Shown piece after piece: positions 1-64,000 of a DNA stretch of 64,000 bases. The DNA is from Alteromonas sp. ALT199 (GTDB taxonomy: Bacteria > Pseudomonadota > Gammaproteobacteria > Enterobacterales > Alteromonadaceae), in NCBI RefSeq assembly GCF_018619335.1, contig NZ_JAHHDX010000149.1:62001-126000 (forward strand). The letters are read 5' to 3'. The notes beneath the pieces were generated by a model. The model saw only the letters and a list, made by a program, of their open reading frames with translations, was not told the origin of the DNA and searched no databases. The translations under genes and the position numbers were made by a program. Position 1 is the stretch's first letter; each line of letters opens with the position of its first letter.

Positions 1-156
1 AAGCGTAGGTAATGATATGTCCATAATCACTTGGAAGAGCTTCAATCGAGCCCATAACTGTAATCCGTGTCTGCTAATCCTTCTAACAACATTATAACAA
101 GTGCTCATTCAATACAAAATCAAGTCATTATTGGGAGTCCTTTCCCTTTGGTGTTA
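1..156. other. Left edge, no supported gene
   Basis: On the minus strand a short open frame enters from the left edge (possible ATG at 55, reading towards position 1). It is too short to judge and no ribosome binding site stands out. It may be the start of a gene lying outside the window. Confidence 0.2.
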
Positions 157-1404
157 TCAGGCTATAGATGCCTCCATCCCCGTATTTATTTCATACTGTT
201 CGTGCATAGCTTGTCGTAACTGATGAGCTTTTGACTCAGGAACTATAAAGCTGTCATGAACAGGAATCACAGGAATAGCTTCTTGCGTTAATGAATCCAT
301 AACATCATTTGCAATCTTGCTATCGATATTTTGAAGTGTTTGCCAAGCATTGCGGTAAAGTAAGTCTGAAATAGCCTTATGTCTTGCTTCAAACATCCCT
401 AGAAGGCTACCCGCCTTTTTAGCGTTGACTTTAAGATGGAAAGATACCGCTTTGACTGCTTGGTTTTTGCTGCTGGTACTGGTAGCAATCAAGGCTATCT
501 TTTTAACTTTGTCTCTTGTTACTCCTTCGATGTCGTAGCAATCACTCGGAGCTTCTGCGCCTGATAAATGATACAGAAGGCGAGGGTGCATCGACTTGTA
601 GTCAAGTTCAACACAAGGCTCTCCATTAATCGTAATGTTGCTTCTGACAACTTGAGGTAGGTTCTGCGCATCACAGTAAAACCTGCCACCAATGCACCAT
701 TGCCCTTTGAATATCCGTCTGCATGAGAGGTCAGACTGCGATAGTTGAATGGTTCTGTTGTCTTCAGATGTATATACCCAGTTGTAACTTGTGCGTACCT
801 CATTATGTTCCATTATCGACTTTCTCATGCGAAGAGTGCTTGGTTCGTCGCTGTAGTTAACGTAATCATAAGGGTTGTTGCGAAGAATGAGCGGGTCAAT
901 AGGAACAGAGATGTCAGTTACCTCATGTGCTTCCATAAGGCGAGCTTGATTGATACAAGTCTCAGTGGGGAGAATAAGTGACGGAATGCCAGATGTGTAG
1001 TTCTCGCTTTTGAATCCTCGCTCAATCTTAATCAAGCCTAGCTGTTCTCCTTGCGCCAGCAAGGTGTTCATCGTGTCTCTGCTGTAAGGCTCCCTACGAA
1101 ATCTCTTCGGGATAGCTTTTAGGCGCTTACCTAGCGAGTATACGAAACCTGTATCGGTGCCTAAGTTCATCGCACAGGCAAGATTGACAGCTATACACTT
1201 AACCGCTTGGATTGTTGGCTTGGTAATACGTTGTCGCCCTTGTGTCAGCTGTTCGGTGAGCCAGTCGGTAAACTTTGAATCTACTCCCTTATGGGTTCTC
1301 AGTGGGAAGGTGAATATTGGGTTTGCATTTGGCGTATTGGACTTTCCCTTGAGGGCTTGTGTCCACTGGAAGTTTTCTTGTGGTGTAACCATAAGTTGGT
1401 TCAT
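157..1404 (-). CDS. Family A DNA polymerase-like protein of a mobile element
   Basis: A protein of 415 residues, usually left as hypothetical. Its C-terminal half shows the ordered palm motifs of family A polymerases. A GRF...QNLP...R stretch (about residues 240-254) resembles the GR...NLQN-P segment of PolA. DYKSMHPR at 268-275 is followed by LLYHLSG, like motif A (DYSQIELR...AHLSG). An R-x3-K pair at 297-301 resembles motif B, and VHDSF at 382-386 resembles motif C (VHDE). No exonuclease domain is visible. The start at 1404 is chosen because AAGGAG lies 8 bases upstream; the frame stays open for 36 more codons to 1512 without such support. It is far shorter than PolA (about 900 residues). 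The motifs are seen directly; polymerase activity is inference. It could act in replication or repair of the element. Confidence 0.6.
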   Translation of the reverse strand: MNQLMVTPQENFQWTQALKGKSNTPNANPIFTFPLRTHKGVDSKFTDWLTEQLTQGRQRITKPTIQAVKCIAVNLACAMNLGTDTGFVYSLGKRLKAIPKRFRREPYSRDTMNTLLAQGEQLGLIKIERGFKSENYTSGIPSLILPTETCINQARLMEAHEVTDISVPIDPLILRNNPYDYVNYSDEPSTLRMRKSIMEHNEVRTSYNWVYTSEDNRTIQLSQSDLSCRRIFKGQWCIGGRFYCDAQNLPQVVRSNITINGEPCVELDYKSMHPRLLYHLSGAEAPSDCYDIEGVTRDKVKKIALIATSTSSKNQAVKAVSFHLKVNAKKAGSLLGMFEARHKAISDLLYRNAWQTLQNIDSKIANDVMDSLTQEAIPVIPVHDSFIVPESKAHQLRQAMHEQYEINTGMEASIA

Positions 1405-2024
1405 AAGTGTTCTCCTTGTCTTATTCCCCCCTATAGTGCTGCTGGTGGTCTCCTCGTCTGTCGCTAAGTCGTTCTCTAATGTCCATTTACCAATAACCAA
1501 CCTAGTTATCATTACTGGTTAGCTAGTGAATAAATACAATTGAGTACGTCTAAATTGATTAATCGAAGTGTCGCAGATTAAGAAGGGAAGTAAATTGAAT
1601 GAAATGTAGCAACCACGTGTTAGTCGACTACTGTCAGTTTTAAATTAATAAAAACAGGGTATGAGAAACGGATAAACAAACTATTTCAGTTTCTATATGG
1701 CTTCTCTTCCCTAGGTCAGGGAGTCGTGTATCCCTTGATTTTATTGGCTTTAGTGAATATTAGGTAAATCTAAAAAATCTGGAGAGCTTTGAGGTTGTTA
1801 GCTCTAGCCAACCGCTAAGCGAGAAGTGCGGATACAAAGCATCATTACAGATCGACAACGGCTTTCTACGAGCTTTTCTGGGTACAATTAATATGATTGC
1901 GTTAGGTGAGATAACTCGATCTGAGAGAGCTTTACAGAGCCTCAAACAGTTAAGCGTGAGACTCCGTTGTGATAGTGCTGAAGATGTCTAACAGAGGAGT
2001 AGTAGACCACATGAATCCTTGGCT
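1405..2024. other. Intergenic stretch, no supported gene
   Basis: This AT-rich 620-base gap separates the polymerase-like gene from the resolvase. A 61-codon minus-strand frame at 1760-1945 has no recognisable motif or clear ribosome binding site, and I do not call it. Upstream signals for the polymerase-like gene should lie in its left part. Confidence 0.4.
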
Positions 2025-2609
2025 TTATAATTCGAATTTACTCGGTTTATTATTTTGCTTAATGAACTCATTGATTATCTTATGCACCGCTCCCTTACTA
2101 CAGCTTAATTCTTCAGCAATCTTAGCCATGCTCAAGCCTTCCTCTCGTAGCTGGTGGACTCTCTCACGGTCTACAGACTTCTTACGCCCAAACTTAACGC
2201 CTTTCTCTTGCGCCTTAGCGATACCTTCCATCTGTCTTTCGTAACGCAGAGACAACTCGAACTCAGCTACAGCAGCAATCATGTGGAACATTAGTTTACC
2301 GTGTGGTGTTGTCGTGTCGATGCCTTGGTCAATGACAATGAGACCTACGCCTTTGTCATCGAGTAACTTCGAGATGTTCGCTAGGTCAGCCACAGAACGA
2401 CCTAAACGGTCTAACTTGGTCACTACAATAGCTTCACCTTCACGCACGTAATCAAGCATCTTCTCTAGCTCTGGGCGGTCTGCTGTTTTACCTGAGCGCT
2501 TCTCTTGGTAAATCTTTGTGCAGCCTTTCGCCTTCAATGCGTCTAGCTGTATATCTAGCTTCTGGCCTGTGGTTGATACTCGTGCGTAACCGATAAATTG
2601 ACCTGTCAT
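2025..2609 (-). CDS. Serine recombinase, resolvase/invertase family
   Basis: A 194-residue small serine recombinase. The N-terminal catalytic domain starts with IGYARVST, in which Ser12 is the expected nucleophile, and continues through the conserved VTKLDRLGRS and the long E-helix region around residues 95-125. A short C-terminal helix-turn-helix (GLSMAKIAEELSCSKGAVHK, about 149-168) should bind the crossover site. Length and layout match Tn3 resolvase and DNA invertases. Such enzymes resolve cointegrates or invert DNA; which applies here is unknown. The 220 bases upstream contain short repeats (GAACGGT twice near 2664-2685) and a 16-bp palindrome at 2727-2742 that could belong to its site. 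Confidence 0.93.
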   Translation of the reverse strand: MTGQFIGYARVSTTGQKLDIQLDALKAKGCTKIYQEKRSGKTADRPELEKMLDYVREGEAIVVTKLDRLGRSVADLANISKLLDDKGVGLIVIDQGIDTTTPHGKLMFHMIAAVAEFELSLRYERQMEGIAKAQEKGVKFGRKKSVDRERVHQLREEGLSMAKIAEELSCSKGAVHKIINEFIKQNNKPSKFEL

Positions 2610-2726
2610 GATAAATCCATCCTGTTCAATAAAGTCTAAAGGTTAAGTGACCAACAAGATAATGAACGGTAAGTGAACGGTCAATAGGTGAGTTCAAAAA
2701 AGTTTACTTTGATGGACGTATTTGAA

Positions 2727-2742
2727 ACCGGAAATTTCCGGT
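2727..2742. repeat. Perfect 16-bp palindrome upstream of the resolvase
   Basis: The sequence ACCGGAAATTTCCGGT is its own reverse complement. It lies 118 bases upstream of the resolvase start in a gene-free stretch. It could be an operator, a recombinase dimer site or the stem of a short hairpin. There is no T-run after it on either strand, so a terminator is unlikely. Confidence 0.7.
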
Positions 2743-2827
2743 CTCGTATAGAAGTGCAAAATTGCAGTACATGAATCAGAGACCTGCATCTTTAGGATGA
2801 TTTGGAAATATCCATAACGAACACAAA

Positions 2828-3034
2828 TCAATCAAAGAACAAGATTGCGCTATGCCTTCGAGAACAACCACTCTTGACATTTTCAGAGTGAGAATATTGA
2901 GCCACCAGCAGAGCCTGTGCGTTGTCTTCGTGTTTGGTCAAGATGAACGTTGCGGCTTGCTTTAAGATTGTCTTAGCATTGTTCCTATGATGCGTAGAGG
3001 CACCCTATGGGGGGGGGAGTTGAGGCTTCATCAT
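2828..3034 (-). pseudogene. Broken small ORF, copy 1 of a diverged repeat
   Basis: Read on the minus strand from ATG at 3034, the frame begins MMKPQLPPP, meets an in-frame TAG, then stays open to a TGA at 2828-2830, giving 69 codons in all. The second part contains HHRNNAKTILKQAATFIL and KHEDNAQALL. The same peptide pattern recurs in copy 2 (4397-4502), also with a nonsense codon. The stop in this copy lies just after a run of nine C on the coding strand (G9 at 3009-3017 on the plus strand). I do not recognise the family. Confidence 0.5.
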
Positions 3035-3069
3035 TGTCGATTTGGCCTCACAGATTTTTGTAGTGAAAA
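2925..3069 (-). repeat. Direct repeat, copy 1 (about 145 bp)
   Basis: The stretch from about 2925 to 3069 matches 4398-4542 in the same orientation, with many substitutions and a few short indels. Both copies share TTCATCATTGTCGA on the plus strand and end near GTGAAAAC. Copy 1 lies just downstream of the DUF5677-type gene; copy 2 lies just upstream of the plus-strand membrane-protein gene. The divergence shows the duplication is old or came from two separate sources. Confidence 0.65.
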
Positions 3070-3084
3070 CTTTTTGGTAAATAC

Positions 3085-4076
3085 CTACCGCAACTCTGCT
3101 TTGAGACTCTCTGTTACTTCACTCAAGAGTCTAGATAATGCAATAAGGTCAGGAAGTTTCTCGGAAGATTGCTCTAGTGAGATAGTTCGTACTGTCACTT
3201 GAGAAAAAGATATCGCTAAAAGCTGTGCGGGATTTGATAACCCGTTACTCGACTGGCCTACAAACCAAGTATTCTCGTCCAAATCGGGGTTCACACTAAA
3301 CCCTACCAAGCCTGTGTAGGAGCTATGAATTGAATACGATGACGCCTTATATAAAGATGTCCAATTACCGTAACCTGCATTAACAGATAGTGTTGCAAAG
3401 TTTGGGGCAGGATGATTTGTAAAAGCCTCAGCCCAACCATAAGGAGTTTTAAAGCTCTTGCCATACAATTCCACTAACTCTTCTTGCACTTTTTCTTGAG
3501 CTTCAATATTCGCCTCAACACAGGAGTCCAGTCGAGCTCTTCGGAACATTCTTTATGCTTTCTTAAAAACTTCAGTCGGTCTATTTCTTGATGATGAATA
3601 AACCTTGTCGCACATTCGAGGCCGTGTTTTTTAACGAAGGCGCTTACCACATTGACTTCATGTAGCGTCCGCCATCTCGCCATTGCTGCATCTGGATAGC
3701 CATTATCGAGAAGTAGCATAATTTCACGAGTTATTTGCAATGCCTTGGCATGGCATTTCCTCATAACATACTGCAATGCGTCAAGAGTGTCTGTATCAAA
3801 TGCTCGCTCTCCGACTTCTGCGCAGTATTCGATAAAAGCTAAAAGAGAACTGCGACTAACTTCCCATTTTTGCTTTATATCCTCAGCAATTGTATTTCGT
3901 CTTTTTTCGCTTTCCAAAGCAGCCCGAGTAAAGTCATTCATGAAATGAGGTAGACCTTCATCTACTAATTCATTTAACCATTTTGAAGTGAACTGCTCTA
4001 AACTCGTACTGTTCCTTTCTACTTCACTTAGCGCCTTCCAATCACGCTCTATAGCATCTTCTATCGTGTTATCCAT
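3085..4076 (-). pseudogene. DUF5677-like gene split by a frameshift
   Basis: Two overlapping frames make one protein. The first (4076 down to 3474) starts MDNTIEDAIERDW and includes ITREIMLLLDNGYPDAAMAR and WRTLHEV, typical of DUF5677 proteins. The second (3549 down to 3085) carries the rest, with ELYGKSFKTPYGWAEAF and conserved His/Tyr residues. The frames should join near 3500-3515, where a one-base indel would restore a product of about 330 residues. DUF5677 proteins are helical, of unknown function, and common on mobile elements. The gene may be dead or this may be a sequencing error. Confidence 0.65.
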
Positions 4077-4108
4077 GTAGTGTCCTTTAATCCCATCAGC
4101 GAAACTCT

Positions 4109-4396
4109 TCAGCCAGATAATGTCTTCAAGCAGTCAGCCTCGTGAATTCTCTCGACATACTGCCACAGTTCGTCCTTGTTCTTATACTTACTATACAAGT
4201 TATACGTCAAGGACAACTACTTGTGGCCTGCCAGCTTCGTAGCGATGTCTTCAGGACAACCCACTTGTTCTAACGCTGTCGCAAAGCGACCTCTGAACGA
4301 GTGTAAGCCTGTCTTGTAGCCTCTAATCTTTGGTGTACTTCCTTGACCTTTAAGTTTGTAGTTTTGGTTTGAAGAGTGACAAGCAGAGCCCTTCAG
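4109..4396 (-). pseudogene. Remnant of a tyrosine recombinase C-terminal domain
   Basis: On the minus strand the frame from 4396 to 4109 reads KIRGYKTGLHSFRGRFATAL, then PEDIATKLAGHK, a TAG at 4217-4219, then LSLTYNLYSKYKNKDELWQY. The HSFR and LAGHK motifs are the HxxR and GH boxes of phage-type integrases. The catalytic Tyr is probably the one in LTYNLYS, which lies beyond the premature stop. The N-terminal domains are gone: at about 4390 the sequence passes into the diverged repeat. This is a dead fragment of a second integrase, separate from the intact one at 6032-6928. Confidence 0.8.
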
Positions 4397-4397
4397 C

Positions 4398-4542
4398 GTT
4401 TTCGTGTTTGTTCAATATGAACGCGATTGGCTTGAAGATTGTCGCTGCGGTGTTCCTGTGGAGCGTAGAAGCAACTTTTGGTGGGATTTAAGGCTTCATC
4501 ATTGTCGAATTGGCTTATCAGATTTTTGTGGTGAAAACATTA
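4398..4542 (-). repeat. Direct repeat, copy 2, with broken small ORF
   Basis: This copy matches 2925-3069. Its minus-strand frame starts at ATG 4502 with MMKP, meets TAA, and continues IPPKVASTLHRNTAATIF, clearly the same peptide as in copy 1. The nonsense codon is at a different place from that of copy 1, so the two were broken independently. Towards its low-coordinate end it runs into the recombinase remnant, and homology with copy 1 fades near 4385. Confidence 0.6.
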
Positions 4543-4597
4543 ACCTTGTAGTATCAAAAAAGGTAACATCTGCATTATTGCTCAAAGGAAAAGCTTC

Positions 4598-5245
4598 ATG
4601 GAATTTGATATAAAAGCACTGATAATTGCTTTGTTACTGGGAATAATTAGTGGCCTCGGCTTCGCTAATATTTTCGGGGTAGACTGGTGGGAGGAACTTA
4701 GTTCGATAGGCTCTTTACTTGGTGGGCTAGCAGCTATTTTTGCGGCAGGCGTTGCTCTAAAAACTCTTAGACGTTGGCGCCTTGAACACGATTATGTTCT
4801 AGCACAAAAATTTCTGGGAGAATTTGAAGATTCGTTATTTAACGCTTGGGAAATATCCAAAGAAATTAGCCCAATCTGTCACGAAAACTTAGAGCTTTAC
4901 AGTTCTGCACGATATCCGACTACTATCGGCTATCGACTTCAAGTTGAAAACGGTCAAAAGGTTGAAAGAGTTAAGCGGCGTGTAGCGGCAGAGTTCTCTC
5001 GCACAAGAAGTAAATTCGTTAAGTATAAAATTATATTACCTAATAAGGAGCTAATAAGCGGCAGTGTTTGCGAGGGTAAAATTTTTCAGGTTGAGTGGGC
5101 GATAATGGAAGCCTTTGAAAATCTAACAAAAGCGAAAACTAATGTAACTTATCAAAAGTACGAGGATGACTTTCTAAATATCGAAACAAAAATAGTCAAC
5201 ATCGTTGATGATTTGAGGTTCGGCCTGAAAGATATTTTTGATTAG
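4598..5245 (+). CDS. Membrane-anchored protein of unknown function
   Basis: A 215-residue protein with AAAGGAAAAG upstream of its ATG. Two hydrophobic segments open it: about residues 7-27 (LIIALLLGIISGLGFANIF) and 36-55 (SIGSLLGGLAAIFAAGVALK). A basic stretch RRWRLEH and a soluble helical, charged domain follow (about 60-215). This hairpin-plus-cytosolic-domain layout is common in small accessory proteins of genomic islands, but I recognise no family. It is the only plus-strand gene in this part of the element and sits directly after repeat copy 2. Confidence 0.6.
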   Translation: MEFDIKALIIALLLGIISGLGFANIFGVDWWEELSSIGSLLGGLAAIFAAGVALKTLRRWRLEHDYVLAQKFLGEFEDSLFNAWEISKEISPICHENLELYSSARYPTTIGYRLQVENGQKVERVKRRVAAEFSRTRSKFVKYKIILPNKELISGSVCEGKIFQVEWAIMEAFENLTKAKTNVTYQKYEDDFLNIETKIVNIVDDLRFGLKDIFD

Positions 5246-5419
5246 ACAATCTAATGAGCTCAATGGCTCAAGTTAAGCTAGTGCAAGTAAGACAGGTTCT
5301 AAAAGAATGCTATTACTCTACTCATAAAGACCATACAGTTTTAGCTCATTGCTATATGCTCAATACGTAAACTATGTGGTTTATATGTTGAAAGGCTCTT
5401 ACAGAAGGCTCGGAGATAG

Positions 5420-5647
5420 CTAATAATTCAAAAAGTCTTTAAATTGTCGTAGCGAGCCAAAGTGCACCTTACCCATGAACATTGTCGGTAGTTTGTATTT
5501 GCGTTGGTTTTTATTTACCCAATTATTTCCTACAGTTATTTTAAGGTACTCGATTCCGTTGGAGCGCATGAGATACTGCAAGACGTTGCTTTCTCTACAA
5601 AGCCCATGTTCCTCATACAGAACAATAAGAGGCTCTAAATCATCCAT
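5420..5647 (-). CDS. Glutaredoxin-like small protein
   Basis: A 75-residue protein with the outline of a glutaredoxin fold. A first strand (PLIVLYEEHG) leads to a CRES motif at the start of a helix, equivalent to the C-x-x-C/S active site. A second strand follows (IEYLKITVG), then LPTMFMG with the expected cis-proline and a closing helix (FGSLRQFKDFL). Only one active-site cysteine is present, as in monothiol glutaredoxins. Its start overlaps the end of the ribbon-helix-helix gene by 13 bases, which implies translational coupling. The fold call rests on motif order in a short sequence. A toxin partner of the upstream gene is an alternative. Confidence 0.5.
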   Translation of the reverse strand: MDDLEPLIVLYEEHGLCRESNVLQYLMRSNGIEYLKITVGNNWVNKNQRKYKLPTMFMGKVHFGSLRQFKDFLNY

Positions 5648-5895
5648 GCCAGCTCACTTATAAGGCTTCTAATAACCTTCGCCCTTAGATGAGATTCGAT
5701 CTCCAAACTATTGAGGACTGACAAAACCACTCTGACGTGTTTACTTACTTCTGCGTCGTCGGGTGCGAAACGGTATTCATCAATTGCTTTTCCGACAATA
5801 GAATTAATAGTGTCACCGCTCTTGATTTTTAAGTTGCCGAGTTTATTGAGTTGTCCTTGGGTTAAGGAAACTCTCTTTTCTACTGTTTTGCTCAT
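5635..5895 (-). CDS. Ribbon-helix-helix type DNA-binding protein
   Basis: An 86-residue protein with GGAGAG 5 bases before its ATG. The N-terminal part, KRVSLTQGQLNKLGNLKIKS then INSIVGKAIDEYRF, has the strand-helix-helix spacing of CopG/Arc-type repressors. The C-terminal half is helical and charged. It is the first gene of a two-gene unit with the glutaredoxin-like gene. Antitoxins and small plasmid repressors often have this form; autoregulation is likely but not shown. Confidence 0.55.
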   Translation of the reverse strand: MSKTVEKRVSLTQGQLNKLGNLKIKSGDTINSIVGKAIDEYRFAPDDAEVSKHVRVVLSVLNSLEIESHLRAKVIRSLISELAWMI

Positions 5896-6031
5896 GATAC
5901 TCTCCGATTTTAATTCAATATTAATTTATCATAATAAAATCAGCAACTTACAAGTCATCTGTGAGTAGTAATTAGTAGTGGTTATTTCCCAGAGTGGGTG
6001 ACAAAGAATAGAACTTTGCCACTTTTACTAG

Positions 6032-6928
6032 TTAGTCCATCAGAGAAACCACGTCCTTAACCCCAAGGTGTGTGTATCGCTCCAGCATCTCAGTTGAACG
6101 GTGCCCTGAGATAACTTTCAATTGGTTGACCGAAAGGCCTCTTTGAGCATACTTGGTAATAGCGGAATGCCTCATTGAGTGAAACGATAGTCCAGTTATT
6201 TCTAGACGTTTACATGCTCGTCTAAAAGCCTTCGAGAGACTTTCTGCTGTAACGTTGTAGAGGATTTGATGATTATTACATGACATAAGCCTGTCTTTTA
6301 AAATATGAGTTGCTTTTGCGTTTAACGGAACGTAGCGTGAGTAGCCATTCTTGGCTTCAGGAACATAAAGTCTGTTTTGGTGAAACTCTATATGTTGTTT
6401 TTGTATCTTTACAATTTCTCCTCTACGCATAGCAGTCTCGTAAGAGAGTTCAGCAGCAGATGCAACCAATGGAGGTAAATCTTCAAGCAGTAGCTTTAAC
6501 TCTTTCTGTGTTACTACTCTGTCTCTTGGTTGGCATTCAGAAGGATATTTGAAGTCCTTAAAGGGAAAAGGCCAATCTAACTCGAAGTGCTTAATGCCAA
6601 ACTTAACGATGCGAGACAGCATCTGTAAGTCTAATCTCGCGGTACTGCTCTTTACTTCTTTGAGCCTCTGACGCTTAAATGCTTCGATTTCTGCTAGGGT
6701 AGGAGGCGACTTAAAGTTTTTCTTCAAGCATCGCACACGGTAGTGCACAGAATCGCCCATATGTTCAAGGTATTTGTCGCAGACCTCGTGAAAAGACAAT
6801 TCATTTGAGCCCATTAAGGCGAAACGTTCTGCTTCTTGTTGAGTTGGAAAAGTCTTAGAGATACGCTTACCTTGCTCACGAATCTGTACGTTCCAGTTGC
6901 CTGATTTTAATTGACGGATAGTTGCCAC
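6032..6928 (-). CDS. Tyrosine integrase of the element
   Basis: A phage-type integrase that should recombine the element's attachment site with the tRNA-Pro gene. The N-terminal arm-binding region is ATIRQLKSGNWNVQIREQGK, typical of this group. The catalytic domain shows LSYETAMRRGEI with the first Arg, a Lys in EAKNGYSRYVP, HSMRHSAI (HxxR), ISGHRSTEMLERYTHLG with the His and the nucleophilic Tyr. The start is placed at GTG 6928 because TGGAG lies about 8 bases upstream and the protein then begins like known relatives. The frame is open to an ATG at 7042, but that would put the start inside the attachment site. Length with the GTG start is 298 residues. Confidence 0.92.
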   Translation of the reverse strand: MATIRQLKSGNWNVQIREQGKRISKTFPTQQEAERFALMGSNELSFHEVCDKYLEHMGDSVHYRVRCLKKNFKSPPTLAEIEAFKRQRLKEVKSSTARLDLQMLSRIVKFGIKHFELDWPFPFKDFKYPSECQPRDRVVTQKELKLLLEDLPPLVASAAELSYETAMRRGEIVKIQKQHIEFHQNRLYVPEAKNGYSRYVPLNAKATHILKDRLMSCNNHQILYNVTAESLSKAFRRACKRLEITGLSFHSMRHSAITKYAQRGLSVNQLKVISGHRSTEMLERYTHLGVKDVVSLMD

Positions 6929-7040
6929 TTCGTTCACTCCAAAATACTTAAAGGTTAATGGAAGTGAAATTCTTGAGGCCTTGCCAGTATTGACTTTCGG
7001 AGGTGCGTGTAGAGTTCGCAGCGTTATCGCGCAGGTGGGC

Positions 7041-7085
7041 ATGGGGTGTCAGGGGTCGGAGGTTCAAATCCTCTCACACCGACCA
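7041..7085 (+). other. Attachment site: 3' part of tRNA-Pro(GGG)
   Basis: This stretch reads as a tRNA from the anticodon loop to the CCA end: loop ATGGGGT with anticodon GGG, a T-arm around TTCAAAT, acceptor strand CACACCG, discriminator A, CCA. The sequence to the left does not pair with the GTCAG anticodon stem strand, so the tRNA is not complete here. Weak resemblance to a tRNA-Pro D-arm persists at about 7016-7032. A direct copy with an intact tRNA should lie at the far end of the element, outside the window. Confidence 0.8.
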
Positions 7086-7115
7086 ACTTCTCTCTTCGAA
7101 GCGACACCCAAGCAC

Positions 7116-7970
7116 TTAATCTTCAATAAATTCAAAAATTGACTCTAAAACCAATTCAGCACTTTCAATCTGCGGGTAGTGGCCTATATCAGCAAGTTCT
7201 ACTGTGTCAGCTTTTGGGATAAGCTCTTTGTATCTAACCACCATATGTGCGCCAGAAATTGGATCTGCCATACCTGCGGTTAGACGAACCGGAATGTCGG
7301 CATTTTGCAGTGCACCTACCCAACGCTCTCTGTATTGCTTGCGCTGTTTCATATAGTCCAAAAGCAAGTGCATGTATTTGTGACCATTGCTTTCAGTAAT
7401 AAGCGCCCAAAAATCATTAATGTCTTGTTCAGAAGGGGGCGTATTCGGGCCAAAAATGTTGTGCATGCTTTTTCGAATTGCGTTTTCGCTTAAAAAAGGA
7501 ATGAGCAGCCCGCCAATAGGGGAAAGCAGCAGCTTTTGAATGGGTAATGCTTGATGGGTTTCAGGAAAAAGGCCGCCATTTAGCAAATGCAGCGACTCTA
7601 TACGAAACGTAAGGTTGCCGTCTAACTGACGGGCCATTAACTCCTGCGCAACGGTATCGCCGTAATCGTGAGATAGAACATGAGCGTGTGTAATTTGAAG
7701 ATGTTTCATTAAGGCTTCTATCACTTCAGCTTGTTCTTTGATTTTGTACTTTTTAGGCGCTTTAGTGCTAAAACCAAAACCCAGCATATCGAGTGTTACG
7801 CAGCGAAACCGTTGGATGAGGGCAGGCCACATTTTAATCCAATCAAAGCTTGCGGTAGGGTACCCATGAATTAATAGTAGCACGGGGCCATCACCCTGGG
7901 CTTTGTAGAAAATCTGCTGACTATTAACGTTTAGAAAGTGGCCTGAGCTTCGCCATTGTGAAAGTTGCAT
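7116..7970 (-). CDS. Alpha/beta hydrolase, dehalogenase/epoxide hydrolase-like
   Basis: A 284-residue cytoplasmic hydrolase. LLLIHGYPTASFDW contains the oxyanion-hole HGYP motif. The nucleophile elbow is LSHDYGDTVA, with Asp in the position used by haloalkane dehalogenases and epoxide hydrolases, instead of the Ser of esterases. The acid is likely in AGMADPISGAH and the base in IGHYPQIE near the C-terminus. It is the first chromosomal gene beyond the element and stands alone. Substrate unknown. Confidence 0.85.
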   Translation of the reverse strand: MQLSQWRSSGHFLNVNSQQIFYKAQGDGPVLLLIHGYPTASFDWIKMWPALIQRFRCVTLDMLGFGFSTKAPKKYKIKEQAEVIEALMKHLQITHAHVLSHDYGDTVAQELMARQLDGNLTFRIESLHLLNGGLFPETHQALPIQKLLLSPIGGLLIPFLSENAIRKSMHNIFGPNTPPSEQDINDFWALITESNGHKYMHLLLDYMKQRKQYRERWVGALQNADIPVRLTAGMADPISGAHMVVRYKELIPKADTVELADIGHYPQIESAELVLESIFEFIED

Positions 7971-8109
7971 TTCTACATGCCTTGTTATGCTTTTATATTT
8001 AGCTTGCCCAGTCCTTGGTTTTAGGTCTGTCGTGAGGACGACATTTAAAGCATGCCGCGCTTGTTAAGTAAGTTAACGTAAAATAAATAGGCGAAGGAGT
8101 AATCCCGTA

Positions 8110-9462
8110 CTAGTTTTCAACCGGAATAGAAACCGTCACCGTAGTTCCTTCCCCTGGGGCTGAGGTTAAGTCAATTTCTCCATTGAATTTCTGGCGAACC
8201 AAGTTGTATAGAATATTTAAGCCTAGCCCAGTGCCGCCTTTATCTCGAGCCGTGGTGTAAAATGGCTCGAACACCTTCTTGTGAAGCGCCTCTGGAATTC
8301 CTTTGCCATTGTCTTGCACACTAATCACAATACCTTTGGCACTTTCTCTGCAGTTCACACTAACTTTATTTAGTTCGTTGTTTACCGATGGACCAAAAGC
8401 GTGGCGCTGAGCATTCGATATTAAATTCGTTAGCAACTGAGCAATAATGCCAGGGCAGGTAGTTATAACTAAATCGGGTGTAACGTCTATGCTTAGCTCG
8501 ACTTGTTCCTTGCGCAGCATGGGCCTTAATGGGTTACATACCCGAGGGATGTATTCATCTAGCGCAATTTTCTCAATTTCTAGAGAGGTTTGATCGGCAG
8601 AGGTTCGCTTAAAGTCTTGAACTAATCTTGCGGCGCGCATTAGGCTTGTTTCAGCTAAATTTAGCCCCTCAGAGCATATTGCTTCAAAGTCTTTAAAAGC
8701 TTGTTCAGTTAATTCGTCATTTTCGAAGTCTCGGTAAGTGTTTTTTAGCTCTTCTTTGCAATTACTGACGGAGGTTAGCGCAATACCTAAGGGCGTATTA
8801 ACTTCGTGAGCGATACCTGCTACTAGGTTACCTAAGGCGGCCATTTTTTCTGATTCAACAAGCTTTTCTTGGGCAGCCTCAAGCTCAGCCGTTCGCTCGC
8901 TAACTTTTTTCTCTAACGTTTGGTTTGCTTCTAGTAACTGCACTTCATAGTCGGCCCGTTCTTTTGCACTTACTGCGCGGCCGTAAAGGTCGGCAAGCGA
9001 TGCTGCAAATACCACTTCATCGGCAAGCCATTCACGCGGTTTACCTTGATGTTCACAGCAGATTATCCCTATCATTTTTCCACGGTGGCGTATGGGTACA
9101 TCCAGCATAGAGCTTATGCCAAGCGGCGATAAATACACTTCGGAAAATTCAAAGGTTGCAACATCGGTCAGTGCGTCGTGGGCTGCTATGGTTCTGCCTG
9201 AGTCTAGCGCTTCAAAATAATGGGGGAAATCTCTTCTAGTTAGCACTAAACTTTCGTGATCTAGGTCGTTTCCTCTATCGATAAGCAAAGTACATTGCAC
9301 TAGTGTTTGATTCTCGTCATATAACCAAATGCCCGCTCGCGTAATTTCCAAACCTTCACACACAGAGTTGATAATCAACCTAGAAGCAACGTCTAGTTCA
9401 CCTTTATCAATGTCTGGGCTTTGGCTAACGCGTAGTAAAATTAACTCTAGCGCTTCTTTCAT
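8110..9462 (-). CDS. Soluble GAF-domain sensor histidine kinase
   Basis: A 450-residue histidine kinase without membrane segments. A GAF domain (about 20-165) is followed by a coiled coil (about 165-210) and a HisKA box ALGNLVAGIAHEVNTPLGIA with the phospho-accepting His. The ATPase domain shows LISNAQRHAF (N box) and GTGLGLNILYNLV (G2 box). The gene overlaps the upstream HD-GYP response regulator by four bases (ATGA), so the two form one unit and probably a signalling pair. Signal unknown. Confidence 0.93.
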   Translation of the reverse strand: MKEALELILLRVSQSPDIDKGELDVASRLIINSVCEGLEITRAGIWLYDENQTLVQCTLLIDRGNDLDHESLVLTRRDFPHYFEALDSGRTIAAHDALTDVATFEFSEVYLSPLGISSMLDVPIRHRGKMIGIICCEHQGKPREWLADEVVFAASLADLYGRAVSAKERADYEVQLLEANQTLEKKVSERTAELEAAQEKLVESEKMAALGNLVAGIAHEVNTPLGIALTSVSNCKEELKNTYRDFENDELTEQAFKDFEAICSEGLNLAETSLMRAARLVQDFKRTSADQTSLEIEKIALDEYIPRVCNPLRPMLRKEQVELSIDVTPDLVITTCPGIIAQLLTNLISNAQRHAFGPSVNNELNKVSVNCRESAKGIVISVQDNGKGIPEALHKKVFEPFYTTARDKGGTGLGLNILYNLVRQKFNGEIDLTSAPGEGTTVTVSIPVEN

Positions 9463-10988
9463 TCATCTTCGTCCGGTTCTGTAGCGCGGATCTCTAGTAT
9501 TCTATCGAAGTGCTCTAACATTACATGGGTGATTAAAGGGTCGAACTGTTTACCTGCATTTTCTTGTAGGTAGGCTTTTACTTCGTCAACGCCCCAAGCA
9601 GGCTTATAACATCGTTTGGAAAGAAGAGCATCGACCACGTCAACAATAGCCATAATACGGCCTTCTACTGGGATATTGTCCCCAGCTAGCCCATCAGGGT
9701 AGCCTTTTCCATCCCATCTTTCGTGGTGTGTTTTGGCAATAATTGCGCCCATCTTGGCAACGATGCGGTCGGAGTCTGCTAGCAGCTCATAGCCTTTTTG
9801 AGCGTGAGTTTTCATAATTTCCCATTCTTCAGGGTCAAGCTTTCCAGGCTTGTGCAAGATGGTTTCGGGTATACTTATTTTTCCCACATCATGAAGCGCT
9901 GCTGAATAGCGAATGGTTTCTATAAACTCTTTGCTCATATGAAGTTTCTCTGCAAGAAACTCTGTCATTAAGATTACGCGTCTTACGTGGCCACCGGTTT
10001 CTTTGCTACGCATCTCGATAGCGTCGCTTAGCACCATGATGAGTTCTTTCTGGGTTTTTTGAATGTCTTCTTTCTGCGTAAGGTTTTGGAAAATAACCGC
10101 CACATTGGATGCAAACATTTCCAGTGTTTTTCTCTGCATCACGTCTAAAGGCTCGTTTAGTTTTACGTACAAAATATTGTGGCTGTCTTCACCCGTGGGG
10201 TAATAGCCAATAAATACTTTATCACTCTGTAAATGTGATTTTTTCGCTAATACTTGTCTAACGTCTTTTTCAATTTCCTCTGGAATACGGGTGGATATTC
10301 CAGGTTCGCACAATCCAACGAGGTCTCCGCTTGCACCCAACACTGTCATGCTGGTATCACCATATAAATCGGTATGTTGGGTAGACAGGTATAACACTGA
10401 GTTGTTTAAATTTAAAAGGGTGAGCGTTTGTTTCAGTACGGCAGTACCGAATTGAGCTAAAGACTGGCTTGCCAACACAGACGAAGAAGATTTAAGCACG
10501 TCTTCCATTCCGCGTTTACCTTTCTCTATTGTTTGTATATCACGATAAGAACGTATGGCAGTGTAAACGCATGATTTCAGCTTAAGTGATGAAAGCTCTG
10601 TCTTTGCTTTGTAATCATTAATGTCATATCGCCTGATAACATCTTCTTCAGGTGCTTGCCCTGGCTGCCCTGTTCGTAAAATTAGCCGGGAGATATGATT
10701 ATTAAGGTCGTTGCGAATGGCATCAACCAGCTTAAGCCCAGCATCGTCGGTTTCCATTACTACGTCGACAAATGCCAGCGCAATATCTGGGTTAGCTTTA
10801 AAAAGCGCTAAACCTTTTTTACCGCTGTACGCTGATAAAAACTCTATACCACGCTTCTCAAAAGTAAATTTGCGTAACGTTAGTTTAGTAACCTCGTGTA
10901 TGCCTTCTTCGTCATCAATAATGGCAATTTTCCAAGGGGGTAAACTAGAAGTATCTTTTTCAATTTTCGACTTTTTGAATAACGACAT
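9459..10988 (-). CDS. Response regulator with HD-GYP domain
   Basis: A 509-residue protein. A receiver domain (about 20-150) contains IAIIDDEEG and the phosphorylation site AFVDVVME. A middle region (about 165-310) fits the DUF3369 domain found between receivers and HD-GYP domains. The C-terminal HD-GYP domain has HDVGKISIPETIL, KTHAQKG and HHERWDGKGYPDGL with the metal ligands and GYP signature intact, so it should hydrolyse cyclic di-GMP. It is translationally coupled to the histidine kinase that follows. Confidence 0.93.
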   Translation of the reverse strand: MSLFKKSKIEKDTSSLPPWKIAIIDDEEGIHEVTKLTLRKFTFEKRGIEFLSAYSGKKGLALFKANPDIALAFVDVVMETDDAGLKLVDAIRNDLNNHISRLILRTGQPGQAPEEDVIRRYDINDYKAKTELSSLKLKSCVYTAIRSYRDIQTIEKGKRGMEDVLKSSSSVLASQSLAQFGTAVLKQTLTLLNLNNSVLYLSTQHTDLYGDTSMTVLGASGDLVGLCEPGISTRIPEEIEKDVRQVLAKKSHLQSDKVFIGYYPTGEDSHNILYVKLNEPLDVMQRKTLEMFASNVAVIFQNLTQKEDIQKTQKELIMVLSDAIEMRSKETGGHVRRVILMTEFLAEKLHMSKEFIETIRYSAALHDVGKISIPETILHKPGKLDPEEWEIMKTHAQKGYELLADSDRIVAKMGAIIAKTHHERWDGKGYPDGLAGDNIPVEGRIMAIVDVVDALLSKRCYKPAWGVDEVKAYLQENAGKQFDPLITHVMLEHFDRILEIRATEPDEDE

Positions 10989-11283
10989 ACACAGTGTAGT
11001 GAACGATTTAATACCCTAAACGTAAGCCACAATTTTCATTCTCGCAAATCCGTAGATAAACTTTTGTTCTAAAGTTGAATGCTGTTGATTTGTTAAGAAA
11101 AACGATTTTTATTTCTGACTCATTTCGTGTTTTGAATGGAAGTGAGTAAATGAAATTTTTTCAACATTTCTATATATATCTATAAAAACAATCAATCTGA
11201 ATAAGCTTTCCCGCCTATTGAAGAGTCACTTCCCCGTGTTTACTCTAAATTAACAAATTCAATAACCGTGTTTAAGGAAGTGT

Positions 11284-11955
11284 ATGAATTTTGCAGAATT
11301 TGCAGCATCAAGAAAAAGTGTTCGAGGGTTCACAAAGCAGCAGGTAACAAAAGAAACGGTAGACGCTATTATCAACGCAGCGAAGTGGGCGCCGTCGTCG
11401 TACAACACGCAAACGTGGAAAATTCATGCGGTTGCTGGGGATGTACTAGATAAGATTCGTGAGGGTAACACTAAAAATACGTTAGAGGGGAAGCCTCATG
11501 TTCGAGATTTTCCTTATAAGGAAGCCTACGAGGGTATTCATCGTCAACGCCAGATAGATGTAGCTATTCAACTGTTCGATGTAATGGGAATAGCTCGAGA
11601 AGATAAAGAAAAACGCATGGATTGGATGATGCGAGGTTTCAGACAGTTTGATGCACCAGTTTCGTTAGTTCTTACTTATGATAAGTCTCTAGAGCCTGCT
11701 GGAATAACGCAGTTTGGCTTAGGATCGCTAGCGTATGGCATAGTGCTGGCTGCGTGGGATTTAGGGCTTGGTTGCGTTATAAATGGTCAGGGCATAATGC
11801 AGTCTGAAGTAGTACATAAGTATGCTAATATCCCTGATGATGAAGCCATTATGATATGCATAGCCTTGGGCTACCCAGACCCAGAATTCGCCGCGAATGA
11901 CGTTCGTTCAGTCCGTGCCGACAACGAAGAGTTTGTGACCTACCACGGCTTCTAG
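11284..11955 (+). CDS. Nitroreductase family protein
   Basis: A 223-residue FMN-dependent oxidoreductase of the nitroreductase superfamily. The N-terminus FAEFAASRKSVRGFT and NAAKWAPSSYNTQTWKI are the usual flavin-binding segments, and the C-terminal part has GLGSLAYGIVLAAWDLGLGC and IALGYPDPEF. AAGGAAG lies 5 bases before the ATG. Substrates may be nitroaromatics or quinones. The next gene is another flavin reductase on the same strand, 120 bases away. Confidence 0.9.
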   Translation: MNFAEFAASRKSVRGFTKQQVTKETVDAIINAAKWAPSSYNTQTWKIHAVAGDVLDKIREGNTKNTLEGKPHVRDFPYKEAYEGIHRQRQIDVAIQLFDVMGIAREDKEKRMDWMMRGFRQFDAPVSLVLTYDKSLEPAGITQFGLGSLAYGIVLAAWDLGLGCVINGQGIMQSEVVHKYANIPDDEAIMICIALGYPDPEFAANDVRSVRADNEEFVTYHGF

Positions 11956-12075
11956 TGCGTTAAGTTTAAAGCGTACTCTTTTGATAGTGGGTTAAGGTAG
12001 CGTAGCCTTGGTTATGTTCAGTAATATCCGCTAAGCTGGTCAACACGGTGTGTTAGTTAAAAAGGGTTAATTGAT

Positions 12076-12738
12076 ATGAAGTTTTTAGTTTTCTTAGGAA
12101 CTGTACGTGATAGCACACCTCCTAGGCCAGCTAGGCTAGGACTTCGAGTTGCAAAAGCGATATTAAACTGGGCGAAAAGTAATATGGCTGAACACGAATT
12201 TGAGCTTATAGATCCGTTAGATTATCCAACAGGAGAAGTGTTTAAGCCTCATTTTTCTTATGCACAAAGACAAGCGCCTGAGGCGTTATCTTCACTTGCT
12301 GAAAAAATAGAATCTGCGGATGGTTATGTAATGGTAAGCCCTGAATATAATCATTCAATGAGCCCTGCATTGGCGAATTTGCTTAATCACTTCGGCAGCT
12401 CTCTATATTCATTTAAGCCCAGTGTTATTGCTACTTATTCAGTGGGGCAGTGGGGCGGTATGCGCGCGGCGGTTGGAATGAGAACATTTTTATCTGAGCT
12501 AGGATGCCTGCCTGTTTCCGCGATGATACATGTGCCTCGTGCGCATGATGAATTTGATGATGAAGGGTATGCATCTAGTGAAAAAGAAGATAGCTGGCAA
12601 TCTTATTTAGGACGCGCGCTCAATCAAATGCTGTGGTGGGCTGAAGCTGCGACTCGCCATCGACAAGAAAAAGACCCTTTCGAAACCTCGAAAGCTTTTA
12701 CCAAAGCTCCCTCTCAACGGAATGTTATAGAGAACTAG
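12076..12738 (+). CDS. NADPH-dependent FMN reductase-like protein
   Basis: A 220-residue flavodoxin-fold protein. FLGTVRDSTPPRPARLGLRV at the N-terminus is the phosphate-binding loop region of the family, and MVSPEYNHSMSPALANLLNH is its most conserved segment. The C-terminal extension is longer than in azoreductases. It probably reduces FMN or quinones. Its end is 10 bases from the convergent GGDEF-EAL gene. Confidence 0.88.
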   Translation: MKFLVFLGTVRDSTPPRPARLGLRVAKAILNWAKSNMAEHEFELIDPLDYPTGEVFKPHFSYAQRQAPEALSSLAEKIESADGYVMVSPEYNHSMSPALANLLNHFGSSLYSFKPSVIATYSVGQWGGMRAAVGMRTFLSELGCLPVSAMIHVPRAHDEFDDEGYASSEKEDSWQSYLGRALNQMLWWAEAATRHRQEKDPFETSKAFTKAPSQRNVIEN

Positions 12739-12748
12739 GCAACAGCTA

Positions 12749-14650
12749 TTAGTCAAAATTAGACATGAAGCGCTCTATCTCTGATGCAGGAACAGGTTTG
12801 CTCCAATAATACCCTTGTCCCAAATTGCACCCCATGCTTTTCAACTTGTCCAAAGCTGCCTTGTTTTCAATTCCTTCGGCGACAGTCTTCATTCCTAAAC
12901 TTTCAGCAATGTTGATTATGGCCGAAACGAGAGAGTCGTCGCTTTCTTCAATGCCTAAGGTGTTTATAAAAATACGATCTATCTTTAGCTTACTAGCACT
13001 AAAAGTACGAAGGTAGTTTAAGTTAGAGTAACCCGTTCCAAAATCATCAATAGCAAAATGTACTCCTAACGATTTTATGGTTTCGAGCTGTTCGGCAATG
13101 GTACCTTTTTCGTCTGCTAAAATTGTTTCAGTAAGCTCTAGTTCCAGATACTCGGGAGCGAGGTTTGAATTTAGCAATGCTTGTTCAACTAACTGAGGCA
13201 GTGTGCCATCTTTAAACTGGGCGAAAGAAAGGTTAACCGCCACAGTAAGGTTGCTATGCCCTTTTTTATGTTGCTTCGCGCAAAAATCACAAGCTTGATT
13301 TAACACCCATGCTCCAAGAGGGTTAATTAAACCACTGCTTTCTGCAAGGGGAATGAACTTGTCGGGAAAGATCATAGAACCATCATTTTGAGGCCATCTT
13401 AGTAGCGCCTCTACAGCCTCAACTTTGTCAGATTCCAAATCAATTAAAGGTTGGTAATACACTTCTAATTCGTTGGCATTTACGGCGGGTCGTAAACGCT
13501 GAATTAACGTGAATTTTTCATCATTTTCTTTATCAAATCGTACATCGTAGTATTCATACCTGTTTCTGCCATTGCGCTTCGCTTCATACATGGCAATGTC
13601 AGCTTTGCGGCAGAGCTGCTTAAATTGATTGCCGTCAGAAGGTGCCTGTGCAGCACCAATAGACGCAGATACCACTATTTTGGTTTGCATAATTTCAAAT
13701 TCACTCGAGCACCATGTGATTAAGTTCTTGCATAAGGTGTCGATTTCAGACTTACCTGATATGTCCGGCGCCAAGAGAATAAACTCATCACCTCCGAAAC
13801 GTATTAAATATTGCTGTGCAGATAAACGGTCGGTAATGGTTTGAGATATTTGCTGTAAAAACCGGTCGCCAGCGGCATGACCCAGAGCATCGTTAATGGG
13901 CTTAAAATTATCAAGGTCGATAAATAATAGTGCTAGTTGCAGCCCTTTTTCTTCGCTCTCACGTAACCTTTCATTAAAAAGTCGCTCTCCCATTATTCTA
14001 TTGGGTAAATTTGTTAAAGGGTCGTAGTGAGCAAGGTGCTGAATATGCGCTCTGTTTTTCTCAACTTTGGCAACTTCTTGCTGAAGGGAAGACATCAGTC
14101 GCCTTATGTCTTGAACTAAGATAAAAACACTAAATCCGGTGATAACGAAAATTACCATGATAAAGAGCATGTGGGGCCAGCTGAGTATTGGTGGATGTGG
14201 TATCACTACGTCATTAATTACAAGCCATGCGAGTGTGACGCATTGGAGAAGTACTAAAGAAAGGACAGTGCTAAATAGGGCAATACCTCCTAACAATGCA
14301 GCAAATATAATAACGCCCGGGTATCCGAGCATAGCAATGTCAAATACACCAGCACCAGTTGCGGATAAAGCGAATAGCATAGACGACATGGCACCTAATA
14401 GTAGATAGCTGCTGGTGGCTATGTAGCGCTTATATGCGAGTATTGCTGTGACAATAAGAGATAACTGACCCAGCAAGAAAATATCAAAGGTAATGCCTCT
14501 CGCGACTAGAGAGGCGGCAAAAAGCCCGAACCCCGTAACCATACTTATTTGGATGACACGGCGTCTTCGGATCAATATTAGGTCAGTAAGCTTTACTGGT
14601 GAAGAAAATAAGTCTTTAAGCCGCATTCTTCCAAATCTTGCAGTAGGCAT
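12749..14650 (-). CDS. Membrane GGDEF-EAL cyclic di-GMP protein
   Basis: A 633-residue protein. About five or six hydrophobic segments occupy residues 30-185, followed by a short coiled coil. The GGDEF domain (about 205-370) has an intact RFGGDEFILLAP, but no RxxD inhibitory site is seen just before it. The EAL domain (about 385-630) has EALLRW, NLSFAQF, ELTETIL, DDFGTGYSNLNYLRTF and KIDRIFI, so the catalytic residues appear present. Both synthesis and hydrolysis of cyclic di-GMP are possible. It may act with the nearby HD-GYP regulator, but they are not in one operon. Confidence 0.93.
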   Translation of the reverse strand: MPTARFGRMRLKDLFSSPVKLTDLILIRRRRVIQISMVTGFGLFAASLVARGITFDIFLLGQLSLIVTAILAYKRYIATSSYLLLGAMSSMLFALSATGAGVFDIAMLGYPGVIIFAALLGGIALFSTVLSLVLLQCVTLAWLVINDVVIPHPPILSWPHMLFIMVIFVITGFSVFILVQDIRRLMSSLQQEVAKVEKNRAHIQHLAHYDPLTNLPNRIMGERLFNERLRESEEKGLQLALLFIDLDNFKPINDALGHAAGDRFLQQISQTITDRLSAQQYLIRFGGDEFILLAPDISGKSEIDTLCKNLITWCSSEFEIMQTKIVVSASIGAAQAPSDGNQFKQLCRKADIAMYEAKRNGRNRYEYYDVRFDKENDEKFTLIQRLRPAVNANELEVYYQPLIDLESDKVEAVEALLRWPQNDGSMIFPDKFIPLAESSGLINPLGAWVLNQACDFCAKQHKKGHSNLTVAVNLSFAQFKDGTLPQLVEQALLNSNLAPEYLELELTETILADEKGTIAEQLETIKSLGVHFAIDDFGTGYSNLNYLRTFSASKLKIDRIFINTLGIEESDDSLVSAIINIAESLGMKTVAEGIENKAALDKLKSMGCNLGQGYYWSKPVPASEIERFMSNFD

Positions 14651-14785
14651 CTAGCAACATTAAACCTAACTTTAAAAAAAGCAAGTGCAGAGACCTAAAG
14701 ATAAGCATATTGGGTAAACAACTGTTAGTAATGGGAAGGGAAAAAAGACAGCAAAGCGCGGAGTCGATGCTGTCTTTATTATTAG

Positions 14786-15892
14786 TTACCTTTCATCTGA
14801 AGGGGCGTAACGCTCTAACCAATGTGCATAAGGCGCAGGCATCACCCAAGATGGTTCTTTAACGCCAAGCTGTTTTGCAGCAAAATAAGTCCAATGCGGG
14901 TTAGTAAGGTGCATTCTACCTACCATAACAACATCAAGCTGTTGGTTTTCGATAGTCTCGTTTGCTAACTCTGGTGTGTCTACACCCCAAGCCGTTGCAA
15001 CAGGGATATCAGCTTCGTCTCGTACGCGTTTTGCTACAGGCGCTAAGAAAGCTGGGCCCCACGGAATATTTGCTTCAGGGGTATTGAATCCCACGCTAAC
15101 ACTTACAAAATCAGCGCCAATTTCTTTAAACTGTTTAATGAGTTCGATAGATTCGCTAAGTGTTTGCTCGTCTTCACCATCGTATTCAATAACGCCAAAA
15201 CGCACGGTTAGCGGTAGGTTTTCTGGCCAAAATTCACGCACTGCACTTAGTGTTTCAAGCAAGAAGCGACCGCGACCTTGTGCATCACCGCCGTATTCAT
15301 CTGTACGCTTATTGGCGTGTTTTGAGAAAAAGCTTTGGGCTAGATAACCGTGAGCAAAGTGAAGTTCAAGCCATTCGAAGCCTGCTTCAAGCGCACGCTC
15401 GGCGCCTTTAACAAAGTCACCCTTAACGCGTTCAATATCGGCTTTAGTCATCTCCGTAGGTGTTACCGGAAGGTGCGCGCCAAACGCTTGTGCAGATGGG
15501 CCAATAGGTTGCCAACCGTTTTCTTCACTTGGCTGAATGTGATCGTCGCCTTCCCAAGGACGGTTAGCGCTGGCTTTACGCCCTGCATGAGCAATTTGAA
15601 TACCTGCAACCGCGCCTTGGCTTTTGATGCGCTCTGCGATGTTTTTAAGGCCGCTGACGTGTTCGTCTTTCCAAATGCCTAAGCAATTTGGCGTAATACG
15701 ACCTTCCGGAGAAACCGCTGTAGCTTCAACGATTACAAGCCCTGCGCCACCACGGGCGAACGACTGATAGTTTGCTTCATGCCACTGGTTGGTAAAGCCG
15801 TCTTCTGCCGAATATTGGCACATAGGGGGCACGGCAATTCGATTGCGAAGCGTGACGTCTTTTAACGAAAACTGTTCAAATAGTGCAGTCAT
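14786..15892 (-). CDS. Old Yellow Enzyme family NADH:flavin oxidoreductase
   Basis: A 368-residue FMN enzyme. NRIAVPPMCQYSAEDGFTN resembles the YqjM-type branch. Active-site and FMN-binding motifs include IQIAHAGRK, ELHFAHGYLAQSFFSKHANK and RTDEYGG, with VGRMHLTNPHW near the end. It should reduce activated C=C bonds with NAD(P)H. It is the last gene of a minus-strand run DJ-1-like, alcohol dehydrogenase, OYE, divergent from a LysR regulator; the set looks like a response to reactive carbonyls or enals. Confidence 0.92.
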   Translation of the reverse strand: MTALFEQFSLKDVTLRNRIAVPPMCQYSAEDGFTNQWHEANYQSFARGGAGLVIVEATAVSPEGRITPNCLGIWKDEHVSGLKNIAERIKSQGAVAGIQIAHAGRKASANRPWEGDDHIQPSEENGWQPIGPSAQAFGAHLPVTPTEMTKADIERVKGDFVKGAERALEAGFEWLELHFAHGYLAQSFFSKHANKRTDEYGGDAQGRGRFLLETLSAVREFWPENLPLTVRFGVIEYDGEDEQTLSESIELIKQFKEIGADFVSVSVGFNTPEANIPWGPAFLAPVAKRVRDEADIPVATAWGVDTPELANETIENQQLDVVMVGRMHLTNPHWTYFAAKQLGVKEPSWVMPAPYAHWLERYAPSDER

Positions 15893-15991
15893 ATTTCTCT
15901 CTAATGAAGATAAGAATAAAAAGTACCCAGGCTATGCTGGGCACTTGAATGAAGAAAAAGCGTATGCGCGTTGCGTTATATGCAACCCGGC

Positions 15992-17146
15992 TTATGCGGC
16001 AAGGGTTAAAATTTCGCGCGCTTTTGCCAGGTCGATATCGCCATGCTCACCAAGCGCGGTTAATCCATTGCGCTCTAGGTTTGCGATAAGCCCATCAATT
16101 GCAGACTTTTCTATGTCATAGTCTGATAGGCGGGTTTTCACCTGCATGGTTTCGAAAAAGTCTTGTACAGCCTTAATAGTCAAGTCGATGGCCTTTTCTT
16201 TGTCATCTTCTTGAATACCGAATACGCGCTCGCCTAGCTGCAGTATTTTTTCTTGCTTCTTGTCGCGCTGCACAAACATTAGCGATGGCAACACAATGGC
16301 TAAAGTCGCGGCGTGATCTAAACCGTGTAGGGCAGTCAGTTCGTGCCCAATCATATGAGTGCCCCAGTCTTGTGGTACACCTTTTCCGATAAGGCCGTTA
16401 AGCGCCATAGTTGCTGACCACATCACATTAGCACGTACGTCGTAGTCTTCAGGTGTCGCTAAAGCTTTAGGGCCTTCTTGAATTAAGGTTTGTAAAATAC
16501 CTTCAGCAAAACGGTCTTGAAGTGGCGCATTCACAGGGTAAGTAAGGTACTGCTCAATAACGTGAACAAATGCATCAACTACACCATTGGAAACCTGACG
16601 AGGGGGTAGTGAATAAGTGAATTCTGGGTCAAGTACAGCAAAAACAGGCTGTACCGTTTCAGAAGAAAACGCGCGTTTTTGCGAGGTTTTTTTTCGGTTT
16701 ACCACTGAGTTACCGTTGCTCTCAGAACCTGTGGCAGGTAACGTAAGTACTGCTCCTACAGGCAGCGGGTTTTCAAATGCTGCGCCTTTAACTAATATAT
16801 CCCACGGGTCGCCTGCAAAGTTTACTGCCGCTGCCACAAATTTGGCACCGTCGATAACGCTGCCGCCGCCTACTGCAAGAATGAAGTTCACGTCATTTTC
16901 ACGGGCCAGATTTACCGCTTTCATCAATGTTTCAAATTCTGGGTTTGGCTCAACGCCCTGAAATTCAATAACGTCTGCGCCTTCCAGCGCGGTAGTTACT
17001 TTATCGTAAATACCATTTTTCTTAATTGAGCCGCCACCGTATAGGAAGAGGACTTTTGCTTGTTCCGGCAAACGTGAAGACACTTCACTTAGTTGACCTT
17101 TGCCGAACAAAATTTCGGTTTGATTTTTAAATGTAAAATTAAGCAT
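15992..17146 (-). CDS. Iron-containing alcohol dehydrogenase, YqhD/BdhA-like
   Basis: A 384-residue group III alcohol dehydrogenase. The cofactor domain has FLYGGGSIKKNGIYD and AVGGGSVIDGAKF. Metal-ligand regions are VVDAFVHVIEQYL and GHELTALHGLDHAATLAI. The strong likeness of the N-terminus FTFKNQTEILFGKGQ to YqhD suggests an NADPH-dependent aldehyde reductase. It lies 14 bases after the DJ-1-like gene and about 100 bases before the OYE gene, consistent with one operon for aldehyde detoxification. Confidence 0.93.
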   Translation of the reverse strand: MLNFTFKNQTEILFGKGQLSEVSSRLPEQAKVLFLYGGGSIKKNGIYDKVTTALEGADVIEFQGVEPNPEFETLMKAVNLARENDVNFILAVGGGSVIDGAKFVAAAVNFAGDPWDILVKGAAFENPLPVGAVLTLPATGSESNGNSVVNRKKTSQKRAFSSETVQPVFAVLDPEFTYSLPPRQVSNGVVDAFVHVIEQYLTYPVNAPLQDRFAEGILQTLIQEGPKALATPEDYDVRANVMWSATMALNGLIGKGVPQDWGTHMIGHELTALHGLDHAATLAIVLPSLMFVQRDKKQEKILQLGERVFGIQEDDKEKAIDLTIKAVQDFFETMQVKTRLSDYDIEKSAIDGLIANLERNGLTALGEHGDIDLAKAREILTLAA

Positions 17147-17160
17147 CGTGCTGCCTGTCC

Positions 17161-18027
17161 TTAATGTGTTTGTGAATTTAGCTGTTGTAAAAGCTTCTCA
17201 GCTAACAGTTCGTCAGAAAATGGGTTTTGGCCAGTAATAAGTTCGCGGTCTACGACTACATTAGGCGCCCACATGTCTTTGTATTCCATCTTGCCACCCG
17301 CTTGTGCCATAGCATCAGCTGGGTAGTACAATAAACTTGCATCATCTAAGGTGCTTTCAAAATACTCTTCTTCTGGCGTCGAGAAGATTGTCATTTTGTA
17401 GCCTTCATAAATCCAACTGTCAGATGCGGCTTGCTCACCTGATTTCAATGCCAGTTCGAATGCCTTTGGGTTAGATTGCCCAGAAAGTAAGGCGATTGGG
17501 CCATGGCAGATTGCAGCAGTAGGTTTTCCTTCATTATGAAAGTGAGCCAAAATCTCGCCTATCTGTGGGTTGTTTGCTAAATCGATAAGCGGTGCATGAC
17601 CACCTGGGATAAATACACCCTCAAATTTATCAAGCCCCTGTGCAATAACTTCGCTTAGTGACAGCGTGTCATTAATGCCATCTATCGACGCAACAAACGT
17701 TTGAATATCTTGCATTTGTGATTCGCCGCCATCAAAGTACTGTGGAATAACAGATTTTTTATCTACTGCTGGCGCATTGCCTTTTGGTGTCGCTAATACT
17801 AACTTGTAACCCGCGTCTACCAATGCTTTAGCGGGCACACCAAATTCGTTGAGGTAATAACCGGTAGGTTCGGTTTTACCTTCAGCAAGCTGCATAACAT
17901 TTTCGCTTGAGAGTAGAACTAGCACTTCGCCCTTATTGACCTTTGAAGATTGATCGTCAGCTGCATAAGCAGACTGAGATAAACCCGCAACGATGGCAAG
18001 TGATAGAATTGATGATGATGTTCTCAT
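17161..18027 (-). CDS. Exported DJ-1/PfpI family protein
   Basis: A 288-residue protein of the class I amidotransferase-like superfamily. A signal peptide (residues 1-22, ending QSAYA) precedes the domain, so the product is probably periplasmic. The nucleophile elbow is AAICHGPIALL with the catalytic Cys, and GGHAPLIDLANNP is also typical. Start 18027 is preferred because AGGAAA lies 5 bases upstream and the protein then begins with a clean signal peptide; the frame opens six codons earlier. Relatives include Hsp31-type glyoxalase III/chaperones, which fits the carbonyl-reducing neighbours. Confidence 0.85.
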   Translation of the reverse strand: MRTSSSILSLAIVAGLSQSAYAADDQSSKVNKGEVLVLLSSENVMQLAEGKTEPTGYYLNEFGVPAKALVDAGYKLVLATPKGNAPAVDKKSVIPQYFDGGESQMQDIQTFVASIDGINDTLSLSEVIAQGLDKFEGVFIPGGHAPLIDLANNPQIGEILAHFHNEGKPTAAICHGPIALLSGQSNPKAFELALKSGEQAASDSWIYEGYKMTIFSTPEEEYFESTLDDASLLYYPADAMAQAGGKMEYKDMWAPNVVVDRELITGQNPFSDELLAEKLLQQLNSQTH

Positions 18028-18136
18028 GTGCTTTTCCTGTCGCATTTGAAAGTGCGTGCATCTTAGAGCTGTTGGTTTAAAAGCAGAAGTCAGATAAATT
18101 ATGAAGAGTCATCAAAAATCTGATGGGTGGAGTATT

Positions 18137-19045
18137 ATGTCTTACCTAACACAACTAAAAACCTTTGTAGAAGTCTATCGAAGCGGCAACATCACACGTG
18201 CTGCAGCTAGGCTTCATATGTCTCAGCCAGCAGTAACTTCACATATTCAGGCAATGGAGAATATTGTCGGAAAAGAATTGTTCGTGAGAAAAGCTAGGGG
18301 CGTAGAGCCAACGGCGATCGCCGATGATTTAGCGCTTCAAGTAGCCAGTCATATAGATACATTAGAACAAAAAGTAGCGTCTATCCGCAGTCGCGCATCT
18401 ACCGACCACGGTACCTTGCACTTAGCTGGCCCCGCCGAATATTTAAGCTTTGTTGCGGGCCCTGCGTTGGCTAACTTACTTCAAGCAGACAAAGTTAATT
18501 TGGTTATCCATACCGGTAATAAAAATAACACTTATCAGCTATTAGAAGATGATATCGCCGAACTCGCTATTACCGCCTCTGAGCCAACGGATGCTATGTA
18601 CGAATATCAGATGTTAGACAAGGAGCGATTGATTTTGGTGATGAATCGGGTTCAAGGTAAATTACTTGGTGATAAAGAGATTACGCCGTCGTTACTGAAT
18701 CAACACAAGGTAGTCAGTTATGACGAACAACTTCCACTTATTCGCCGTTATTTTTCAGAAGTATTTAATGCGCCTTGCGAGTCACCTGTGGCCGCAATAT
18801 GCCCGGATATTCGCGCGATAAGCAGCATTATAAAAGCTGGGATTGGTTATTCGGTGTTGCCGGATTATCTTTGTAAAGATTCAATTGCAAAAGGCGAACT
18901 CGTTCCACTTGGAAAGAGCGGGCCTGAAAACGAGATTTATCTAGTATGGAAAAAAGGAGCGCTGCGACATCCTAGAGTCGACTTTGCGAAAGACGTAATA
19001 ATGGCATTTGCAAACATAAACTATTTAGCAAGTTACCCTGACTAG
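18137..19045 (+). CDS. LysR-type regulator divergent from the OYE operon
   Basis: A 302-residue LysR protein. The N-terminal helix-turn-helix is LKTFVEVYRSGNITRAAARL with HMSQPAVTSHIQAMEN following, then a type 2 periplasmic-binding-like effector domain from about residue 90. GGTGGAG 4 bases upstream supports the start at 18137, although the frame opens at 18101. It is transcribed away from the DJ-1/ADH/OYE run, the usual layout for a LysR regulator and its target, so it probably controls that operon. Confidence 0.9.
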   Translation: MSYLTQLKTFVEVYRSGNITRAAARLHMSQPAVTSHIQAMENIVGKELFVRKARGVEPTAIADDLALQVASHIDTLEQKVASIRSRASTDHGTLHLAGPAEYLSFVAGPALANLLQADKVNLVIHTGNKNNTYQLLEDDIAELAITASEPTDAMYEYQMLDKERLILVMNRVQGKLLGDKEITPSLLNQHKVVSYDEQLPLIRRYFSEVFNAPCESPVAAICPDIRAISSIIKAGIGYSVLPDYLCKDSIAKGELVPLGKSGPENEIYLVWKKGALRHPRVDFAKDVIMAFANINYLASYPD

Positions 19046-19135
19046 CTTGCAAGTTGAGCACTACGCGCCGAGGGGCGCGCTGCACTGTAATCTTTAGATA
19101 TATGGCTTGTTAAGCAGTGTCCATACGCTGTAAAT

Positions 19136-19540
19136 TCAAAACGTGCCAACTACCTTTACTTGGTCATCAACTTTGCTTTCATCTATGAATCCAATTGTGT
19201 TTGGATTTGTTGAAACCAGTTTTAACATCTCGTCTTCTGTTTCGATCATTTCAGGAGGAGTACCGCGACCAGTAAATACTAGCTTCGACCAAAATGCAGA
19301 GTATTGCGATTCTGATTTTCCTAAAACTGTGTTATTGAATGCATCTCTTGCAGCATTTCCTTGTTCGAACGTGAGTGGAATTGCACGGTTGCCATCCGGA
19401 AAGGCTTTAACTTTACCTAAGTAAATCTTCTTTACCGTGTCGATATCTATACCTGAATTGTTGCTAGCATTAACGATTACGGCAGTACCCGCGTAGAGTG
19501 GTGCCGATAAAATTAAAAAGAGAGCTGCAATTATCTTCAT
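19136..19540 (-). CDS. Small PstS-like phosphate-binding domain protein
   Basis: A 134-residue protein with a signal peptide (MKIIAALFLILSAPLYAG). The rest, with IVNASNNSGIDIDTVKKIYL, FEQGNAARDAFNN and FWSKLVFTGRGTPP, matches the short phosphate ABC transporter substrate-binding-like proteins that hold only one lobe of PstS. No transporter genes are nearby. A regulatory or binding role is possible. Confidence 0.8.
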   Translation of the reverse strand: MKIIAALFLILSAPLYAGTAVIVNASNNSGIDIDTVKKIYLGKVKAFPDGNRAIPLTFEQGNAARDAFNNTVLGKSESQYSAFWSKLVFTGRGTPPEMIETEDEMLKLVSTNPNTIGFIDESKVDDQVKVVGTF

Positions 19541-19696
19541 GGATATTACCTTTATTTATTAGTCTACTTATATCATTTAGCCGCAGAGTTTTTGTTAAAC
19601 AAGAGCAAATCGCCCATTGTGAAGTATAACCAAGATTTGTGATTTGTCGCACTTCAACAAAAGATGAATTTTTCAATTAGGAGCACAGGTGTAGCA

Positions 19697-19948
19697 ATGG
19701 CAAAACCTAATGCCAAAGGGCCAGTTAAAACCGTTCAGATATTTTGCTCCAGTTGCAAGGTTCAATTATTCAAGTACCGAAAAGGGGGAAAGGGCGCGTT
19801 GGTAAAATGCTTTAAAGAACGAATTGTTAAGGACTACACTAATGAAGAGGGGATCTGTCCTTCATGCAACATTCAGTTTGCTAGAAGTGCGCTAATTCGG
19901 GGAGCCCCTGCGCTTAAAATAGTAGGTGGTAAGGTGATCATGAAATGA
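19697..19948 (+). CDS. Small zinc-ribbon protein
   Basis: An 83-residue basic protein with two CxxC pairs, FCSSCKVQLF and GICPSCNIQFARS, spaced as in a zinc ribbon. The start at 19697 (MAKPN) is preferred; AGGAG lies somewhat far upstream (about 13 bases), and the frame opens at 19664. No further family assignment. Such proteins are common single genes in Alteromonas-like genomes; function unknown. Confidence 0.7.
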   Translation: MAKPNAKGPVKTVQIFCSSCKVQLFKYRKGGKGALVKCFKERIVKDYTNEEGICPSCNIQFARSALIRGAPALKIVGGKVIMK

Positions 19949-20233
19949 AAAGGTGAAAGGCAGGCGCTCTTTTGTTGTGCAATAAAAATGTAACATGCAC
20001 CGCATTGCTACATCAAAATGTGTCAGAACTGTAACAACTTAGAATTGTGACAAATCAACTTTCCCTGTACCAAAGTTCAGTAGAGTTAAACAACAAATAA
20101 ACTTATTTTAAAGCTGTAAGTTATTGATGTTTATGTGATGTGATGTTTTTATTATTATTTTCATTAAGTACTTGCTGCAAATACGTATGTATAAGAATTT
20201 ATACCTTCCTTATACAAAAAAGCGGAAAGCAAA

Positions 20234-23200
20234 ATGATTAATGAGGGTAACACACAAAAGTATAAGCTGAGCAAATCAGCTAAAGTTGTAAACGCGCTGT
20301 TGGCCGGTGCTTTGTCTCTAGGCGTGATATCGGTTAATGCTTCGGCAGACACGCTCTGGCAAGAAGATTTTGAAGCCAGCGAGTTACAAGGAAAAGGCGC
20401 AACAGGTTCTGATCCCGGAGGGGCTGTTCTTAGCCTTGAGGGAGTAGAGCGTTGGTCAGTTGATGTTTCTGCAGGCGCTTTGACTGCAACTACAGATTGG
20501 TTTCGTGTAGAAAATGGCGCTATGCAAGCTCGCGATGTCGATGGTGAAGTGGTTTGGTTGAGTGAATCAATTGATATCGCTAGTGCGGGTGAAGTTACTA
20601 TCAATGCAGCACTTTCTCAAAGCGGAACATTTGAAACGGCAGACTACGTCGACGTATTTTACTCACTAGATGGTGGTGCTTTTGAGCTTATAACGCTCAC
20701 TGAAGGGACATCAAATACCGTCCAAGATGATTTCGGTAATGCCACGATAAATGAGACAATTGGAAGTGGAAGCACGTTAGTATTAAAAGTTGCTATGGCC
20801 AATAATTCTAGCTCTGAATACCTAAATTTAGACAGCATTTCGGTTAGCGGTGAGGGTACCAACGATGGCGGCGACAATGGCGATGGTGGCGATAACCCCG
20901 ATAATGGTGGTGAACCTACAAACGAACTTCTTTCCTTAAGCGGTACTTGCTTTAATTGCCCGGATTTAGAGGCGATTAATTTAGCGAGTAATTTTGTCGC
21001 TTCAGACTACTATGCCGCATTAGATACAGCTATTGCTAACGGCGATAGTGCACAAACACTGAAAGAAACAACGCATAACATCATTGAAAATGGTCATCGC
21101 ACACTATCATATTCTGAAGTATGGACCGCGCTTACCTATACCGATGAAGACCCTGCAGATACCGACAATGTCATCCTTTTCTATAAAGGAATATCACAAG
21201 GTAAGTTTACCAACGGAAGCGGCAGCCAAAGTAGTAACCAAGAAAACTGGAATCGCGAACATGTTTGGGCAAAAAGCCATGGTTTCTCGAGCTCAAGCTT
21301 AACTGCATACAGTGATATCCTTCACCTACGTCCAACTGATATTTCAGTAAATAGCTCCCGCGGGAACTTAGATTTTGACTTCAGCGATAGCCCTCTAAGT
21401 GAAGCGCCAGCGAACCGCGTTGATAGCGATTCTTTCGAACCGCGCGATGCAGTGAAAGGCGACGTTGCTCGCTCTATGCTTTATATGGATGTGCGTTACG
21501 ACGGTAACACCGCAGGTGATACGGAAGAAGATTTAGTCTTGTTAAATCGTCTAACCTCTACCGACGAAGCTGCATTTGGCAAGCTTTGTGTGCTACTTCA
21601 ATGGCATGAGAGCGACCCAGTTGATGAATTTGAGCTTCGCCGTAACGAGCGTGTGTTTGAATTCCAAGGGAACCGTAACCCGTTTATCGATAAGCCTGAA
21701 CTTGCTTCACTTATCTATAACGAAAGCTGCGATGGTACAGGCGGTGACACTGGCGGTGATACTGGCGGTGATACTGGTGGAGACACTGGTGGAGATACAG
21801 GGGGCGATACCGGTGGCGAAGATTCAGTACCGTCAACCAATAGCGTTTACATATCAGAGTATATTGAGGGTGGTAGCTTTAACAAAGCGATAGAGCTTTT
21901 CAATAGCTCGACTCAGCCTGTGAACTTGTCTGGCTATGAGTTAGTTTTACTTTCAAATGGTGATACTGCCGACGCCGACCGTAAAGTACTAGCGCTTGAG
22001 GGCGAAATTCCTGCAGGTGGCGTAGCAACATTCGCTCACGCCGACGCTGATGCCTTACTAACAACTGGCTCTACAATCAGCAGTTTCGTAATGAACTTCA
22101 ACGGCGATGATTACGTTGAGTTGGTATATAACGGTCAAGTTGTTGATGCATTAGGTACTTTTGGCGTTAAGACTAATTGGGGGAAAGACGTCACGTTAGT
22201 ACGTAAGAGTTCAGTGACAGGCGGAAACCCTAACCGCAACCCTGCGTTTACTCTTGACGAATGGGATAGCTTTGCAAAAGATACGTTAAGTAATTTTGGT
22301 TCTCACAACGGTTCAGTAAGTGAACCAACAGACCCTACGGACCCAACGGATCCGACGGACCCAACAGATCCTATTGCTGAAATAGTTCTTATCAGCGCAA
22401 TTCAAGGTGATGGTGAAGAATCATCGCTTGTCGGCACGGATGTTATTGTAGAAGCAGTAGTAACTAAAGTTGTACCAGCCATGAGCGGTTTCTTTGTTCA
22501 GGAAGAAGCAAGTGATTCAGACGGTAATACGGCAACTTCTGAAGCTGTTTTTGTTTACGCCGGCTCATTTGGTCTACCAGAAGCAGGTGATGCGGTGCGT
22601 TTGCTAGGTACAGTAGGTGAGCGCTTTGGTGTAACCCAATTAACTCTGTCTGCAGAACTTGAGGTTACGGGTGTAGGTAGTAATGTGCTTTACACACCGG
22701 TTGCTATGCCGTTTAGCCTTGATACTGATTTAGAAGCACTAGAGGGCATGCATATTAGTTTTGAGCAAACCCTTAAAGTTTCTGACATCTATAATCTTGG
22801 ACGTTATGGTCAGTTCAACGTGTCTTCAAAACGCTTAATGATACCTACCAACCAATTTGTAGCAGGTTCAGAAGAGGCGTTAGCACTAGCGGAAATTAAT
22901 GCACGCAACACCTTATTGGTTGATGACGGAGAAACATCACAGAATTTAGATGATATTCCTTTCCCTGTAGGTGGTTTATCTCACAACAATCCACTGCGTT
23001 TGGGAGACAGTGTAGAGGCTCTTGAAGGTGTATTACATTATGCCTTTGGTGCTTACAACCTCATCCCTGTTGGTGATATTCAAACCGTACGCACTAACCC
23101 GCGAATTGCTGCACCACAGCTAAATGCTATCGGTGACGTGAAAGTGGCTAGCTTTAACGTACTCAATTACTTCAATGGCCCGGAATTCCCGACCTCGCGA

Positions 23201-24259
23201 GGCGCAGATTCAGATGCTGAATTTGAACGCCAGAAAGCGAAAACCATTGCAGCTATTGTAGCGATGAATGCCGATGTACTTGGCCTTGTTGAAATTGAAA
23301 ACGATGGTTATAGCAGTGATTCTGCAATTGCGACATTAGTTGACAGCGTTAACGCTGAACTGGGCAGCGATGAGTACAGCTACGTTGCGTTGGAATCTCT
23401 ATTAGGCGGTGACGAAATTGCTGTTGGTATAATCTATAAGCCTGCTGTAGTTTCGCTACAGGGTTACCCTGTGACTTCATCTGATGCACCCTTTGACTAT
23501 GGCAACCGTCAACCTCTACTACAAAGCTTTAGTGTAAACAGTAATGGTGAAGACTTTACCTTAGCGATAAACCACTTTAAGTCGAAAAGTTGTGGTGACG
23601 CGACAGGCAACAACGCAGACTCAGGAGACGGTCAAGGGTGTTGGAACGAACTGCGTACCCAAGCAGCACAAGGCCTAACTTCTCTTGTTGAGCAAAATAG
23701 TGATGTCTTGTCTGACCGCGTTGTCGTAATGGGTGATTTGAATGCCTATGCGAAAGAAGAGCCTATCCTTGCGCTTGAAGAGGCTGGCTACAGCAACTTG
23801 GTTAACTTCTTCGATGGCGATAGTGCATATTCGTATAGCTTCGGCGGCGAAATGGGTTACCTAGATCACGCTTTATCGAGCCCATCTTTGACTGAATATG
23901 TGGTAGACGCAACGGTGTGGCACATTAATGCCGATGAACCTCGCGTGTTCGACTATAACGTTGAATTTAAGACTGAAACTCAGCTTTCTAGTTACTACGG
24001 CGCTGATGCGTATCGCTCGTCAGATCACGACCCAGTACTTGTTGTGTTGGATTTCCCTGAAGCGAGTGAGCCAGTTATTGGTGATTTTGATGGCGATAGT
24101 GACGTGGATAATATCGATATTGTGGCGTTCTATACCTTGCTTCTACAGCGTCAAGCGACGGTTGAAGAGCATGACTTCAATAATGATGGCAGATTAAATA
24201 TTTATGATCTGTACGCGTTAATGTCTATGTGTACACGCACTGCATGTGCAACTCAGTAG
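20234..24259 (+). CDS. Secreted multidomain nuclease with C-terminal dockerin
   Basis: A 1341-residue exported protein. Order: signal peptide (1 to about 38); a beta-rich domain (40-205); a Gly/Asp linker; an endonuclease I (EndA/NucM-type His-Me finger) domain at about 230-500 with NREHVWAKSHGF at 340-351; a TGGD-repeat linker (about 502-529); a lamin-tail domain (about 537-690); a TDP-repeat linker; an OB-fold-like region (715-850); an endonuclease/exonuclease/phosphatase domain (969 to about 1275) with ASFNVLNYF, VEIENDGY, GDLNAY and SSDHDPV; and a dockerin with two calcium loops (1284-1295 and 1314-1325). The second half is the ExeM/NucH type. Two nuclease domains in one chain are unusual. 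The dockerin implies binding to a cohesin, and the next gene encodes a candidate. Confidence 0.92.
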   Translation: MINEGNTQKYKLSKSAKVVNALLAGALSLGVISVNASADTLWQEDFEASELQGKGATGSDPGGAVLSLEGVERWSVDVSAGALTATTDWFRVENGAMQARDVDGEVVWLSESIDIASAGEVTINAALSQSGTFETADYVDVFYSLDGGAFELITLTEGTSNTVQDDFGNATINETIGSGSTLVLKVAMANNSSSEYLNLDSISVSGEGTNDGGDNGDGGDNPDNGGEPTNELLSLSGTCFNCPDLEAINLASNFVASDYYAALDTAIANGDSAQTLKETTHNIIENGHRTLSYSEVWTALTYTDEDPADTDNVILFYKGISQGKFTNGSGSQSSNQENWNREHVWAKSHGFSSSSLTAYSDILHLRPTDISVNSSRGNLDFDFSDSPLSEAPANRVDSDSFEPRDAVKGDVARSMLYMDVRYDGNTAGDTEEDLVLLNRLTSTDEAAFGKLCVLLQWHESDPVDEFELRRNERVFEFQGNRNPFIDKPELASLIYNESCDGTGGDTGGDTGGDTGGDTGGDTGGDTGGEDSVPSTNSVYISEYIEGGSFNKAIELFNSSTQPVNLSGYELVLLSNGDTADADRKVLALEGEIPAGGVATFAHADADALLTTGSTISSFVMNFNGDDYVELVYNGQVVDALGTFGVKTNWGKDVTLVRKSSVTGGNPNRNPAFTLDEWDSFAKDTLSNFGSHNGSVSEPTDPTDPTDPTDPTDPIAEIVLISAIQGDGEESSLVGTDVIVEAVVTKVVPAMSGFFVQEEASDSDGNTATSEAVFVYAGSFGLPEAGDAVRLLGTVGERFGVTQLTLSAELEVTGVGSNVLYTPVAMPFSLDTDLEALEGMHISFEQTLKVSDIYNLGRYGQFNVSSKRLMIPTNQFVAGSEEALALAEINARNTLLVDDGETSQNLDDIPFPVGGLSHNNPLRLGDSVEALEGVLHYAFGAYNLIPVGDIQTVRTNPRIAAPQLNAIGDVKVASFNVLNYFNGPEFPTSRGADSDAEFERQKAKTIAAIVAMNADVLGLVEIENDGYSSDSAIATLVDSVNAELGSDEYSYVALESLLGGDEIAVGIIYKPAVVSLQGYPVTSSDAPFDYGNRQPLLQSFSVNSNGEDFTLAINHFKSKSCGDATGNNADSGDGQGCWNELRTQAAQGLTSLVEQNSDVLSDRVVVMGDLNAYAKEEPILALEEAGYSNLVNFFDGDSAYSYSFGGEMGYLDHALSSPSLTEYVVDATVWHINADEPRVFDYNVEFKTETQLSSYYGADAYRSSDHDPVLVVLDFPEASEPVIGDFDGDSDVDNIDIVAFYTLLLQRQATVEEHDFNNDGRLNIYDLYALMSMCTRTACATQ
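21737..21820 (+). repeat. 12-bp tandem repeat coding for TGGD linker
   Basis: Seven tandem units of 12 bases encode six TGGD and one TGGE. They form a flexible acidic linker between the endonuclease I and lamin-tail domains. Unit-to-unit third-base differences are few, so the number of copies may vary between strains. Confidence 0.9.
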
Positions 24260-24270
24260 TTGGAAAGAAA

Positions 24271-24879
24271 ATGAAAAAAATTATTTTAATGGTATTGGCA
24301 ATTGCAACTTTTAGTGCAAATGCCGCAATAATTGAAATCTCTACGGATAAATCAATTTATCAAGTAGGGGAAACTATCACGGCAACGGTTAGTTTTTCTA
24401 ATGAAGATGCTTTTTTAGGAAATGTACCGTTTGTTCAAGCTTTTGACGTATATAATACTACTATTGGATTTGATGAAGCGCTTATCAGTTTTATGGGGGC
24501 AACTACGCTAAATCCATTCGGTAGCTTTTTTAATTTTGTCGAGCCTGTTGCGGAGTTCTTTTTACCTCCATTTCCTAGCGCTGGCTTCTTAGAAGTTGGA
24601 TCCTTAGCTTTAAATGAAAAGATTGATTTACTTTATCAATTACAGACGCCTGTAATTGACCTATACAGCATTCAATTTATAGCGCAGTCTGTAGGAGATA
24701 CTTCTATCAATGGATTATCAGCTTCGTATATTTTTCAAGGCTCTCAAGGAGGCACAATAGAACCTGTGGAAATAAACAGCACAAGCTTCACCATCGCTCA
24801 GGTCCCTGCACCAGGTACCTTCACGCTATCGCTTCTTGCTTTAGGTGGTATGCTTTTCGCTCGTAAGCGTGCGAAGTAA
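24271..24879 (+). CDS. Cohesin-like protein with PEP-CTERM-like anchor
   Basis: A 202-residue exported protein. The signal peptide is about residues 1-19. The body (20-170) is beta-rich, with YQVGETITATVSFSN, FDVYNTTIGFDEALISFMGA and YSIQFIAQSVGDTSI, which follows the pattern of cohesin modules. The C-terminus VPAPGTFTLSLLALGGM plus FARKRAK has the Pro-rich motif, hydrophobic segment and basic tail of PEP-CTERM sorting signals, here with PAP for PEP. It starts 11 bases after the dockerin-bearing nuclease gene and should be cotranscribed. ATG 24271 is chosen because it gives a clean signal peptide. The cohesin call is motif-level; other PEP-CTERM beta-sandwich proteins are the alternative. Confidence 0.7.
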   Translation: MKKIILMVLAIATFSANAAIIEISTDKSIYQVGETITATVSFSNEDAFLGNVPFVQAFDVYNTTIGFDEALISFMGATTLNPFGSFFNFVEPVAEFFLPPFPSAGFLEVGSLALNEKIDLLYQLQTPVIDLYSIQFIAQSVGDTSINGLSASYIFQGSQGGTIEPVEINSTSFTIAQVPAPGTFTLSLLALGGMLFARKRAK

Positions 24880-24903
24880 TAAACCTTAAATGCTAAAAGT
24901 TTA

Positions 24904-24930
24904 AGCCCAGCCAAGTGCTGGGCTTTTTTA
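24904..24930 (+). terminator. Terminator after the cohesin-like gene
   Basis: An 8-bp stem AGCCCAGC / GCTGGGCT with loop CAAGT is followed by a T-run. It ends the nuclease-cohesin unit. Confidence 0.9.
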
Positions 24931-24987
24931 TTTCTTTTGCTATTTACATGCGGCTTTAAATGAACCACACTGAACAAAAATACAATA

Positions 24988-24997
24988 AGTGCGCACT
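24988..24997. promoter_or_regulatory. Palindrome at the start of the WYL regulator
   Basis: AGTGCGCACT is a perfect 10-bp palindrome directly before the ATG at 24998. WYL regulators of the BrxR/CapW kind bind inverted repeats at their own promoters, so this could be an operator. Position and symmetry are seen; binding is inference. Confidence 0.35.
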
Positions 24998-25885
24998 ATG
25001 TTAAAGACTATTTCTTTTTCTCAACGCCAACGACTGGCGTATATCGATTTCTGCCTTTTATTTAAAGGGGCCATTCATCGCCAAGATTTAATAAATCGTT
25101 TTGAGGTAGGGCTATCGGCTGGCTCTCGCGACTTTACGCTATACAAAGAACTTGCTCCTGATAACTTAATTTACGATCCAAGGGAAAAACGTTACTTTCA
25201 AACAGAAAACTTCGTTCCTGTTTTTGAGCATGATGCTAAACGCACCCTGGTAAAGCTTGCCAACGACATATCAGACGGATTCGATGCTATTGGCGATGTT
25301 CACTTTCCGGTGGAAAGTGCATCTTCGCTGAACGTACCTGATATTTTTGTGGTAGCGAAAGTAGTACAAGCCATAGTAAACAAAAAGGCGATGAGCGTTA
25401 TTTACACATCGCTGTCTAGTGGCAGTGGCGCACGTGAACTCATACCTCACAGTATCGTTGACAACGGTCAGCGATGGCATGTGCGTGCCTTCGACAGAAA
25501 ATCACAAAGCTTTCGCGATTTTGTTCTGACAAGAATTAGTAAGGTAACGGTTAAAACTGAGCCTGAAACCCACGAATGTATTGAACACGATGAAGAGTGG
25601 GGAAGGCTTATTTCACTTGAAATTGTGCCCCACCCGAAAAATATTAAATACTCTATGGCTATAGAGCTCGACTACGCCATGGAAGAAGGCGTGTTGACCT
25701 TGGAAGTACGCGCAGCCATGGCAGGGTATTTGTTAAGGCGTTGGAACGTTGACTGTACGAAGCATGCTAGTTTACGCACCGGTGAATACCAGCTTTGGCT
25801 TAGAAATCAGCAGAGTCTTGCAGACACTGATAACCTTGCCATAGCCCCAGGCTATGTTGGCGAGCAAGAGGCTTACACCGTATAG
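24998..25885 (+). CDS. WYL-domain regulator of BrxR/CapW type
   Basis: A protein of 295 residues. The N-terminal winged helix region, SFSQRQRLAYIDFCLLFKGA then INRFEVGLSAGSRDF and LYKELAPDNLIYD, strongly recalls BrxR/CapW regulators of phage-defence islands. A WYL domain (about 125-195) contains ELIPHSIVDNGQRWHVRAFD, and the C-terminal WCX region has RAAMAGYLLRRWNVD. A GTG at 24989 is an alternative start; neither start has a clear Shine-Dalgarno sequence. No defence genes flank it: the neighbours are the cohesin-like gene and a hybrid kinase. It is thus an orphan. Confidence 0.82.
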   Translation: MLKTISFSQRQRLAYIDFCLLFKGAIHRQDLINRFEVGLSAGSRDFTLYKELAPDNLIYDPREKRYFQTENFVPVFEHDAKRTLVKLANDISDGFDAIGDVHFPVESASSLNVPDIFVVAKVVQAIVNKKAMSVIYTSLSSGSGARELIPHSIVDNGQRWHVRAFDRKSQSFRDFVLTRISKVTVKTEPETHECIEHDEEWGRLISLEIVPHPKNIKYSMAIELDYAMEEGVLTLEVRAAMAGYLLRRWNVDCTKHASLRTGEYQLWLRNQQSLADTDNLAIAPGYVGEQEAYTV

Positions 25886-25926
25886 AAATCGAGTGATTGC
25901 TCTAAAATAAAGAGCTAACAAGGCCG

Positions 25927-25950
25927 GGCCCGCAGTAAGAGCGGGCCTTT
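25927..25950 (+). terminator. Terminator between convergent genes
   Basis: A 7-bp GC stem GGCCCGC / GCGGGCC with a seven-base loop is followed by TTT. It separates the WYL gene from the convergent kinase gene and ends at that gene's stop codon. Confidence 0.75.
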
Positions 25951-28073
25951 CATCCAATGTATTTTTTAATTGTTGCTAACAGGGTGTCTTTGTCTAGCGG
26001 TTTAGGTAAAAAATCATCCATACCAGCAGCTAAGCACTCTTCTTTGTCCTCAGCAAACGCATTTGCGGTGAGTGCGATTATTGGAGTGTTAGTTTCCAGT
26101 GTCTTTCTTAAAATTATTGAAGCTTCGATACCGCCCATAACTGGCATATTGCAATCCATAAGAATAAGATCGAAGTTATGCCGTTTGCTTACTTCAACGG
26201 CATCGCGGCCATTTTTAACATGCAAAAATTTATAGCCTTCTGTTTGCAATATAGCTTTAACAATCTCGGCGTTAATTTCGTTATCTTCGGCCAGTAATAT
26301 CCGTTTCTTTTTATTAAGCTCTTGAATCTCTTTGCGGCTAACAGGCTTAGTTTCAATCAACTTAGTTAAATCGTTTTCAAGTTCTCGTCGATTAACCGGC
26401 TTGGCATGAGTTCTCCATATACTTGCAAGTACTTCATTTTTGTCTTCCAGTCTTTCTAACTCAGCTGAAATCAATATTACCTTAGGAAACTTTGATGGCT
26501 TTAAACTTCGCAACTGCTGAAGTAAATCTTCGCCATTCATTTGTGGCATAGAAAGATCAAGAACAATGACATCGAAACTAAACGGGTCGTCATCTAAATA
26601 TGACTGAGCACTTTCATAACTGCACGATTCAATCGACATTGACGCCACAATATGTTCAAAGTACTCGCGACTAGTTTGTAAATCATCGATGATTGCACAT
26701 CTTAAGTTAGCGCTGGGTACAATATCTATGTTTGGCAGCTGGGTCTCTTTTGATGGCGTAGTGAACGTGAAAGTACTGCCTTGGTTAACGAATGAGACAA
26801 CATGTATATCACCGCCCATTAAATTTGCCAGTTGCTTAGCGATGCTCAACCCTAACCCCGTGCCACCAAATTCTCGAGTAGTTGATTGATCAGCCTGTTC
26901 AAATTTATGAAAAATGTTCTCTAGCTTAGAAGGTGCTATACCTATACCCGTGTCGATGACTTCGAAAGCGAGGTAATTGCCATTTTTATGCTTATCGTAT
27001 GTAACTTTTAGAGTTACGGAACCTTCGGTCGTGAACTTAATCGCATTGCTTAACAGGTTGTGTAATATTTGAGTTAACCGCGTTGTGTCGCCTTCTATGA
27101 CATGAGGAAGGTCTGCATCTTTCAAATAGTGGAAGTCGAGACCCTTACGCTGGCAATGAACCCGTTGTAACGACACCACATCGTCAAGTACTTGTAGCAA
27201 ATCAACAGGGGCCCTTTCCATCTTTATTTTACCTGCTTCAATCTTTGAAATGTCTAGGATGTCGTTGATTAAAACTAGGAGTTGTCGGCCAGCGGTTTTA
27301 GCCTTTTTTAAGTACAAGTTGCTTTTCTCCGGGTTATCAATTGCCAGCTCAATCATTCCAAATAAGCCATTCATAGGAGTTCGTAACTCATGGCTCATGC
27401 TAGAGAGAAAGTCTGATTTAGATTTGCTTGCTTTCTCTGCTTTCTGAGCAGCACTTTGTGCCAATTCTTTCGCGTGCTTTAGCGAATCCATGGAACGTTT
27501 CACTTGGCGTTCCATAGGGAAGAAGATTAACAGAGCTTCTAAGCTCAAGAGAGTTAGCGCCGCCAACCACAGGTACATTTCAATTGATAAAACTCTATCA
27601 ACCCGCGTTGTCGCGTCCTTTTCAAATTGACCTACGACTTTGTCTAACTGCCTTAGAAGCAGGGTTACCTCTTCAATTGACATGAGGGGAAAAGCATCGC
27701 AACTTTCATTTTCTATCAGCGCTTTTGTTTCGTTAATGAAATTTCTAACCTTAGAATCGAGTTGATCTTCATTAAAATAAGTGTTGAAGGTTTGAATAGG
27801 AAGTCGCTCTAAGGAAACGAGATACGTGTGATTTTGTTCAAACTTAGCAAGGTTCTGTTTTAAATAGCGCAACTCTTGGCTGTTTCCGCATAACCCCGGC
27901 ATTGCTGAAAGCATCGTTATGCGTTGGGACAACATACGCTGCTGGCCAGCAATATTAATAACTTCTGCATCTTTCTTTTGGTCTTGAATCAGTCCAGAAA
28001 GGACTAAAAAAGACAAAGTAACTAGCGATGCAGTCAAAGCTAAAGCGATGATATATCGAAAACGTATGGACAT
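25950..28073 (-). CDS. Hybrid histidine kinase with PilJ-like sensor
   Basis: A 707-residue membrane kinase. An N-terminal membrane helix (8-28) is followed by a periplasmic domain with NIAGQQRMLSQRITML, the signature of the PilJ/NarX-like sensor, and a second membrane helix (about 168-188). HisKA is FLSSMSHELRTPMNGLFGMI; the ATPase domain has LLSNAIKFTT and GTGLGLSIAKQLANLMGG. Two receivers follow: about 458-580 (VIVLDLSMPQMNG) and 590-705 (LILMDCNMPVMGG), both with the Asp and Lys in place. No HPt domain or output regulator lies next to it, so phosphate transfer to a distant partner is likely. Confidence 0.92.
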   Translation of the reverse strand: MSIRFRYIIALALTASLVTLSFLVLSGLIQDQKKDAEVINIAGQQRMLSQRITMLSAMPGLCGNSQELRYLKQNLAKFEQNHTYLVSLERLPIQTFNTYFNEDQLDSKVRNFINETKALIENESCDAFPLMSIEEVTLLLRQLDKVVGQFEKDATTRVDRVLSIEMYLWLAALTLLSLEALLIFFPMERQVKRSMDSLKHAKELAQSAAQKAEKASKSKSDFLSSMSHELRTPMNGLFGMIELAIDNPEKSNLYLKKAKTAGRQLLVLINDILDISKIEAGKIKMERAPVDLLQVLDDVVSLQRVHCQRKGLDFHYLKDADLPHVIEGDTTRLTQILHNLLSNAIKFTTEGSVTLKVTYDKHKNGNYLAFEVIDTGIGIAPSKLENIFHKFEQADQSTTREFGGTGLGLSIAKQLANLMGGDIHVVSFVNQGSTFTFTTPSKETQLPNIDIVPSANLRCAIIDDLQTSREYFEHIVASMSIESCSYESAQSYLDDDPFSFDVIVLDLSMPQMNGEDLLQQLRSLKPSKFPKVILISAELERLEDKNEVLASIWRTHAKPVNRRELENDLTKLIETKPVSRKEIQELNKKKRILLAEDNEINAEIVKAILQTEGYKFLHVKNGRDAVEVSKRHNFDLILMDCNMPVMGGIEASIILRKTLETNTPIIALTANAFAEDKEECLAAGMDDFLPKPLDKDTLLATIKKYIG

Positions 28074-28530
28074 AAGGGTACGAAATACACAATGGTAATT
28101 AAAAGATAATAGATACCAAGTGGTTACGCAATGTACTGCGCTAATTAGTTAGGGTAGGTTTAGGGTTACCCGCTAAAGAGCATTTAATAGGCTATCAATT
28201 ATCGAATGTTAACATCGGCTTGAGCAGAACCATTTTCATCGCGAAGCGCAATGCAACAAATAATTCATAAACTGACCAAGTAGCCCAGCTTTTATTAATT
28301 ATACATTCAATAAACATATATTTTATGCAGGCTACACCAGTTGTACTGGCTTACTCTGTTCTACCTTTCAAATCCTAGTGTCAATAAAACTTCATTTTGG
28401 TGTCAATTCACTGTCACTAGACTGTCACAAATGTCCTCCAGACTTTTCGCCCGCAAAGACCGTTTATTGAGGTGAGACTTCTACTTGCCTCCACTTAAAA
28501 CTTTAAAAAAAATATAAGCAAGGAACCATA
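28074..28530. other. Gene-free region with divergent promoters
   Basis: This 457-base gap separates the kinase (minus) from the PhoX-like gene (plus). It is AT-rich in the middle. The only clear structure is the Pho-box array at 28378-28428; the AAGCAAGGAACC ribosome binding site of the PhoX-like gene lies at the right end. Confidence 0.6.
28378..28428 (+). promoter_or_regulatory. Array of Pho-box half-sites upstream of phoX-like gene
   Basis: Half-sites resembling CTGTCAT recur every 11 bases: GTGTCAA at 28378, a weak ACTTCAT at 28389, GTGTCAA at 28400, CTGTCAC at 28411 and CTGTCAC at 28422. The last two, with the 4-base spacer TAGA, form a near-consensus PhoB box. The array ends about 100 bases before the ATG of a phosphatase gene, which fits phosphate-starvation control. 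Confidence 0.8.
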
Positions 28531-30387
28531 ATGAAAAGCGAAACTCTTCGTGGAATTAAATATTCAGCGATAGCTCTAGCTGTAACACTTGGAATGACAG
28601 CCTGTTCACTAGAGGGTGATGACGGTGAAGATGGCGTACAGGGTCCAGTTGGTGAACAAGGTCCAGTAGGCGACCAAGGCCTCGCAGGTGAGCAAGGTCC
28701 AGAAGGAGATACCGCGGGCACACTAACACGTATTGCTACGGTTCCTCTTGGCGCGGAAGTTACCGGTATTTTCTTAACTGATGAAGGTGATTTGTTTTTC
28801 AACGTACAGCATCCTTCAGGCACTAATGCTGCGACTACAAGCGTTAACGATATGCCTATCAATACAGGCACTGTAGGTGTACTTGCAGGCGCTAACTTCA
28901 ATAACTTGCCTGTTACTTTGCCAAATTCTCCAGTACCTAGCTCTGACGAAGAAAAAGAGCTGGTTATTTCTGCTATCGGCCAATATCAAGTGCTAGGTCA
29001 AACGGGAGATACCTTCGATGCTGACTTACCAGAAGGCTTAGGCCATATCTACACACTTGATGGCGAAGAGTTAGTGTTAGAAAACGATATGCCTGACTTT
29101 AACGGCTTTATTTCAACTGCCGAAGGCGAAGGGTACCTCTTTTCAAACTGGGAAGAACTACCTGGCGGTATGAGCCGCATGAAAGTAGAGAAAGATGAAT
29201 TCGGTATGTGGGAAGTCACAGAAGCAATGATGCTAGATTTCTCGTCAGTATGGGGTACAGCTGCTAACTGCTTCGGTTCAATGTCACCATGGGGTACGCC
29301 GCTTACATCTGAAGAGTGGGTGGTAAATTCGGCAGTAGACACAACTACGTCACCTAGTTGGAATAACCCAGAGGCTGTTTCGACAGATGCGCGTTTAGGT
29401 CGTATGTGGCAAATGACAGCACCAGATGCGCCAAACCCTTATAACTATGGCTTCATTGCAGAAGTGACAGAGCCATTGGCTGATGAGCCGGTGATTGTAA
29501 AACATTTCACTATGGGCCGTTACGAGCACGAAAACTCAACAGTAATGCCTGATGGAAAAACCGTATATCTTTCTCAAGATGACACCGGCGGCGTACTATT
29601 TAAGTTCGTTGCTGACACCGCAGAAGACTTATCAGCAGGTACGCTTTATGGCGCTAAACTTACTCAAGACGTGGGTCAAAACGACCCTGCAACAACGGGT
29701 TTTTCCGTTGAATGGGTAGAACTAGCCAGTGGCGACAATATGACTATTCGCGCATGGATAGACGAGTACAACGGCATTGGTACCGACGATTACGTAGATG
29801 GCCAAAGCTCTTACATCACAATGGCCGACGTTCAAGCATGGGCAGATGGCGATGCTACTTACCCAACGGTAGAAGAGGGCGGTTCTAGCGTAACAGCAGG
29901 GCAGCCAATGGACGACCGCGTTGCATTTTTAGAAAGTCGTGCGGCGGCCCGTCTTAAAGGCGCGACGGCAGAATGGAGAAAACTTGAAGGTATCTCTATT
30001 AACCAAAAACGCGCACAAGAAGCCGTAGAGGGTGTTGATACTATTGAAGGTGAAGTAGTAGAAAATGCGTACCTTTATATCGGCATCGCTGATATCGACA
30101 ACACAATGATTGATGATGAAGGCGATATGCAGCTTTCAGCCCGCGTTAAAGATTGTGGTGGTGTTTATCGCGCCCAGCTAGAAGATGGCTACAACATTTC
30201 TCGCATCGAACCTGTAGTGATGGGCGGTACGTACCGTTCAAGCCTGACAGGTGCAGAGCGTTGTGACGTTGAGCAGCTTTCTCAACCAGATAACGTTGTA
30301 GTTATGAACGACGGCCGTATTCTTATCGGTGAAGACGGTTTCCAAGAAAACAACACGCTGTGGATGTATGAACCAGCAGATAAGTAA
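28531..30387 (+). CDS. PhoX-like alkaline phosphatase, lipoprotein with collagen-like stalk
   Basis: A 618-residue protein of the DUF839/PhoX family. The signal peptide ends in LGMTAC, a plausible lipobox. Residues about 30-62 are Gly-X-Y triplets (GPVGEQGPVGDQGLAGEQGP), a short collagen-like stalk. The body shows GSMSPWGTPLTSEEW, HFTMGRYEHENST and LSQDDTGGVLFKF, the family's metal- and phosphate-site segments. It would release phosphate from esters at the cell surface. PhoX proteins are usually exported by Tat as soluble enzymes; this one has a lipoprotein-type signal without a twin arginine. The Pho-box array upstream supports the role. Confidence 0.88.
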   Translation: MKSETLRGIKYSAIALAVTLGMTACSLEGDDGEDGVQGPVGEQGPVGDQGLAGEQGPEGDTAGTLTRIATVPLGAEVTGIFLTDEGDLFFNVQHPSGTNAATTSVNDMPINTGTVGVLAGANFNNLPVTLPNSPVPSSDEEKELVISAIGQYQVLGQTGDTFDADLPEGLGHIYTLDGEELVLENDMPDFNGFISTAEGEGYLFSNWEELPGGMSRMKVEKDEFGMWEVTEAMMLDFSSVWGTAANCFGSMSPWGTPLTSEEWVVNSAVDTTTSPSWNNPEAVSTDARLGRMWQMTAPDAPNPYNYGFIAEVTEPLADEPVIVKHFTMGRYEHENSTVMPDGKTVYLSQDDTGGVLFKFVADTAEDLSAGTLYGAKLTQDVGQNDPATTGFSVEWVELASGDNMTIRAWIDEYNGIGTDDYVDGQSSYITMADVQAWADGDATYPTVEEGGSSVTAGQPMDDRVAFLESRAAARLKGATAEWRKLEGISINQKRAQEAVEGVDTIEGEVVENAYLYIGIADIDNTMIDDEGDMQLSARVKDCGGVYRAQLEDGYNISRIEPVVMGGTYRSSLTGAERCDVEQLSQPDNVVVMNDGRILIGEDGFQENNTLWMYEPADK

Positions 30388-30410
30388 GTTTTCTCTTTAA
30401 TTTAAAATAC

Positions 30411-30437
30411 GCCGGGTGTTTACGCGCCCGGCTTTTT
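30411..30437 (+). terminator. Terminator after the PhoX-like gene
   Basis: The stem GCCGGG / CCCGGC with a ten-base loop is followed by TTTTT. It lies between the PhoX-like and cytochrome genes, so the second gene may depend on read-through or its own promoter. Confidence 0.8.
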
Positions 30438-30451
30438 CCGTTGTGACGATT

Positions 30452-32194
30452 ATGAAAATACTAAAAATAATTCCAGGTGCAGGCATTCTGCTTTCACTAC
30501 TTATCAGTGCAGGATGCACTGAAAACACAAGTGCTGATCTAAGCAATCAATCAAATATGGACGTAAGCTCAAGTAGCTATTCTGCTGATGCGCAATCGTC
30601 TTCATCGGCTCAAGAAAACGCCGACAGTGCAAATACTTATCCGTATAAAGAAGGGGACGATATTCCCGCGCTAGCGTATATTGAGCATAATGAAGTGTAT
30701 AACCCTGAATCGGTTATTCCTCCCCAGTGCTATACTAAAACCGAGGGCGTAAATAACCCTTGTTACGCATGCCACCAAAGTTACGATTCGATAGAAAAGC
30801 GCCCTAACCAAATGGGTGATGGTACTTTGCAAGGCAACTATGAATTTTCCGATGTGGGGTTAACAAATAGTTGGAAGAATTTGTTTATTGACCGTACGTC
30901 GCTTATTGCGGGTATTGACGATGCCACAATTAAAAAATATGTAGAACAAGACAACTACACCGCATCAATTCAAAACAACGCAATGCCAGAATATATGCGT
31001 ATCGAAAGTCTAAGTGAAGCTGACAAGGCTTTTGACAAAGACGGTTTTGCCAAAGATGGTAGCGGGTGGATATCTTACAATTACAAACCATTCCCAAGTA
31101 CCTTCTGGCCGACCAACGGGTCGACGGGCGATGCTATGATTAGGCTTCCAAGTCACTTTCAAACGCTAAATGGCAAGTACAATAAATCAGTTTATACCTT
31201 GAACCTTAGCTTAGTTGAAATGACGCTTAAAGAGCTTAATAAATTAAGCGTAGCGCCAGTAGATGAAATTGCCCTCAATGTAGACGTTAACCAAGACGGT
31301 GAACTGTCGCCATCCGTAACTGAAATTGTTCGTACCTCGCATTATTTAGGTGATGCAAGTGCGGTTCCTCTGGCCCATATGCTTTACCCTGAAGGCACTG
31401 AGTTTTTGCATACCGTACGCTACATTGGTGTGGATGATAACGGGAATATTTATAATGCGCCGCGGATGAAAGAAGTGCGCTATATGAAAAAGCATATGTT
31501 CAGAAGCCGAGAAAGCTTAGCCTCTGCCTATTATGCTGAGGCAAAGGATAAGCATTTCGAGAAACTGCCTCAAACTCGCTACTTGGGCGAAACGGGAATA
31601 GACAACGGCTTTGGTTGGACGATAAACGGCTTTATTGAAAATGATAAGGGCGAACTGCGTGCGCAACACGACCAAGAACTCGCGTTTTGTAATGGCTGTC
31701 ATAAAACAGTAGGGTCAACGTTCGACCAAACATTTTCATTTGCCCGCAAACTGCCTGGCGAGGCTGGGTGGGGCTATATTGATTTGCGTGCCATTGAAGA
31801 TGTGCCAAATATCAATGAAGAAAAAGGCGAATTCCTCACTTACATGGAACGTGTAGGAGGCGGTGATGAATTCCGTCAAAACGGTGAAATGTTGGCAAAG
31901 TGGTTCGATGACAAAGGCATGGTCAACATAGAAAAAGTAAAGCGCGCGAAATCAGTGTACGACATCATCACGCCTTCACCAAAGCGCGCCTATGCGTTAA
32001 ACAAAGCTTACTTAACCATAGTGAAAGAGCAAAGCTATCTGTTTGGTCGCGACGCCACGCTTACTGAGGCAACCAATGTCTTAAGTACTATTGATGCCGA
32101 GCAACCGCCGCTGAAGCCTGAACATCGCTTTAAGTGGGATATGCGTCTAGATTGGCAACAAGATAAACCGAGCGCTATCGCAGAAGCGCGATAG
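30452..32194 (+). CDS. Dihaem cytochrome c-like lipoprotein
   Basis: A 580-residue exported protein. The start at 30452 gives MKILKIIPGAGILLSLLISA followed by GC, a good lipobox (SAGC), then a Ser-rich linker to about residue 55. Two haem c motifs are visible, CYACH near residue 105 and CNGCH near residue 415. The rest is not assigned to a known enzyme. An earlier ATG at 30416 lies inside the terminator hairpin and is rejected. Coexpression with the phosphatase is possible but unproved; the function may be electron transfer or a di-haem oxidase. Confidence 0.75.
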   Translation: MKILKIIPGAGILLSLLISAGCTENTSADLSNQSNMDVSSSSYSADAQSSSSAQENADSANTYPYKEGDDIPALAYIEHNEVYNPESVIPPQCYTKTEGVNNPCYACHQSYDSIEKRPNQMGDGTLQGNYEFSDVGLTNSWKNLFIDRTSLIAGIDDATIKKYVEQDNYTASIQNNAMPEYMRIESLSEADKAFDKDGFAKDGSGWISYNYKPFPSTFWPTNGSTGDAMIRLPSHFQTLNGKYNKSVYTLNLSLVEMTLKELNKLSVAPVDEIALNVDVNQDGELSPSVTEIVRTSHYLGDASAVPLAHMLYPEGTEFLHTVRYIGVDDNGNIYNAPRMKEVRYMKKHMFRSRESLASAYYAEAKDKHFEKLPQTRYLGETGIDNGFGWTINGFIENDKGELRAQHDQELAFCNGCHKTVGSTFDQTFSFARKLPGEAGWGYIDLRAIEDVPNINEEKGEFLTYMERVGGGDEFRQNGEMLAKWFDDKGMVNIEKVKRAKSVYDIITPSPKRAYALNKAYLTIVKEQSYLFGRDATLTEATNVLSTIDAEQPPLKPEHRFKWDMRLDWQQDKPSAIAEAR

Positions 32195-32238
32195 CAAATG
32201 AGCTCATTGATATACTAGCTAAAAACTTTGCTCGCGAA

Positions 32239-32832
32239 CTACAACGGGTTCGCGGGCACTATCTCAAATTGAATTGGCTTGTATCGAAAGTTGTTAGATT
32301 CACCGGCAGAACAAGCCGTTAACCCCACAATCATATCCATCTTAGCTTCAAATACTGTGTAATCTCCGGCTTTTGACTTTGGCGGCAAAACAGCAATTTT
32401 ACCCGTACTGTCTACCTCGACATTCATAAATGTATTGAAAGTTGTGCAAACATGGTGCTCTGGAATATCAAACTCGGCAAAAGCCGCAACCAAATTACCA
32501 TGACAGCCTGGCACCGGCTCTTCATTGGGGTAGAAATGTTTGAAGGTATCTACACTGCAAGGCGTTAGTAAAAAATCATGGTCTTCTACTTTATCTTCGA
32601 TAATTTCAAACATGATGTTACTTTGATTTGAGTAAAGCAGACTGCCTTTTTTAAACTTAAGGCTTTCGTTGTAATCCAAGCTTCTACCCGAGGAAATGAA
32701 CTCATCCTTATTATGCTCGTTGAAGGCATAAAGGTCGGCCACTTGTTCCCCTTCAGGGTCAATGACTTTAAGGCGTTCACCTTTTTTAAGAGTAAATGCT
32801 GTACCACTTCTTGGCTGTATAGTTTGTCTCAT
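32239..32832 (-). CDS. DUF1989, urea carboxylase-associated family protein
   Basis: A 197-residue protein of the DUF1989 family. Characteristic segments are LKVIDPEGEQVADLYAFNEH, LLTPCSVDTFKHFY, GCHGNLVAAFAEF and VCTTFNTFMNVEV, with conserved Cys and His residues suited to metal binding. Family members occur near urea carboxylase or in amino-acid-derived small-molecule clusters. Here it is the last of three minus-strand genes with YqcI/YcgG and a glycosyltransferase. No urea carboxylase is present. Confidence 0.85.
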   Translation of the reverse strand: MRQTIQPRSGTAFTLKKGERLKVIDPEGEQVADLYAFNEHNKDEFISSGRSLDYNESLKFKKGSLLYSNQSNIMFEIIEDKVEDHDFLLTPCSVDTFKHFYPNEEPVPGCHGNLVAAFAEFDIPEHHVCTTFNTFMNVEVDSTGKIAVLPPKSKAGDYTVFEAKMDMIVGLTACSAGESNNFRYKPIQFEIVPANPL

Positions 32833-32856
32833 ACTGTGCCTTTTATAATCTAAGAG

Positions 32857-33522
32857 TTAATTTTTTACTTGTTTAAAGGGGCATTCCCAGCTTTCTGAAT
32901 GCTTTTTACCACTGTATTGGTAAACTTCAGAACTTTCACCATGGTTCGCAAGCAATGGGTTTTTGCTGCCGCAGTAGGCGGCATCACGCTTTCTGATATG
33001 ATCTCTAAATGCGTCGAACTTCTGTTGCTTTCGAAGCAATTCAAACTGTTCGTGTAAATTAAACACAATCGCGGGATGAGAAAAACGTCGACTCTTTCTA
33101 GAGGCATTTGGGTGCAGCCCAATCACGAAAAATCCTTTCCCGCCAAGACTTAAACTGAATTGTGCACTGTGCGGATCGCTTGATACTTTGTTATCCCAAC
33201 TTTTTAAGCATGCGTCTACTTCATGAAGACGTTGAAGCTTTTCCCAGAGTACTTTATCAAACTCTGTTTCGGTAATGGTATCGGGCTGTTCGAACGTTAG
33301 CACTAACGAGGAATACATATCCTGCTTCAGCATAAATGCATCCACGAACTTGTGAATTGAAACCAGAATATCAGGTTCATTACCTTCACAGCGAATATCG
33401 TCATATTGTAAAACGTGAATTTGCTTCTTGTTGAACGCCGTTTTGGCGCCAACGCAGGGGAAGTCACTTTCCCCTACAAACGACAGAAAACGGTGCGTTA
33501 GATCAGGTTTTAATAAAGACAT
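32857..33522 (-). CDS. YqcI/YcgG family haem-dependent N-oxygenase-like protein
   Basis: A 221-residue member of the YqcI/YcgG family. Diagnostic segments are FPCVGAKTAFNKKQ, FSLSLGGKGFFVIGLHPNAS, RKSRRFSHPAIVFNLHEQFE, the pair SKNPLLANHGESSE and YQYSGKKHSESWECPF. Characterised relatives (GntA of guanitoxin, DcsA of D-cycloserine and HrmI of hormaomycin pathways) N-hydroxylate guanidine or amino groups using haem. The gene lies 24 bases upstream of the DUF1989 gene. Substrate unknown; arginine or another guanidino amino acid is a reasonable guess. Confidence 0.85.
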   Translation of the reverse strand: MSLLKPDLTHRFLSFVGESDFPCVGAKTAFNKKQIHVLQYDDIRCEGNEPDILVSIHKFVDAFMLKQDMYSSLVLTFEQPDTITETEFDKVLWEKLQRLHEVDACLKSWDNKVSSDPHSAQFSLSLGGKGFFVIGLHPNASRKSRRFSHPAIVFNLHEQFELLRKQQKFDAFRDHIRKRDAAYCGSKNPLLANHGESSEVYQYSGKKHSESWECPFKQVKN

Positions 33523-33569
33523 TCCATATCTCCCTACTTAAACATTTTCGCTTATTTTTCTTAAAGGAA

Positions 33570-34556
33570 CTAAGCGGTGCTGCTCAAGGGTTCTTGATTT
33601 TTAGCTGGCGAATGAAACGAAGTAAATTCAAATCCCGCAGAGGACGGGGTAGCCGTTAAAGCGCTCGTATCTGTGTTGCTTGGGTCATCTTCCTGCTCGG
33701 GTAACTGAATGATCTTCAATCCATTTTCTTCATAGTTTGAATCGATAAAACCTTTCTTTGCGTAAGCGGTGAGTACTTCAGTGCAAGGGTAGAAGCCCCA
33801 TTTAGCGTGAAAGCGCTGCGCATTATGCACAAAGTCTAATAAGTGATTGACGGGGCATTGATAATTGGGGCGCTGTGGCGCAAAAGTGCGAGTTGGCAAT
33901 TGCTCTAATGAATAGCCCAGTGCCCTGCAGTTGGTGAAAAAGTCTTCGTCGTTTAGTCCGAAACCCGCGTAGCCTTCATCGAAGCCGCCGGTTTTCTGAA
34001 AGTCTGTCTTACGAATAAAAAACACTGTAGAACAAATACTATCGTCACTAAACTTTCCATGATTAATTCCCTGATCTCTTGAAGGTATTTCGTTGTTATC
34101 TTCTTTTGGTAACGTTTCATCGTTACTTGCTAGATAACCAATTTGCTGTTCGTTTTTTGAAATATTTGAATAAGGCTTATCGCAGCGCTCATTGGGTAAA
34201 AAGACGACCGAAGTGAACACCACTGTGTTGTCTTTTAATGCCAAAAGGCCATCTTTACAAAGCGAAGGTGAGATAACCGCATCAACATTGAGGTAAACAA
34301 GGTTTTCATGCTTAGCCGACAGCATTCCCTTATTTCGCGCTTTCGCTATTGGCAGTTCTTCTTGGGTAGTGAACTTGTGCACAATATCGAATTTTTCGCT
34401 TTGAATGAGGGACAAATCAGAAGGAGGTGCCATCCATACAATAACAAGTTCATCTGGCGTTGGTGAGCATTGCTCCAACTGCGAAATCAAATTGCAAAGC
34501 TTCTCAGTTCTACTTTTAACAATAGTTACTGCACTTACTGGTGAACGCATACTCAA
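33570..34556 (-). CDS. Family 2-type glycosyltransferase
   Basis: A 328-residue GT-A glycosyltransferase. AVTIVKSRTEKLCNLISQLE opens the nucleotide-binding domain, PIAKARNKGMLSA and YLNVDAVISPS contain the likely DxD-type site, and the C-terminal KTGGFDEGYAGFGLNDEDFF is the acceptor-side W/GxGxEDxD-like motif of galactosyltransferase relatives. It leads the three-gene unit with YqcI/YcgG (48 bases away) and DUF1989, which suggests sugar transfer to the product of that pathway or to a protein. Confidence 0.85.
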   Translation of the reverse strand: MSMRSPVSAVTIVKSRTEKLCNLISQLEQCSPTPDELVIVWMAPPSDLSLIQSEKFDIVHKFTTQEELPIAKARNKGMLSAKHENLVYLNVDAVISPSLCKDGLLALKDNTVVFTSVVFLPNERCDKPYSNISKNEQQIGYLASNDETLPKEDNNEIPSRDQGINHGKFSDDSICSTVFFIRKTDFQKTGGFDEGYAGFGLNDEDFFTNCRALGYSLEQLPTRTFAPQRPNYQCPVNHLLDFVHNAQRFHAKWGFYPCTEVLTAYAKKGFIDSNYEENGLKIIQLPEQEDDPSNTDTSALTATPSSAGFEFTSFHSPAKNQEPLSSTA

Positions 34557-34832
34557 CCTCCTTTGCTAACCTTTCTAAAGCCTTTGGCTTAAACGGTGCA
34601 CCTTGCACGTTATACTTTTGTATAAAGCAAAGAGTGTTCCTAACTGCTAAGGTATTGATAAATATTGATTTACAGGTTTTTGGACGTTGATTTGATAAAA
34701 ATTTAGCTTCATAACAAGCAATAGCTGCAAAGGAAGAGAAAAATTTACAAATGAAAGGTGTAAGGGCATTTATGAGTAAAGTGAAAAGTGCAGATAATTT
34801 GCAGGTTCAACGCATAAAGTAAGAAGTTTGAG

Positions 34833-35204
34833 TCAGTTAAGTTTGTACCCTATACCGCATACAGCCAGAAACGGTGAGGTTTCATCATTCTGCATTAGCT
34901 TGTGGCGTAAGTTTTTTATGTGGCTATCGATAGTGCGATTGCTAACGATGCGTCCGTCGACATAGCCTATGTCCATAAGTTGTTCTCTAGAAAATACATG
35001 TCCAGGCTTTTCAATAAGTGCTTTAAGCAATCTGAATTCAACCAGTGTGAGTTCTATGGTTTAGTTTCTTCGTTCACATACATAAGTGTTCAGATCCAAT
35101 ACTATATCCTTAAACATTAACGTTCTTTGTTTATCTTCAAGAAGTGTATTGGTTAATTGCGATCTTCTTAAAATGGCCTGAACACGCGCTACAACTTCGC
35201 GCGC
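34833..35204 (-). pseudogene. Decayed OmpR-family response regulator
   Basis: The frame from 35204 to 34833 reads REVVARVQAILRRSQLTN, then an in-frame TAA at 35061-35063, then LTLVEFRLLKALIEKPGHVF and RTIDSHIKNLRHKL, ending GIGYKLN. This is the linker and winged-helix DNA-binding domain of an OmpR/PhoB-type regulator. The receiver domain is missing: a stop closes the frame just upstream and no receiver-like sequence follows. No kinase gene is nearby. Confidence 0.85.
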
Positions 35205-35261
35205 AGAGTATTACTCTGCATTAATATTATTTCAGCGTTTTGAAAAAAGAGTAATAGCAAT

Positions 35262-35498
35262 ATGAATAAGACGGCAATTTTAATTGGCCTACTAAGCTTA
35301 AGTTCTGCGGATTGCTTTGCTAAAGGCGATAGAGAACACCCAAGACAACCACCACCAGAAGCAATAGAAGCATGTGAAGGAAAAGCAGGAGGCGATATAG
35401 TGTCTTTTGAAACACCGCGAGGCGACACGGTAGAAGGGAGTTGCACTTTAAAGGATGACACCCTTGTCGCTATGCCAGAGCGTCGCCCTCAAAGGTAG
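35262..35498 (+). CDS. Small exported protein with conserved Pro/Cys motif
   Basis: A 78-residue protein with a signal peptide (about 1-20, ending CFA). The mature part has PPPEAIEACEGKAGGDIVSF and ETPRGDTVEGSC, with two cysteines that could form a disulphide. Small proteins of this kind are often encoded beside two-component systems. Here the neighbour is a decayed OmpR-family regulator read divergently, so it may have lost its regulator. Function unknown. Confidence 0.65.
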   Translation: MNKTAILIGLLSLSSADCFAKGDREHPRQPPPEAIEACEGKAGGDIVSFETPRGDTVEGSCTLKDDTLVAMPERRPQR

Positions 35499-35796
35499 AT
35501 AATAGCTTTACAAAGCACGGTGAAGTTTGGACGCCTTTTAAGTCGTATTTTACCGTGCATTGAGCGCGTAATAGCTTTGCGCCTGCTTTTTATTTTGATA
35601 TGATCCCAAAGTAGGTTAAACATTACATTTCAATAGTTTAAATATTCCTACAATTATTACTTAACACGTTCTCCTTTGAGTAAAATCGACTTATTGCTAT
35701 AGAGCTTTACTCATTTAAAGTGTAGGTAAATCTTCAGCCTTACTTATAACGTATTAATTTCTGTATTTCGTATATTTTCTTTGGTGGACAAAGGCT

Positions 35797-36324
35797 GTGG
35801 GATCACAATCGTCTGTAGTAATTCGAAACTATGACAAACAATCATTAAAAGTGGTAGATGTTATATCAGGTATCTCGCCAAATGCTATGCGCAGAGTGTT
35901 TGGAGGCTGGATATTTTTCGCTGCTGTTGTAGGTGTTATTGTTAGTGTGGCGCCAGATTTAAGTACTCAGTTTATTGGGCTGACACTTTTTGTGCTTGTT
36001 GCTTTTACACTTATTATGTTTGGCCAAAGCAGAATAACCGAAGGCTGGCCAGCTATAATCTGTGACAACAGCTACATAGGTGTAGTGCGTGACCCGGTGA
36101 AACGAGAATACATTTGCGTAAATTCTGCATTAATCAAAGATGCAAAACCGACACTCATTAAACCAAATAAAAAAGCCATTGAAATTATATTAGATAGCGA
36201 ACAGCTGTCAGCACAAGATCAAGAGCTACTTAATCAAGCGGTTTGGCCACGGGACAATAGTCTTATAGGCTTAGCGCTTTCAAAAAGCGTGAAGAGGCTT
36301 GTGACAGCCTCATGTGGTGTGTGA
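35797..36324 (+). CDS. Membrane protein of unknown function
   Basis: A frame of up to 175 residues starting at GTG 35797, with AAAGG just upstream. Two hydrophobic segments (about 38-55 and 59-76) are followed by a soluble domain with a possible PH-like beta structure (AIICDNSYIGVVRDP and on). I do not recognise the family. An internal ATG near residue 31 is a less likely start because it would cut into the first membrane segment. Confidence 0.55.
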   Translation: MGSQSSVVIRNYDKQSLKVVDVISGISPNAMRRVFGGWIFFAAVVGVIVSVAPDLSTQFIGLTLFVLVAFTLIMFGQSRITEGWPAIICDNSYIGVVRDPVKREYICVNSALIKDAKPTLIKPNKKAIEIILDSEQLSAQDQELLNQAVWPRDNSLIGLALSKSVKRLVTASCGV

Positions 36325-36367
36325 AACACCGTAGCTCTCACTAAGATTTACAAATTAGCGTTGGCCT

Positions 36368-37420
36368 TTAATCCTTTTCATTGATTAACGCAAGCTCGGT
36401 ATAGAGGGGGTAATGATCCGAACCAATTCCCTCAAGTTTCTCGATGTTAACTAATGCGAAATGTTCTGAATGGAATACGTGGTCTAATGGCCATTTCACT
36501 AAGGGATACTTTGCGTGAAATGTATTGAAAAAACCTCGCCCTTCTCTTGGATCTAACAGCCCGCTCAACTTCTTGAATTTACGTGTTGTGGGAGACCAAG
36601 CTACATCATTAAGGTCGCCAGCAACGATGATTGGCCCTTCTATTTTAGATATTTCCTTCCCTACCACAGTAAGTTCGATATCTCTGGGTTTCGCATAGGT
36701 ATTTTCAGTTGGGCTAGGGGGTTTGGGGTGAAGAAAATAAAGGGTGACATCTTGTCCATGGAGATTGATTTTCAACTTTATAGAGGGAACATCATCTTCA
36801 ATTAGAAACCGCAATGAAACCTCTTCGAAGGGAATTTTACTGTAAAGGTGCATGCCATACAGGTTTTCCAGCGGGCAAAATTTACGATGAGGATATTCTG
36901 ATTCTATTTCACTGATACCTTCTTGCCACTTCTCATTTGATTCCAGCGTTACAAGAAAATCGGGTTGTTTGTTGCGTACATGCTCAATGAGTTTACGAAA
37001 GTCGTTGTTAGGCATATAAACATTGCTAGATAGGACACTTAGATTGTGCCCTGAACTTTCAACTCGTTTTACCTCACGTTTATAAAAGGGTGTGTAGGGA
37101 ATGATCCAGATGACCTGGTAAATTAAGCTTATCGATAATCCAGCTACAATAACTAGTGCAAGGCTGTCCATTTGCGCGTAATAGGTCAAATTGAAAATGT
37201 GTCCAGCGATCAAAAGGGAAATAATTGCTGCTATTTGTAGTCGTGGAAATTCCCACACTCTTACCAACCAGTGAGAGGAGGGGAGCAAAGGGGCCCAGCT
37301 GATGGCTATAAATAAGACTGAAACAGCAGTAAGTGCAGTGTCCATGTCTAAATGGTCCTTGATATTGATTAACGAAAAAAGCACGTCGCTCGAAACTGTG
37401 GCACTTGAATGGGTTGCCAA
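36368..37420 (-). CDS. Membrane endonuclease/exonuclease/phosphatase family protein
   Basis: A 350-residue protein. About three membrane segments occupy residues 20-115. The C-terminal domain (about 125-345) is of the EEP superfamily: LSVLSSNVYMPNNDF, FLVTLESNEKW, HPKPPSPTEN, VAGDLNDVAWSPTTRKF and IGSDHYPLYTELAL contain the Asn, Glu, Asp/Asn and terminal Asp-His motifs. Such proteins may hydrolyse DNA or phospholipids outside the membrane. It is a single gene. Confidence 0.85.
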   Translation of the reverse strand: MATHSSATVSSDVLFSLINIKDHLDMDTALTAVSVLFIAISWAPLLPSSHWLVRVWEFPRLQIAAIISLLIAGHIFNLTYYAQMDSLALVIVAGLSISLIYQVIWIIPYTPFYKREVKRVESSGHNLSVLSSNVYMPNNDFRKLIEHVRNKQPDFLVTLESNEKWQEGISEIESEYPHRKFCPLENLYGMHLYSKIPFEEVSLRFLIEDDVPSIKLKINLHGQDVTLYFLHPKPPSPTENTYAKPRDIELTVVGKEISKIEGPIIVAGDLNDVAWSPTTRKFKKLSGLLDPREGRGFFNTFHAKYPLVKWPLDHVFHSEHFALVNIEKLEGIGSDHYPLYTELALINEKD

Positions 37421-37745
37421 TGGCCGAGTTCAATGAAGCAAAAATAATCGTTATAGTTACGGCGTTTTTCTAAATTAAGTTTAACCCGAGTCTCTTTGTT
37501 AGCTAAATGAGGATTAAGAGGTGTGGAATTTTATGTCATGTATCCTTAATCACTTTTCGAAGAATTAATAGAACATGTCTGTCTTGAAAAGGCTAAGTAA
37601 AAAATTCTCAAGTAAAAGCAAACTTTGCAAAGTAATGCATGTTGGCACTCTACATTTTTTAAATATATTCATGCTTATCAATTGCTTATATTGTTGGCAA
37701 GGATTTAGCAATACTACCTTCGAGTTTCGACAAAGGAGAAATGTT

Positions 37746-38354
37746 ATGAAACGTTCAATTATTTCTATGATTGTTGCTACAACTTTGACTACAGCTGCAT
37801 ATGCAGGTGATATGGACACAGACAACACAGACAATAAATGGGAAAAAGGTGCCAAAGACGCATGGATTGACGGCAAAGCAGAAGCTACGCTGTTGTTCAA
37901 TGGCAACCTAGATTCATTCGACATTAACACTGATGTTAACGACGGTAGTGTCGTTCTAACAGGTAAAGTAGAAAACTCTGTTGATAAAAAATTAGCTGAA
38001 GAGCTTGTAGCAAACATTGACGGCGTAACTTCTGTAGACAATAAGCTTACCGTTGTTGCTGATAACGATATGCACAAAGAGATGTCTGACGATATGGAAG
38101 ACACTGTAGATGAAGGCACTAGTGAATTAACTGACGCCAAGATTGCTACAGTAATTAAGACTCGCCTTTTAATGGATACTGATATTTCAGGTTTTGATAT
38201 TGATGTTGACGTAGAAAATGGTGTAGTGACGCTAACTGGCGAAGTTGACTCGGACGCTGAACGCGACCTAGCAGTGGAAATTGCTAAAAATGCATCTGAC
38301 GTGAAAGATGTAGAAAGTGACCTTCGCGTAGTTACTGAAACTGCGATGAACTAA
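37746..38354 (+). CDS. Periplasmic protein with two BON domains
   Basis: A 202-residue protein, starting at 37746 where AAAGGAG lies 7 bases upstream; the frame opens further upstream without support. The signal peptide ends TTAAYA. Two BON domains follow (about 33-95 and 128-200), each with the pattern T-x-LLFN...DSFDINTDVNDGSVVLTG. OsmY-like proteins of this kind are induced by osmotic or envelope stress and bind membranes. The protein is strongly acidic, as usual in marine species. Confidence 0.9.
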   Translation: MKRSIISMIVATTLTTAAYAGDMDTDNTDNKWEKGAKDAWIDGKAEATLLFNGNLDSFDINTDVNDGSVVLTGKVENSVDKKLAEELVANIDGVTSVDNKLTVVADNDMHKEMSDDMEDTVDEGTSELTDAKIATVIKTRLLMDTDISGFDIDVDVENGVVTLTGEVDSDAERDLAVEIAKNASDVKDVESDLRVVTETAMN

Positions 38355-38377
38355 ACGTCTTTTCTACCAAGAAAACC

Positions 38378-38402
38378 AAAAGGGGCATTCGCCCCTTTTT
38401 TG
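38378..38402 (+). terminator. Terminator after the BON-domain gene
   Basis: AGGGGC / GCCCCT with loop ATTC is flanked by an A-run and followed by a T-run. Confidence 0.9.
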
Positions 38403-38444
38403 TTGTCTTATTTAAACTGCCCAAATTAATATATAGCCGATTTG

Positions 38445-40052
38445 TTAATGTTTCCATTCTTCATTTAAAAGAGTGAATTCATTGTTTTCAAATTTGATTT
38501 CTTTACGAGACTCAGTGCCATCATCAAAGACGAAATAAAACTCATATATAACAATGTCAGTTCCAAATTGTTTACTTTCTATAATACGTTTTACTTGTTC
38601 ATGGTTTTCTTGCTTTTGAATAAGTAATTTTGCCGGTGAGGGTAAATCCTCCATACTCAAATCGCGCTGTATCTCGACAATTTTCCATAGTTCACTGTCT
38701 TGCAGCATATCAAACTCTAAATCGTTACCGTCAGCATCTTTGCCTTCCACATCAAGATAGATGTGATCGTGTTTGTACTCTTTTTCAACCTCTTGAACCG
38801 TGAAGTTGGGAGCGACCTTTTTAATAGCTGCTAAAGCAGAAGAAGGAATTCGGTCAATGGGAATTACTTCTTTCTTGTTCAGTGTAGCGCCAACCTTAAC
38901 GTTTTTCGCGTTGGCAGTTGGTCTTTGTGAAACAAGGTGAGACATAAAGCTCTCTGTGGGTTTGCTACTTTCTTCAACGGTGAGCTTAGAAAAAGCAACC
39001 TGTACATAGTCACCATTTTTCTTATCTTCTTCCCAGTTACCAGTACCCATACATGCGGCATACCAAAAACCGTCATCATCTTTTGTACTGCATTGATTAT
39101 AAGCCCCAGCTTTAAAATAGTTCCAATCAAGTGTGTAACCGTAGGGGTGGTCGTACTCATCTAGCTCACCATATGCGTTTACCCCATTTGCAAGGTTAAT
39201 TGCGTAGTTCACGGTTTTATGACCCTCTGAGGTAAAGCTCAAATACATGACATCGCCGTGCACGTTCACTTCATAACTAAAACTCTCGTTCAGTTGAATT
39301 CCTTCGCTGCCTGGATCTTCAGGGTTTTTCCACAAATTTCCCCAAACCGGATAGGCAATATCAGTGCGATTTTTATCATTTTTGGGCAAGTTGCGCTCGT
39401 AAGTCCAGAATACGGACCCTGTTTCATGCTGTGGCCACTTTTTATAATAAATCTTGAGTGGTTCATTACCCCAACCAAACCCTTTGACCTTTTTCTTCCA
39501 TTTACTGGCGTGTATTTGGCCAACTACCACTGAAAAAGCGGGCGCTTTGTCGGGATATTTAGCTCTGGTAGCAACGTGCTGCACTTTAAGTGTGGCGTTT
39601 AATTTTCCGCCTATTTGCGCAAAGCGGTCTGAAATAGGGTTGCTAGCTACAGTAAAGTTATTCTTGGGGGAGTGAGTTTTTATGCTCGTGTTAGAACCAC
39701 GAAGCATGTGGCGAAGTTCGCTACGGGTATTAGATGAATTTTGAGTGGTTAACGCTTTATTGGGCGCAGCAAATACCATATTGCCTTCATCGTCTACATA
39801 GAAAAAATCTTTGTGCTCAAAGCTTTGAATATCCTTAACGGAGATTTCGTCAACTTTCCCATTGGTGTCCTTATCTGTAGGGATTGTGATTTTCCATTCA
39901 CTTAAATCAAATTTTTTCGCGGGGATTGTTTCGGCGCCTGTTTGAGCAGCAATGAACATCAACGGAAGTGCAGCAAAGGCAGACTTAGATAATGTATTTA
40001 CTAAAATCTTAAGGGAGGAAACAGCTGTAGGTCTTGGTTTTATTCTATACAT
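38445..40052 (-). CDS. PL7-type alginate lyase with C-terminal PepSY-like region
   Basis: A 535-residue exported enzyme. A signal peptide with a long n-region precedes residue 41. The lyase domain (about 45-370) shows SSNTRSELRHML, VVGQIHASK and YFKAGAYNQC, the three conserved stretches of family PL7 with catalytic Arg, Gln/His and Tyr. Residues about 395-535 are a separate acidic region: IPSSALAAIKKVAPNFTVQE and IYLDVEGKDADGNDLEFD look like PepSY/BLIP-type repeats, present about twice. Alginate depolymerisation fits a marine algal-associated lifestyle. No other alginate genes are in the window. Confidence 0.9.
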   Translation of the reverse strand: MYRIKPRPTAVSSLKILVNTLSKSAFAALPLMFIAAQTGAETIPAKKFDLSEWKITIPTDKDTNGKVDEISVKDIQSFEHKDFFYVDDEGNMVFAAPNKALTTQNSSNTRSELRHMLRGSNTSIKTHSPKNNFTVASNPISDRFAQIGGKLNATLKVQHVATRAKYPDKAPAFSVVVGQIHASKWKKKVKGFGWGNEPLKIYYKKWPQHETGSVFWTYERNLPKNDKNRTDIAYPVWGNLWKNPEDPGSEGIQLNESFSYEVNVHGDVMYLSFTSEGHKTVNYAINLANGVNAYGELDEYDHPYGYTLDWNYFKAGAYNQCSTKDDDGFWYAACMGTGNWEEDKKNGDYVQVAFSKLTVEESSKPTESFMSHLVSQRPTANAKNVKVGATLNKKEVIPIDRIPSSALAAIKKVAPNFTVQEVEKEYKHDHIYLDVEGKDADGNDLEFDMLQDSELWKIVEIQRDLSMEDLPSPAKLLIQKQENHEQVKRIIESKQFGTDIVIYEFYFVFDDGTESRKEIKFENNEFTLLNEEWKH

Positions 40053-40735
40053 TTAAACCTCTTTATAGACAATCGTTTACTTATTCATTTAATACTTAAG
40101 TATCCTGTATTGGTAAGTCCACTTGTCTGCATATTTTTTAAAATGTAATGCCAATTTATCATCCATGTAAACCAATTGCAAAATGTTATAAAGGCGTTAA
40201 ATTCAGGCGTCTCACTAGTATCTATAAAAATTCAGTGGTGTTTAGGACTCAATTTTTGCTGCTTTTTTATACCAAAGTCTAGGGTTCTTTTAGTCTTTGT
40301 GCCGAGAAGTAAACTTTTTGGTAATACCAAGGATAAGATAGTTTTTATATTATTATTGCGTTGTTGATTTGAGGGCTATGAAGTCAATTTTCTTCTTTAA
40401 TTTTTAGGTTAGAAGAGTAAAGAGCTCCAAATTAAAAGACGAAAGGAAAGACAGGGAAAATTTTCTCTTGAAGTGTGTAGAAAGTTCTATCTATACATTT
40501 CTGCTGTAGCGTTTATGTTTCGTATCTTCCTGATAAATATAGTAAATATTGCTTGGTGTGATAGTTGCTTATGTAAGTAACAAGAGCGGTTAGTTTTAGC
40601 GAGTTATTCGGTTACTTTGTTGGTTGGGCGTCACGTTATTGTGAACCTAACGATTTAAAGTAGAGAAAACTCTCTTTCTAAGATTAATTTTGCAGTCAGA
40701 TCAATGAGCAGTTCAAATTGTTCAAGGAGTGAGGC
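40053..40735. other. Long gene-free region
   Basis: A 683-base AT-rich gap between the alginate lyase (minus) and a small plus-strand gene. I see no convincing coding frame, RNA gene or strong hairpin. It probably holds the promoters of both genes. Confidence 0.5.
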
Positions 40736-41113
40736 ATGAACTTTTTAAAGTGGTTTTATTCAGGTGTTGTTGTTACAGCCGTAATAGTAATAATTGGTGT
40801 TGTTGGACAAGGTAATCTCTTCGTTAGCCAAGCCACCGCTGACGATGTTCAGCGCCCCGTGCACGCAGACATTGTAAAGGTTGAGCACAAGTTTTCTTTA
40901 GTCGAATTTGATTTATCTAGAAAGGCACACCTACTTAGAAAGACGCGATTAGATTTTTACATCGCGCAAGCAAAACAAGCTGATTTGAGAGGCTGGAAAT
41001 TCAAGCGAGATGAGTTTGTTGAACGCGTAGAGAATATTATAAGTCACCATCTCACGCAGCATGCAAGCGATACTGCGAAAGATGCTGAGCTGTACACAGC
41101 ACAAGCAATTTAG
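40736..41113 (+). CDS. Small membrane-anchored protein of unknown function
   Basis: A 125-residue protein with AAGGAG 7 bases before the ATG. One hydrophobic segment (about 9-28, VVVTAVIVIIGVVGQG) should anchor it, leaving a basic, helical outer domain (45-110). No family recognised. A terminator follows directly. Confidence 0.65.
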   Translation: MNFLKWFYSGVVVTAVIVIIGVVGQGNLFVSQATADDVQRPVHADIVKVEHKFSLVEFDLSRKAHLLRKTRLDFYIAQAKQADLRGWKFKRDEFVERVENIISHHLTQHASDTAKDAELYTAQAI

Positions 41114-41134
41114 GCGAGATTGATAGATTCTAAG

Positions 41135-41165
41135 CGCCCCTCATTAAATGCGAAGGGCGTTTTTC
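41135..41165 (+). terminator. Terminator between convergent genes
   Basis: CGCCC / GGGCG with a 15-base loop is followed by TTTTT, placed between the small membrane-protein gene and the convergent nucleosidase-like gene. Confidence 0.7.
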
Positions 41166-41184
41166 GTTTCATCGCGAATGGTAT

Positions 41185-42093
41185 CTATTCGATTAGCGTT
41201 GATATGTAAGTTTTTACTACTTCTGCTACAAATGCTTGGCAATCTTTAGCTGTCGACGGGTCATATTCACCGTGATTAGTAATATTGTTAGACAGAACAC
41301 GAATACCTAAAAAAGGAACCTGATAGGCGTGAGCAACTTGCGCTGCAGACGCTGTTTCCATTTCTTCTACACTTGTTCCCATATTTTTGTGAAGCCAAGC
41401 TATTCGGTCAAGTTCGTTGTTCCAGAAATTTCCACTACCTATTGTTCCGGTTACTACTTTTCCCCGTTTATATTGAGCCGATAAAGACGATGCAAGGGCA
41501 ATTAGTTGCTTGTCGCCCAAATAAAATCGTAATTTCTCAGCATCTTTTGCACTACTTCCTTCACCTGCGCTTTCCTCTGACGCCATAAGGTCCATAGGTA
41601 ACCATTGCAAAGGCCGAGAGCCTTGCCCAAGTTTTAATTTAGGTGTTTTAAAATTTGATGCGTTGATACTACGCAGGCCTAGGACGATGTCGCCAACATT
41701 AAGAGAAGGATCGTGCCCACCTGATGTGCCTTGATTTATGATAAGACGAGGACGGTATCGTTCTATACCTATCGCCGTAGCCGCCGCAGTGTTTTCTAAA
41801 CCCTTACCGGTTTTGGCAACAACAACGGGATACCCGTTTAAGGTACCTTTGTAAAATACTGCATTACCTGAATACTCAACGGTAACCTTGGTTAAAAGCG
41901 CTGCAAAATACTCAGCTTCGATTGGCATTGGCCCTTGAATCATTATGGGCTGCAACGGTGCACTTTGTGAGCTTACTTCTACACTCTTCATCCCATGCAT
42001 TTGTTGTGAAGTTGCATACGCGCTATGGCTAAAGAGTGCCAGCAGTACAAGAGCAGTTAAGCAACGAGTGCTTTGTTTATAAAGGTGTTGCAT
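41185..42093 (-). CDS. Exported MTA/SAH nucleosidase-like phosphorylase-family protein
   Basis: A 302-residue protein. The first 27 residues form a signal peptide ending SAYA. The rest is of the PNP/UDP phosphorylase superfamily: GKGLENTAAATAIGIERYRP, NQGTSGGHDPSLNVGDIVLG, TGTIGSGNFW and VEEMETASAAQVAHAYQVPF, the last with the MexE ribose-binding motif. Known MTA/SAH nucleosidases are cytosolic, so a periplasmic location is unusual; salvage of external nucleosides is a possible role. Confidence 0.85.
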   Translation of the reverse strand: MQHLYKQSTRCLTALVLLALFSHSAYATSQQMHGMKSVEVSSQSAPLQPIMIQGPMPIEAEYFAALLTKVTVEYSGNAVFYKGTLNGYPVVVAKTGKGLENTAAATAIGIERYRPRLIINQGTSGGHDPSLNVGDIVLGLRSINASNFKTPKLKLGQGSRPLQWLPMDLMASEESAGEGSSAKDAEKLRFYLGDKQLIALASSLSAQYKRGKVVTGTIGSGNFWNNELDRIAWLHKNMGTSVEEMETASAAQVAHAYQVPFLGIRVLSNNITNHGEYDPSTAKDCQAFVAEVVKTYISTLIE

Positions 42094-42237
42094 GTTATTC
42101 CTTATTTTCTGTCCTAAGGCTTAGGTAAAGTTATGTTAAAACAAAACTCAATAGCGTTGTGATTAATACATTGCGCGGGACAGACGTGGACTTCTTATTA
42201 TTAATGTTATCTTAAATTTTACTAAGCCAGAATAGGG

Positions 42238-42268
42238 GCAAAAAAAAGCGAAGCATTTGCTTCGCTTT
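42238..42268 (-). terminator. Terminator after pyruvate kinase
   Basis: On the minus strand AAAGCGAAGC / GCTTCGCTTT with a four-base loop is followed by a long T-run. Confidence 0.92.
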
Positions 42269-42284
42269 AGGATTAAATTTTCGC

Positions 42285-43721
42285 TTATTCGACTTCTACA
42301 ATTTTGAGCGTGTTAGTTGCGCCAACTTTTTCCATTTCATCGCCGTAGGTTAAGATGATACTGTCACCGCTTTTCACTAAACCTTTTTCTTTAAGCGAGG
42401 CAATAACATCGTACTTTAATTTGCCTGGTTCGCTATTAGATGAGTCAAAGAATACCGGTTTTACACCGCGGCAAAGCGCCATAGTGTTAAGTGTCGAATC
42501 GTGACGAGACATCGCAATAATTGGCAGTGAAGTTGTAATGCGTGACATTAATGTTGGCGTAGTTCCGCTTTCTGTCAAACCTACAATCGCTTTAACACTT
42601 GATAAGTGGTTAGCAGCGTATACTGCAGATAGAGCAATTGACTCGCTCGTTGATGAGAACTGCTGGTCCATGCGATGCTTAGAGATTTTGACGCTAGGGT
42701 GGGTTTCCGCACCTTCACAAACACGAGCCATCGCGGCTACAGTTTCAATAGGGAAGTTACCCGCAGCGGTTTCCGCTGAAAGCATAACCGCATCGGTGCC
42801 ATCTAGAACAGCGTTTGCAACGTCCATAACTTCAGCACGTGTTGGCATCGGGCTATCGATCATCGACTCCATCATTTGGGTTGCAGTAATAACAACTTTG
42901 TTCAGTTGACGCGAGCGGGCGATAAGTTTTTTCTGAACGCCAACAAGTTCTGCATCACCAATTTCTACACCCAAGTCACCGCGAGCTACCATTACAGCAT
43001 CGGATGCAGAGATAATATCGTCCATGGCTTCATCAGAAGCTACGGTTTCAGCGCGCTCTACCTTTGCACAAATCTTGGCGTAGCAGCCTGCTGCTTCCGC
43101 AAGTTCTCTTGCGTAGTTTAAATCTGCGCCGCTTCTTGGGAATGAAACCGCAAGGTAATCAACACCTATTTTTGCCGCAGTTTTAATGTCTTCTTTGTCT
43201 TTTTCGGTAAGCGCATCGGCAGAAAGACCACCGCCTTGGCGGTTAATACCTTTATTGTTTGAAAGTTTACCACCAACGGTTACTTCAGTAACAACTTTGC
43301 GTCCATCGACACCCGTTACGCGAAGTTGGATACGACCATCGTCAAGAAGAAGAATATCGCCAGCAGTTACATCATCAGGAAGGGCTTTGTAATCAATGCC
43401 GACTTGATTAATATCGCCTTCATCGCGACCAAGCTCTGCGTCTAAGATGAACTTAGCACCGATATCTAGATGAACAGCACCCTCGGCAAAACGGGCAACA
43501 CGAATCTTAGGACCTTGTAGATCGCCTAAGATAGCTACGTATTTGCCTAAGTTCTTTGCTGCCTCGCGAACGCGTTTCGCTCGCTCAATGTGATCTTCAG
43601 CCTGCCCATGAGAAAAGTTCATGCGCACAGTATTAGCGCCAGCAGCAATTAGTGCCTGAATTTTTTCAAGTGAGTCTGTTGAAGGACCTAGGGTGGCAAG
43701 GATTTTCGTTCTTCTGGTCAT
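42285..43721 (-). CDS. pyk: Pyruvate kinase
   Basis: A 478-residue pyruvate kinase converting phosphoenolpyruvate and ADP to pyruvate and [15 protein letters not shown] opens the barrel, RMNFSHG follows, [20 protein letters not shown] and [20 protein letters not shown] are the active-site and cation-binding segments, and the C-terminal regulatory domain is complete. A HexR-like palindrome lies about 85 bases upstream (43804-43818), so it likely shares control with the Entner-Doudoroff operon. Confidence 0.97.
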
Positions 43722-43803
43722 GTGATTCCGTCGCTGTTTCTAAGTTAGAAAAGACAAAGAGTAATAGGCGGTGCTCACTATATGCACGCCTGTAATCGCT
43801 TTA

Positions 43804-43818
43804 CGTAATTTTATTACA
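43804..43818. promoter_or_regulatory. HexR-like site upstream of pyk
   Basis: CGTAATTTTATTACA matches 14 of 15 positions of the palindrome TGTAATTTTATTACA described for HexR in related gammaproteobacteria. Confidence 0.75.
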
Positions 43819-43860
43819 GAATAATAGTTTAATTTGACAAAAATGTGAATGAAATAAACA

Positions 43861-43893
43861 AAAACGCCCAACTGGCTCGACCAGTTAAGCGCT
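43861..43893 (-). terminator. Terminator after hexR
   Basis: On the minus strand an imperfect long stem including AACTGG / CCAGTT and a GCGC base is followed by TTTTTG. Confidence 0.75.
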
Positions 43894-43959
43894 TTTCTGG
43901 ATTCATTAGCCGTTAATTGCTACGGCGGCAAATCTTACAATGATCAATGTAGCGGTGAG

Positions 43960-44811
43960 TTAATCGCCACGTTTTTCGTATCTTGAACCACGCAGTGTAT
44001 CTTTAACGCGCTTTAGATTTTCTCTGAACTTATTACCGCGGCGCAAGGTAAAACCAGTCGCCAAAACATCAATAAGAGTAAGCTGCGCTATCCTAGAAGC
44101 CATAGGCATATACATATCAGTATCTTCAGGTACTTCTAATGACAGCACGTAGCTACATTCTTGGGCTAATGGACTTTCTGCTGACGTAATACCCACAACT
44201 GTTGCATCGTTCATTCGAGCGATTTGGGCTATCTCAACAAGACTCTTAGTGCGGCCAGTGTGACTGATAAGCACAACAACGTCGCCGGCAGAGCAATTCA
44301 TACAGCTCATGCGCTGCATAAGAATATCTTCAAAATACACAACAGGTACATTGAATCGGAAAAACTTATTAAGTGCATCATGAGCAACGGATGCCGATGC
44401 ACCTAAACCGAAAAAAGAAATTTTTTGTGCTTGGGTGAGTAGGTCAACTACGCGATTGACCACATTGACATTAACCGATTGACGAGCAACTTCGAGCGAT
44501 GCCATGGTCGACTCGAAAATCTTGTTAGTGTATTCGTCAGGACTGTCGTTTTCATCTACGTGGCGATTAACGTACGGCGTGCCGTTAGCTAGACTTTGCG
44601 CCAAATGAAGCTTGAAGTCTGGAAAGCCTTTCGTGTCGAGTCTTCGACAGAATCTGTTAACAGTAGGCTCACTAACATCCGACATTTTAGCGAGGGTTGC
44701 TATACTCGAATGAATGGCCGTTTGAGGGTTAGCTAGAATAACTTCAGCCACCTTTTTCTCAGATTTACTGAATGCCGCTTGGTTTTGTGTGATTTTTTCT
44801 AAAATGTTCAT
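43960..44811 (-). CDS. hexR: HexR, RpiR-family regulator of central carbon metabolism
   Basis: A 283-residue regulator. The N-terminal helix-turn-helix contains SIATLAKMSDVSEPTVNRFC, and the SIS domain (about 120-260) has KISFFGLGASASVAHDALNK and VVVLISHTGRTKSLVEIAQI. HexR senses 2-keto-3-deoxy-6-phosphogluconate in relatives. It is divergent from zwf, with two candidate HexR palindromes between them and another upstream of pyk. MNILEK at 44811 is the usual start; the frame opens eight codons earlier. Confidence 0.93.
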   Translation of the reverse strand: MNILEKITQNQAAFSKSEKKVAEVILANPQTAIHSSIATLAKMSDVSEPTVNRFCRRLDTKGFPDFKLHLAQSLANGTPYVNRHVDENDSPDEYTNKIFESTMASLEVARQSVNVNVVNRVVDLLTQAQKISFFGLGASASVAHDALNKFFRFNVPVVYFEDILMQRMSCMNCSAGDVVVLISHTGRTKSLVEIAQIARMNDATVVGITSAESPLAQECSYVLSLEVPEDTDMYMPMASRIAQLTLIDVLATGFTLRRGNKFRENLKRVKDTLRGSRYEKRGD

Positions 44812-44893
44812 AGAGTTATAGCAATTAATTAGCACAAATTATTGTAAGGTACATCTGTAATAGTACCCAATGTGACGTCTGTGACAAGAAAAA

Positions 44894-44908
44894 TGTAATT
44901 TTTTGACA
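44894..44908. promoter_or_regulatory. Weak HexR-like site near hexR
   Basis: TGTAATTTTTTGACA keeps the left half-site and part of the right one. It lies about 80 bases upstream of hexR and could serve autoregulation. Confidence 0.45.
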
Positions 44909-44988
44909 AAATTTGTTATTTCAAACAGGTTAAATCAGGGTAAACTGAGGGAAATAGTAAAGATTCAGATCCTATAGTTGGTTCAAGT

Positions 44989-45003
44989 TGTAATTTTACT
45001 ACA
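44989..45003. promoter_or_regulatory. HexR-like site upstream of zwf
   Basis: TGTAATTTTACTACA matches 14 of 15 positions of the HexR palindrome. It lies about 90 bases before the zwf start. Confidence 0.75.
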
Positions 45004-45095
45004 TTTGGTGTTAACTATACGGTAAAAATAGTCGTTAGTGTTGTAAATAACTGTACAATACGCCGCGCACACATACATTTAAAAGGTCGACGAAT

Positions 45096-46589
45096 ATGGT
45101 ATTGGATAATTCCTACGAGCCCTGTGATTTTGTACTTTTTGGTACGCTGGGAGATCTTTCACGACGCAAGTTATTGCCTTCTTTATATCAACTTGAAAAA
45201 GCAAATCTGATGCACCCAGACACCACTATTGTCGGGGTGGCGCGTCAAGAAATGGAACTAGAAGCTTACATAGAAGAAGTTCACGCTAATCTTATAAAGT
45301 TTGGTGAAAAGGACTTATGTGAAGCTACATGGGAAAAAATGAAAGCGCGTTTGCATTACGCATGCGTAGACATGAAAGATGTCGATAGTTATTGCGTACT
45401 TGACGACCACGTTGACCCAACTCGTACAATGGTGTGTTATTTAGCAACACCGCCTGCTATTTATGGCGACATTTGCCGAGGCCTGCATAGCTGCAAAATT
45501 ATCGATTCAAGCGTTCGCGTAGTGCTTGAAAAGCCAATCGGTCACGATTTGGAATCGTCAAAAGTTATCAACGAACAAGTTGCTGAATACTTCGACGAAA
45601 AGCAAATATATCGTATTGACCATTATCTTGGTAAAGAAACGGTTCTTAACTTGGTATCGCTTCGTTTTGCCAACTCTATTTTTGCTACTAACTGGGATCA
45701 CAACTGTATTGACCATGTTCAAATTTCAGTTGCTGAGTCAGTAGGTATTGAAGGACGTTGGGGTTATTTCGACGACGCAGGGCAAATGCGTGACATGGTG
45801 CAAAATCACCTGTTACAAATCCTAAGTTTGGTCGCGATGGAACCGCCAACAACCCTAGATGCCGATAGCATTCGTGATGAAAAGCTTAAAGTGCTTAAAG
45901 CGCTTCGCCCCATCAACTCGTTTAATATCAACGAAAGCACGGTACGCGGTCAGTACACGTCTGGTTTTGTTAAAGGTGAAGAAGTACCTGGGTATCTTGA
46001 AGAAGAAGGTGCCAATACGCAGAGCAAAACTGAAACCTTTATCGCGATTAAAGCGGAAATTGATAACTGGCGTTGGGCCGGCGTGCCATTCTACCTGCGC
46101 ACAGGTAAGCGCATGCCAACTAAGGTGAGTGAAGTTGTTATCTACTTCAAGCGCCAGCCGCACAACCTGTTCGGTGATAGCTTCAAGAATCTTCCGCCAA
46201 ACAAGCTAGTTATTCGTCTACAGCCTGATGAAGGTGTAGAAATAACTGTAATGAATAAAGTTCCAGGGTTAACTAGCTCAGGCTCGATGGACCTACAAAA
46301 ATCTAAGCTTAACTTAAGCTTCTCTGAAGCGTTTGCTGACGAGCGTATTCCTGACGCGTACGAAAAGCTACTTCTCGAAGTCATGCTGGGTAATCAGGCG
46401 CTATTCGTTCGCCGTGACGAAATTGAACAAGCCTGGACATGGGTTGATTCAATTCTTGAAGCGTGGAAGCAATCGAGCGAGCCACCTGAGCCGTACCAAG
46501 CAGGTACATGGGGCCCGGTAGACTCTATAGGTCTTCTAGCCCGTGAAAATCGCAGTTGGTACGAAAGCAAAACAGGGAAGAAAAAGTAA
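45096..46589 (+). CDS. zwf: Glucose-6-phosphate 1-dehydrogenase
   Basis: A 497-residue enzyme oxidising glucose 6-phosphate to 6-phosphogluconolactone with NADP. FGTLGDLSRRKLLPSLYQLE (15-34) is the coenzyme loop, EKPIGHDL (145-152) is conserved, and RIDHYLGKE (173-181) holds the active-site His and Lys. It is the first gene of the zwf-pgl-edd-glk-eda operon; the pgl ATG follows one base after its stop codon. Confidence 0.97.
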   Translation: MVLDNSYEPCDFVLFGTLGDLSRRKLLPSLYQLEKANLMHPDTTIVGVARQEMELEAYIEEVHANLIKFGEKDLCEATWEKMKARLHYACVDMKDVDSYCVLDDHVDPTRTMVCYLATPPAIYGDICRGLHSCKIIDSSVRVVLEKPIGHDLESSKVINEQVAEYFDEKQIYRIDHYLGKETVLNLVSLRFANSIFATNWDHNCIDHVQISVAESVGIEGRWGYFDDAGQMRDMVQNHLLQILSLVAMEPPTTLDADSIRDEKLKVLKALRPINSFNINESTVRGQYTSGFVKGEEVPGYLEEEGANTQSKTETFIAIKAEIDNWRWAGVPFYLRTGKRMPTKVSEVVIYFKRQPHNLFGDSFKNLPPNKLVIRLQPDEGVEITVMNKVPGLTSSGSMDLQKSKLNLSFSEAFADERIPDAYEKLLLEVMLGNQALFVRRDEIEQAWTWVDSILEAWKQSSEPPEPYQAGTWGPVDSIGLLARENRSWYESKTGKKK

Positions 46590-46590
46590 T

Positions 46591-47283
46591 ATGGCGTTAA
46601 CAACTCTATCATTTGAAACACCTGAAGCGCTTACTGATGCATTCGCACAAGATTTAGTAAGCATTCTTAAAACAGGTATTAAGACTCGTGGCCGCGCATC
46701 ACTTGTAGTTAGTGGTGGACGTACACCGCTAGCGCTTTTCAAGCAGTTAAGCGAAACCGACCTTGAGTGGGATAAGGTTGATATCACCCTCGCTGACGAG
46801 CGCTGGGTTGAAGAGGGCCACGAAGCCAGTAACACTAGTTTAGTTAAAAGTAATCTAATTCAAAATAAAGCCGCAGCAGCTCGTTTTATCGAATTGAAAA
46901 GCGATGTTGACGATGCAAATGAAGGCGTAAATGCAGCCGAGTCTAATCTGGCTAGCATGTCGCAACCTTTTGACGCATTAATTCTTGGTATGGGGGAAGA
47001 CGGGCACACTGCCTCGCTTTTCCCTTGTTCTGAGCAAGTACTTGACGGCTTAGATATGAGCAGCGGCAGAACCTGCATTGCTGTTCAACCTACAACAGCA
47101 CCTCATCAACGTATTTCATTAACGCTACCTGCGTTACTCAATAGCCGAAATATCTTTTTACACCTAACGGGGGAAAAGAAAAAGCAAGTGCTGTTAGACG
47201 CTATTGAAAATGCTACCGAAGCGCAAAAGCCCATCACTGCCGTTGTAAATAGAGCACCGGTGACTCTGATGTGGGCGCCATAG
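46591..47283 (+). CDS. pgl: 6-phosphogluconolactonase
   Basis: A 230-residue lactonase of the SOL/DevB type. SLVVSGGRTPLALFKQLSE, ITLADERWVEEGHEASN and LGMGEDGHTASLFP are the sugar-phosphate binding motifs. It hydrolyses the product of Zwf. Start 46591 is one base past the zwf stop and gives the family's usual length; an open frame further upstream overlaps zwf and is rejected. Confidence 0.95.
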   Translation: MALTTLSFETPEALTDAFAQDLVSILKTGIKTRGRASLVVSGGRTPLALFKQLSETDLEWDKVDITLADERWVEEGHEASNTSLVKSNLIQNKAAAARFIELKSDVDDANEGVNAAESNLASMSQPFDALILGMGEDGHTASLFPCSEQVLDGLDMSSGRTCIAVQPTTAPHQRISLTLPALLNSRNIFLHLTGEKKKQVLLDAIENATEAQKPITAVVNRAPVTLMWAP

Positions 47284-47292
47284 GAGACAAAC

Positions 47293-49119
47293 ATGAATCC
47301 AAAAATTGCTGAAGTTACGCAACGAATTATCGAGCGTAGTAAAGAAACGCGTAAAGCGTATTTAGAAAAGATTGAAGACGCGCGCCGTCAAGGTCCACAC
47401 CGTGGTGTATTGTCGTGCGGTAACTTGGCTCACGGCTTTGCCGCATGTGGTACAGGTGAAAAGGCTGATCTTCGTTCCATGACCAAAGCCAACGTGGCTA
47501 TTGTGTCTGCATACAATGACATGCTTTCTGCTCACCAGCCTTATGAAACTTACCCAGCGCTTATTCGCGAAGCGGTAAAAGAAGTGGGCAGTGTAGCGCA
47601 GTTTGCTGGTGGTGTACCTGCAATGTGTGATGGTGTGACGCAAGGCCAGTCTGGTATGGACTTAAGCCTTATGAGCCGTGACAACATCGCCCAGGGTGCA
47701 GCTATCGCACTTTCACATAACATGTTTGATAGCGCGCTAATGCTGGGTATTTGCGATAAAATCGTACCTGGACTGCTAATGGGTGCGTTAACGTTTGGTC
47801 ATTTACCAACCGTTTTTGTTCCAGCCGGCCCTATGCCATCAGGCTTACCAAACAAAGAAAAAGCTCGCGTACGCCAAGAATTTGCTGAAGGCAAAGTAGG
47901 TCGTGACGCGCTGCTTGAAGCTGAGTCCCAGTCTTATCATTCTGCTGGTACTTGTACTTTCTACGGTACAGCAAACTCAAACCAGCTTGTTGTTGAGATG
48001 ATGGGCTTACACCTACCGGGTTCTTCGTTTGTTAACCCAGGTACGCCACTGCGTGATGCGCTAACAAAAGCAGCTGCAGTTCAAGCAACACGCCTAACTG
48101 ACCTTGGCGACAATTACACGCCAATTGGCCACATTGTAGATGCTAAGGCCATTGTGAACGGTCTTGTAGGTTTACTTGCAACGGGTGGTTCTACTAACCA
48201 CACCATGCACCTTATCGCGGTTGCGCGCGCTGCTGGTTACATTGTTAACTGGGATGATTTCTCAGATATTTCAAATGCGGTTCCACTACTCACCCGTATT
48301 TATCCTAACGGTTCAGCAGACATTAACCATTTTGTTGCCGCTGGCGGTATGTCTTTGCTTATCAGGCAGCTACTTGACGCAGGTTTACTACACAACGATG
48401 TGAAAACTATCGTTGGTGATGGTCTAGACCTATACACTAAAGAGCCAGTTCTAAAAGACGGCGAGCTAGAGTGGCGCGACGGCCCAACTGAATCTCTGGA
48501 TAAAGAGGTACTCGCGACCGTTGAGACTCCGTTTAAGCCTGATGGTGGTTTGAGTGTGCTTGACGGTAACCTAGGTCGCGGCGTAATAAAAACGTCTGCG
48601 CTTCGTACTCCGCATTGCACGATTAAAGCGCCAGCGGTAGTGTTTGAAGATCAGTTTGAACTAGATGACGCGTTTAAATCTGGCAAGCTAGATAAAGACT
48701 GCATCGTTGTTGTTCGCTTCCAGGGTCCATCGGCGATTGGTATGCCAGAGCTTCACCGCTTGACGCCACCACTTGGAGTAATTCAGGACCGTGGATTCAA
48801 AGTAGCACTTGTTACTGACGGACGTATGTCGGGTGCATCAGGTAAGGTACCTGCTGCTATCCACGTGACTCCAGAAGCTTATAAAGGTGGTCTACTTGCT
48901 AAGGTACAAGAAGGCGACATTATTGAGCTCAACACCGAAACCGGTGCCCTGACTCTGCACGTTGATGACGAAACCCTTGCCGCTCGTGAAGCTGCGCCAG
49001 CAAACTTGGCGAAGCATCATGTAGGTATGGGACGTGAAATGTTCGCAGGTATGCGCGCCATCCTTACTGGTGCAGAAGAAGGGGCGTGTTCACTGTTTTA
49101 CACGCAGGAGCAAGCATAA
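47293..49119 (+). CDS. edd: Phosphogluconate dehydratase
   Basis: A 608-residue iron-sulphur dehydratase of the IlvD/Edd family, making 2-keto-3-deoxy-6-phosphogluconate. Conserved cysteine segments are [27 protein letters not shown] and [33 protein letters not shown] is near the C-terminus. GGAGAC lies upstream of the ATG. Its stop codon overlaps the glk start (TAATG). Confidence 0.97.
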
Positions 49120-50072
49120 TGAGCCAAAAGTTTGTGGCTGATGTTGGCGGTACCAATATTCGCGTTGCGAGAGTATCCGAGTCGGGCGTCACTGACATTA
49201 AAAAATACATGTGTAACGACTTTGCTAGCATCGACTTAGCTATTGCGCAGTATTTTAGCGATATGCCAGAGCACAGCTTTACCCAAGGTTGTATTGCAAT
49301 TGCCTGCCCAGTGCTAGGTGACCAAGTTGTTATGACCAACCACAGCTGGGCGTTTTCTCAAAACGCTCTTCGTTCTCAGCTTAAGCTAGACGCGCTGTTT
49401 GTTATTAACGACTTCACTGCAGTAGCACATTCATTGCCTGTGTTAAGTAAAGAGCAAGTTGTTCAAATTGGTGAAGGTACGGCAAAAGAGAACGGCAATA
49501 TTGCTGTTTTTGGCCCAGGTACTGGCCTTGGCGTTGAGCATATCACTATGACTTCAACGGGCTGGCAAACATTAGACGGTGAGGGTGGTCATGTTGACTT
49601 CGCTCCCGTTGATGAAACTGATGTTGTAGTATGGCGGCATTTACAAACAACGTTAGGGCGTGCTTCTGCTGAAGAAGTGATGTCTGGACGTGGCCTACAC
49701 AATATCTACACTGCGCTAGCTAACGATGCGTCTGCCCCTGTTGCCTTTACCGAGCCTGCGCAAATAACTGAAGCTGCGTTAAACGGAACCTGTGAGTTAG
49801 CTGAAGCGACACTGACTCAATTCTGCCGAATTATGGGCAGCTTTGCAGGTAACCTGGCGCTCAATATGGCGACTACTGGCGGCATCTTTATTGGTGGCGG
49901 TATTGCAAATCGTTTCCCTGAGTTTATTCAAAACAGCGATTTCAGAGCGCGTTTTGAAGCGAAAGGGCAAATGAAGCATTACGTAAAAGACGTTCCCACC
50001 TATCTCATTGCAGAGCCTGATCACGGTTTATTAGGTGCGGCTGCATATCTGAATCAAAATACAGCGAGCTAA
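49119..50072 (+). CDS. glk: Glucokinase
   Basis: A 317-residue ROK-independent bacterial glucokinase of the Glk family. FVADVGGTNIRVARV is the phosphate-binding loop, VINDFTAVAHSLP holds the catalytic Asp, and FGPGTGLGVEHI and GEGGHVDFAP bind sugar. The start is at the TAATG overlap with edd. Its presence in the operon supplies glucose 6-phosphate, for instance from glycogen-derived glucose. Confidence 0.95.
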   Translation: MSQKFVADVGGTNIRVARVSESGVTDIKKYMCNDFASIDLAIAQYFSDMPEHSFTQGCIAIACPVLGDQVVMTNHSWAFSQNALRSQLKLDALFVINDFTAVAHSLPVLSKEQVVQIGEGTAKENGNIAVFGPGTGLGVEHITMTSTGWQTLDGEGGHVDFAPVDETDVVVWRHLQTTLGRASAEEVMSGRGLHNIYTALANDASAPVAFTEPAQITEAALNGTCELAEATLTQFCRIMGSFAGNLALNMATTGGIFIGGGIANRFPEFIQNSDFRARFEAKGQMKHYVKDVPTYLIAEPDHGLLGAAAYLNQNTAS

Positions 50073-50075
50073 ATT

Positions 50076-50720
50076 ATGACATCGAAATGGAAAACCTCTC
50101 CAGAGGAAATTTTTGCAGCCGGCCCAGTTGTACCTGTGTTGGTTATCAACGACGTAGAAAAAGCGGTACCTCTGGCAAAAGCGCTAATGGAAGGTGGAAT
50201 TAAAGTTTTAGAAGTAACTTTACGTACACCGGCAGCAATTGACGTAATTAAGCGAATTGCCGACGAAGTGCCTGATTCTTTAATTGGTGCAGGTACGGTA
50301 ACTAATGCACAGCAGCTCAAAGCGGTTGTAGAAGCGGGCGCTAAATTTGCTATAAGCCCAGGTATGACGGCTGACTTGCTAAAAGCGGGTATGGATGCTG
50401 ATATTCCACTTATCCCAGGTATTTCTTCAACCTCTGATCTCATGAAGGGTAAAGATGCGGGTTACACCCACATGAAGTTCTTCCCTGCAGAAGCATCAGG
50501 TGGTGTTAATGCTATCAAATCTATTAGTGGTCCGTTCCCTGATGTAACCTTCTGTCCAACAGGCGGTATTGGTCCAAACAACTACAACGACTACCTAGCG
50601 CTTAAAAACGTTAAGTGTGTAGGCGGTTCGTGGTTAGCACCAGATGATGCAATTGAGTCAGGTGATTGGGCGCGCATTACCCAACTAGCTAAAGAAGCCG
50701 TTGCAGGTGCAAAGCAGTAA
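50076..50720 (+). CDS. eda: KDPG/KHG aldolase
   Basis: A 214-residue class I aldolase splitting 2-keto-3-deoxy-6-phosphogluconate into pyruvate and glyceraldehyde 3-phosphate. [17 protein letters not shown] holds the catalytic Glu, [10 protein letters not shown] and SPGM follow, and [14 protein letters not shown] carries the Schiff-base Lys; FCPTGGIG closes the phosphate site. Last gene of the operon, followed by a strong terminator. Confidence 0.97.
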
Positions 50721-50742
50721 AAGTCGCTAAGTTCTATAGTTA

Positions 50743-50772
50743 AAAAAACCTGCCTATTGGCAGGTTTTTTTA
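50743..50772 (+). terminator. Terminator of the Entner-Doudoroff operon
   Basis: AACCTGCC / GGCAGGTT with loop TATT is followed by a T-run. Confidence 0.95.
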
Positions 50773-50845
50773 TAACACATTTTCGCTATCGAGTTTTACT
50801 GGCAAGCCTGGCTCTCAACCAAAGACTATTTACATAGTCACACGT

Positions 50846-51697
50846 TTACTGAGGCACAATCGTTTGTTTAAGGGTGTGACTTTCACCAGGCGCTAATGTT
50901 TTGCTTTGTGTTAATGACGTTTCTACACACAGCATGTGTTTATAGCCAAATGGATCCATATCTGAAATAGATGCTGCACTTTGCCAAGGGTTCCACACTA
51001 CAAGTGAGTCATTTCCTTGTGAGACTACTTCTGTAAATGTATTGCCGCTTATTTTTATAGCGGCGTTTCTGATTGGCGCTTGATGGATTCGGTCTGTTTC
51101 ACCGGTAATAGTGTAGGGCGATGGCGTTGGCTTTAGCGCCCAAGCGTCAAGCTTGTCTTTATATTGCCCTTCAATTCCCTCTATAACTGCCTGCTGAATA
51201 TCATCAACATGAAAATAGGTGTGTAACGCACAGTTAAAGTCGAATGCAGCCACGCCTGTATTTTCAGTAACCAGAGCTACGTCCATAGTTTCACCGATAG
51301 CGAGAACCATAGTTACGGTACAGTCATTTTCAAATCCTTCAGCTCGGGTAAAGCTAGGAGAAAGCGTAATGGTCGTTCCGTTTTCAGTTTCATCTGAGGT
51401 TACAAGTTTCCACACTTGCGTCCTTAAAAAGCCGTGAGCGGGTAGGGCGCCTTTTTCTCGTCCATGGTCATCACTAAACCATGGCCAGCAAACCGGAATA
51501 CCACCGCGGATAGGACGCTCACCGTTTAAGTATGCATGTGGGCTTACCCAAAGTCGTTCTTTGTTATCGATTTTAGGGACAAAAGATAAAACATGGCCGC
51601 CAAATAAGCTTATACGTGCCTTAGCAAAAGCATTGTCCACGTCTAAAAAGGTAAGACCATTAGATTCGCTAACGGTAACTGAATTAACAGGTGGCAT
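50846..51697 (-). CDS. D-hexose-6-phosphate mutarotase (YeaD-like)
   Basis: A 283-residue aldose-1-epimerase-family protein. RISLFGGHVLSFVP, PIRGGIPVCWPWF, LPAHGFLRTQVW and FNCALHTYFHV hold the conserved Arg, His and Asp/Glu positions of YeaD proteins. It interconverts anomers of glucose 6-phosphate, the substrate of Zwf. AGGAGG 4 bases upstream fixes the start at 51697; the frame opens eleven codons earlier. Confidence 0.9.
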   Translation of the reverse strand: MPPVNSVTVSESNGLTFLDVDNAFAKARISLFGGHVLSFVPKIDNKERLWVSPHAYLNGERPIRGGIPVCWPWFSDDHGREKGALPAHGFLRTQVWKLVTSDETENGTTITLSPSFTRAEGFENDCTVTMVLAIGETMDVALVTENTGVAAFDFNCALHTYFHVDDIQQAVIEGIEGQYKDKLDAWALKPTPSPYTITGETDRIHQAPIRNAAIKISGNTFTEVVSQGNDSLVVWNPWQSAASISDMDPFGYKHMLCVETSLTQSKTLAPGESHTLKQTIVPQ

Positions 51698-51788
51698 AAG
51701 TCCTCCTTGGACTGAATACAAATCTTGCAAAATAGCGACGTGAAAGCATATATCGCTGGAAAACGTCTTAATTAATATATGACGATAA

Positions 51789-51823
51789 AAAACAAAAAAG
51801 GTGCAAACATAATGTTTACACCT
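51789..51823 (-). terminator. Terminator after gap
   Basis: On the minus strand AGGTGTAAACAT / ATGTTTGCACCT with one mismatch is followed by a T-rich run. Confidence 0.85.
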
Positions 51824-51841
51824 TTAGATTAACTCAACTTT

Positions 51842-51868
51842 AGAACAAATAGTTTAACTATTTGTTCT
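51842..51868. repeat. 27-bp palindrome just after the gap stop codon
   Basis: AGAACAAATAGTT and its exact inverse AACTATTTGTTCT flank a single T. It lies 11 bases beyond the gap stop codon and before the proper terminator. No T-run follows on the minus strand, so it is more likely an mRNA 3' structure or a protein site than a terminator. Confidence 0.8.
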
Positions 51869-51879
51869 ATGTTTAATTT

Positions 51880-52916
<1,037 letters not shown>

Positions 52917-53111
52917 TAAAGTATGGATCAAAATGCCATAATTAGCAAAATAAAAAGCTAAAGTGTTGCAAAATTACGAATAAATGCTATTGCAATCGTA
53001 TTCACATATCGCGAAGCCCTTGTTTCTAGAATAATGTTAAAAATTTGTTTGTAGACGCGCTTTGCACCTTTGCCCTATGCGTCTTTCACCGAATAACAGG
53101 AATGACACACC

Positions 53112-55310
53112 ATGACACAACAACTTCTGCAACAACTGGTTGAAATGCGGGGAATTGAAACCCAATACGTCGATGCATGGGGTAAACCAGCAACCATCGC
53201 AGAATCAAGTAAAGCAAAACTGCTTAATACACTTGGCTATGACACCAGTAGTGATAAAAAAATTCAGTCACAAATTACAAAAGATATTACGTCGGTATGG
53301 TTGTCACCGCTAAATCCTGTTCAAGTGGTTCGAAACACAGAAGAAACAAACCTTGCGGTTCGTTTGCCCATTGAACTGGTTAACGACGACCACACGCTTA
53401 CTGTCACATGCGAAAATGGTGACGTGCTTACTCATCAGTTCACGCCAGTAGAGCAAGAAATGACGACTATGGCGCATATCGACGATGTCGAGTTCCATGA
53501 ATACGTAATAACGCTACCTTTGGATTTACCACTTGGGTACCACGATGTAGCCTTGAGTGCAGATGGCGATGAATTTGCACGTTCTCGTTTAATTGTGGCT
53601 CCAGAAGCGTGTTACACACCGAAAGAGATTAGAGAAGGTAAAAAGATTTGGGGCCTAAGTGTTCAGCTATACTGTGTTCGTAGCGAAAAGAACTGGGGTA
53701 TTGGGGACTTTTCTGACTTAGCACTACTTATCGAAAAAGCAGCAGGTGTTGGCGCAGACTTTATTGGGCTTAACCCAATTCACGCGCTTTACCCGGCGAA
53801 CCCTAACGCATGTTCGCCTTATGGACCAAGTTCACGTCGCTGGCTTAACTATCTATATATTGATGTAACCGCCATTGAGGGCTACGACGATGCATCGGTG
53901 CAATCGGTAGTTGGCAGTGATGAGTTTAAAGCTACGCTGGAGCATGCCCGTAACGTTGAACACGTTGACTACGAAGCAGTAGCACACGTTAAATTAGCGG
54001 CGCTTAAAGCGGTGTTTGAGGTGTACGACGCTAAATACCTTCGTAAAAACACCAAACAAAATAAAGCGTTTAACGCTTTTATAGAAGCGGGTGGTGAAAG
54101 CTTAGATATGTTGGCAGTGTATGATGCACTGCAGTCACATCTAAAAGCTGATGGTAAGGAAAGCTGGGGTTGGCCGGTATTTCCACAAGAATTCAAAGGC
54201 TATCACAACCCAGCAGTGGCTAAGTTCAAAAGCGCTAACAAGCAAGAAGTCAAGTTCTACCTATTCCTTCAATGGATTGCTGCCCAGCAACTTGAAGTGG
54301 CAAGTAATAAAGCAACCGATGCCGGCATGACTATTGGTCTTTATCGCGACCTTGCGGTTGGTGTGAGTGAAGGCAGTGCCGAGATTTGGGGCAACAAAGA
54401 CCTGTACTGTACCGATGCAAGTGTAGGTGCACCACCCGATATTTTAGGACCTCTAGGCCAGAACTGGGGTTTACCACCGATGGACCCTCGTAAGCTTTAC
54501 GAGCAGGGGTATCAGCCAATTATTGATTTGTTTGCTTCGAACATGGCCTCTTCTGGCTCGTTACGTATCGATCACGTAATGGCATTGCTACGGTTATGGT
54601 GGGTCGTGAAAGGCGATAACGCAAAAGACGGTGGCTATGTTTATTATCCCGTTGACGATTTACTCGGCATTTTAGCGTTAGAAAGCCATCGCAACCAAAG
54701 TCTGGTTATAGGCGAAGACTTGGGCACCGTGCCAGAAGAAATACGTAGTAAGCTTGCTGATAATGGCGTCTACTCATATCGCGTATTTTTCTTTGAACAA
54801 GCGGAAGACGGCGGTTTCTTCTCGCCTAGCCATTATCCTGTTCAGTCGATGTCAACTTTGACTACACACGACATGCCAACGCTAATTGGCTACTGGCACT
54901 GTTTGGACCTAGAGTTAGGTAAAGAGATAGGGCTATATCCAACAGAAGATATTCTGCAAACCCTTTATGCAGATCGTCACGAAAATAAGCAGGCTATTCT
55001 TGATACTTTGCATGGTCATGGGTCTATTGGCGACCATGTGGGTCATGATGTTAATCACACTGGCATGAATCGCGATTTGAATAATGGTATGCAGGTTCAT
55101 ATGGCGGGTGGTTCAAGTGCGCTGCTTAGCCTTCAGTTAGAAGACTGGCTAGAAATGGATAAACCAGTAAATATCCCTGGGACATTTAATGAATATCCAA
55201 ACTGGCGTAGAAAACTCACTGAGAATATCGAGTCTATGTTTGATAGACATGATATAAATGAGTTAGCGTCTAAACTTACTCATGCTAGAAAACAAGCAAG
55301 CCAAGGCTAA
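53112..55310 (+). CDS. malQ: 4-alpha-glucanotransferase (amylomaltase)
   Basis: A 732-residue GH77 enzyme that transfers maltodextrin segments. An N-terminal beta-domain extension (1 to about 165) is followed by the barrel with GLNPIHALYPANPNACSPYG, RWLNYLYIDV, GLYRDLAVGV, RIDHVMALLRLWWV (nucleophile Asp), IGEDLGTVPEEI (acid Glu) and LTTHDMPTLIGYW. First gene of malQ-glgB-glgX; GGAATGAC lies before the ATG. Confidence 0.95.
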   Translation: MTQQLLQQLVEMRGIETQYVDAWGKPATIAESSKAKLLNTLGYDTSSDKKIQSQITKDITSVWLSPLNPVQVVRNTEETNLAVRLPIELVNDDHTLTVTCENGDVLTHQFTPVEQEMTTMAHIDDVEFHEYVITLPLDLPLGYHDVALSADGDEFARSRLIVAPEACYTPKEIREGKKIWGLSVQLYCVRSEKNWGIGDFSDLALLIEKAAGVGADFIGLNPIHALYPANPNACSPYGPSSRRWLNYLYIDVTAIEGYDDASVQSVVGSDEFKATLEHARNVEHVDYEAVAHVKLAALKAVFEVYDAKYLRKNTKQNKAFNAFIEAGGESLDMLAVYDALQSHLKADGKESWGWPVFPQEFKGYHNPAVAKFKSANKQEVKFYLFLQWIAAQQLEVASNKATDAGMTIGLYRDLAVGVSEGSAEIWGNKDLYCTDASVGAPPDILGPLGQNWGLPPMDPRKLYEQGYQPIIDLFASNMASSGSLRIDHVMALLRLWWVVKGDNAKDGGYVYYPVDDLLGILALESHRNQSLVIGEDLGTVPEEIRSKLADNGVYSYRVFFFEQAEDGGFFSPSHYPVQSMSTLTTHDMPTLIGYWHCLDLELGKEIGLYPTEDILQTLYADRHENKQAILDTLHGHGSIGDHVGHDVNHTGMNRDLNNGMQVHMAGGSSALLSLQLEDWLEMDKPVNIPGTFNEYPNWRRKLTENIESMFDRHDINELASKLTHARKQASQG

Positions 55311-55339
55311 TTGCCCTTGTTTGAAAATTGATAACAGGC

Positions 55340-55423
55340 AGTTGCTTAGGCAACTTTAACGAGTAAGATAAAGTACCAAGACGGTACTGGATAGAGCTTA
55401 AATGCGAAAACGCATTTAAGCTC
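55340..55423 (+). other. Three consecutive hairpins between malQ and glgB
   Basis: Hairpin 1: AGTTGC / GCAACT, loop TTAG (55340-55355). Hairpin 2: AGTACC / GGTACT, loop AAGAC (55372-55388). Hairpin 3: a perfect 13-bp stem GAGCTTAAATGCG / CGCATTTAAGCTC with loop AAAA (55394-55423). They precede a terminator-like hairpin and the glgB start, so they could form a structured leader or an mRNA processing site. Confidence 0.7.
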
Positions 55424-55430
55424 ACAATTC

Positions 55431-55453
55431 AACCCGCTGTTATGCGGGTTTTT
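55431..55453 (+). terminator. Terminator-like hairpin just before glgB
   Basis: AACCCGC / GCGGGTT with loop TGTTAT is followed by TTT. It ends 15 bases before the glgB ATG and leaves the AGGAG ribosome binding site free. Confidence 0.8.
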
Positions 55454-55467
55454 ACTAGGAGTAGCGA

Positions 55468-57642
55468 ATGCAATTAGCGCAGCAGTTTGAACAGGTATTA
55501 TGTTCTCAGCCGTTTTCCCATTTAGGTGTAATAACAAATAATAAAAGGTCGATACTTCGAGTATGGCGTCCAGACGTCAATGAACTAACGATTAAATGGG
55601 TCAACGCAGCGCTAACAGATATAAACGTTACCTCTAAAAACGGCCTGTTCGAAACACCATTGCCAGACAATTATCAGGGCGAAATTTATCGCGTTCTCGC
55701 CAAAGGCGAAAAAGCTTATATAGACCCTTATCAGTTTACCGAACAGGCTTATCACGCTGTACATTATATTGATAGCACGCCCACAAACTTGTATGAACAA
55801 GCTGGCGCACAACTTATTACACTGACTTCACCACAAGGTGAAGCTGTAAAAGGGGTAAGGTTCTGCGTATTCGCCCCTAATGCAAGTACGATATCGCTTA
55901 TCGGCGATTTTAACCAGTGGGATGGGCGAAAGCACCCTATGGAGAAAACCTCCATGGGGTACTGGGTACTGTTTGTGCCAGAACTTTGTGAGGGTGAACG
56001 GTACAAATATCAAATAAAAGATGCCCACGGTCACGATTTACCGCACAAGGCGGATCCTCTTGGCTTTAGCGCCGAGCAATACCCATCGCACGCGTCGAAA
56101 ATTTATGATCACAACACCTATAAATGGAATGATGACGCTTGGATAGAAAAGCGAAAAGGCAATAAATACAACCGCCCAATGAGCATTTATGAAGTGCATC
56201 TAGGCTCTTGGAAGCGCCCGAGTACTGAGACAGGCGCGCGCTATCTAACTTATAAAGCGTTAGCCGATGACCTGATAAGCTATGTTAGCGAAATGGGGTA
56301 CACCCACGTAGAGCTATTGCCAGTTTCAGAGTTTCCGTTTGATGGTTCATGGGGTTACCAGCCAGTGGGCATGTTTGCGCCAACTAGCAGATTTGGAAAC
56401 CCAGACGACTTCAAATACTTTGTTGATAAGGCTCACCAAGCAGGTATAGGCGTAATTATCGACTGGGTACCCGCTCATTTCCCTGAAGACGGCCACGGCT
56501 TAGCAAGGTTCGATGGTTCATGTGTCTATGAATATGAAGATCCGAGAAAAGGTTGGCACCCAGATTGGAATTCTTGTATTTACGATTTCGGTAAAGATAC
56601 TGTTCGTCAATTCTTAGTGGCAAATGCACTGTTTTGGTTAGATAAATTCCACATAGATGGATTACGCGTTGATGCAGTTGCCTCAATGCTTTATCTAGAT
56701 TACTCGCGAAACGATGGTGAGTGGATCCCTAATGTAGACGGCGGTAACGAAAATTATGAAGCCATTAGTTTACTTAAGTGGATGAACGAAGAAGTGTATA
56801 AGTACTATCCTGATACCATGACCATTGCCGAAGAATCGACATCATTCCCTAAAGTTTCCCGCCCAGTATTTGAAGGCGGTTTAGGATTCGGTTTTAAGTG
56901 GAACATGGGATGGATGCACGACTCTTTGCATTACATCGCTAAAGACCCCGCGTATCGTAACTATCATCACGGCGACATTACATTTAGCATGGTTTATGCG
57001 TTTGACGAAAACTTCGTGTTACCTATTTCCCATGATGAGGTGGTGCACGGAAAAGGTAGTATGCTGCGCAAAATGCCCGGCGATGAATGGCAGCAGGCTG
57101 CTAACCTGCGCTGCTACGCAGGTTTTATGTATGGCCACCCCGGTAAAAAGCTCAACTTCATGGGAAATGAACTTGCTCAGGCCCGGGAGTGGAATCATGA
57201 CAGCAGTTTAGACTGGCACTTACTTGATCATGATAAACATAAAGGCGTTCAGGCACTTTATAAAGCGCTCAACCATCTTTATACGTCAACGCCGGCTCTG
57301 TATGAGCAAGATCACGAGCCTAACGGCTTTGCTTGGGTAGATCACAGCAACGCCGATCAAAGTGTGGTGTCATTTGTCAGAGTGTCCAAAGACGCTAAGC
57401 AAAAAGTATACGTAGTGTCTAATTTTACTCCCGTACCACGCAAGCACTTTAGAATAGGCGTAGATGATGCATGCACGCTATCGCTAGCGCTGAACACTGA
57501 TGATGGTGCGTTTTGGGGGAGTAATTACGAGGTAGTGTCTGAAGTGACGGCGCAACCCACACCGTGGAATGATCGCGCTCACTCTGTAGAGGTTACCTTA
57601 CCGCCGCTAGCTACCGTATTTTATGTTGCCAATGTAGGTTAA
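55468..57642 (+). CDS. glgB: 1,4-alpha-glucan branching enzyme
   Basis: A 724-residue GH13 branching enzyme. A CBM48 domain (FCVFAPNASTISLIGDFNQW) precedes the barrel with ELLPVSEFPFDGSWGYQ, GLRVDAVASMLYLDYSR (nucleophile Asp), MTIAEESTSFP (acid Glu) and LPISHDEVVHGKGSM. AGGAG lies 7 bases before the ATG. It forms the alpha-1,6 branches of glycogen. No glgC or glgA lies in the window. Confidence 0.96.
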   Translation: MQLAQQFEQVLCSQPFSHLGVITNNKRSILRVWRPDVNELTIKWVNAALTDINVTSKNGLFETPLPDNYQGEIYRVLAKGEKAYIDPYQFTEQAYHAVHYIDSTPTNLYEQAGAQLITLTSPQGEAVKGVRFCVFAPNASTISLIGDFNQWDGRKHPMEKTSMGYWVLFVPELCEGERYKYQIKDAHGHDLPHKADPLGFSAEQYPSHASKIYDHNTYKWNDDAWIEKRKGNKYNRPMSIYEVHLGSWKRPSTETGARYLTYKALADDLISYVSEMGYTHVELLPVSEFPFDGSWGYQPVGMFAPTSRFGNPDDFKYFVDKAHQAGIGVIIDWVPAHFPEDGHGLARFDGSCVYEYEDPRKGWHPDWNSCIYDFGKDTVRQFLVANALFWLDKFHIDGLRVDAVASMLYLDYSRNDGEWIPNVDGGNENYEAISLLKWMNEEVYKYYPDTMTIAEESTSFPKVSRPVFEGGLGFGFKWNMGWMHDSLHYIAKDPAYRNYHHGDITFSMVYAFDENFVLPISHDEVVHGKGSMLRKMPGDEWQQAANLRCYAGFMYGHPGKKLNFMGNELAQAREWNHDSSLDWHLLDHDKHKGVQALYKALNHLYTSTPALYEQDHEPNGFAWVDHSNADQSVVSFVRVSKDAKQKVYVVSNFTPVPRKHFRIGVDDACTLSLALNTDDGAFWGSNYEVVSEVTAQPTPWNDRAHSVEVTLPPLATVFYVANVG

Positions 57643-57690
57643 TCCTCCTGGGGCGCTAAAGCCCTAGCGTATAAATAGATTGAGAACACA

Positions 57691-59790
57691 GTGAACGAAA
57701 ATTCAGATATAGCGCAAATTGTAGAAAGTGGGGCAGGGAATGCGCATTCACTTGGCGCAACGCTTACTCAAGATGGATGTAATTTTGCCGTATACGCCCC
57801 CGATGCGAAGGCGGTGGTGCTGTGTTTTTTCAATTGTGATACTGAAGAGGCTATTAGCGAATATCCATTGCCTGAAAAAAGCGGCGACGTTTGGCATGGA
57901 CATTTTAGCGGTGTAAAAGCCGGCCAATATTACGGGTATCGCGTCGAGCGCGGTGAAGGTGGCCTGCATGCTGTCCCTACTGACAAATTACTGATTGATC
58001 CGTACGCCAAGAAAATAAGCCGCGCAATAAAGTGGGATGCGAGACGTTACAAGCACGATTCTCAGTTCATGGTCCCTAAGTGCATAGTCATTGATCATAA
58101 TGACTATGCACCCAACCATGTAAGTTCCCCAAATACGCTGAAACATAAACGTGTGGTGTATGAAGCTCACGTTAAAGGTCTAACAAAGCTTCACCCCGAC
58201 GTACCGAAAGAACACAGAGGGAAATTTATCGGCGCAGCCCATCCTAGTGTAATAAATCACATTAAAGCACTCGGGGTAACAACGGTGCAGTTTATGCCGT
58301 TGTGTTCATTTATGCCCGAACCATTTATTACCGATAAAGGGCTAACCAACTATTGGGGTTACAACCCAGTTAACTTCTTTGCTCCCGAGCCACGCTATGG
58401 TGTGTCAGATGCTCTTGCTGAACTTAAATCTATGGTCGACGCATATCACAATGCTGGACTTGAGGTAATTGTTGATGTGGTATTTAACCACACAGCAGAA
58501 GCCGGTGTTGGCGGTCCTATTCTATCCTACAAGGGTTTTTGCCCCTACCAAGCGTATTTGTTGGAACAAACGAAAAATGGAGAGCTGGTTTATTCCAACC
58601 ACTCGGGCTGCGGGAACACAATCAATACTGCGCAACCATTTATGATGGGTCTCATTTTAGATGCCATGCGACATTGGGTATCCGTAATTGGCGTTGACGG
58701 CTTTCGTTTCGATTTAGCAGTATGCTTGGGTAGAGAGCCCCAAGAGTACAATAAAAAGTCTGGGCTGCTGCGAGCCATCAGCAGTGACCCGGTTTTGAAA
58801 GACAAAGTGTTGTTAGCAGAACCTTGGGATATTGGGCCTGGTGGTTATCAAGTCGGCAACTTCCCGTCACCATGGTTAGAGGTGAATGACAAATACCGCG
58901 ATACGGTGCGGGCATTTTGGCGAGGTGACGACGGAGTAACAGCAGAGTTTGCTACGCGTTTAATGGGCTCAAGAGATATTTTCCACAAAGGACGGCGACA
59001 TATTAGTACGTCAGTAAACAATGTGACCTATCACGATGGTTTCACACTGCATGATATGGTGACTTACGCTGAGCGCCATAATCTTGATAATCTGGAAGAG
59101 AATCGAGACGGCCACGGGCATAACCTTTCAGCAAACTATGGTGTAGAGGGTGAAACAAGCAACGAACAAATTCTCGCTATCCGCGAACGTCAAAAACGCA
59201 ATCTCTTTGCAACTCTGGTTTTCTCGCAAGGAACACCGCACATTCTTGGCGGCGATGAATTAAGTCGTACTCAAAATGGTAACAACAACGCATATTGTCA
59301 AGATAACCCAATTAGCTGGCTGAACTGGGAGCTAAATAAGCGTAAACAAGACTTTTTAAGCTTCTGTCAATACGTAGTGCGCTTACGCCAATCTTCATCG
59401 CTGTTAAGTGAATTAAAGCTTCACGATGATACTTTTACGCTGTCGAGGAATGTAAAAGAAATTAATTGGTACAAGCCGGATGGATCTGACAAAGCGTCAG
59501 AAGACTGGAATGCACATCACAACAAAGCCTTTGGTGTTGAAATAAAGGGCTGTGCCATGAGCGAGCAAGAGCCAGACCAAAAGCCTGAACACTGGTTCTT
59601 GTGTGTTAACGCAAGCGATAGCGACGTGCGCTTTCATTTACCTACTGTGATGCCGAAAGGCGGCTGGACCATGCATTTAGACACTCGCTATAACTCTCTT
59701 GAAGAGCAGCCTTCAATTTGCATTCAAAAAGTGTTTTTACAGGCCAGTAAATCTTTGACGCTGTTTAGTTTTTCCCAATTTTCGGGGTAG
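57691..59790 (+). CDS. glgX: Glycogen debranching enzyme, isoamylase type
   Basis: A 699-residue GH13 protein starting with GTG. CBM48-like N-terminus (LGATLTQDGCNFAVYAPDAK), then VYEAHVKGLTKLHPD, NYWGYNPVNFFAPEPRYG, VIVDVVFNHTAE, GFRFDLAVCLGREP (nucleophile), LLAEPWDIGPGGYQVGNFP (acid) and VTYHDGFTLHDMVTY. It removes alpha-1,6 branches. It follows glgB by 48 bases and is likely cotranscribed with it. Confidence 0.95.
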   Translation: MNENSDIAQIVESGAGNAHSLGATLTQDGCNFAVYAPDAKAVVLCFFNCDTEEAISEYPLPEKSGDVWHGHFSGVKAGQYYGYRVERGEGGLHAVPTDKLLIDPYAKKISRAIKWDARRYKHDSQFMVPKCIVIDHNDYAPNHVSSPNTLKHKRVVYEAHVKGLTKLHPDVPKEHRGKFIGAAHPSVINHIKALGVTTVQFMPLCSFMPEPFITDKGLTNYWGYNPVNFFAPEPRYGVSDALAELKSMVDAYHNAGLEVIVDVVFNHTAEAGVGGPILSYKGFCPYQAYLLEQTKNGELVYSNHSGCGNTINTAQPFMMGLILDAMRHWVSVIGVDGFRFDLAVCLGREPQEYNKKSGLLRAISSDPVLKDKVLLAEPWDIGPGGYQVGNFPSPWLEVNDKYRDTVRAFWRGDDGVTAEFATRLMGSRDIFHKGRRHISTSVNNVTYHDGFTLHDMVTYAERHNLDNLEENRDGHGHNLSANYGVEGETSNEQILAIRERQKRNLFATLVFSQGTPHILGGDELSRTQNGNNNAYCQDNPISWLNWELNKRKQDFLSFCQYVVRLRQSSSLLSELKLHDDTFTLSRNVKEINWYKPDGSDKASEDWNAHHNKAFGVEIKGCAMSEQEPDQKPEHWFLCVNASDSDVRFHLPTVMPKGGWTMHLDTRYNSLEEQPSICIQKVFLQASKSLTLFSFSQFSG

Positions 59791-60157
59791 GGCTAACAGA
59801 TCGCAATTAAACGTTGAATAAAGAAACAACACCTATTGCGTCTACCCCAGCCGCGAATTTTAGTTTCGCGTAATATAACGTCGCGGATAAAACGCGATTA
59901 TTTAGAGTTTTTAGCTAAAACAGACGATTTGAATTACAGCCACTGGTAACCACTTTGAGCAAATTTCATCCTGAGTCTTTACCTTTGTATGAAATTTAAT
60001 CGTTACGGATTTGGGCGTGCCTTACAACTGCTCGAATTTGCCAAAACCTCGGTTAAATTAGCTGGCAAAACCCGTTAATGTTTACCTCTGGTGACAATTA
60101 CACCAGGGCACACTAAATTATTAGCTTTGACTGTTCTTTATTCTTTTAGGTGGTATC
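59791..60157. other. Gene-free region before gnd
   Basis: A 367-base gap. It contains one clear inverted repeat, CTGGTG / CACCAG with a seven-base loop (60088-60106), and AT-rich stretches that probably include the gnd promoter. No coding frame is supported and no HexR palindrome is evident. Confidence 0.5.
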
Positions 60158-60190
60158 ATGCGCAGCCATCTGAAATGTGAGGGTGTTCCT

Positions 60191-61744
60191 ATGCAAAAGA
60201 AAGGTGGTAATTCGCACGAAGACAAGTCGTGTGATATTGGTTTTATCGGTTTAGGGGTGATGGGTAGTAACCTAACCATGAACCTAGTGGACCATGGCTA
60301 TCGTGTCGCGTGTTTCGATTTAGATCAAAACAAAGTTGAGTCAATTCTGGCTAAAGACGCAAGCGAAAGAGCTGAAAATACTGAGCCTCGTGTAGAAGGT
60401 TGCAGTTCTTACACCGAGCTTTTAAGCAAGTTAAAAGCCCCGCATCTTATTATTATCTCTGTGCCTGCAGGCGACCCCGTTGACCACGTATGTAATCACC
60501 TTATCGACGCGGGAATTCACGCTGACGATATAGTGGTTGATACTGGCAACAGTTTGTGGACCGACTCAGTTGCACGTGAAGACCAATACAAAGGTAAATT
60601 TATTTTCTTCTCTACCGCTGTCTCAGGTGGTGAAGTGGGCGCGCGTTTCGGGCCGTCACTGATGCCTTCAGGTAATCCTTATGCGTGGACACGCATTGAG
60701 CCAGTGCTTAAAGCAATCGCTGCAAAGGTTGACCCTGAAACAGGTAAACCATTAGAAAGCCACACTCCCGGCCAGCCTGTATTAGAAGGCGAACCATGCG
60801 CGACTTATATCGGCCCTGTTGGTGCAGGGCACTATGTGAAAATGGTGCACAACGGTATTGAATACGCCGACATGCAGCTTATTTGTGAAACCTACCATGT
60901 AATGCGCGAAGCGCTTCAAATGGCACCTGCTGATATTGCAGAGGTCTTTCGTGGTTGGAATGAAGGCAAGCTGAATAGCTATCTGATGGAGATCAGCGCT
61001 GAAGTTCTTGAACAAATGGACCCTGAAACTCAACAACCCTTGGTAGACGTTATCTTAGACAGAGCCGGTCAAAAAGGGACAGGTCTTTGGACCGCGGTAA
61101 GTGCGCTACAAGTAGGTAGCCCAGCACAAACCATTACTTCTGCGGTATTTGCGCGCAGTATTTCAAGTTTGAAAGACGAGCGCGTAGCAGCAAGTAAAGT
61201 TCTTGTAGGGCCTGATGCGCCAACATTTAGCGATGAAGAAAAAGCGTCTATCATTAACAAACTCGAGCAAGCGCTGTACTGCTCTAAAATCTGTGCCTAT
61301 GCGCAAGGCTTCCAGCTAATGGCGATGGCGGGCAAAGAGCACGGCTGGACATTAGAGTTTGGTGAGATAGCAAAAATATGGCGAGCAGGCTGTATCATTC
61401 GTGCCGTATTCCTTCAGTCTATTTCTCAGGCCTACGAAAACAATGAAGATTTAGCTAACTTGCTAATGGACCCTTTCTTTGCAGAGCAAATTACTCAGTA
61501 CCAAGCTGACTGGCGTGAATCTATCGCTCAGGCAACATTGGCTGGTGTACCATGCCCAGCAATGATGTCGGCATTGAGCTATTATGACTCCTATCGCACA
61601 GCAGTGCTACCTGCGAATTTGCTGCAAGGTCAGCGCGATTACTTTGGCGCGCATACTTACCAGCGTGTAGATAAGCCCGCGGGCAAGAAGTATCACATCG
61701 AGTGGAGTGATCCAGCCCGTCCACAAAGCGCTATCAAGAGATAG
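60191..61744 (+). CDS. gnd: 6-phosphogluconate dehydrogenase, decarboxylating
   Basis: A protein of about 517 residues making ribulose 5-phosphate from 6-phosphogluconate with NADP. IGFIGLGVMGSNLTMNL is the coenzyme site, DTGNSLWTDS and FFSTAVSGGEVGAR follow, HYVKMVHNGIEYADMQLICE holds the catalytic Lys and His, and GQKGTGLWTAVSA is conserved. It is longer than the 470-residue enterobacterial form because of short insertions (for example near DPETGKPLESHTPGQP). Start 60191 has GAGG at usual spacing; ATG 60158, with AGGTGG close upstream, is an alternative. Confidence 0.95.
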   Translation: MQKKGGNSHEDKSCDIGFIGLGVMGSNLTMNLVDHGYRVACFDLDQNKVESILAKDASERAENTEPRVEGCSSYTELLSKLKAPHLIIISVPAGDPVDHVCNHLIDAGIHADDIVVDTGNSLWTDSVAREDQYKGKFIFFSTAVSGGEVGARFGPSLMPSGNPYAWTRIEPVLKAIAAKVDPETGKPLESHTPGQPVLEGEPCATYIGPVGAGHYVKMVHNGIEYADMQLICETYHVMREALQMAPADIAEVFRGWNEGKLNSYLMEISAEVLEQMDPETQQPLVDVILDRAGQKGTGLWTAVSALQVGSPAQTITSAVFARSISSLKDERVAASKVLVGPDAPTFSDEEKASIINKLEQALYCSKICAYAQGFQLMAMAGKEHGWTLEFGEIAKIWRAGCIIRAVFLQSISQAYENNEDLANLLMDPFFAEQITQYQADWRESIAQATLAGVPCPAMMSALSYYDSYRTAVLPANLLQGQRDYFGAHTYQRVDKPAGKKYHIEWSDPARPQSAIKR

Positions 61745-61791
61745 CATGAACTAAATAGTGGTACAAACGTTCGCATAAGAGCGTAAACTAT

Positions 61792-61826
61792 AAAAAGGTG
61801 TATTTGTTTTCAAATACACCTTTTTT
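61792..61826 (+). terminator. Terminator after gnd
   Basis: AAAAGGTGTATTTG / CAAATACACCTTTT with loop TTTT is followed by more T. It is a very strong hairpin just before msrB. Confidence 0.93.
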
Positions 61827-61843
61827 GTTTTAAGAGGTAAGTT

Positions 61844-62272
61844 ATGTCGACAGAGAAAAAAGCGAAGGCATCAATGACTGAAAAAGACTGGAAAACTGAG
61901 CTTAGCGACGAGGAGTATTATGTTTGCCGCGAAGCAGGTACTGAGCGACCTTTCACTGGGGTCTTGCTAGACGAACAGCGAGATGGCTTGTATGTATGCA
62001 AGTGCTGCGAAGCGCCACTGTTTCCCTCTGATACTAAATTTGACGCCGGATGTGGCTGGCCTTCGTTTTATAAACAACTAGACGACGGCAACGTAGACTA
62101 CAGAGAAGATTTGACTCACGGTATGCGCAGGGTCGAGATTTTCTGTAAACAGTGTGGCTCGCATTTGGGGCATGTGTTTCCAGATGGTCCAGCGCCAACG
62201 GGGCAGCGTTACTGTGTAAACTCTTTATCTATGACGTTCAAAGGTGAAGACGACACAAAGATAAAAGGCTGA
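61844..62272 (+). CDS. msrB: Peptide-methionine (R)-S-oxide reductase
   Basis: A 142-residue MsrB. Two CxxC zinc pairs are visible (VCKCCEAPLF and FCKQCGSHLGHVF), with GCGWPSFYKQ and the catalytic Cys in RYCVNSLSM. It repairs methionine-R-sulphoxide in proteins. AAGAGGTAAG lies before the ATG. Confidence 0.96.
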   Translation: MSTEKKAKASMTEKDWKTELSDEEYYVCREAGTERPFTGVLLDEQRDGLYVCKCCEAPLFPSDTKFDAGCGWPSFYKQLDDGNVDYREDLTHGMRRVEIFCKQCGSHLGHVFPDGPAPTGQRYCVNSLSMTFKGEDDTKIKG

Positions 62273-62363
62273 GGGGTTTAGCCATCAAACCTCAGTGACC
62301 TTTTCACTAAGGTAAACATCTGATTAAAATTTAACCTTGCGTGAAAAGCCCAGTAGCTTAATT

Positions 62364-62396
62364 CAAAAAAACCGCCCATAAATGGCGGTTTTTTTA
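62364..62396. terminator. Bidirectional terminator between msrB and the DUF2989 gene
   Basis: ACCGCC / GGCGGT with a seven-base loop has an A-run before and a T-run after, so it can act on both strands. Confidence 0.9.
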
Positions 62397-62437
62397 ATTA
62401 TTTACCAATGAAATTGTGTAATTGAATTTCAAAAAAA

Positions 62438-63298
62438 TCAAAGTTTATCGAGTTTTAACGACGCTGCATTAAACGTAGTGCTGTTCAAACTACTGACTAT
62501 TTCATCGACGATGCTATCTAAAATCTCAACCGGCAGCGCGTATTTCTGCCCAAGATGCTCTCGCTGAGTTTCGTTAATTCGTTCGTCATAGTTCTCAGCA
62601 ACCCCATACCATACATAGGCAAGGCGATGATTATCACTGCTCATTCCCATTGACGCGAGCGAGTAAAAGATACTTACATCAATGTCGTCACTATTCGTGT
62701 ACAAACTCAGCGCCCGATATAGGGTATCGATGGTACGTTCGGGGTCGCTTTTAATTTGAACAGAAGCCAGTGCGACTAACAACTTAGGGTCACTGACACG
62801 GTTGCTCGCCGCATAGCGCTCGAAGCGATGAAAAGCGTCTTTATCGTTGTAACGTGTCCAGTGATAGTAAGAAAGATAGGGGTCAAGGGAGTTTTTTGTC
62901 TCACGGCTTAGGCGTTTAATTTCACGTTGAGCAGTTATGACGCCTTTTAATCTGGTCGCTTCTTTACCTTTGCGTTTAACGTGTTCGATATGCTGCACTT
63001 CTTCAACGCACGTCAGGTACTCTTCAAAGTTTAAAAGAAGTGGATATTTATAGGCCTCGTCTTTTGAATCTTGATTGTAATAACGAAGGCGAATAATCTC
63101 AGCTCGCTCGGCGCGACAACGGGCATCCAAACTCAAATCTAAACAAATCTCGCTGTTAGATTCACAAATTTCACTGATGGTAGGTTCAAAAAGGTCGTCG
63201 CAGCCAGTTAGGGTAGTCGCTGCAACTAACAATAGCGTAGCTATAGGCCCTTTTGTTGGAAACTTACTAAACAATCTCTCTGTTTTAGGGGTTTTCAT
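62438..63298 (-). CDS. DUF2989-type lipoprotein
   Basis: A 286-residue protein if started at 63298, where a basic n-region leads to a hydrophobic stretch and the lipobox TLTGCDD. The mature part has four or more cysteines near the N-terminus (ISEICESNSEICLDLSLDAR) and a helical, repeat-like C-terminal half (VALASVQIKSDPERTIDTLY). I recognise it as DUF2989, a family of outer-membrane-linked lipoproteins of unknown role in Alteromonadales. The frame opens at 63382; neither start has a strong ribosome binding site. Confidence 0.75.
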   Translation of the reverse strand: MKTPKTERLFSKFPTKGPIATLLLVAATTLTGCDDLFEPTISEICESNSEICLDLSLDARCRAERAEIIRLRYYNQDSKDEAYKYPLLLNFEEYLTCVEEVQHIEHVKRKGKEATRLKGVITAQREIKRLSRETKNSLDPYLSYYHWTRYNDKDAFHRFERYAASNRVSDPKLLVALASVQIKSDPERTIDTLYRALSLYTNSDDIDVSIFYSLASMGMSSDNHRLAYVWYGVAENYDERINETQREHLGQKYALPVEILDSIVDEIVSSLNSTTFNAASLKLDKL

Positions 63299-63514
63299 AG
63301 GGGTTTTGAAACTTATCAACAATTTGGTCTTCCTTGCTTGTTTATTTAAGATACTGCTCGTCACCGTCAGACGAAAACTCACCTAGTGTACCCTAAAAAT
63401 AATAAAAAGCTGACGCGTAATTAGGATTAGTTGAGGGCCGTTGTGCCAATAAATAACTGGCCGCGCTTACAACAACGACAACACCAAAAAATTAATATCG
63501 ATGAAGGCAGAAGC

Positions 63515-64000
63515 ATGAATCAACAGTTTGAGCAGGAATTACAGAGCAGTTGGCAAGAGCGTCAGGAATACGCAGAAATGATGTTGCCTCTAATTGGTAA
63601 GTTGTACCGTAATAAGGCAGTTGAAATTTCAGTTTACGGGCGCTCGCTACTGAACGCCAGTGCTATTGACGTTATTAAAGCGCACCGCAAAGTGCGTCTG
63701 CACGAAGGTATTAAACTACGCCTACGCGAAAGCTATCCAATTTTAGAAGCCTTGAGCAACATGAAGATTGCTCCTGCGCAAATCGACATTGGAAAACTGG
63801 CGTTTGATTTTCATTACGGTTCTGCGGTCGACAACAGCGACCTTACGGCCTACCTTAACAAAAAACTAAACGACGTTGCCGACAAAGAGGACGACCAGAA
63901 ACCTCAGGACGTTGTACTATATGGTTTTGGCCGTATAGGTCGTTTACTTGCTCGCTTGCTGATAGAGCGTCAAGGTAAAAACAACAAACTTCGCTTACGT
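63515..64000 (+). CDS. Second, long GAPDH-like protein (partial, runs off the window)
   Basis: From ATG 63515 the frame is open to the window end (162 codons). An extra N-terminal domain of about 130 residues (FEQELQSSWQERQEYAEMML, KLRLRESYPILEALSN) precedes [20 protein letters not shown], the NAD(P)-binding loop of GAPDH. This matches the 480-residue GAPDH form found in Pseudomonas, Vibrio and Alteromonas beside the classical gap. AAGG lies upstream. The catalytic domain lies outside the window. Confidence 0.85.
   Translation, partial: MNQQFEQELQSSWQERQEYAEMMLPLIGKLYRNKAVEISVYGRSLLNASAIDVIKAHRKVRLHEGIKLRLRESYPILEALSNMKIAPAQIDIGKLAFDFHYGSAVDNSDLTAYLNKKLNDVADKEDDQKPQDVVLYGFGRIGRLLARLLIERQGKNNKLRLR

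Follow-up and report, generated by a model that had tools for sequence, protein, structure and literature searches.

A dockerin-tailed ExeM-type nuclease of Alteromonas and its cohesin-like neighbor, a putative anchor with a PEP-CTERM-like tail

The window analyzed here, a stretch of 64,000 nucleotides from Alteromonas sp. ALT199, contains a gene for a large secreted nuclease and, immediately downstream, a gene for a small secreted protein (Table 1). The NF033681 score places the nuclease in the ExeM/NucH class. Its endonuclease I domain retains both the NREHVWAKSHG and the HLRPTD motif, and the SDHDPV motif of the ExeM/NucH core lies at positions 24020–24037; we take the motifs in both nuclease domains to represent catalytic residues. 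The model for full-length ExeM with a GlyGly-CTERM tail (NF033680) was not reached (429.7 versus 1300 bits), the tail of this nuclease being a dockerin. The same genome encodes a second ExeM (L117), whose tail is of the GlyGly-CTERM type as judged by eye, and a rhombosortase.

Table 1. Features of the nuclease–cohesin locus (positions in the window)
Feature	Position	Strand	Basis
Secreted nuclease, 1341 aa: endonuclease I, lamin tail, ExeM/NucH EEP nuclease, C-terminal dockerin	20234..24259	+	Pfam, NCBIfam
Endonuclease I domain, residues 274–489	21053..21700	+	PF04231, E 3.9e-41
Lamin tail domain, residues 533–641	21830..22156	+	PF00932, E 1.1e-14
ExeM/NucH nuclease core, residues 739–1273	22448..24052	+	NF033681, 620.4 bits (cut-off 300)
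Dockerin type I, residues 1283–1330	24080..24223	+	PF00404
Dockerin calcium loop 1, DFDGDSDVDNID, residues 1284–1295	24083..24118	+	Motif position
Dockerin calcium loop 2, DFNNDGRLNIYD, residues 1314–1325	24173..24208	+	Motif position, aligned relatives
CTRTAC motif closing the dockerin	24230..24247	+	Both Cys in at least 90% of 37 relatives
Secreted single-cohesin protein with PEP-CTERM-like tail, 202 aa	24271..24879	+	ORF, family profile
Predicted cohesin domain (mature part entered in the profile)	24325..24795	+	Profile versus PDB cohesins, best E 1.6e-15
PEP-CTERM-like tail: VPAPG, then a hydrophobic segment, then ARKRAK	24802..24876	+	Layout, scores below cut-off
Terminator-like hairpin 3′ of the cohesin gene	24903..24925	+	Hairpin scan

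The dockerin is recognized by PF00404 above the cut-off of 22.9 bits when the last 130 residues of the nuclease are searched (27.7 bits, E = 3.1e-6) and falls marginally under it when the whole protein is searched (22.8 bits, E = 1.1e-4). An earlier reading of this DNA from its letters alone (the sequence-only reading) had proposed a two-loop dockerin, and both loops lie exactly at the residues it had given. In an alignment of 37 of the 63 dockerin tails described below, the Asp columns of the loops are invariant or more than 90% conserved, and 34 of these 37 tails match PF00404 at E ≤ 0.01. Tails were classified as dockerins by HMM; earlier sorting by regular expression had overlooked real dockerins. 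This dockerin is the only one in the genome over the Pfam cut-off, with five weaker matches at E ≤ 10.

The start codon of the downstream gene, ATG at 24271, sits 11 bp past the nuclease stop codon and is preceded by GGAAAG. This ATG was taken as the start because relatives align from it (the script sought that start), and a GTG at 24229 was dropped. The product opens with a segment that by eye resembles a signal peptide, followed by a single domain of about 155 residues. The hairpin scan listed no hairpin between the two genes; terminator-like sites in the region, including the one downstream of the second gene, show no excess over shuffled sequence (4 versus a mean of 5.6).

The same reading had described the product of this gene, 11 bases downstream, as secreted and cohesin-like. 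Taken alone, the protein has no match to Pfam Cohesin (PF00963) at E ≤ 1, as holds for the genome as a whole, and its best phmmer hit in the PDB has an E value of 0.32; the assignment therefore rests on a family profile. Single-sequence searching gave matches at E ≤ 0.01, some of them weak, in 35 of 146 related genomes, including its own. The 44 proteins encoded next to dockerin nucleases, with signal peptide and tail removed, form one family: when each was searched with a profile of the other 43, the worst E value was 1.6e-7. Against 177,635 PDB sequences, the profile of all 44 had 3l8q as its top match (E = 1.6e-15), with other ScaB cohesins at 5e-8, and 19 entries described as scaffoldin, cellulosome-anchoring, dockerin-binding protein, or NagJ came ahead of the first entry of another kind (E = 0.033). 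The matched NagJ chains are presumably cohesin modules. Pfam Cohesin itself recognizes 10 of the 44 family members singly at E ≤ 0.05 (best, 1.3e-6). These comparisons establish that the family is homologous to cohesins, with a cohesin fold predicted for the window protein. The earlier description is thus upheld through the family profile, the PF00963 check that it had proposed for the single protein having returned nothing.

Conservation of the gene pair was assessed using 140 ExeM/NucH matches (E ≤ 1e-40) from 101 of the 146 related genomes. All were examined except one, the 5′ half of a gene that is split in G136, and after exclusion of a nuclease cut by a contig end (L104, in G046), 138 of the 139 had informative C termini. 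A further locus in G046 (L028), in which the dockerin frame is broken near a contig end and a cohesin gene follows, was not counted. Dockerins end 63 of the 138 nucleases, and a cohesin gene adjoins 44 of these 63, compared with none of the 75 others (Fisher p = 2.6e-21, uncorrected for kinship). A profile search of all open frames, reaching 1136 bases or more past each of the 75, gave identical counts. Two of the nucleases lacking a dockerin (L100 and L148) are followed by a different small gene, Dps-like and PEP-CTERM-like by eye. The GlyGly label applied to nuclease tails comes from a permissive pattern that also took in some false members (e.g., L044 and L103), and its count enters into none of the conclusions.

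A similar picture emerged from a named collection comprising the best 80 loci of at least 556 confirmed, in which 20 nucleases have a dockerin by HMM (E < 1e-6) and a cohesin gene adjoins 15 of these. At one more locus (L185), a cohesin accompanies a dockerin overlooked by the HMM, and none of the remaining 59 has a cohesin, including two (L178 and L188) with weak dockerin-like tails. The 16 named pairs among these best 80 come from Alteromonas, Colwellia, Paraglaciecola, Bowmanella, Rheinheimera, and two unclassified bacteria, several of them being genomes already in the first set. In Alteromonadaceae bacterium XY-R5 (G073, L171), two adjacent nucleases that are sisters on the tree differ in their ends, one having the dockerin and the cohesin gene and the other a GlyGly-CTERM tail.

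Since kinship inflates such counts, exchange of cohesin and dockerin types was examined as well. Three pairs (G071, G077, and L185), here called type B, have a distinct dockerin without the CTRxxC end. Their cohesins are each other's nearest relatives, as are their dockerins, whereas each of their catalytic domains has its nearest relative in an ordinary pair. The correlation between cohesin and dockerin distances beyond that explained by the catalytic domain is modest (partial Mantel r = 0.168 for 53 pairs, with 10 of 2000 permutations as high; without type B, r = 0.210 for the other 50 pairs, with 0 of 2000 as high). The genome present as both G038 and L162 was entered once in this test. An independent-pairs sign test, performed on a tree of 80 rows (60 of the 63 dockerin nucleases and 20 of 76 others), ran about 4 to 0 (median p = 0.125), which is too small a sample for significance.

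The cohesin family also occurs beside cargo other than nucleases. In 24 genomes searched, 12 cohesins were found in 9 genomes; 5 are nuclease partners, and 5 of the other 7 directly follow another gene with a dockerin tail. Among these five, the cargo at L154 combines a porphyranase A C-terminal domain with Big_2; the others are a PKD/REJ protein (L157) and one similar to it by eye (L158), a Big_7 protein (L161), and a protein with no named domain except an EF-hand (L159). The two other cohesin genes have no dockerin in view (L156) or lie immediately before an M4 metallopeptidase gene with no dockerin seen nearby (L160). In a class-level draw of 369 genomes, the family was present in 22 at E ≤ 0.001. 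A dockerin was located beside or within the cohesin gene at 10 of 20 new loci, with none seen nearby at the other 10, compared with 0 of 15 control loci, which were stretches obtained for other reasons. Class-level cargo includes a subtilase (L256) and a glucose/sorbosone dehydrogenase (L258), and at two loci (L259 and L260) the dockerin is near the N terminus. As judged from the genes that it accompanies, the cohesin module is not specific to nucleases and looks like a general two-gene anchoring module. We regard it as an even bet that it represents a general form of surface display in aerobic Gram-negative bacteria, in which each large secreted protein (a nuclease, a subtilase, a PKD protein, or one resembling porphyranase) would bear a dockerin and have a dedicated, exosortase-sorted single cohesin encoded next to it, the pairs being exchanged as units between cargoes and lineages and replacing tails of the GlyGly-CTERM type.

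The cohesin could instead be a dock common to several dockerin proteins and not a dedicated partner of the nuclease. Three genomes fit such sharing (G014, G054, and G057), each with a dockerin nuclease that has no cohesin of its own and with other dockerin–cohesin pairs. We consider a shared dock very improbable for the window, where one dockerin over the Pfam cut-off stands against one cohesin of the family in the whole genome. Because of this count, the anchor is proposed to be one to one. The count also speaks against a small multi-enzyme form of the nucleic-acid-degrading complex that the sequence-only reading had envisaged, as does the fact that the module is not nuclease specific.

No cohesin gene adjoins 19 of the 63 dockerin nucleases. 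In 15 of these 19 genomes no member of the family was detected at E ≤ 0.01, and 13 of the 19 also gave no PF00963 match of any kind at E ≤ 0.1; a dockerin can therefore persist without a detectable partner. Extensions of 19–33 residues past the dockerin occur in 11 of the 19 nucleases, compared with 0 of the 44 that have a cohesin neighbor, and all 11 lie within one clade of 12 on the tree. These extensions possibly reflect an alternative attachment or decay. In Alteromonas antoniana (G003), the cohesin gene lies between the nuclease gene and an acyl-CoA dehydrogenase-like gene, whereas in 13 genomes without the cohesin, the nuclease gene directly adjoins the acyl-CoA dehydrogenase-like gene (identified by sequence pattern), and the cohesin gene has therefore been lost or gained at that site. 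A. lipotrueiana is one example of a strain without the cohesin.

That intact dockerins are kept in the 13 genomes with neither a family member nor a PF00963 match would fit two proteins that do not bind each other at all, the dockerin serving as a calcium-stabilized cap and the cohesin-like protein acting separately in the matrix as a polysaccharide binder sorted by exosortase. Cohesin folds are similar to carbohydrate-binding modules, which also suits this explanation. Nevertheless, we find it unlikely, given how often the genes adjoin (44/63 versus 0/75), that cohesin and dockerin types change together, and that members of this cohesin family also accompany dockerin cargo of unrelated kinds.

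As for the attachment of the cohesin itself, the protein ends in VPAPG-TFTLSLLALGGMLFA-RKRAK. The PEP-CTERM-like tail that had been proposed is thus visible in its layout, with scores that are below both cut-offs (Pfam PEP-CTERM, 18.7 bits versus 20.7; TIGR02595, 12.3 bits versus 16). Searching the genome for PEP-CTERM tails at E ≤ 1 returned four others, one of them over the cut-off, and not the window tail. Tail tests with Pfam and NCBIfam took 10 and 4, respectively, of the 16 named cohesins: 3 of the 10 are over the Pfam PEP-CTERM cut-off and 5 match it at E ≤ 0.05, and all 4 are over the TIGR02595 cut-off. A single exosortase match was found in the genome and is of type A (XrtA; 298.6 bits versus 208), so the enzyme whose absence would have spoken against the proposed anchor is present. 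An exosortase is encoded in all 63 dockerin-nuclease genomes, including all 44 with a cohesin pair, and a dockerin is found in none of 19 nuclease genomes without exosortase. Outside the genus, a dockerin occurs in 12 of 27 genomes with an exosortase, compared with 0 of 19 without (p = 0.0005).

The low scores of the window tail are compatible with a pair that binds but does not reach the surface through an exosortase, the tail staying in the inner membrane or being cleaved and the nuclease being periplasmic, held at a membrane, or shed as a complex. Data presented in part of PMC6085458 point the same way, with nearly all ExeM of Shewanella oneidensis recovered in the cytoplasmic membrane fraction, even when the putative anchor was missing. 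Given exosortase A in this genome, an exosortase in every genome with a cohesin pair, and the relatives whose tails exceed the Pfam cut-off, we judge such a location quite improbable.

Taken together, the profile searches, the neighborhood counts, the correlated exchange, and exosortase A favor the matched cohesin–dockerin pair with a PEP-CTERM-like anchor that had been suggested for this locus. We read the two genes as a putative trans-anchoring module, in which an exosortase-sorted, monovalent cohesin would capture the dockerin nuclease at the cell or in the matrix, and assign this reading a probability of roughly 0.7. The nuclease would be exported and fold outside the cell, where calcium from seawater would keep the dockerin folded. 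The cohesin would enter the envelope by way of its signal peptide, exosortase A would recognize its PEP-CTERM-like tail, and the protein would then be passed on to the outer surface or to exopolysaccharide. There it would capture the nuclease through the dockerin, one to one, and since the cohesin would hold the nuclease, DNA would be cut near the cell or within the matrix. We commit to this role, predicted from sequence, of a one-to-one anchor that would retain a DNase with two nuclease domains at the cell or within its matrix. By analogy, cohesin and dockerin would play in trans the part that the GlyGly-CTERM tail and rhombosortase may play in cis for other ExeM proteins, including the paralog L117; in the simplest reading, the pair does the job of the GlyGly tail in trans.

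The pair resembles cellulosomal pairs, such as those of the scaffoldin adaptor ScaB (PDB 3l8q and 1zv9), in having a cohesin profile and a two-loop dockerin, and in placing the dockerin on the enzyme and the cohesin on the anchor protein. It differs from a cellulosome, with its multicohesin scaffoldin and polysaccharide-degrading cargo, in that the genome has a single cohesin of the family with no scaffoldin seen, the cargo is a DNase, and the anchor tail is PEP-CTERM-like. ExeM of S. oneidensis and Xds of Vibrio cholerae have the same nuclease core, and part of PMC6219818 states that a large fraction of both is thought likely to be retained at the surface by a GlyGly tail and rhombosortase. 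There, the anchor is the nuclease's own tail, whereas here it would consist of a dockerin and a separate tailed protein. Both the tail layout and the type of exosortase in the genome are like those of PEP-CTERM/EpsH sorting as outlined in part of PMC1569441, in whose main text a term search found none of cohesin, dockerin, and nuclease. Cohesins and dockerins outside cellulosomes, as cited in part of PMC5244752 on methane-oxidizing archaea, are another parallel; that part of the paper calls their role not known. What sets the present case apart is that the two genes form a conserved pair, the cargo is defined, and the tail is of the exosortase type.

Dockerin and Alteromonas are mentioned together in existing literature. 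Searches, mainly of nonsubscription literature, found no paper combining cohesin and dockerin with PEP-CTERM, with extracellular nuclease, or with nuclease and Gammaproteobacteria, and none with dockerin and PEP-CTERM; an earlier mention, above all in subscription literature, is possible. Cohesin and dockerin modules outside cellulosomes are reportedly the subject of a 2009 review by Peer et al. For dockerin with exosortase, or cohesin domain with exosortase, the same mainly nonsubscription searches yielded only PMC5244752. What appears to be new here is a one-to-one, probably exosortase-sorted cohesin–dockerin anchor that appears to stand in for the GlyGly-CTERM tail of ExeM. The proposal gives a concrete, testable job both to noncellulosomal cohesins and dockerins and to PEP-CTERM proteins. 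If true, it would tie sorting by exosortase to capture of a separate enzyme and explain how Alteromonas-type bacteria stop costly nucleases from diffusing away, and natural one-to-one cohesin–dockerin pairs would be on offer for surface display in Gram-negative bacteria.

Among the benefits considered for an anchored nuclease (nutrients, phosphate, matrix turnover, and defense), the data favor none. The purpose suggested by the sequence-only reading, capture of phosphate or nucleosides, found no direct support. The window was scanned with a pattern that we take to be the Pho-box consensus: no site with up to three mismatches lies upstream of the nuclease gene, and the 18 matches in the window are at chance level (17.8 expected), and Pho regulation of the nuclease was accordingly rejected. 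As genomic context, a PhoX-type phosphatase gene is located at 28531–30387, starting some 3.65 kb past the cohesin gene, and is preceded by Pho-box-like heptamers in this same scan with its chance-level total.

A C-terminal extension of 19 to 33 residues past the dockerin was found in 11 of the 19 dockerin nucleases that lack an adjacent cohesin gene (L074, L079, L080, L082–L084, L089, L090, L092, L093, and L139), compared with none of the 44 that have one. The nuclease of the window itself combines two unrelated nuclease domains in a single protein (see the table).

Features in the window and at a paralogous locus of the same genome
Feature	Position	Strand	Details
Dockerin nuclease	20234–24259	+	Endonuclease I and EEP domains; linkers of GGDT and DPT repeats
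Pho-box-like heptamers	28400–28428		Three, 11 bp apart; upstream of PhoX-type phosphatase gene
PhoX-type alkaline phosphatase gene	28531–30387	+	PF05787, E 4.9e-32
Second ExeM paralogue (L117)	G000:C141:32500–34570		GlyGly-CTERM tail

The genome that contains the window encodes a rhombosortase as well as the GlyGly-CTERM paralogue L117. Both types of anchor also occur together in Alteromonadaceae bacterium XY-R5 (L171; also L047 and L053), where sister nucleases lie side by side, one with dockerin and cohesin and the other with GlyGly-CTERM.

The PhoX-type phosphatase gene lies about 3.65 kb downstream of the cohesin gene. A pattern scan of the whole window yielded Pho-box matches at chance level.

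At L028 (genome G046), the dockerin frame is interrupted in the second loop, near a contig end, which may reflect an assembly error or decay; the cohesin gene that follows has an open frame. Cohesin-like and dockerin-like parts occur within a single ORF at L272, and the dockerin gene at L267 is followed by two cohesin-like genes.
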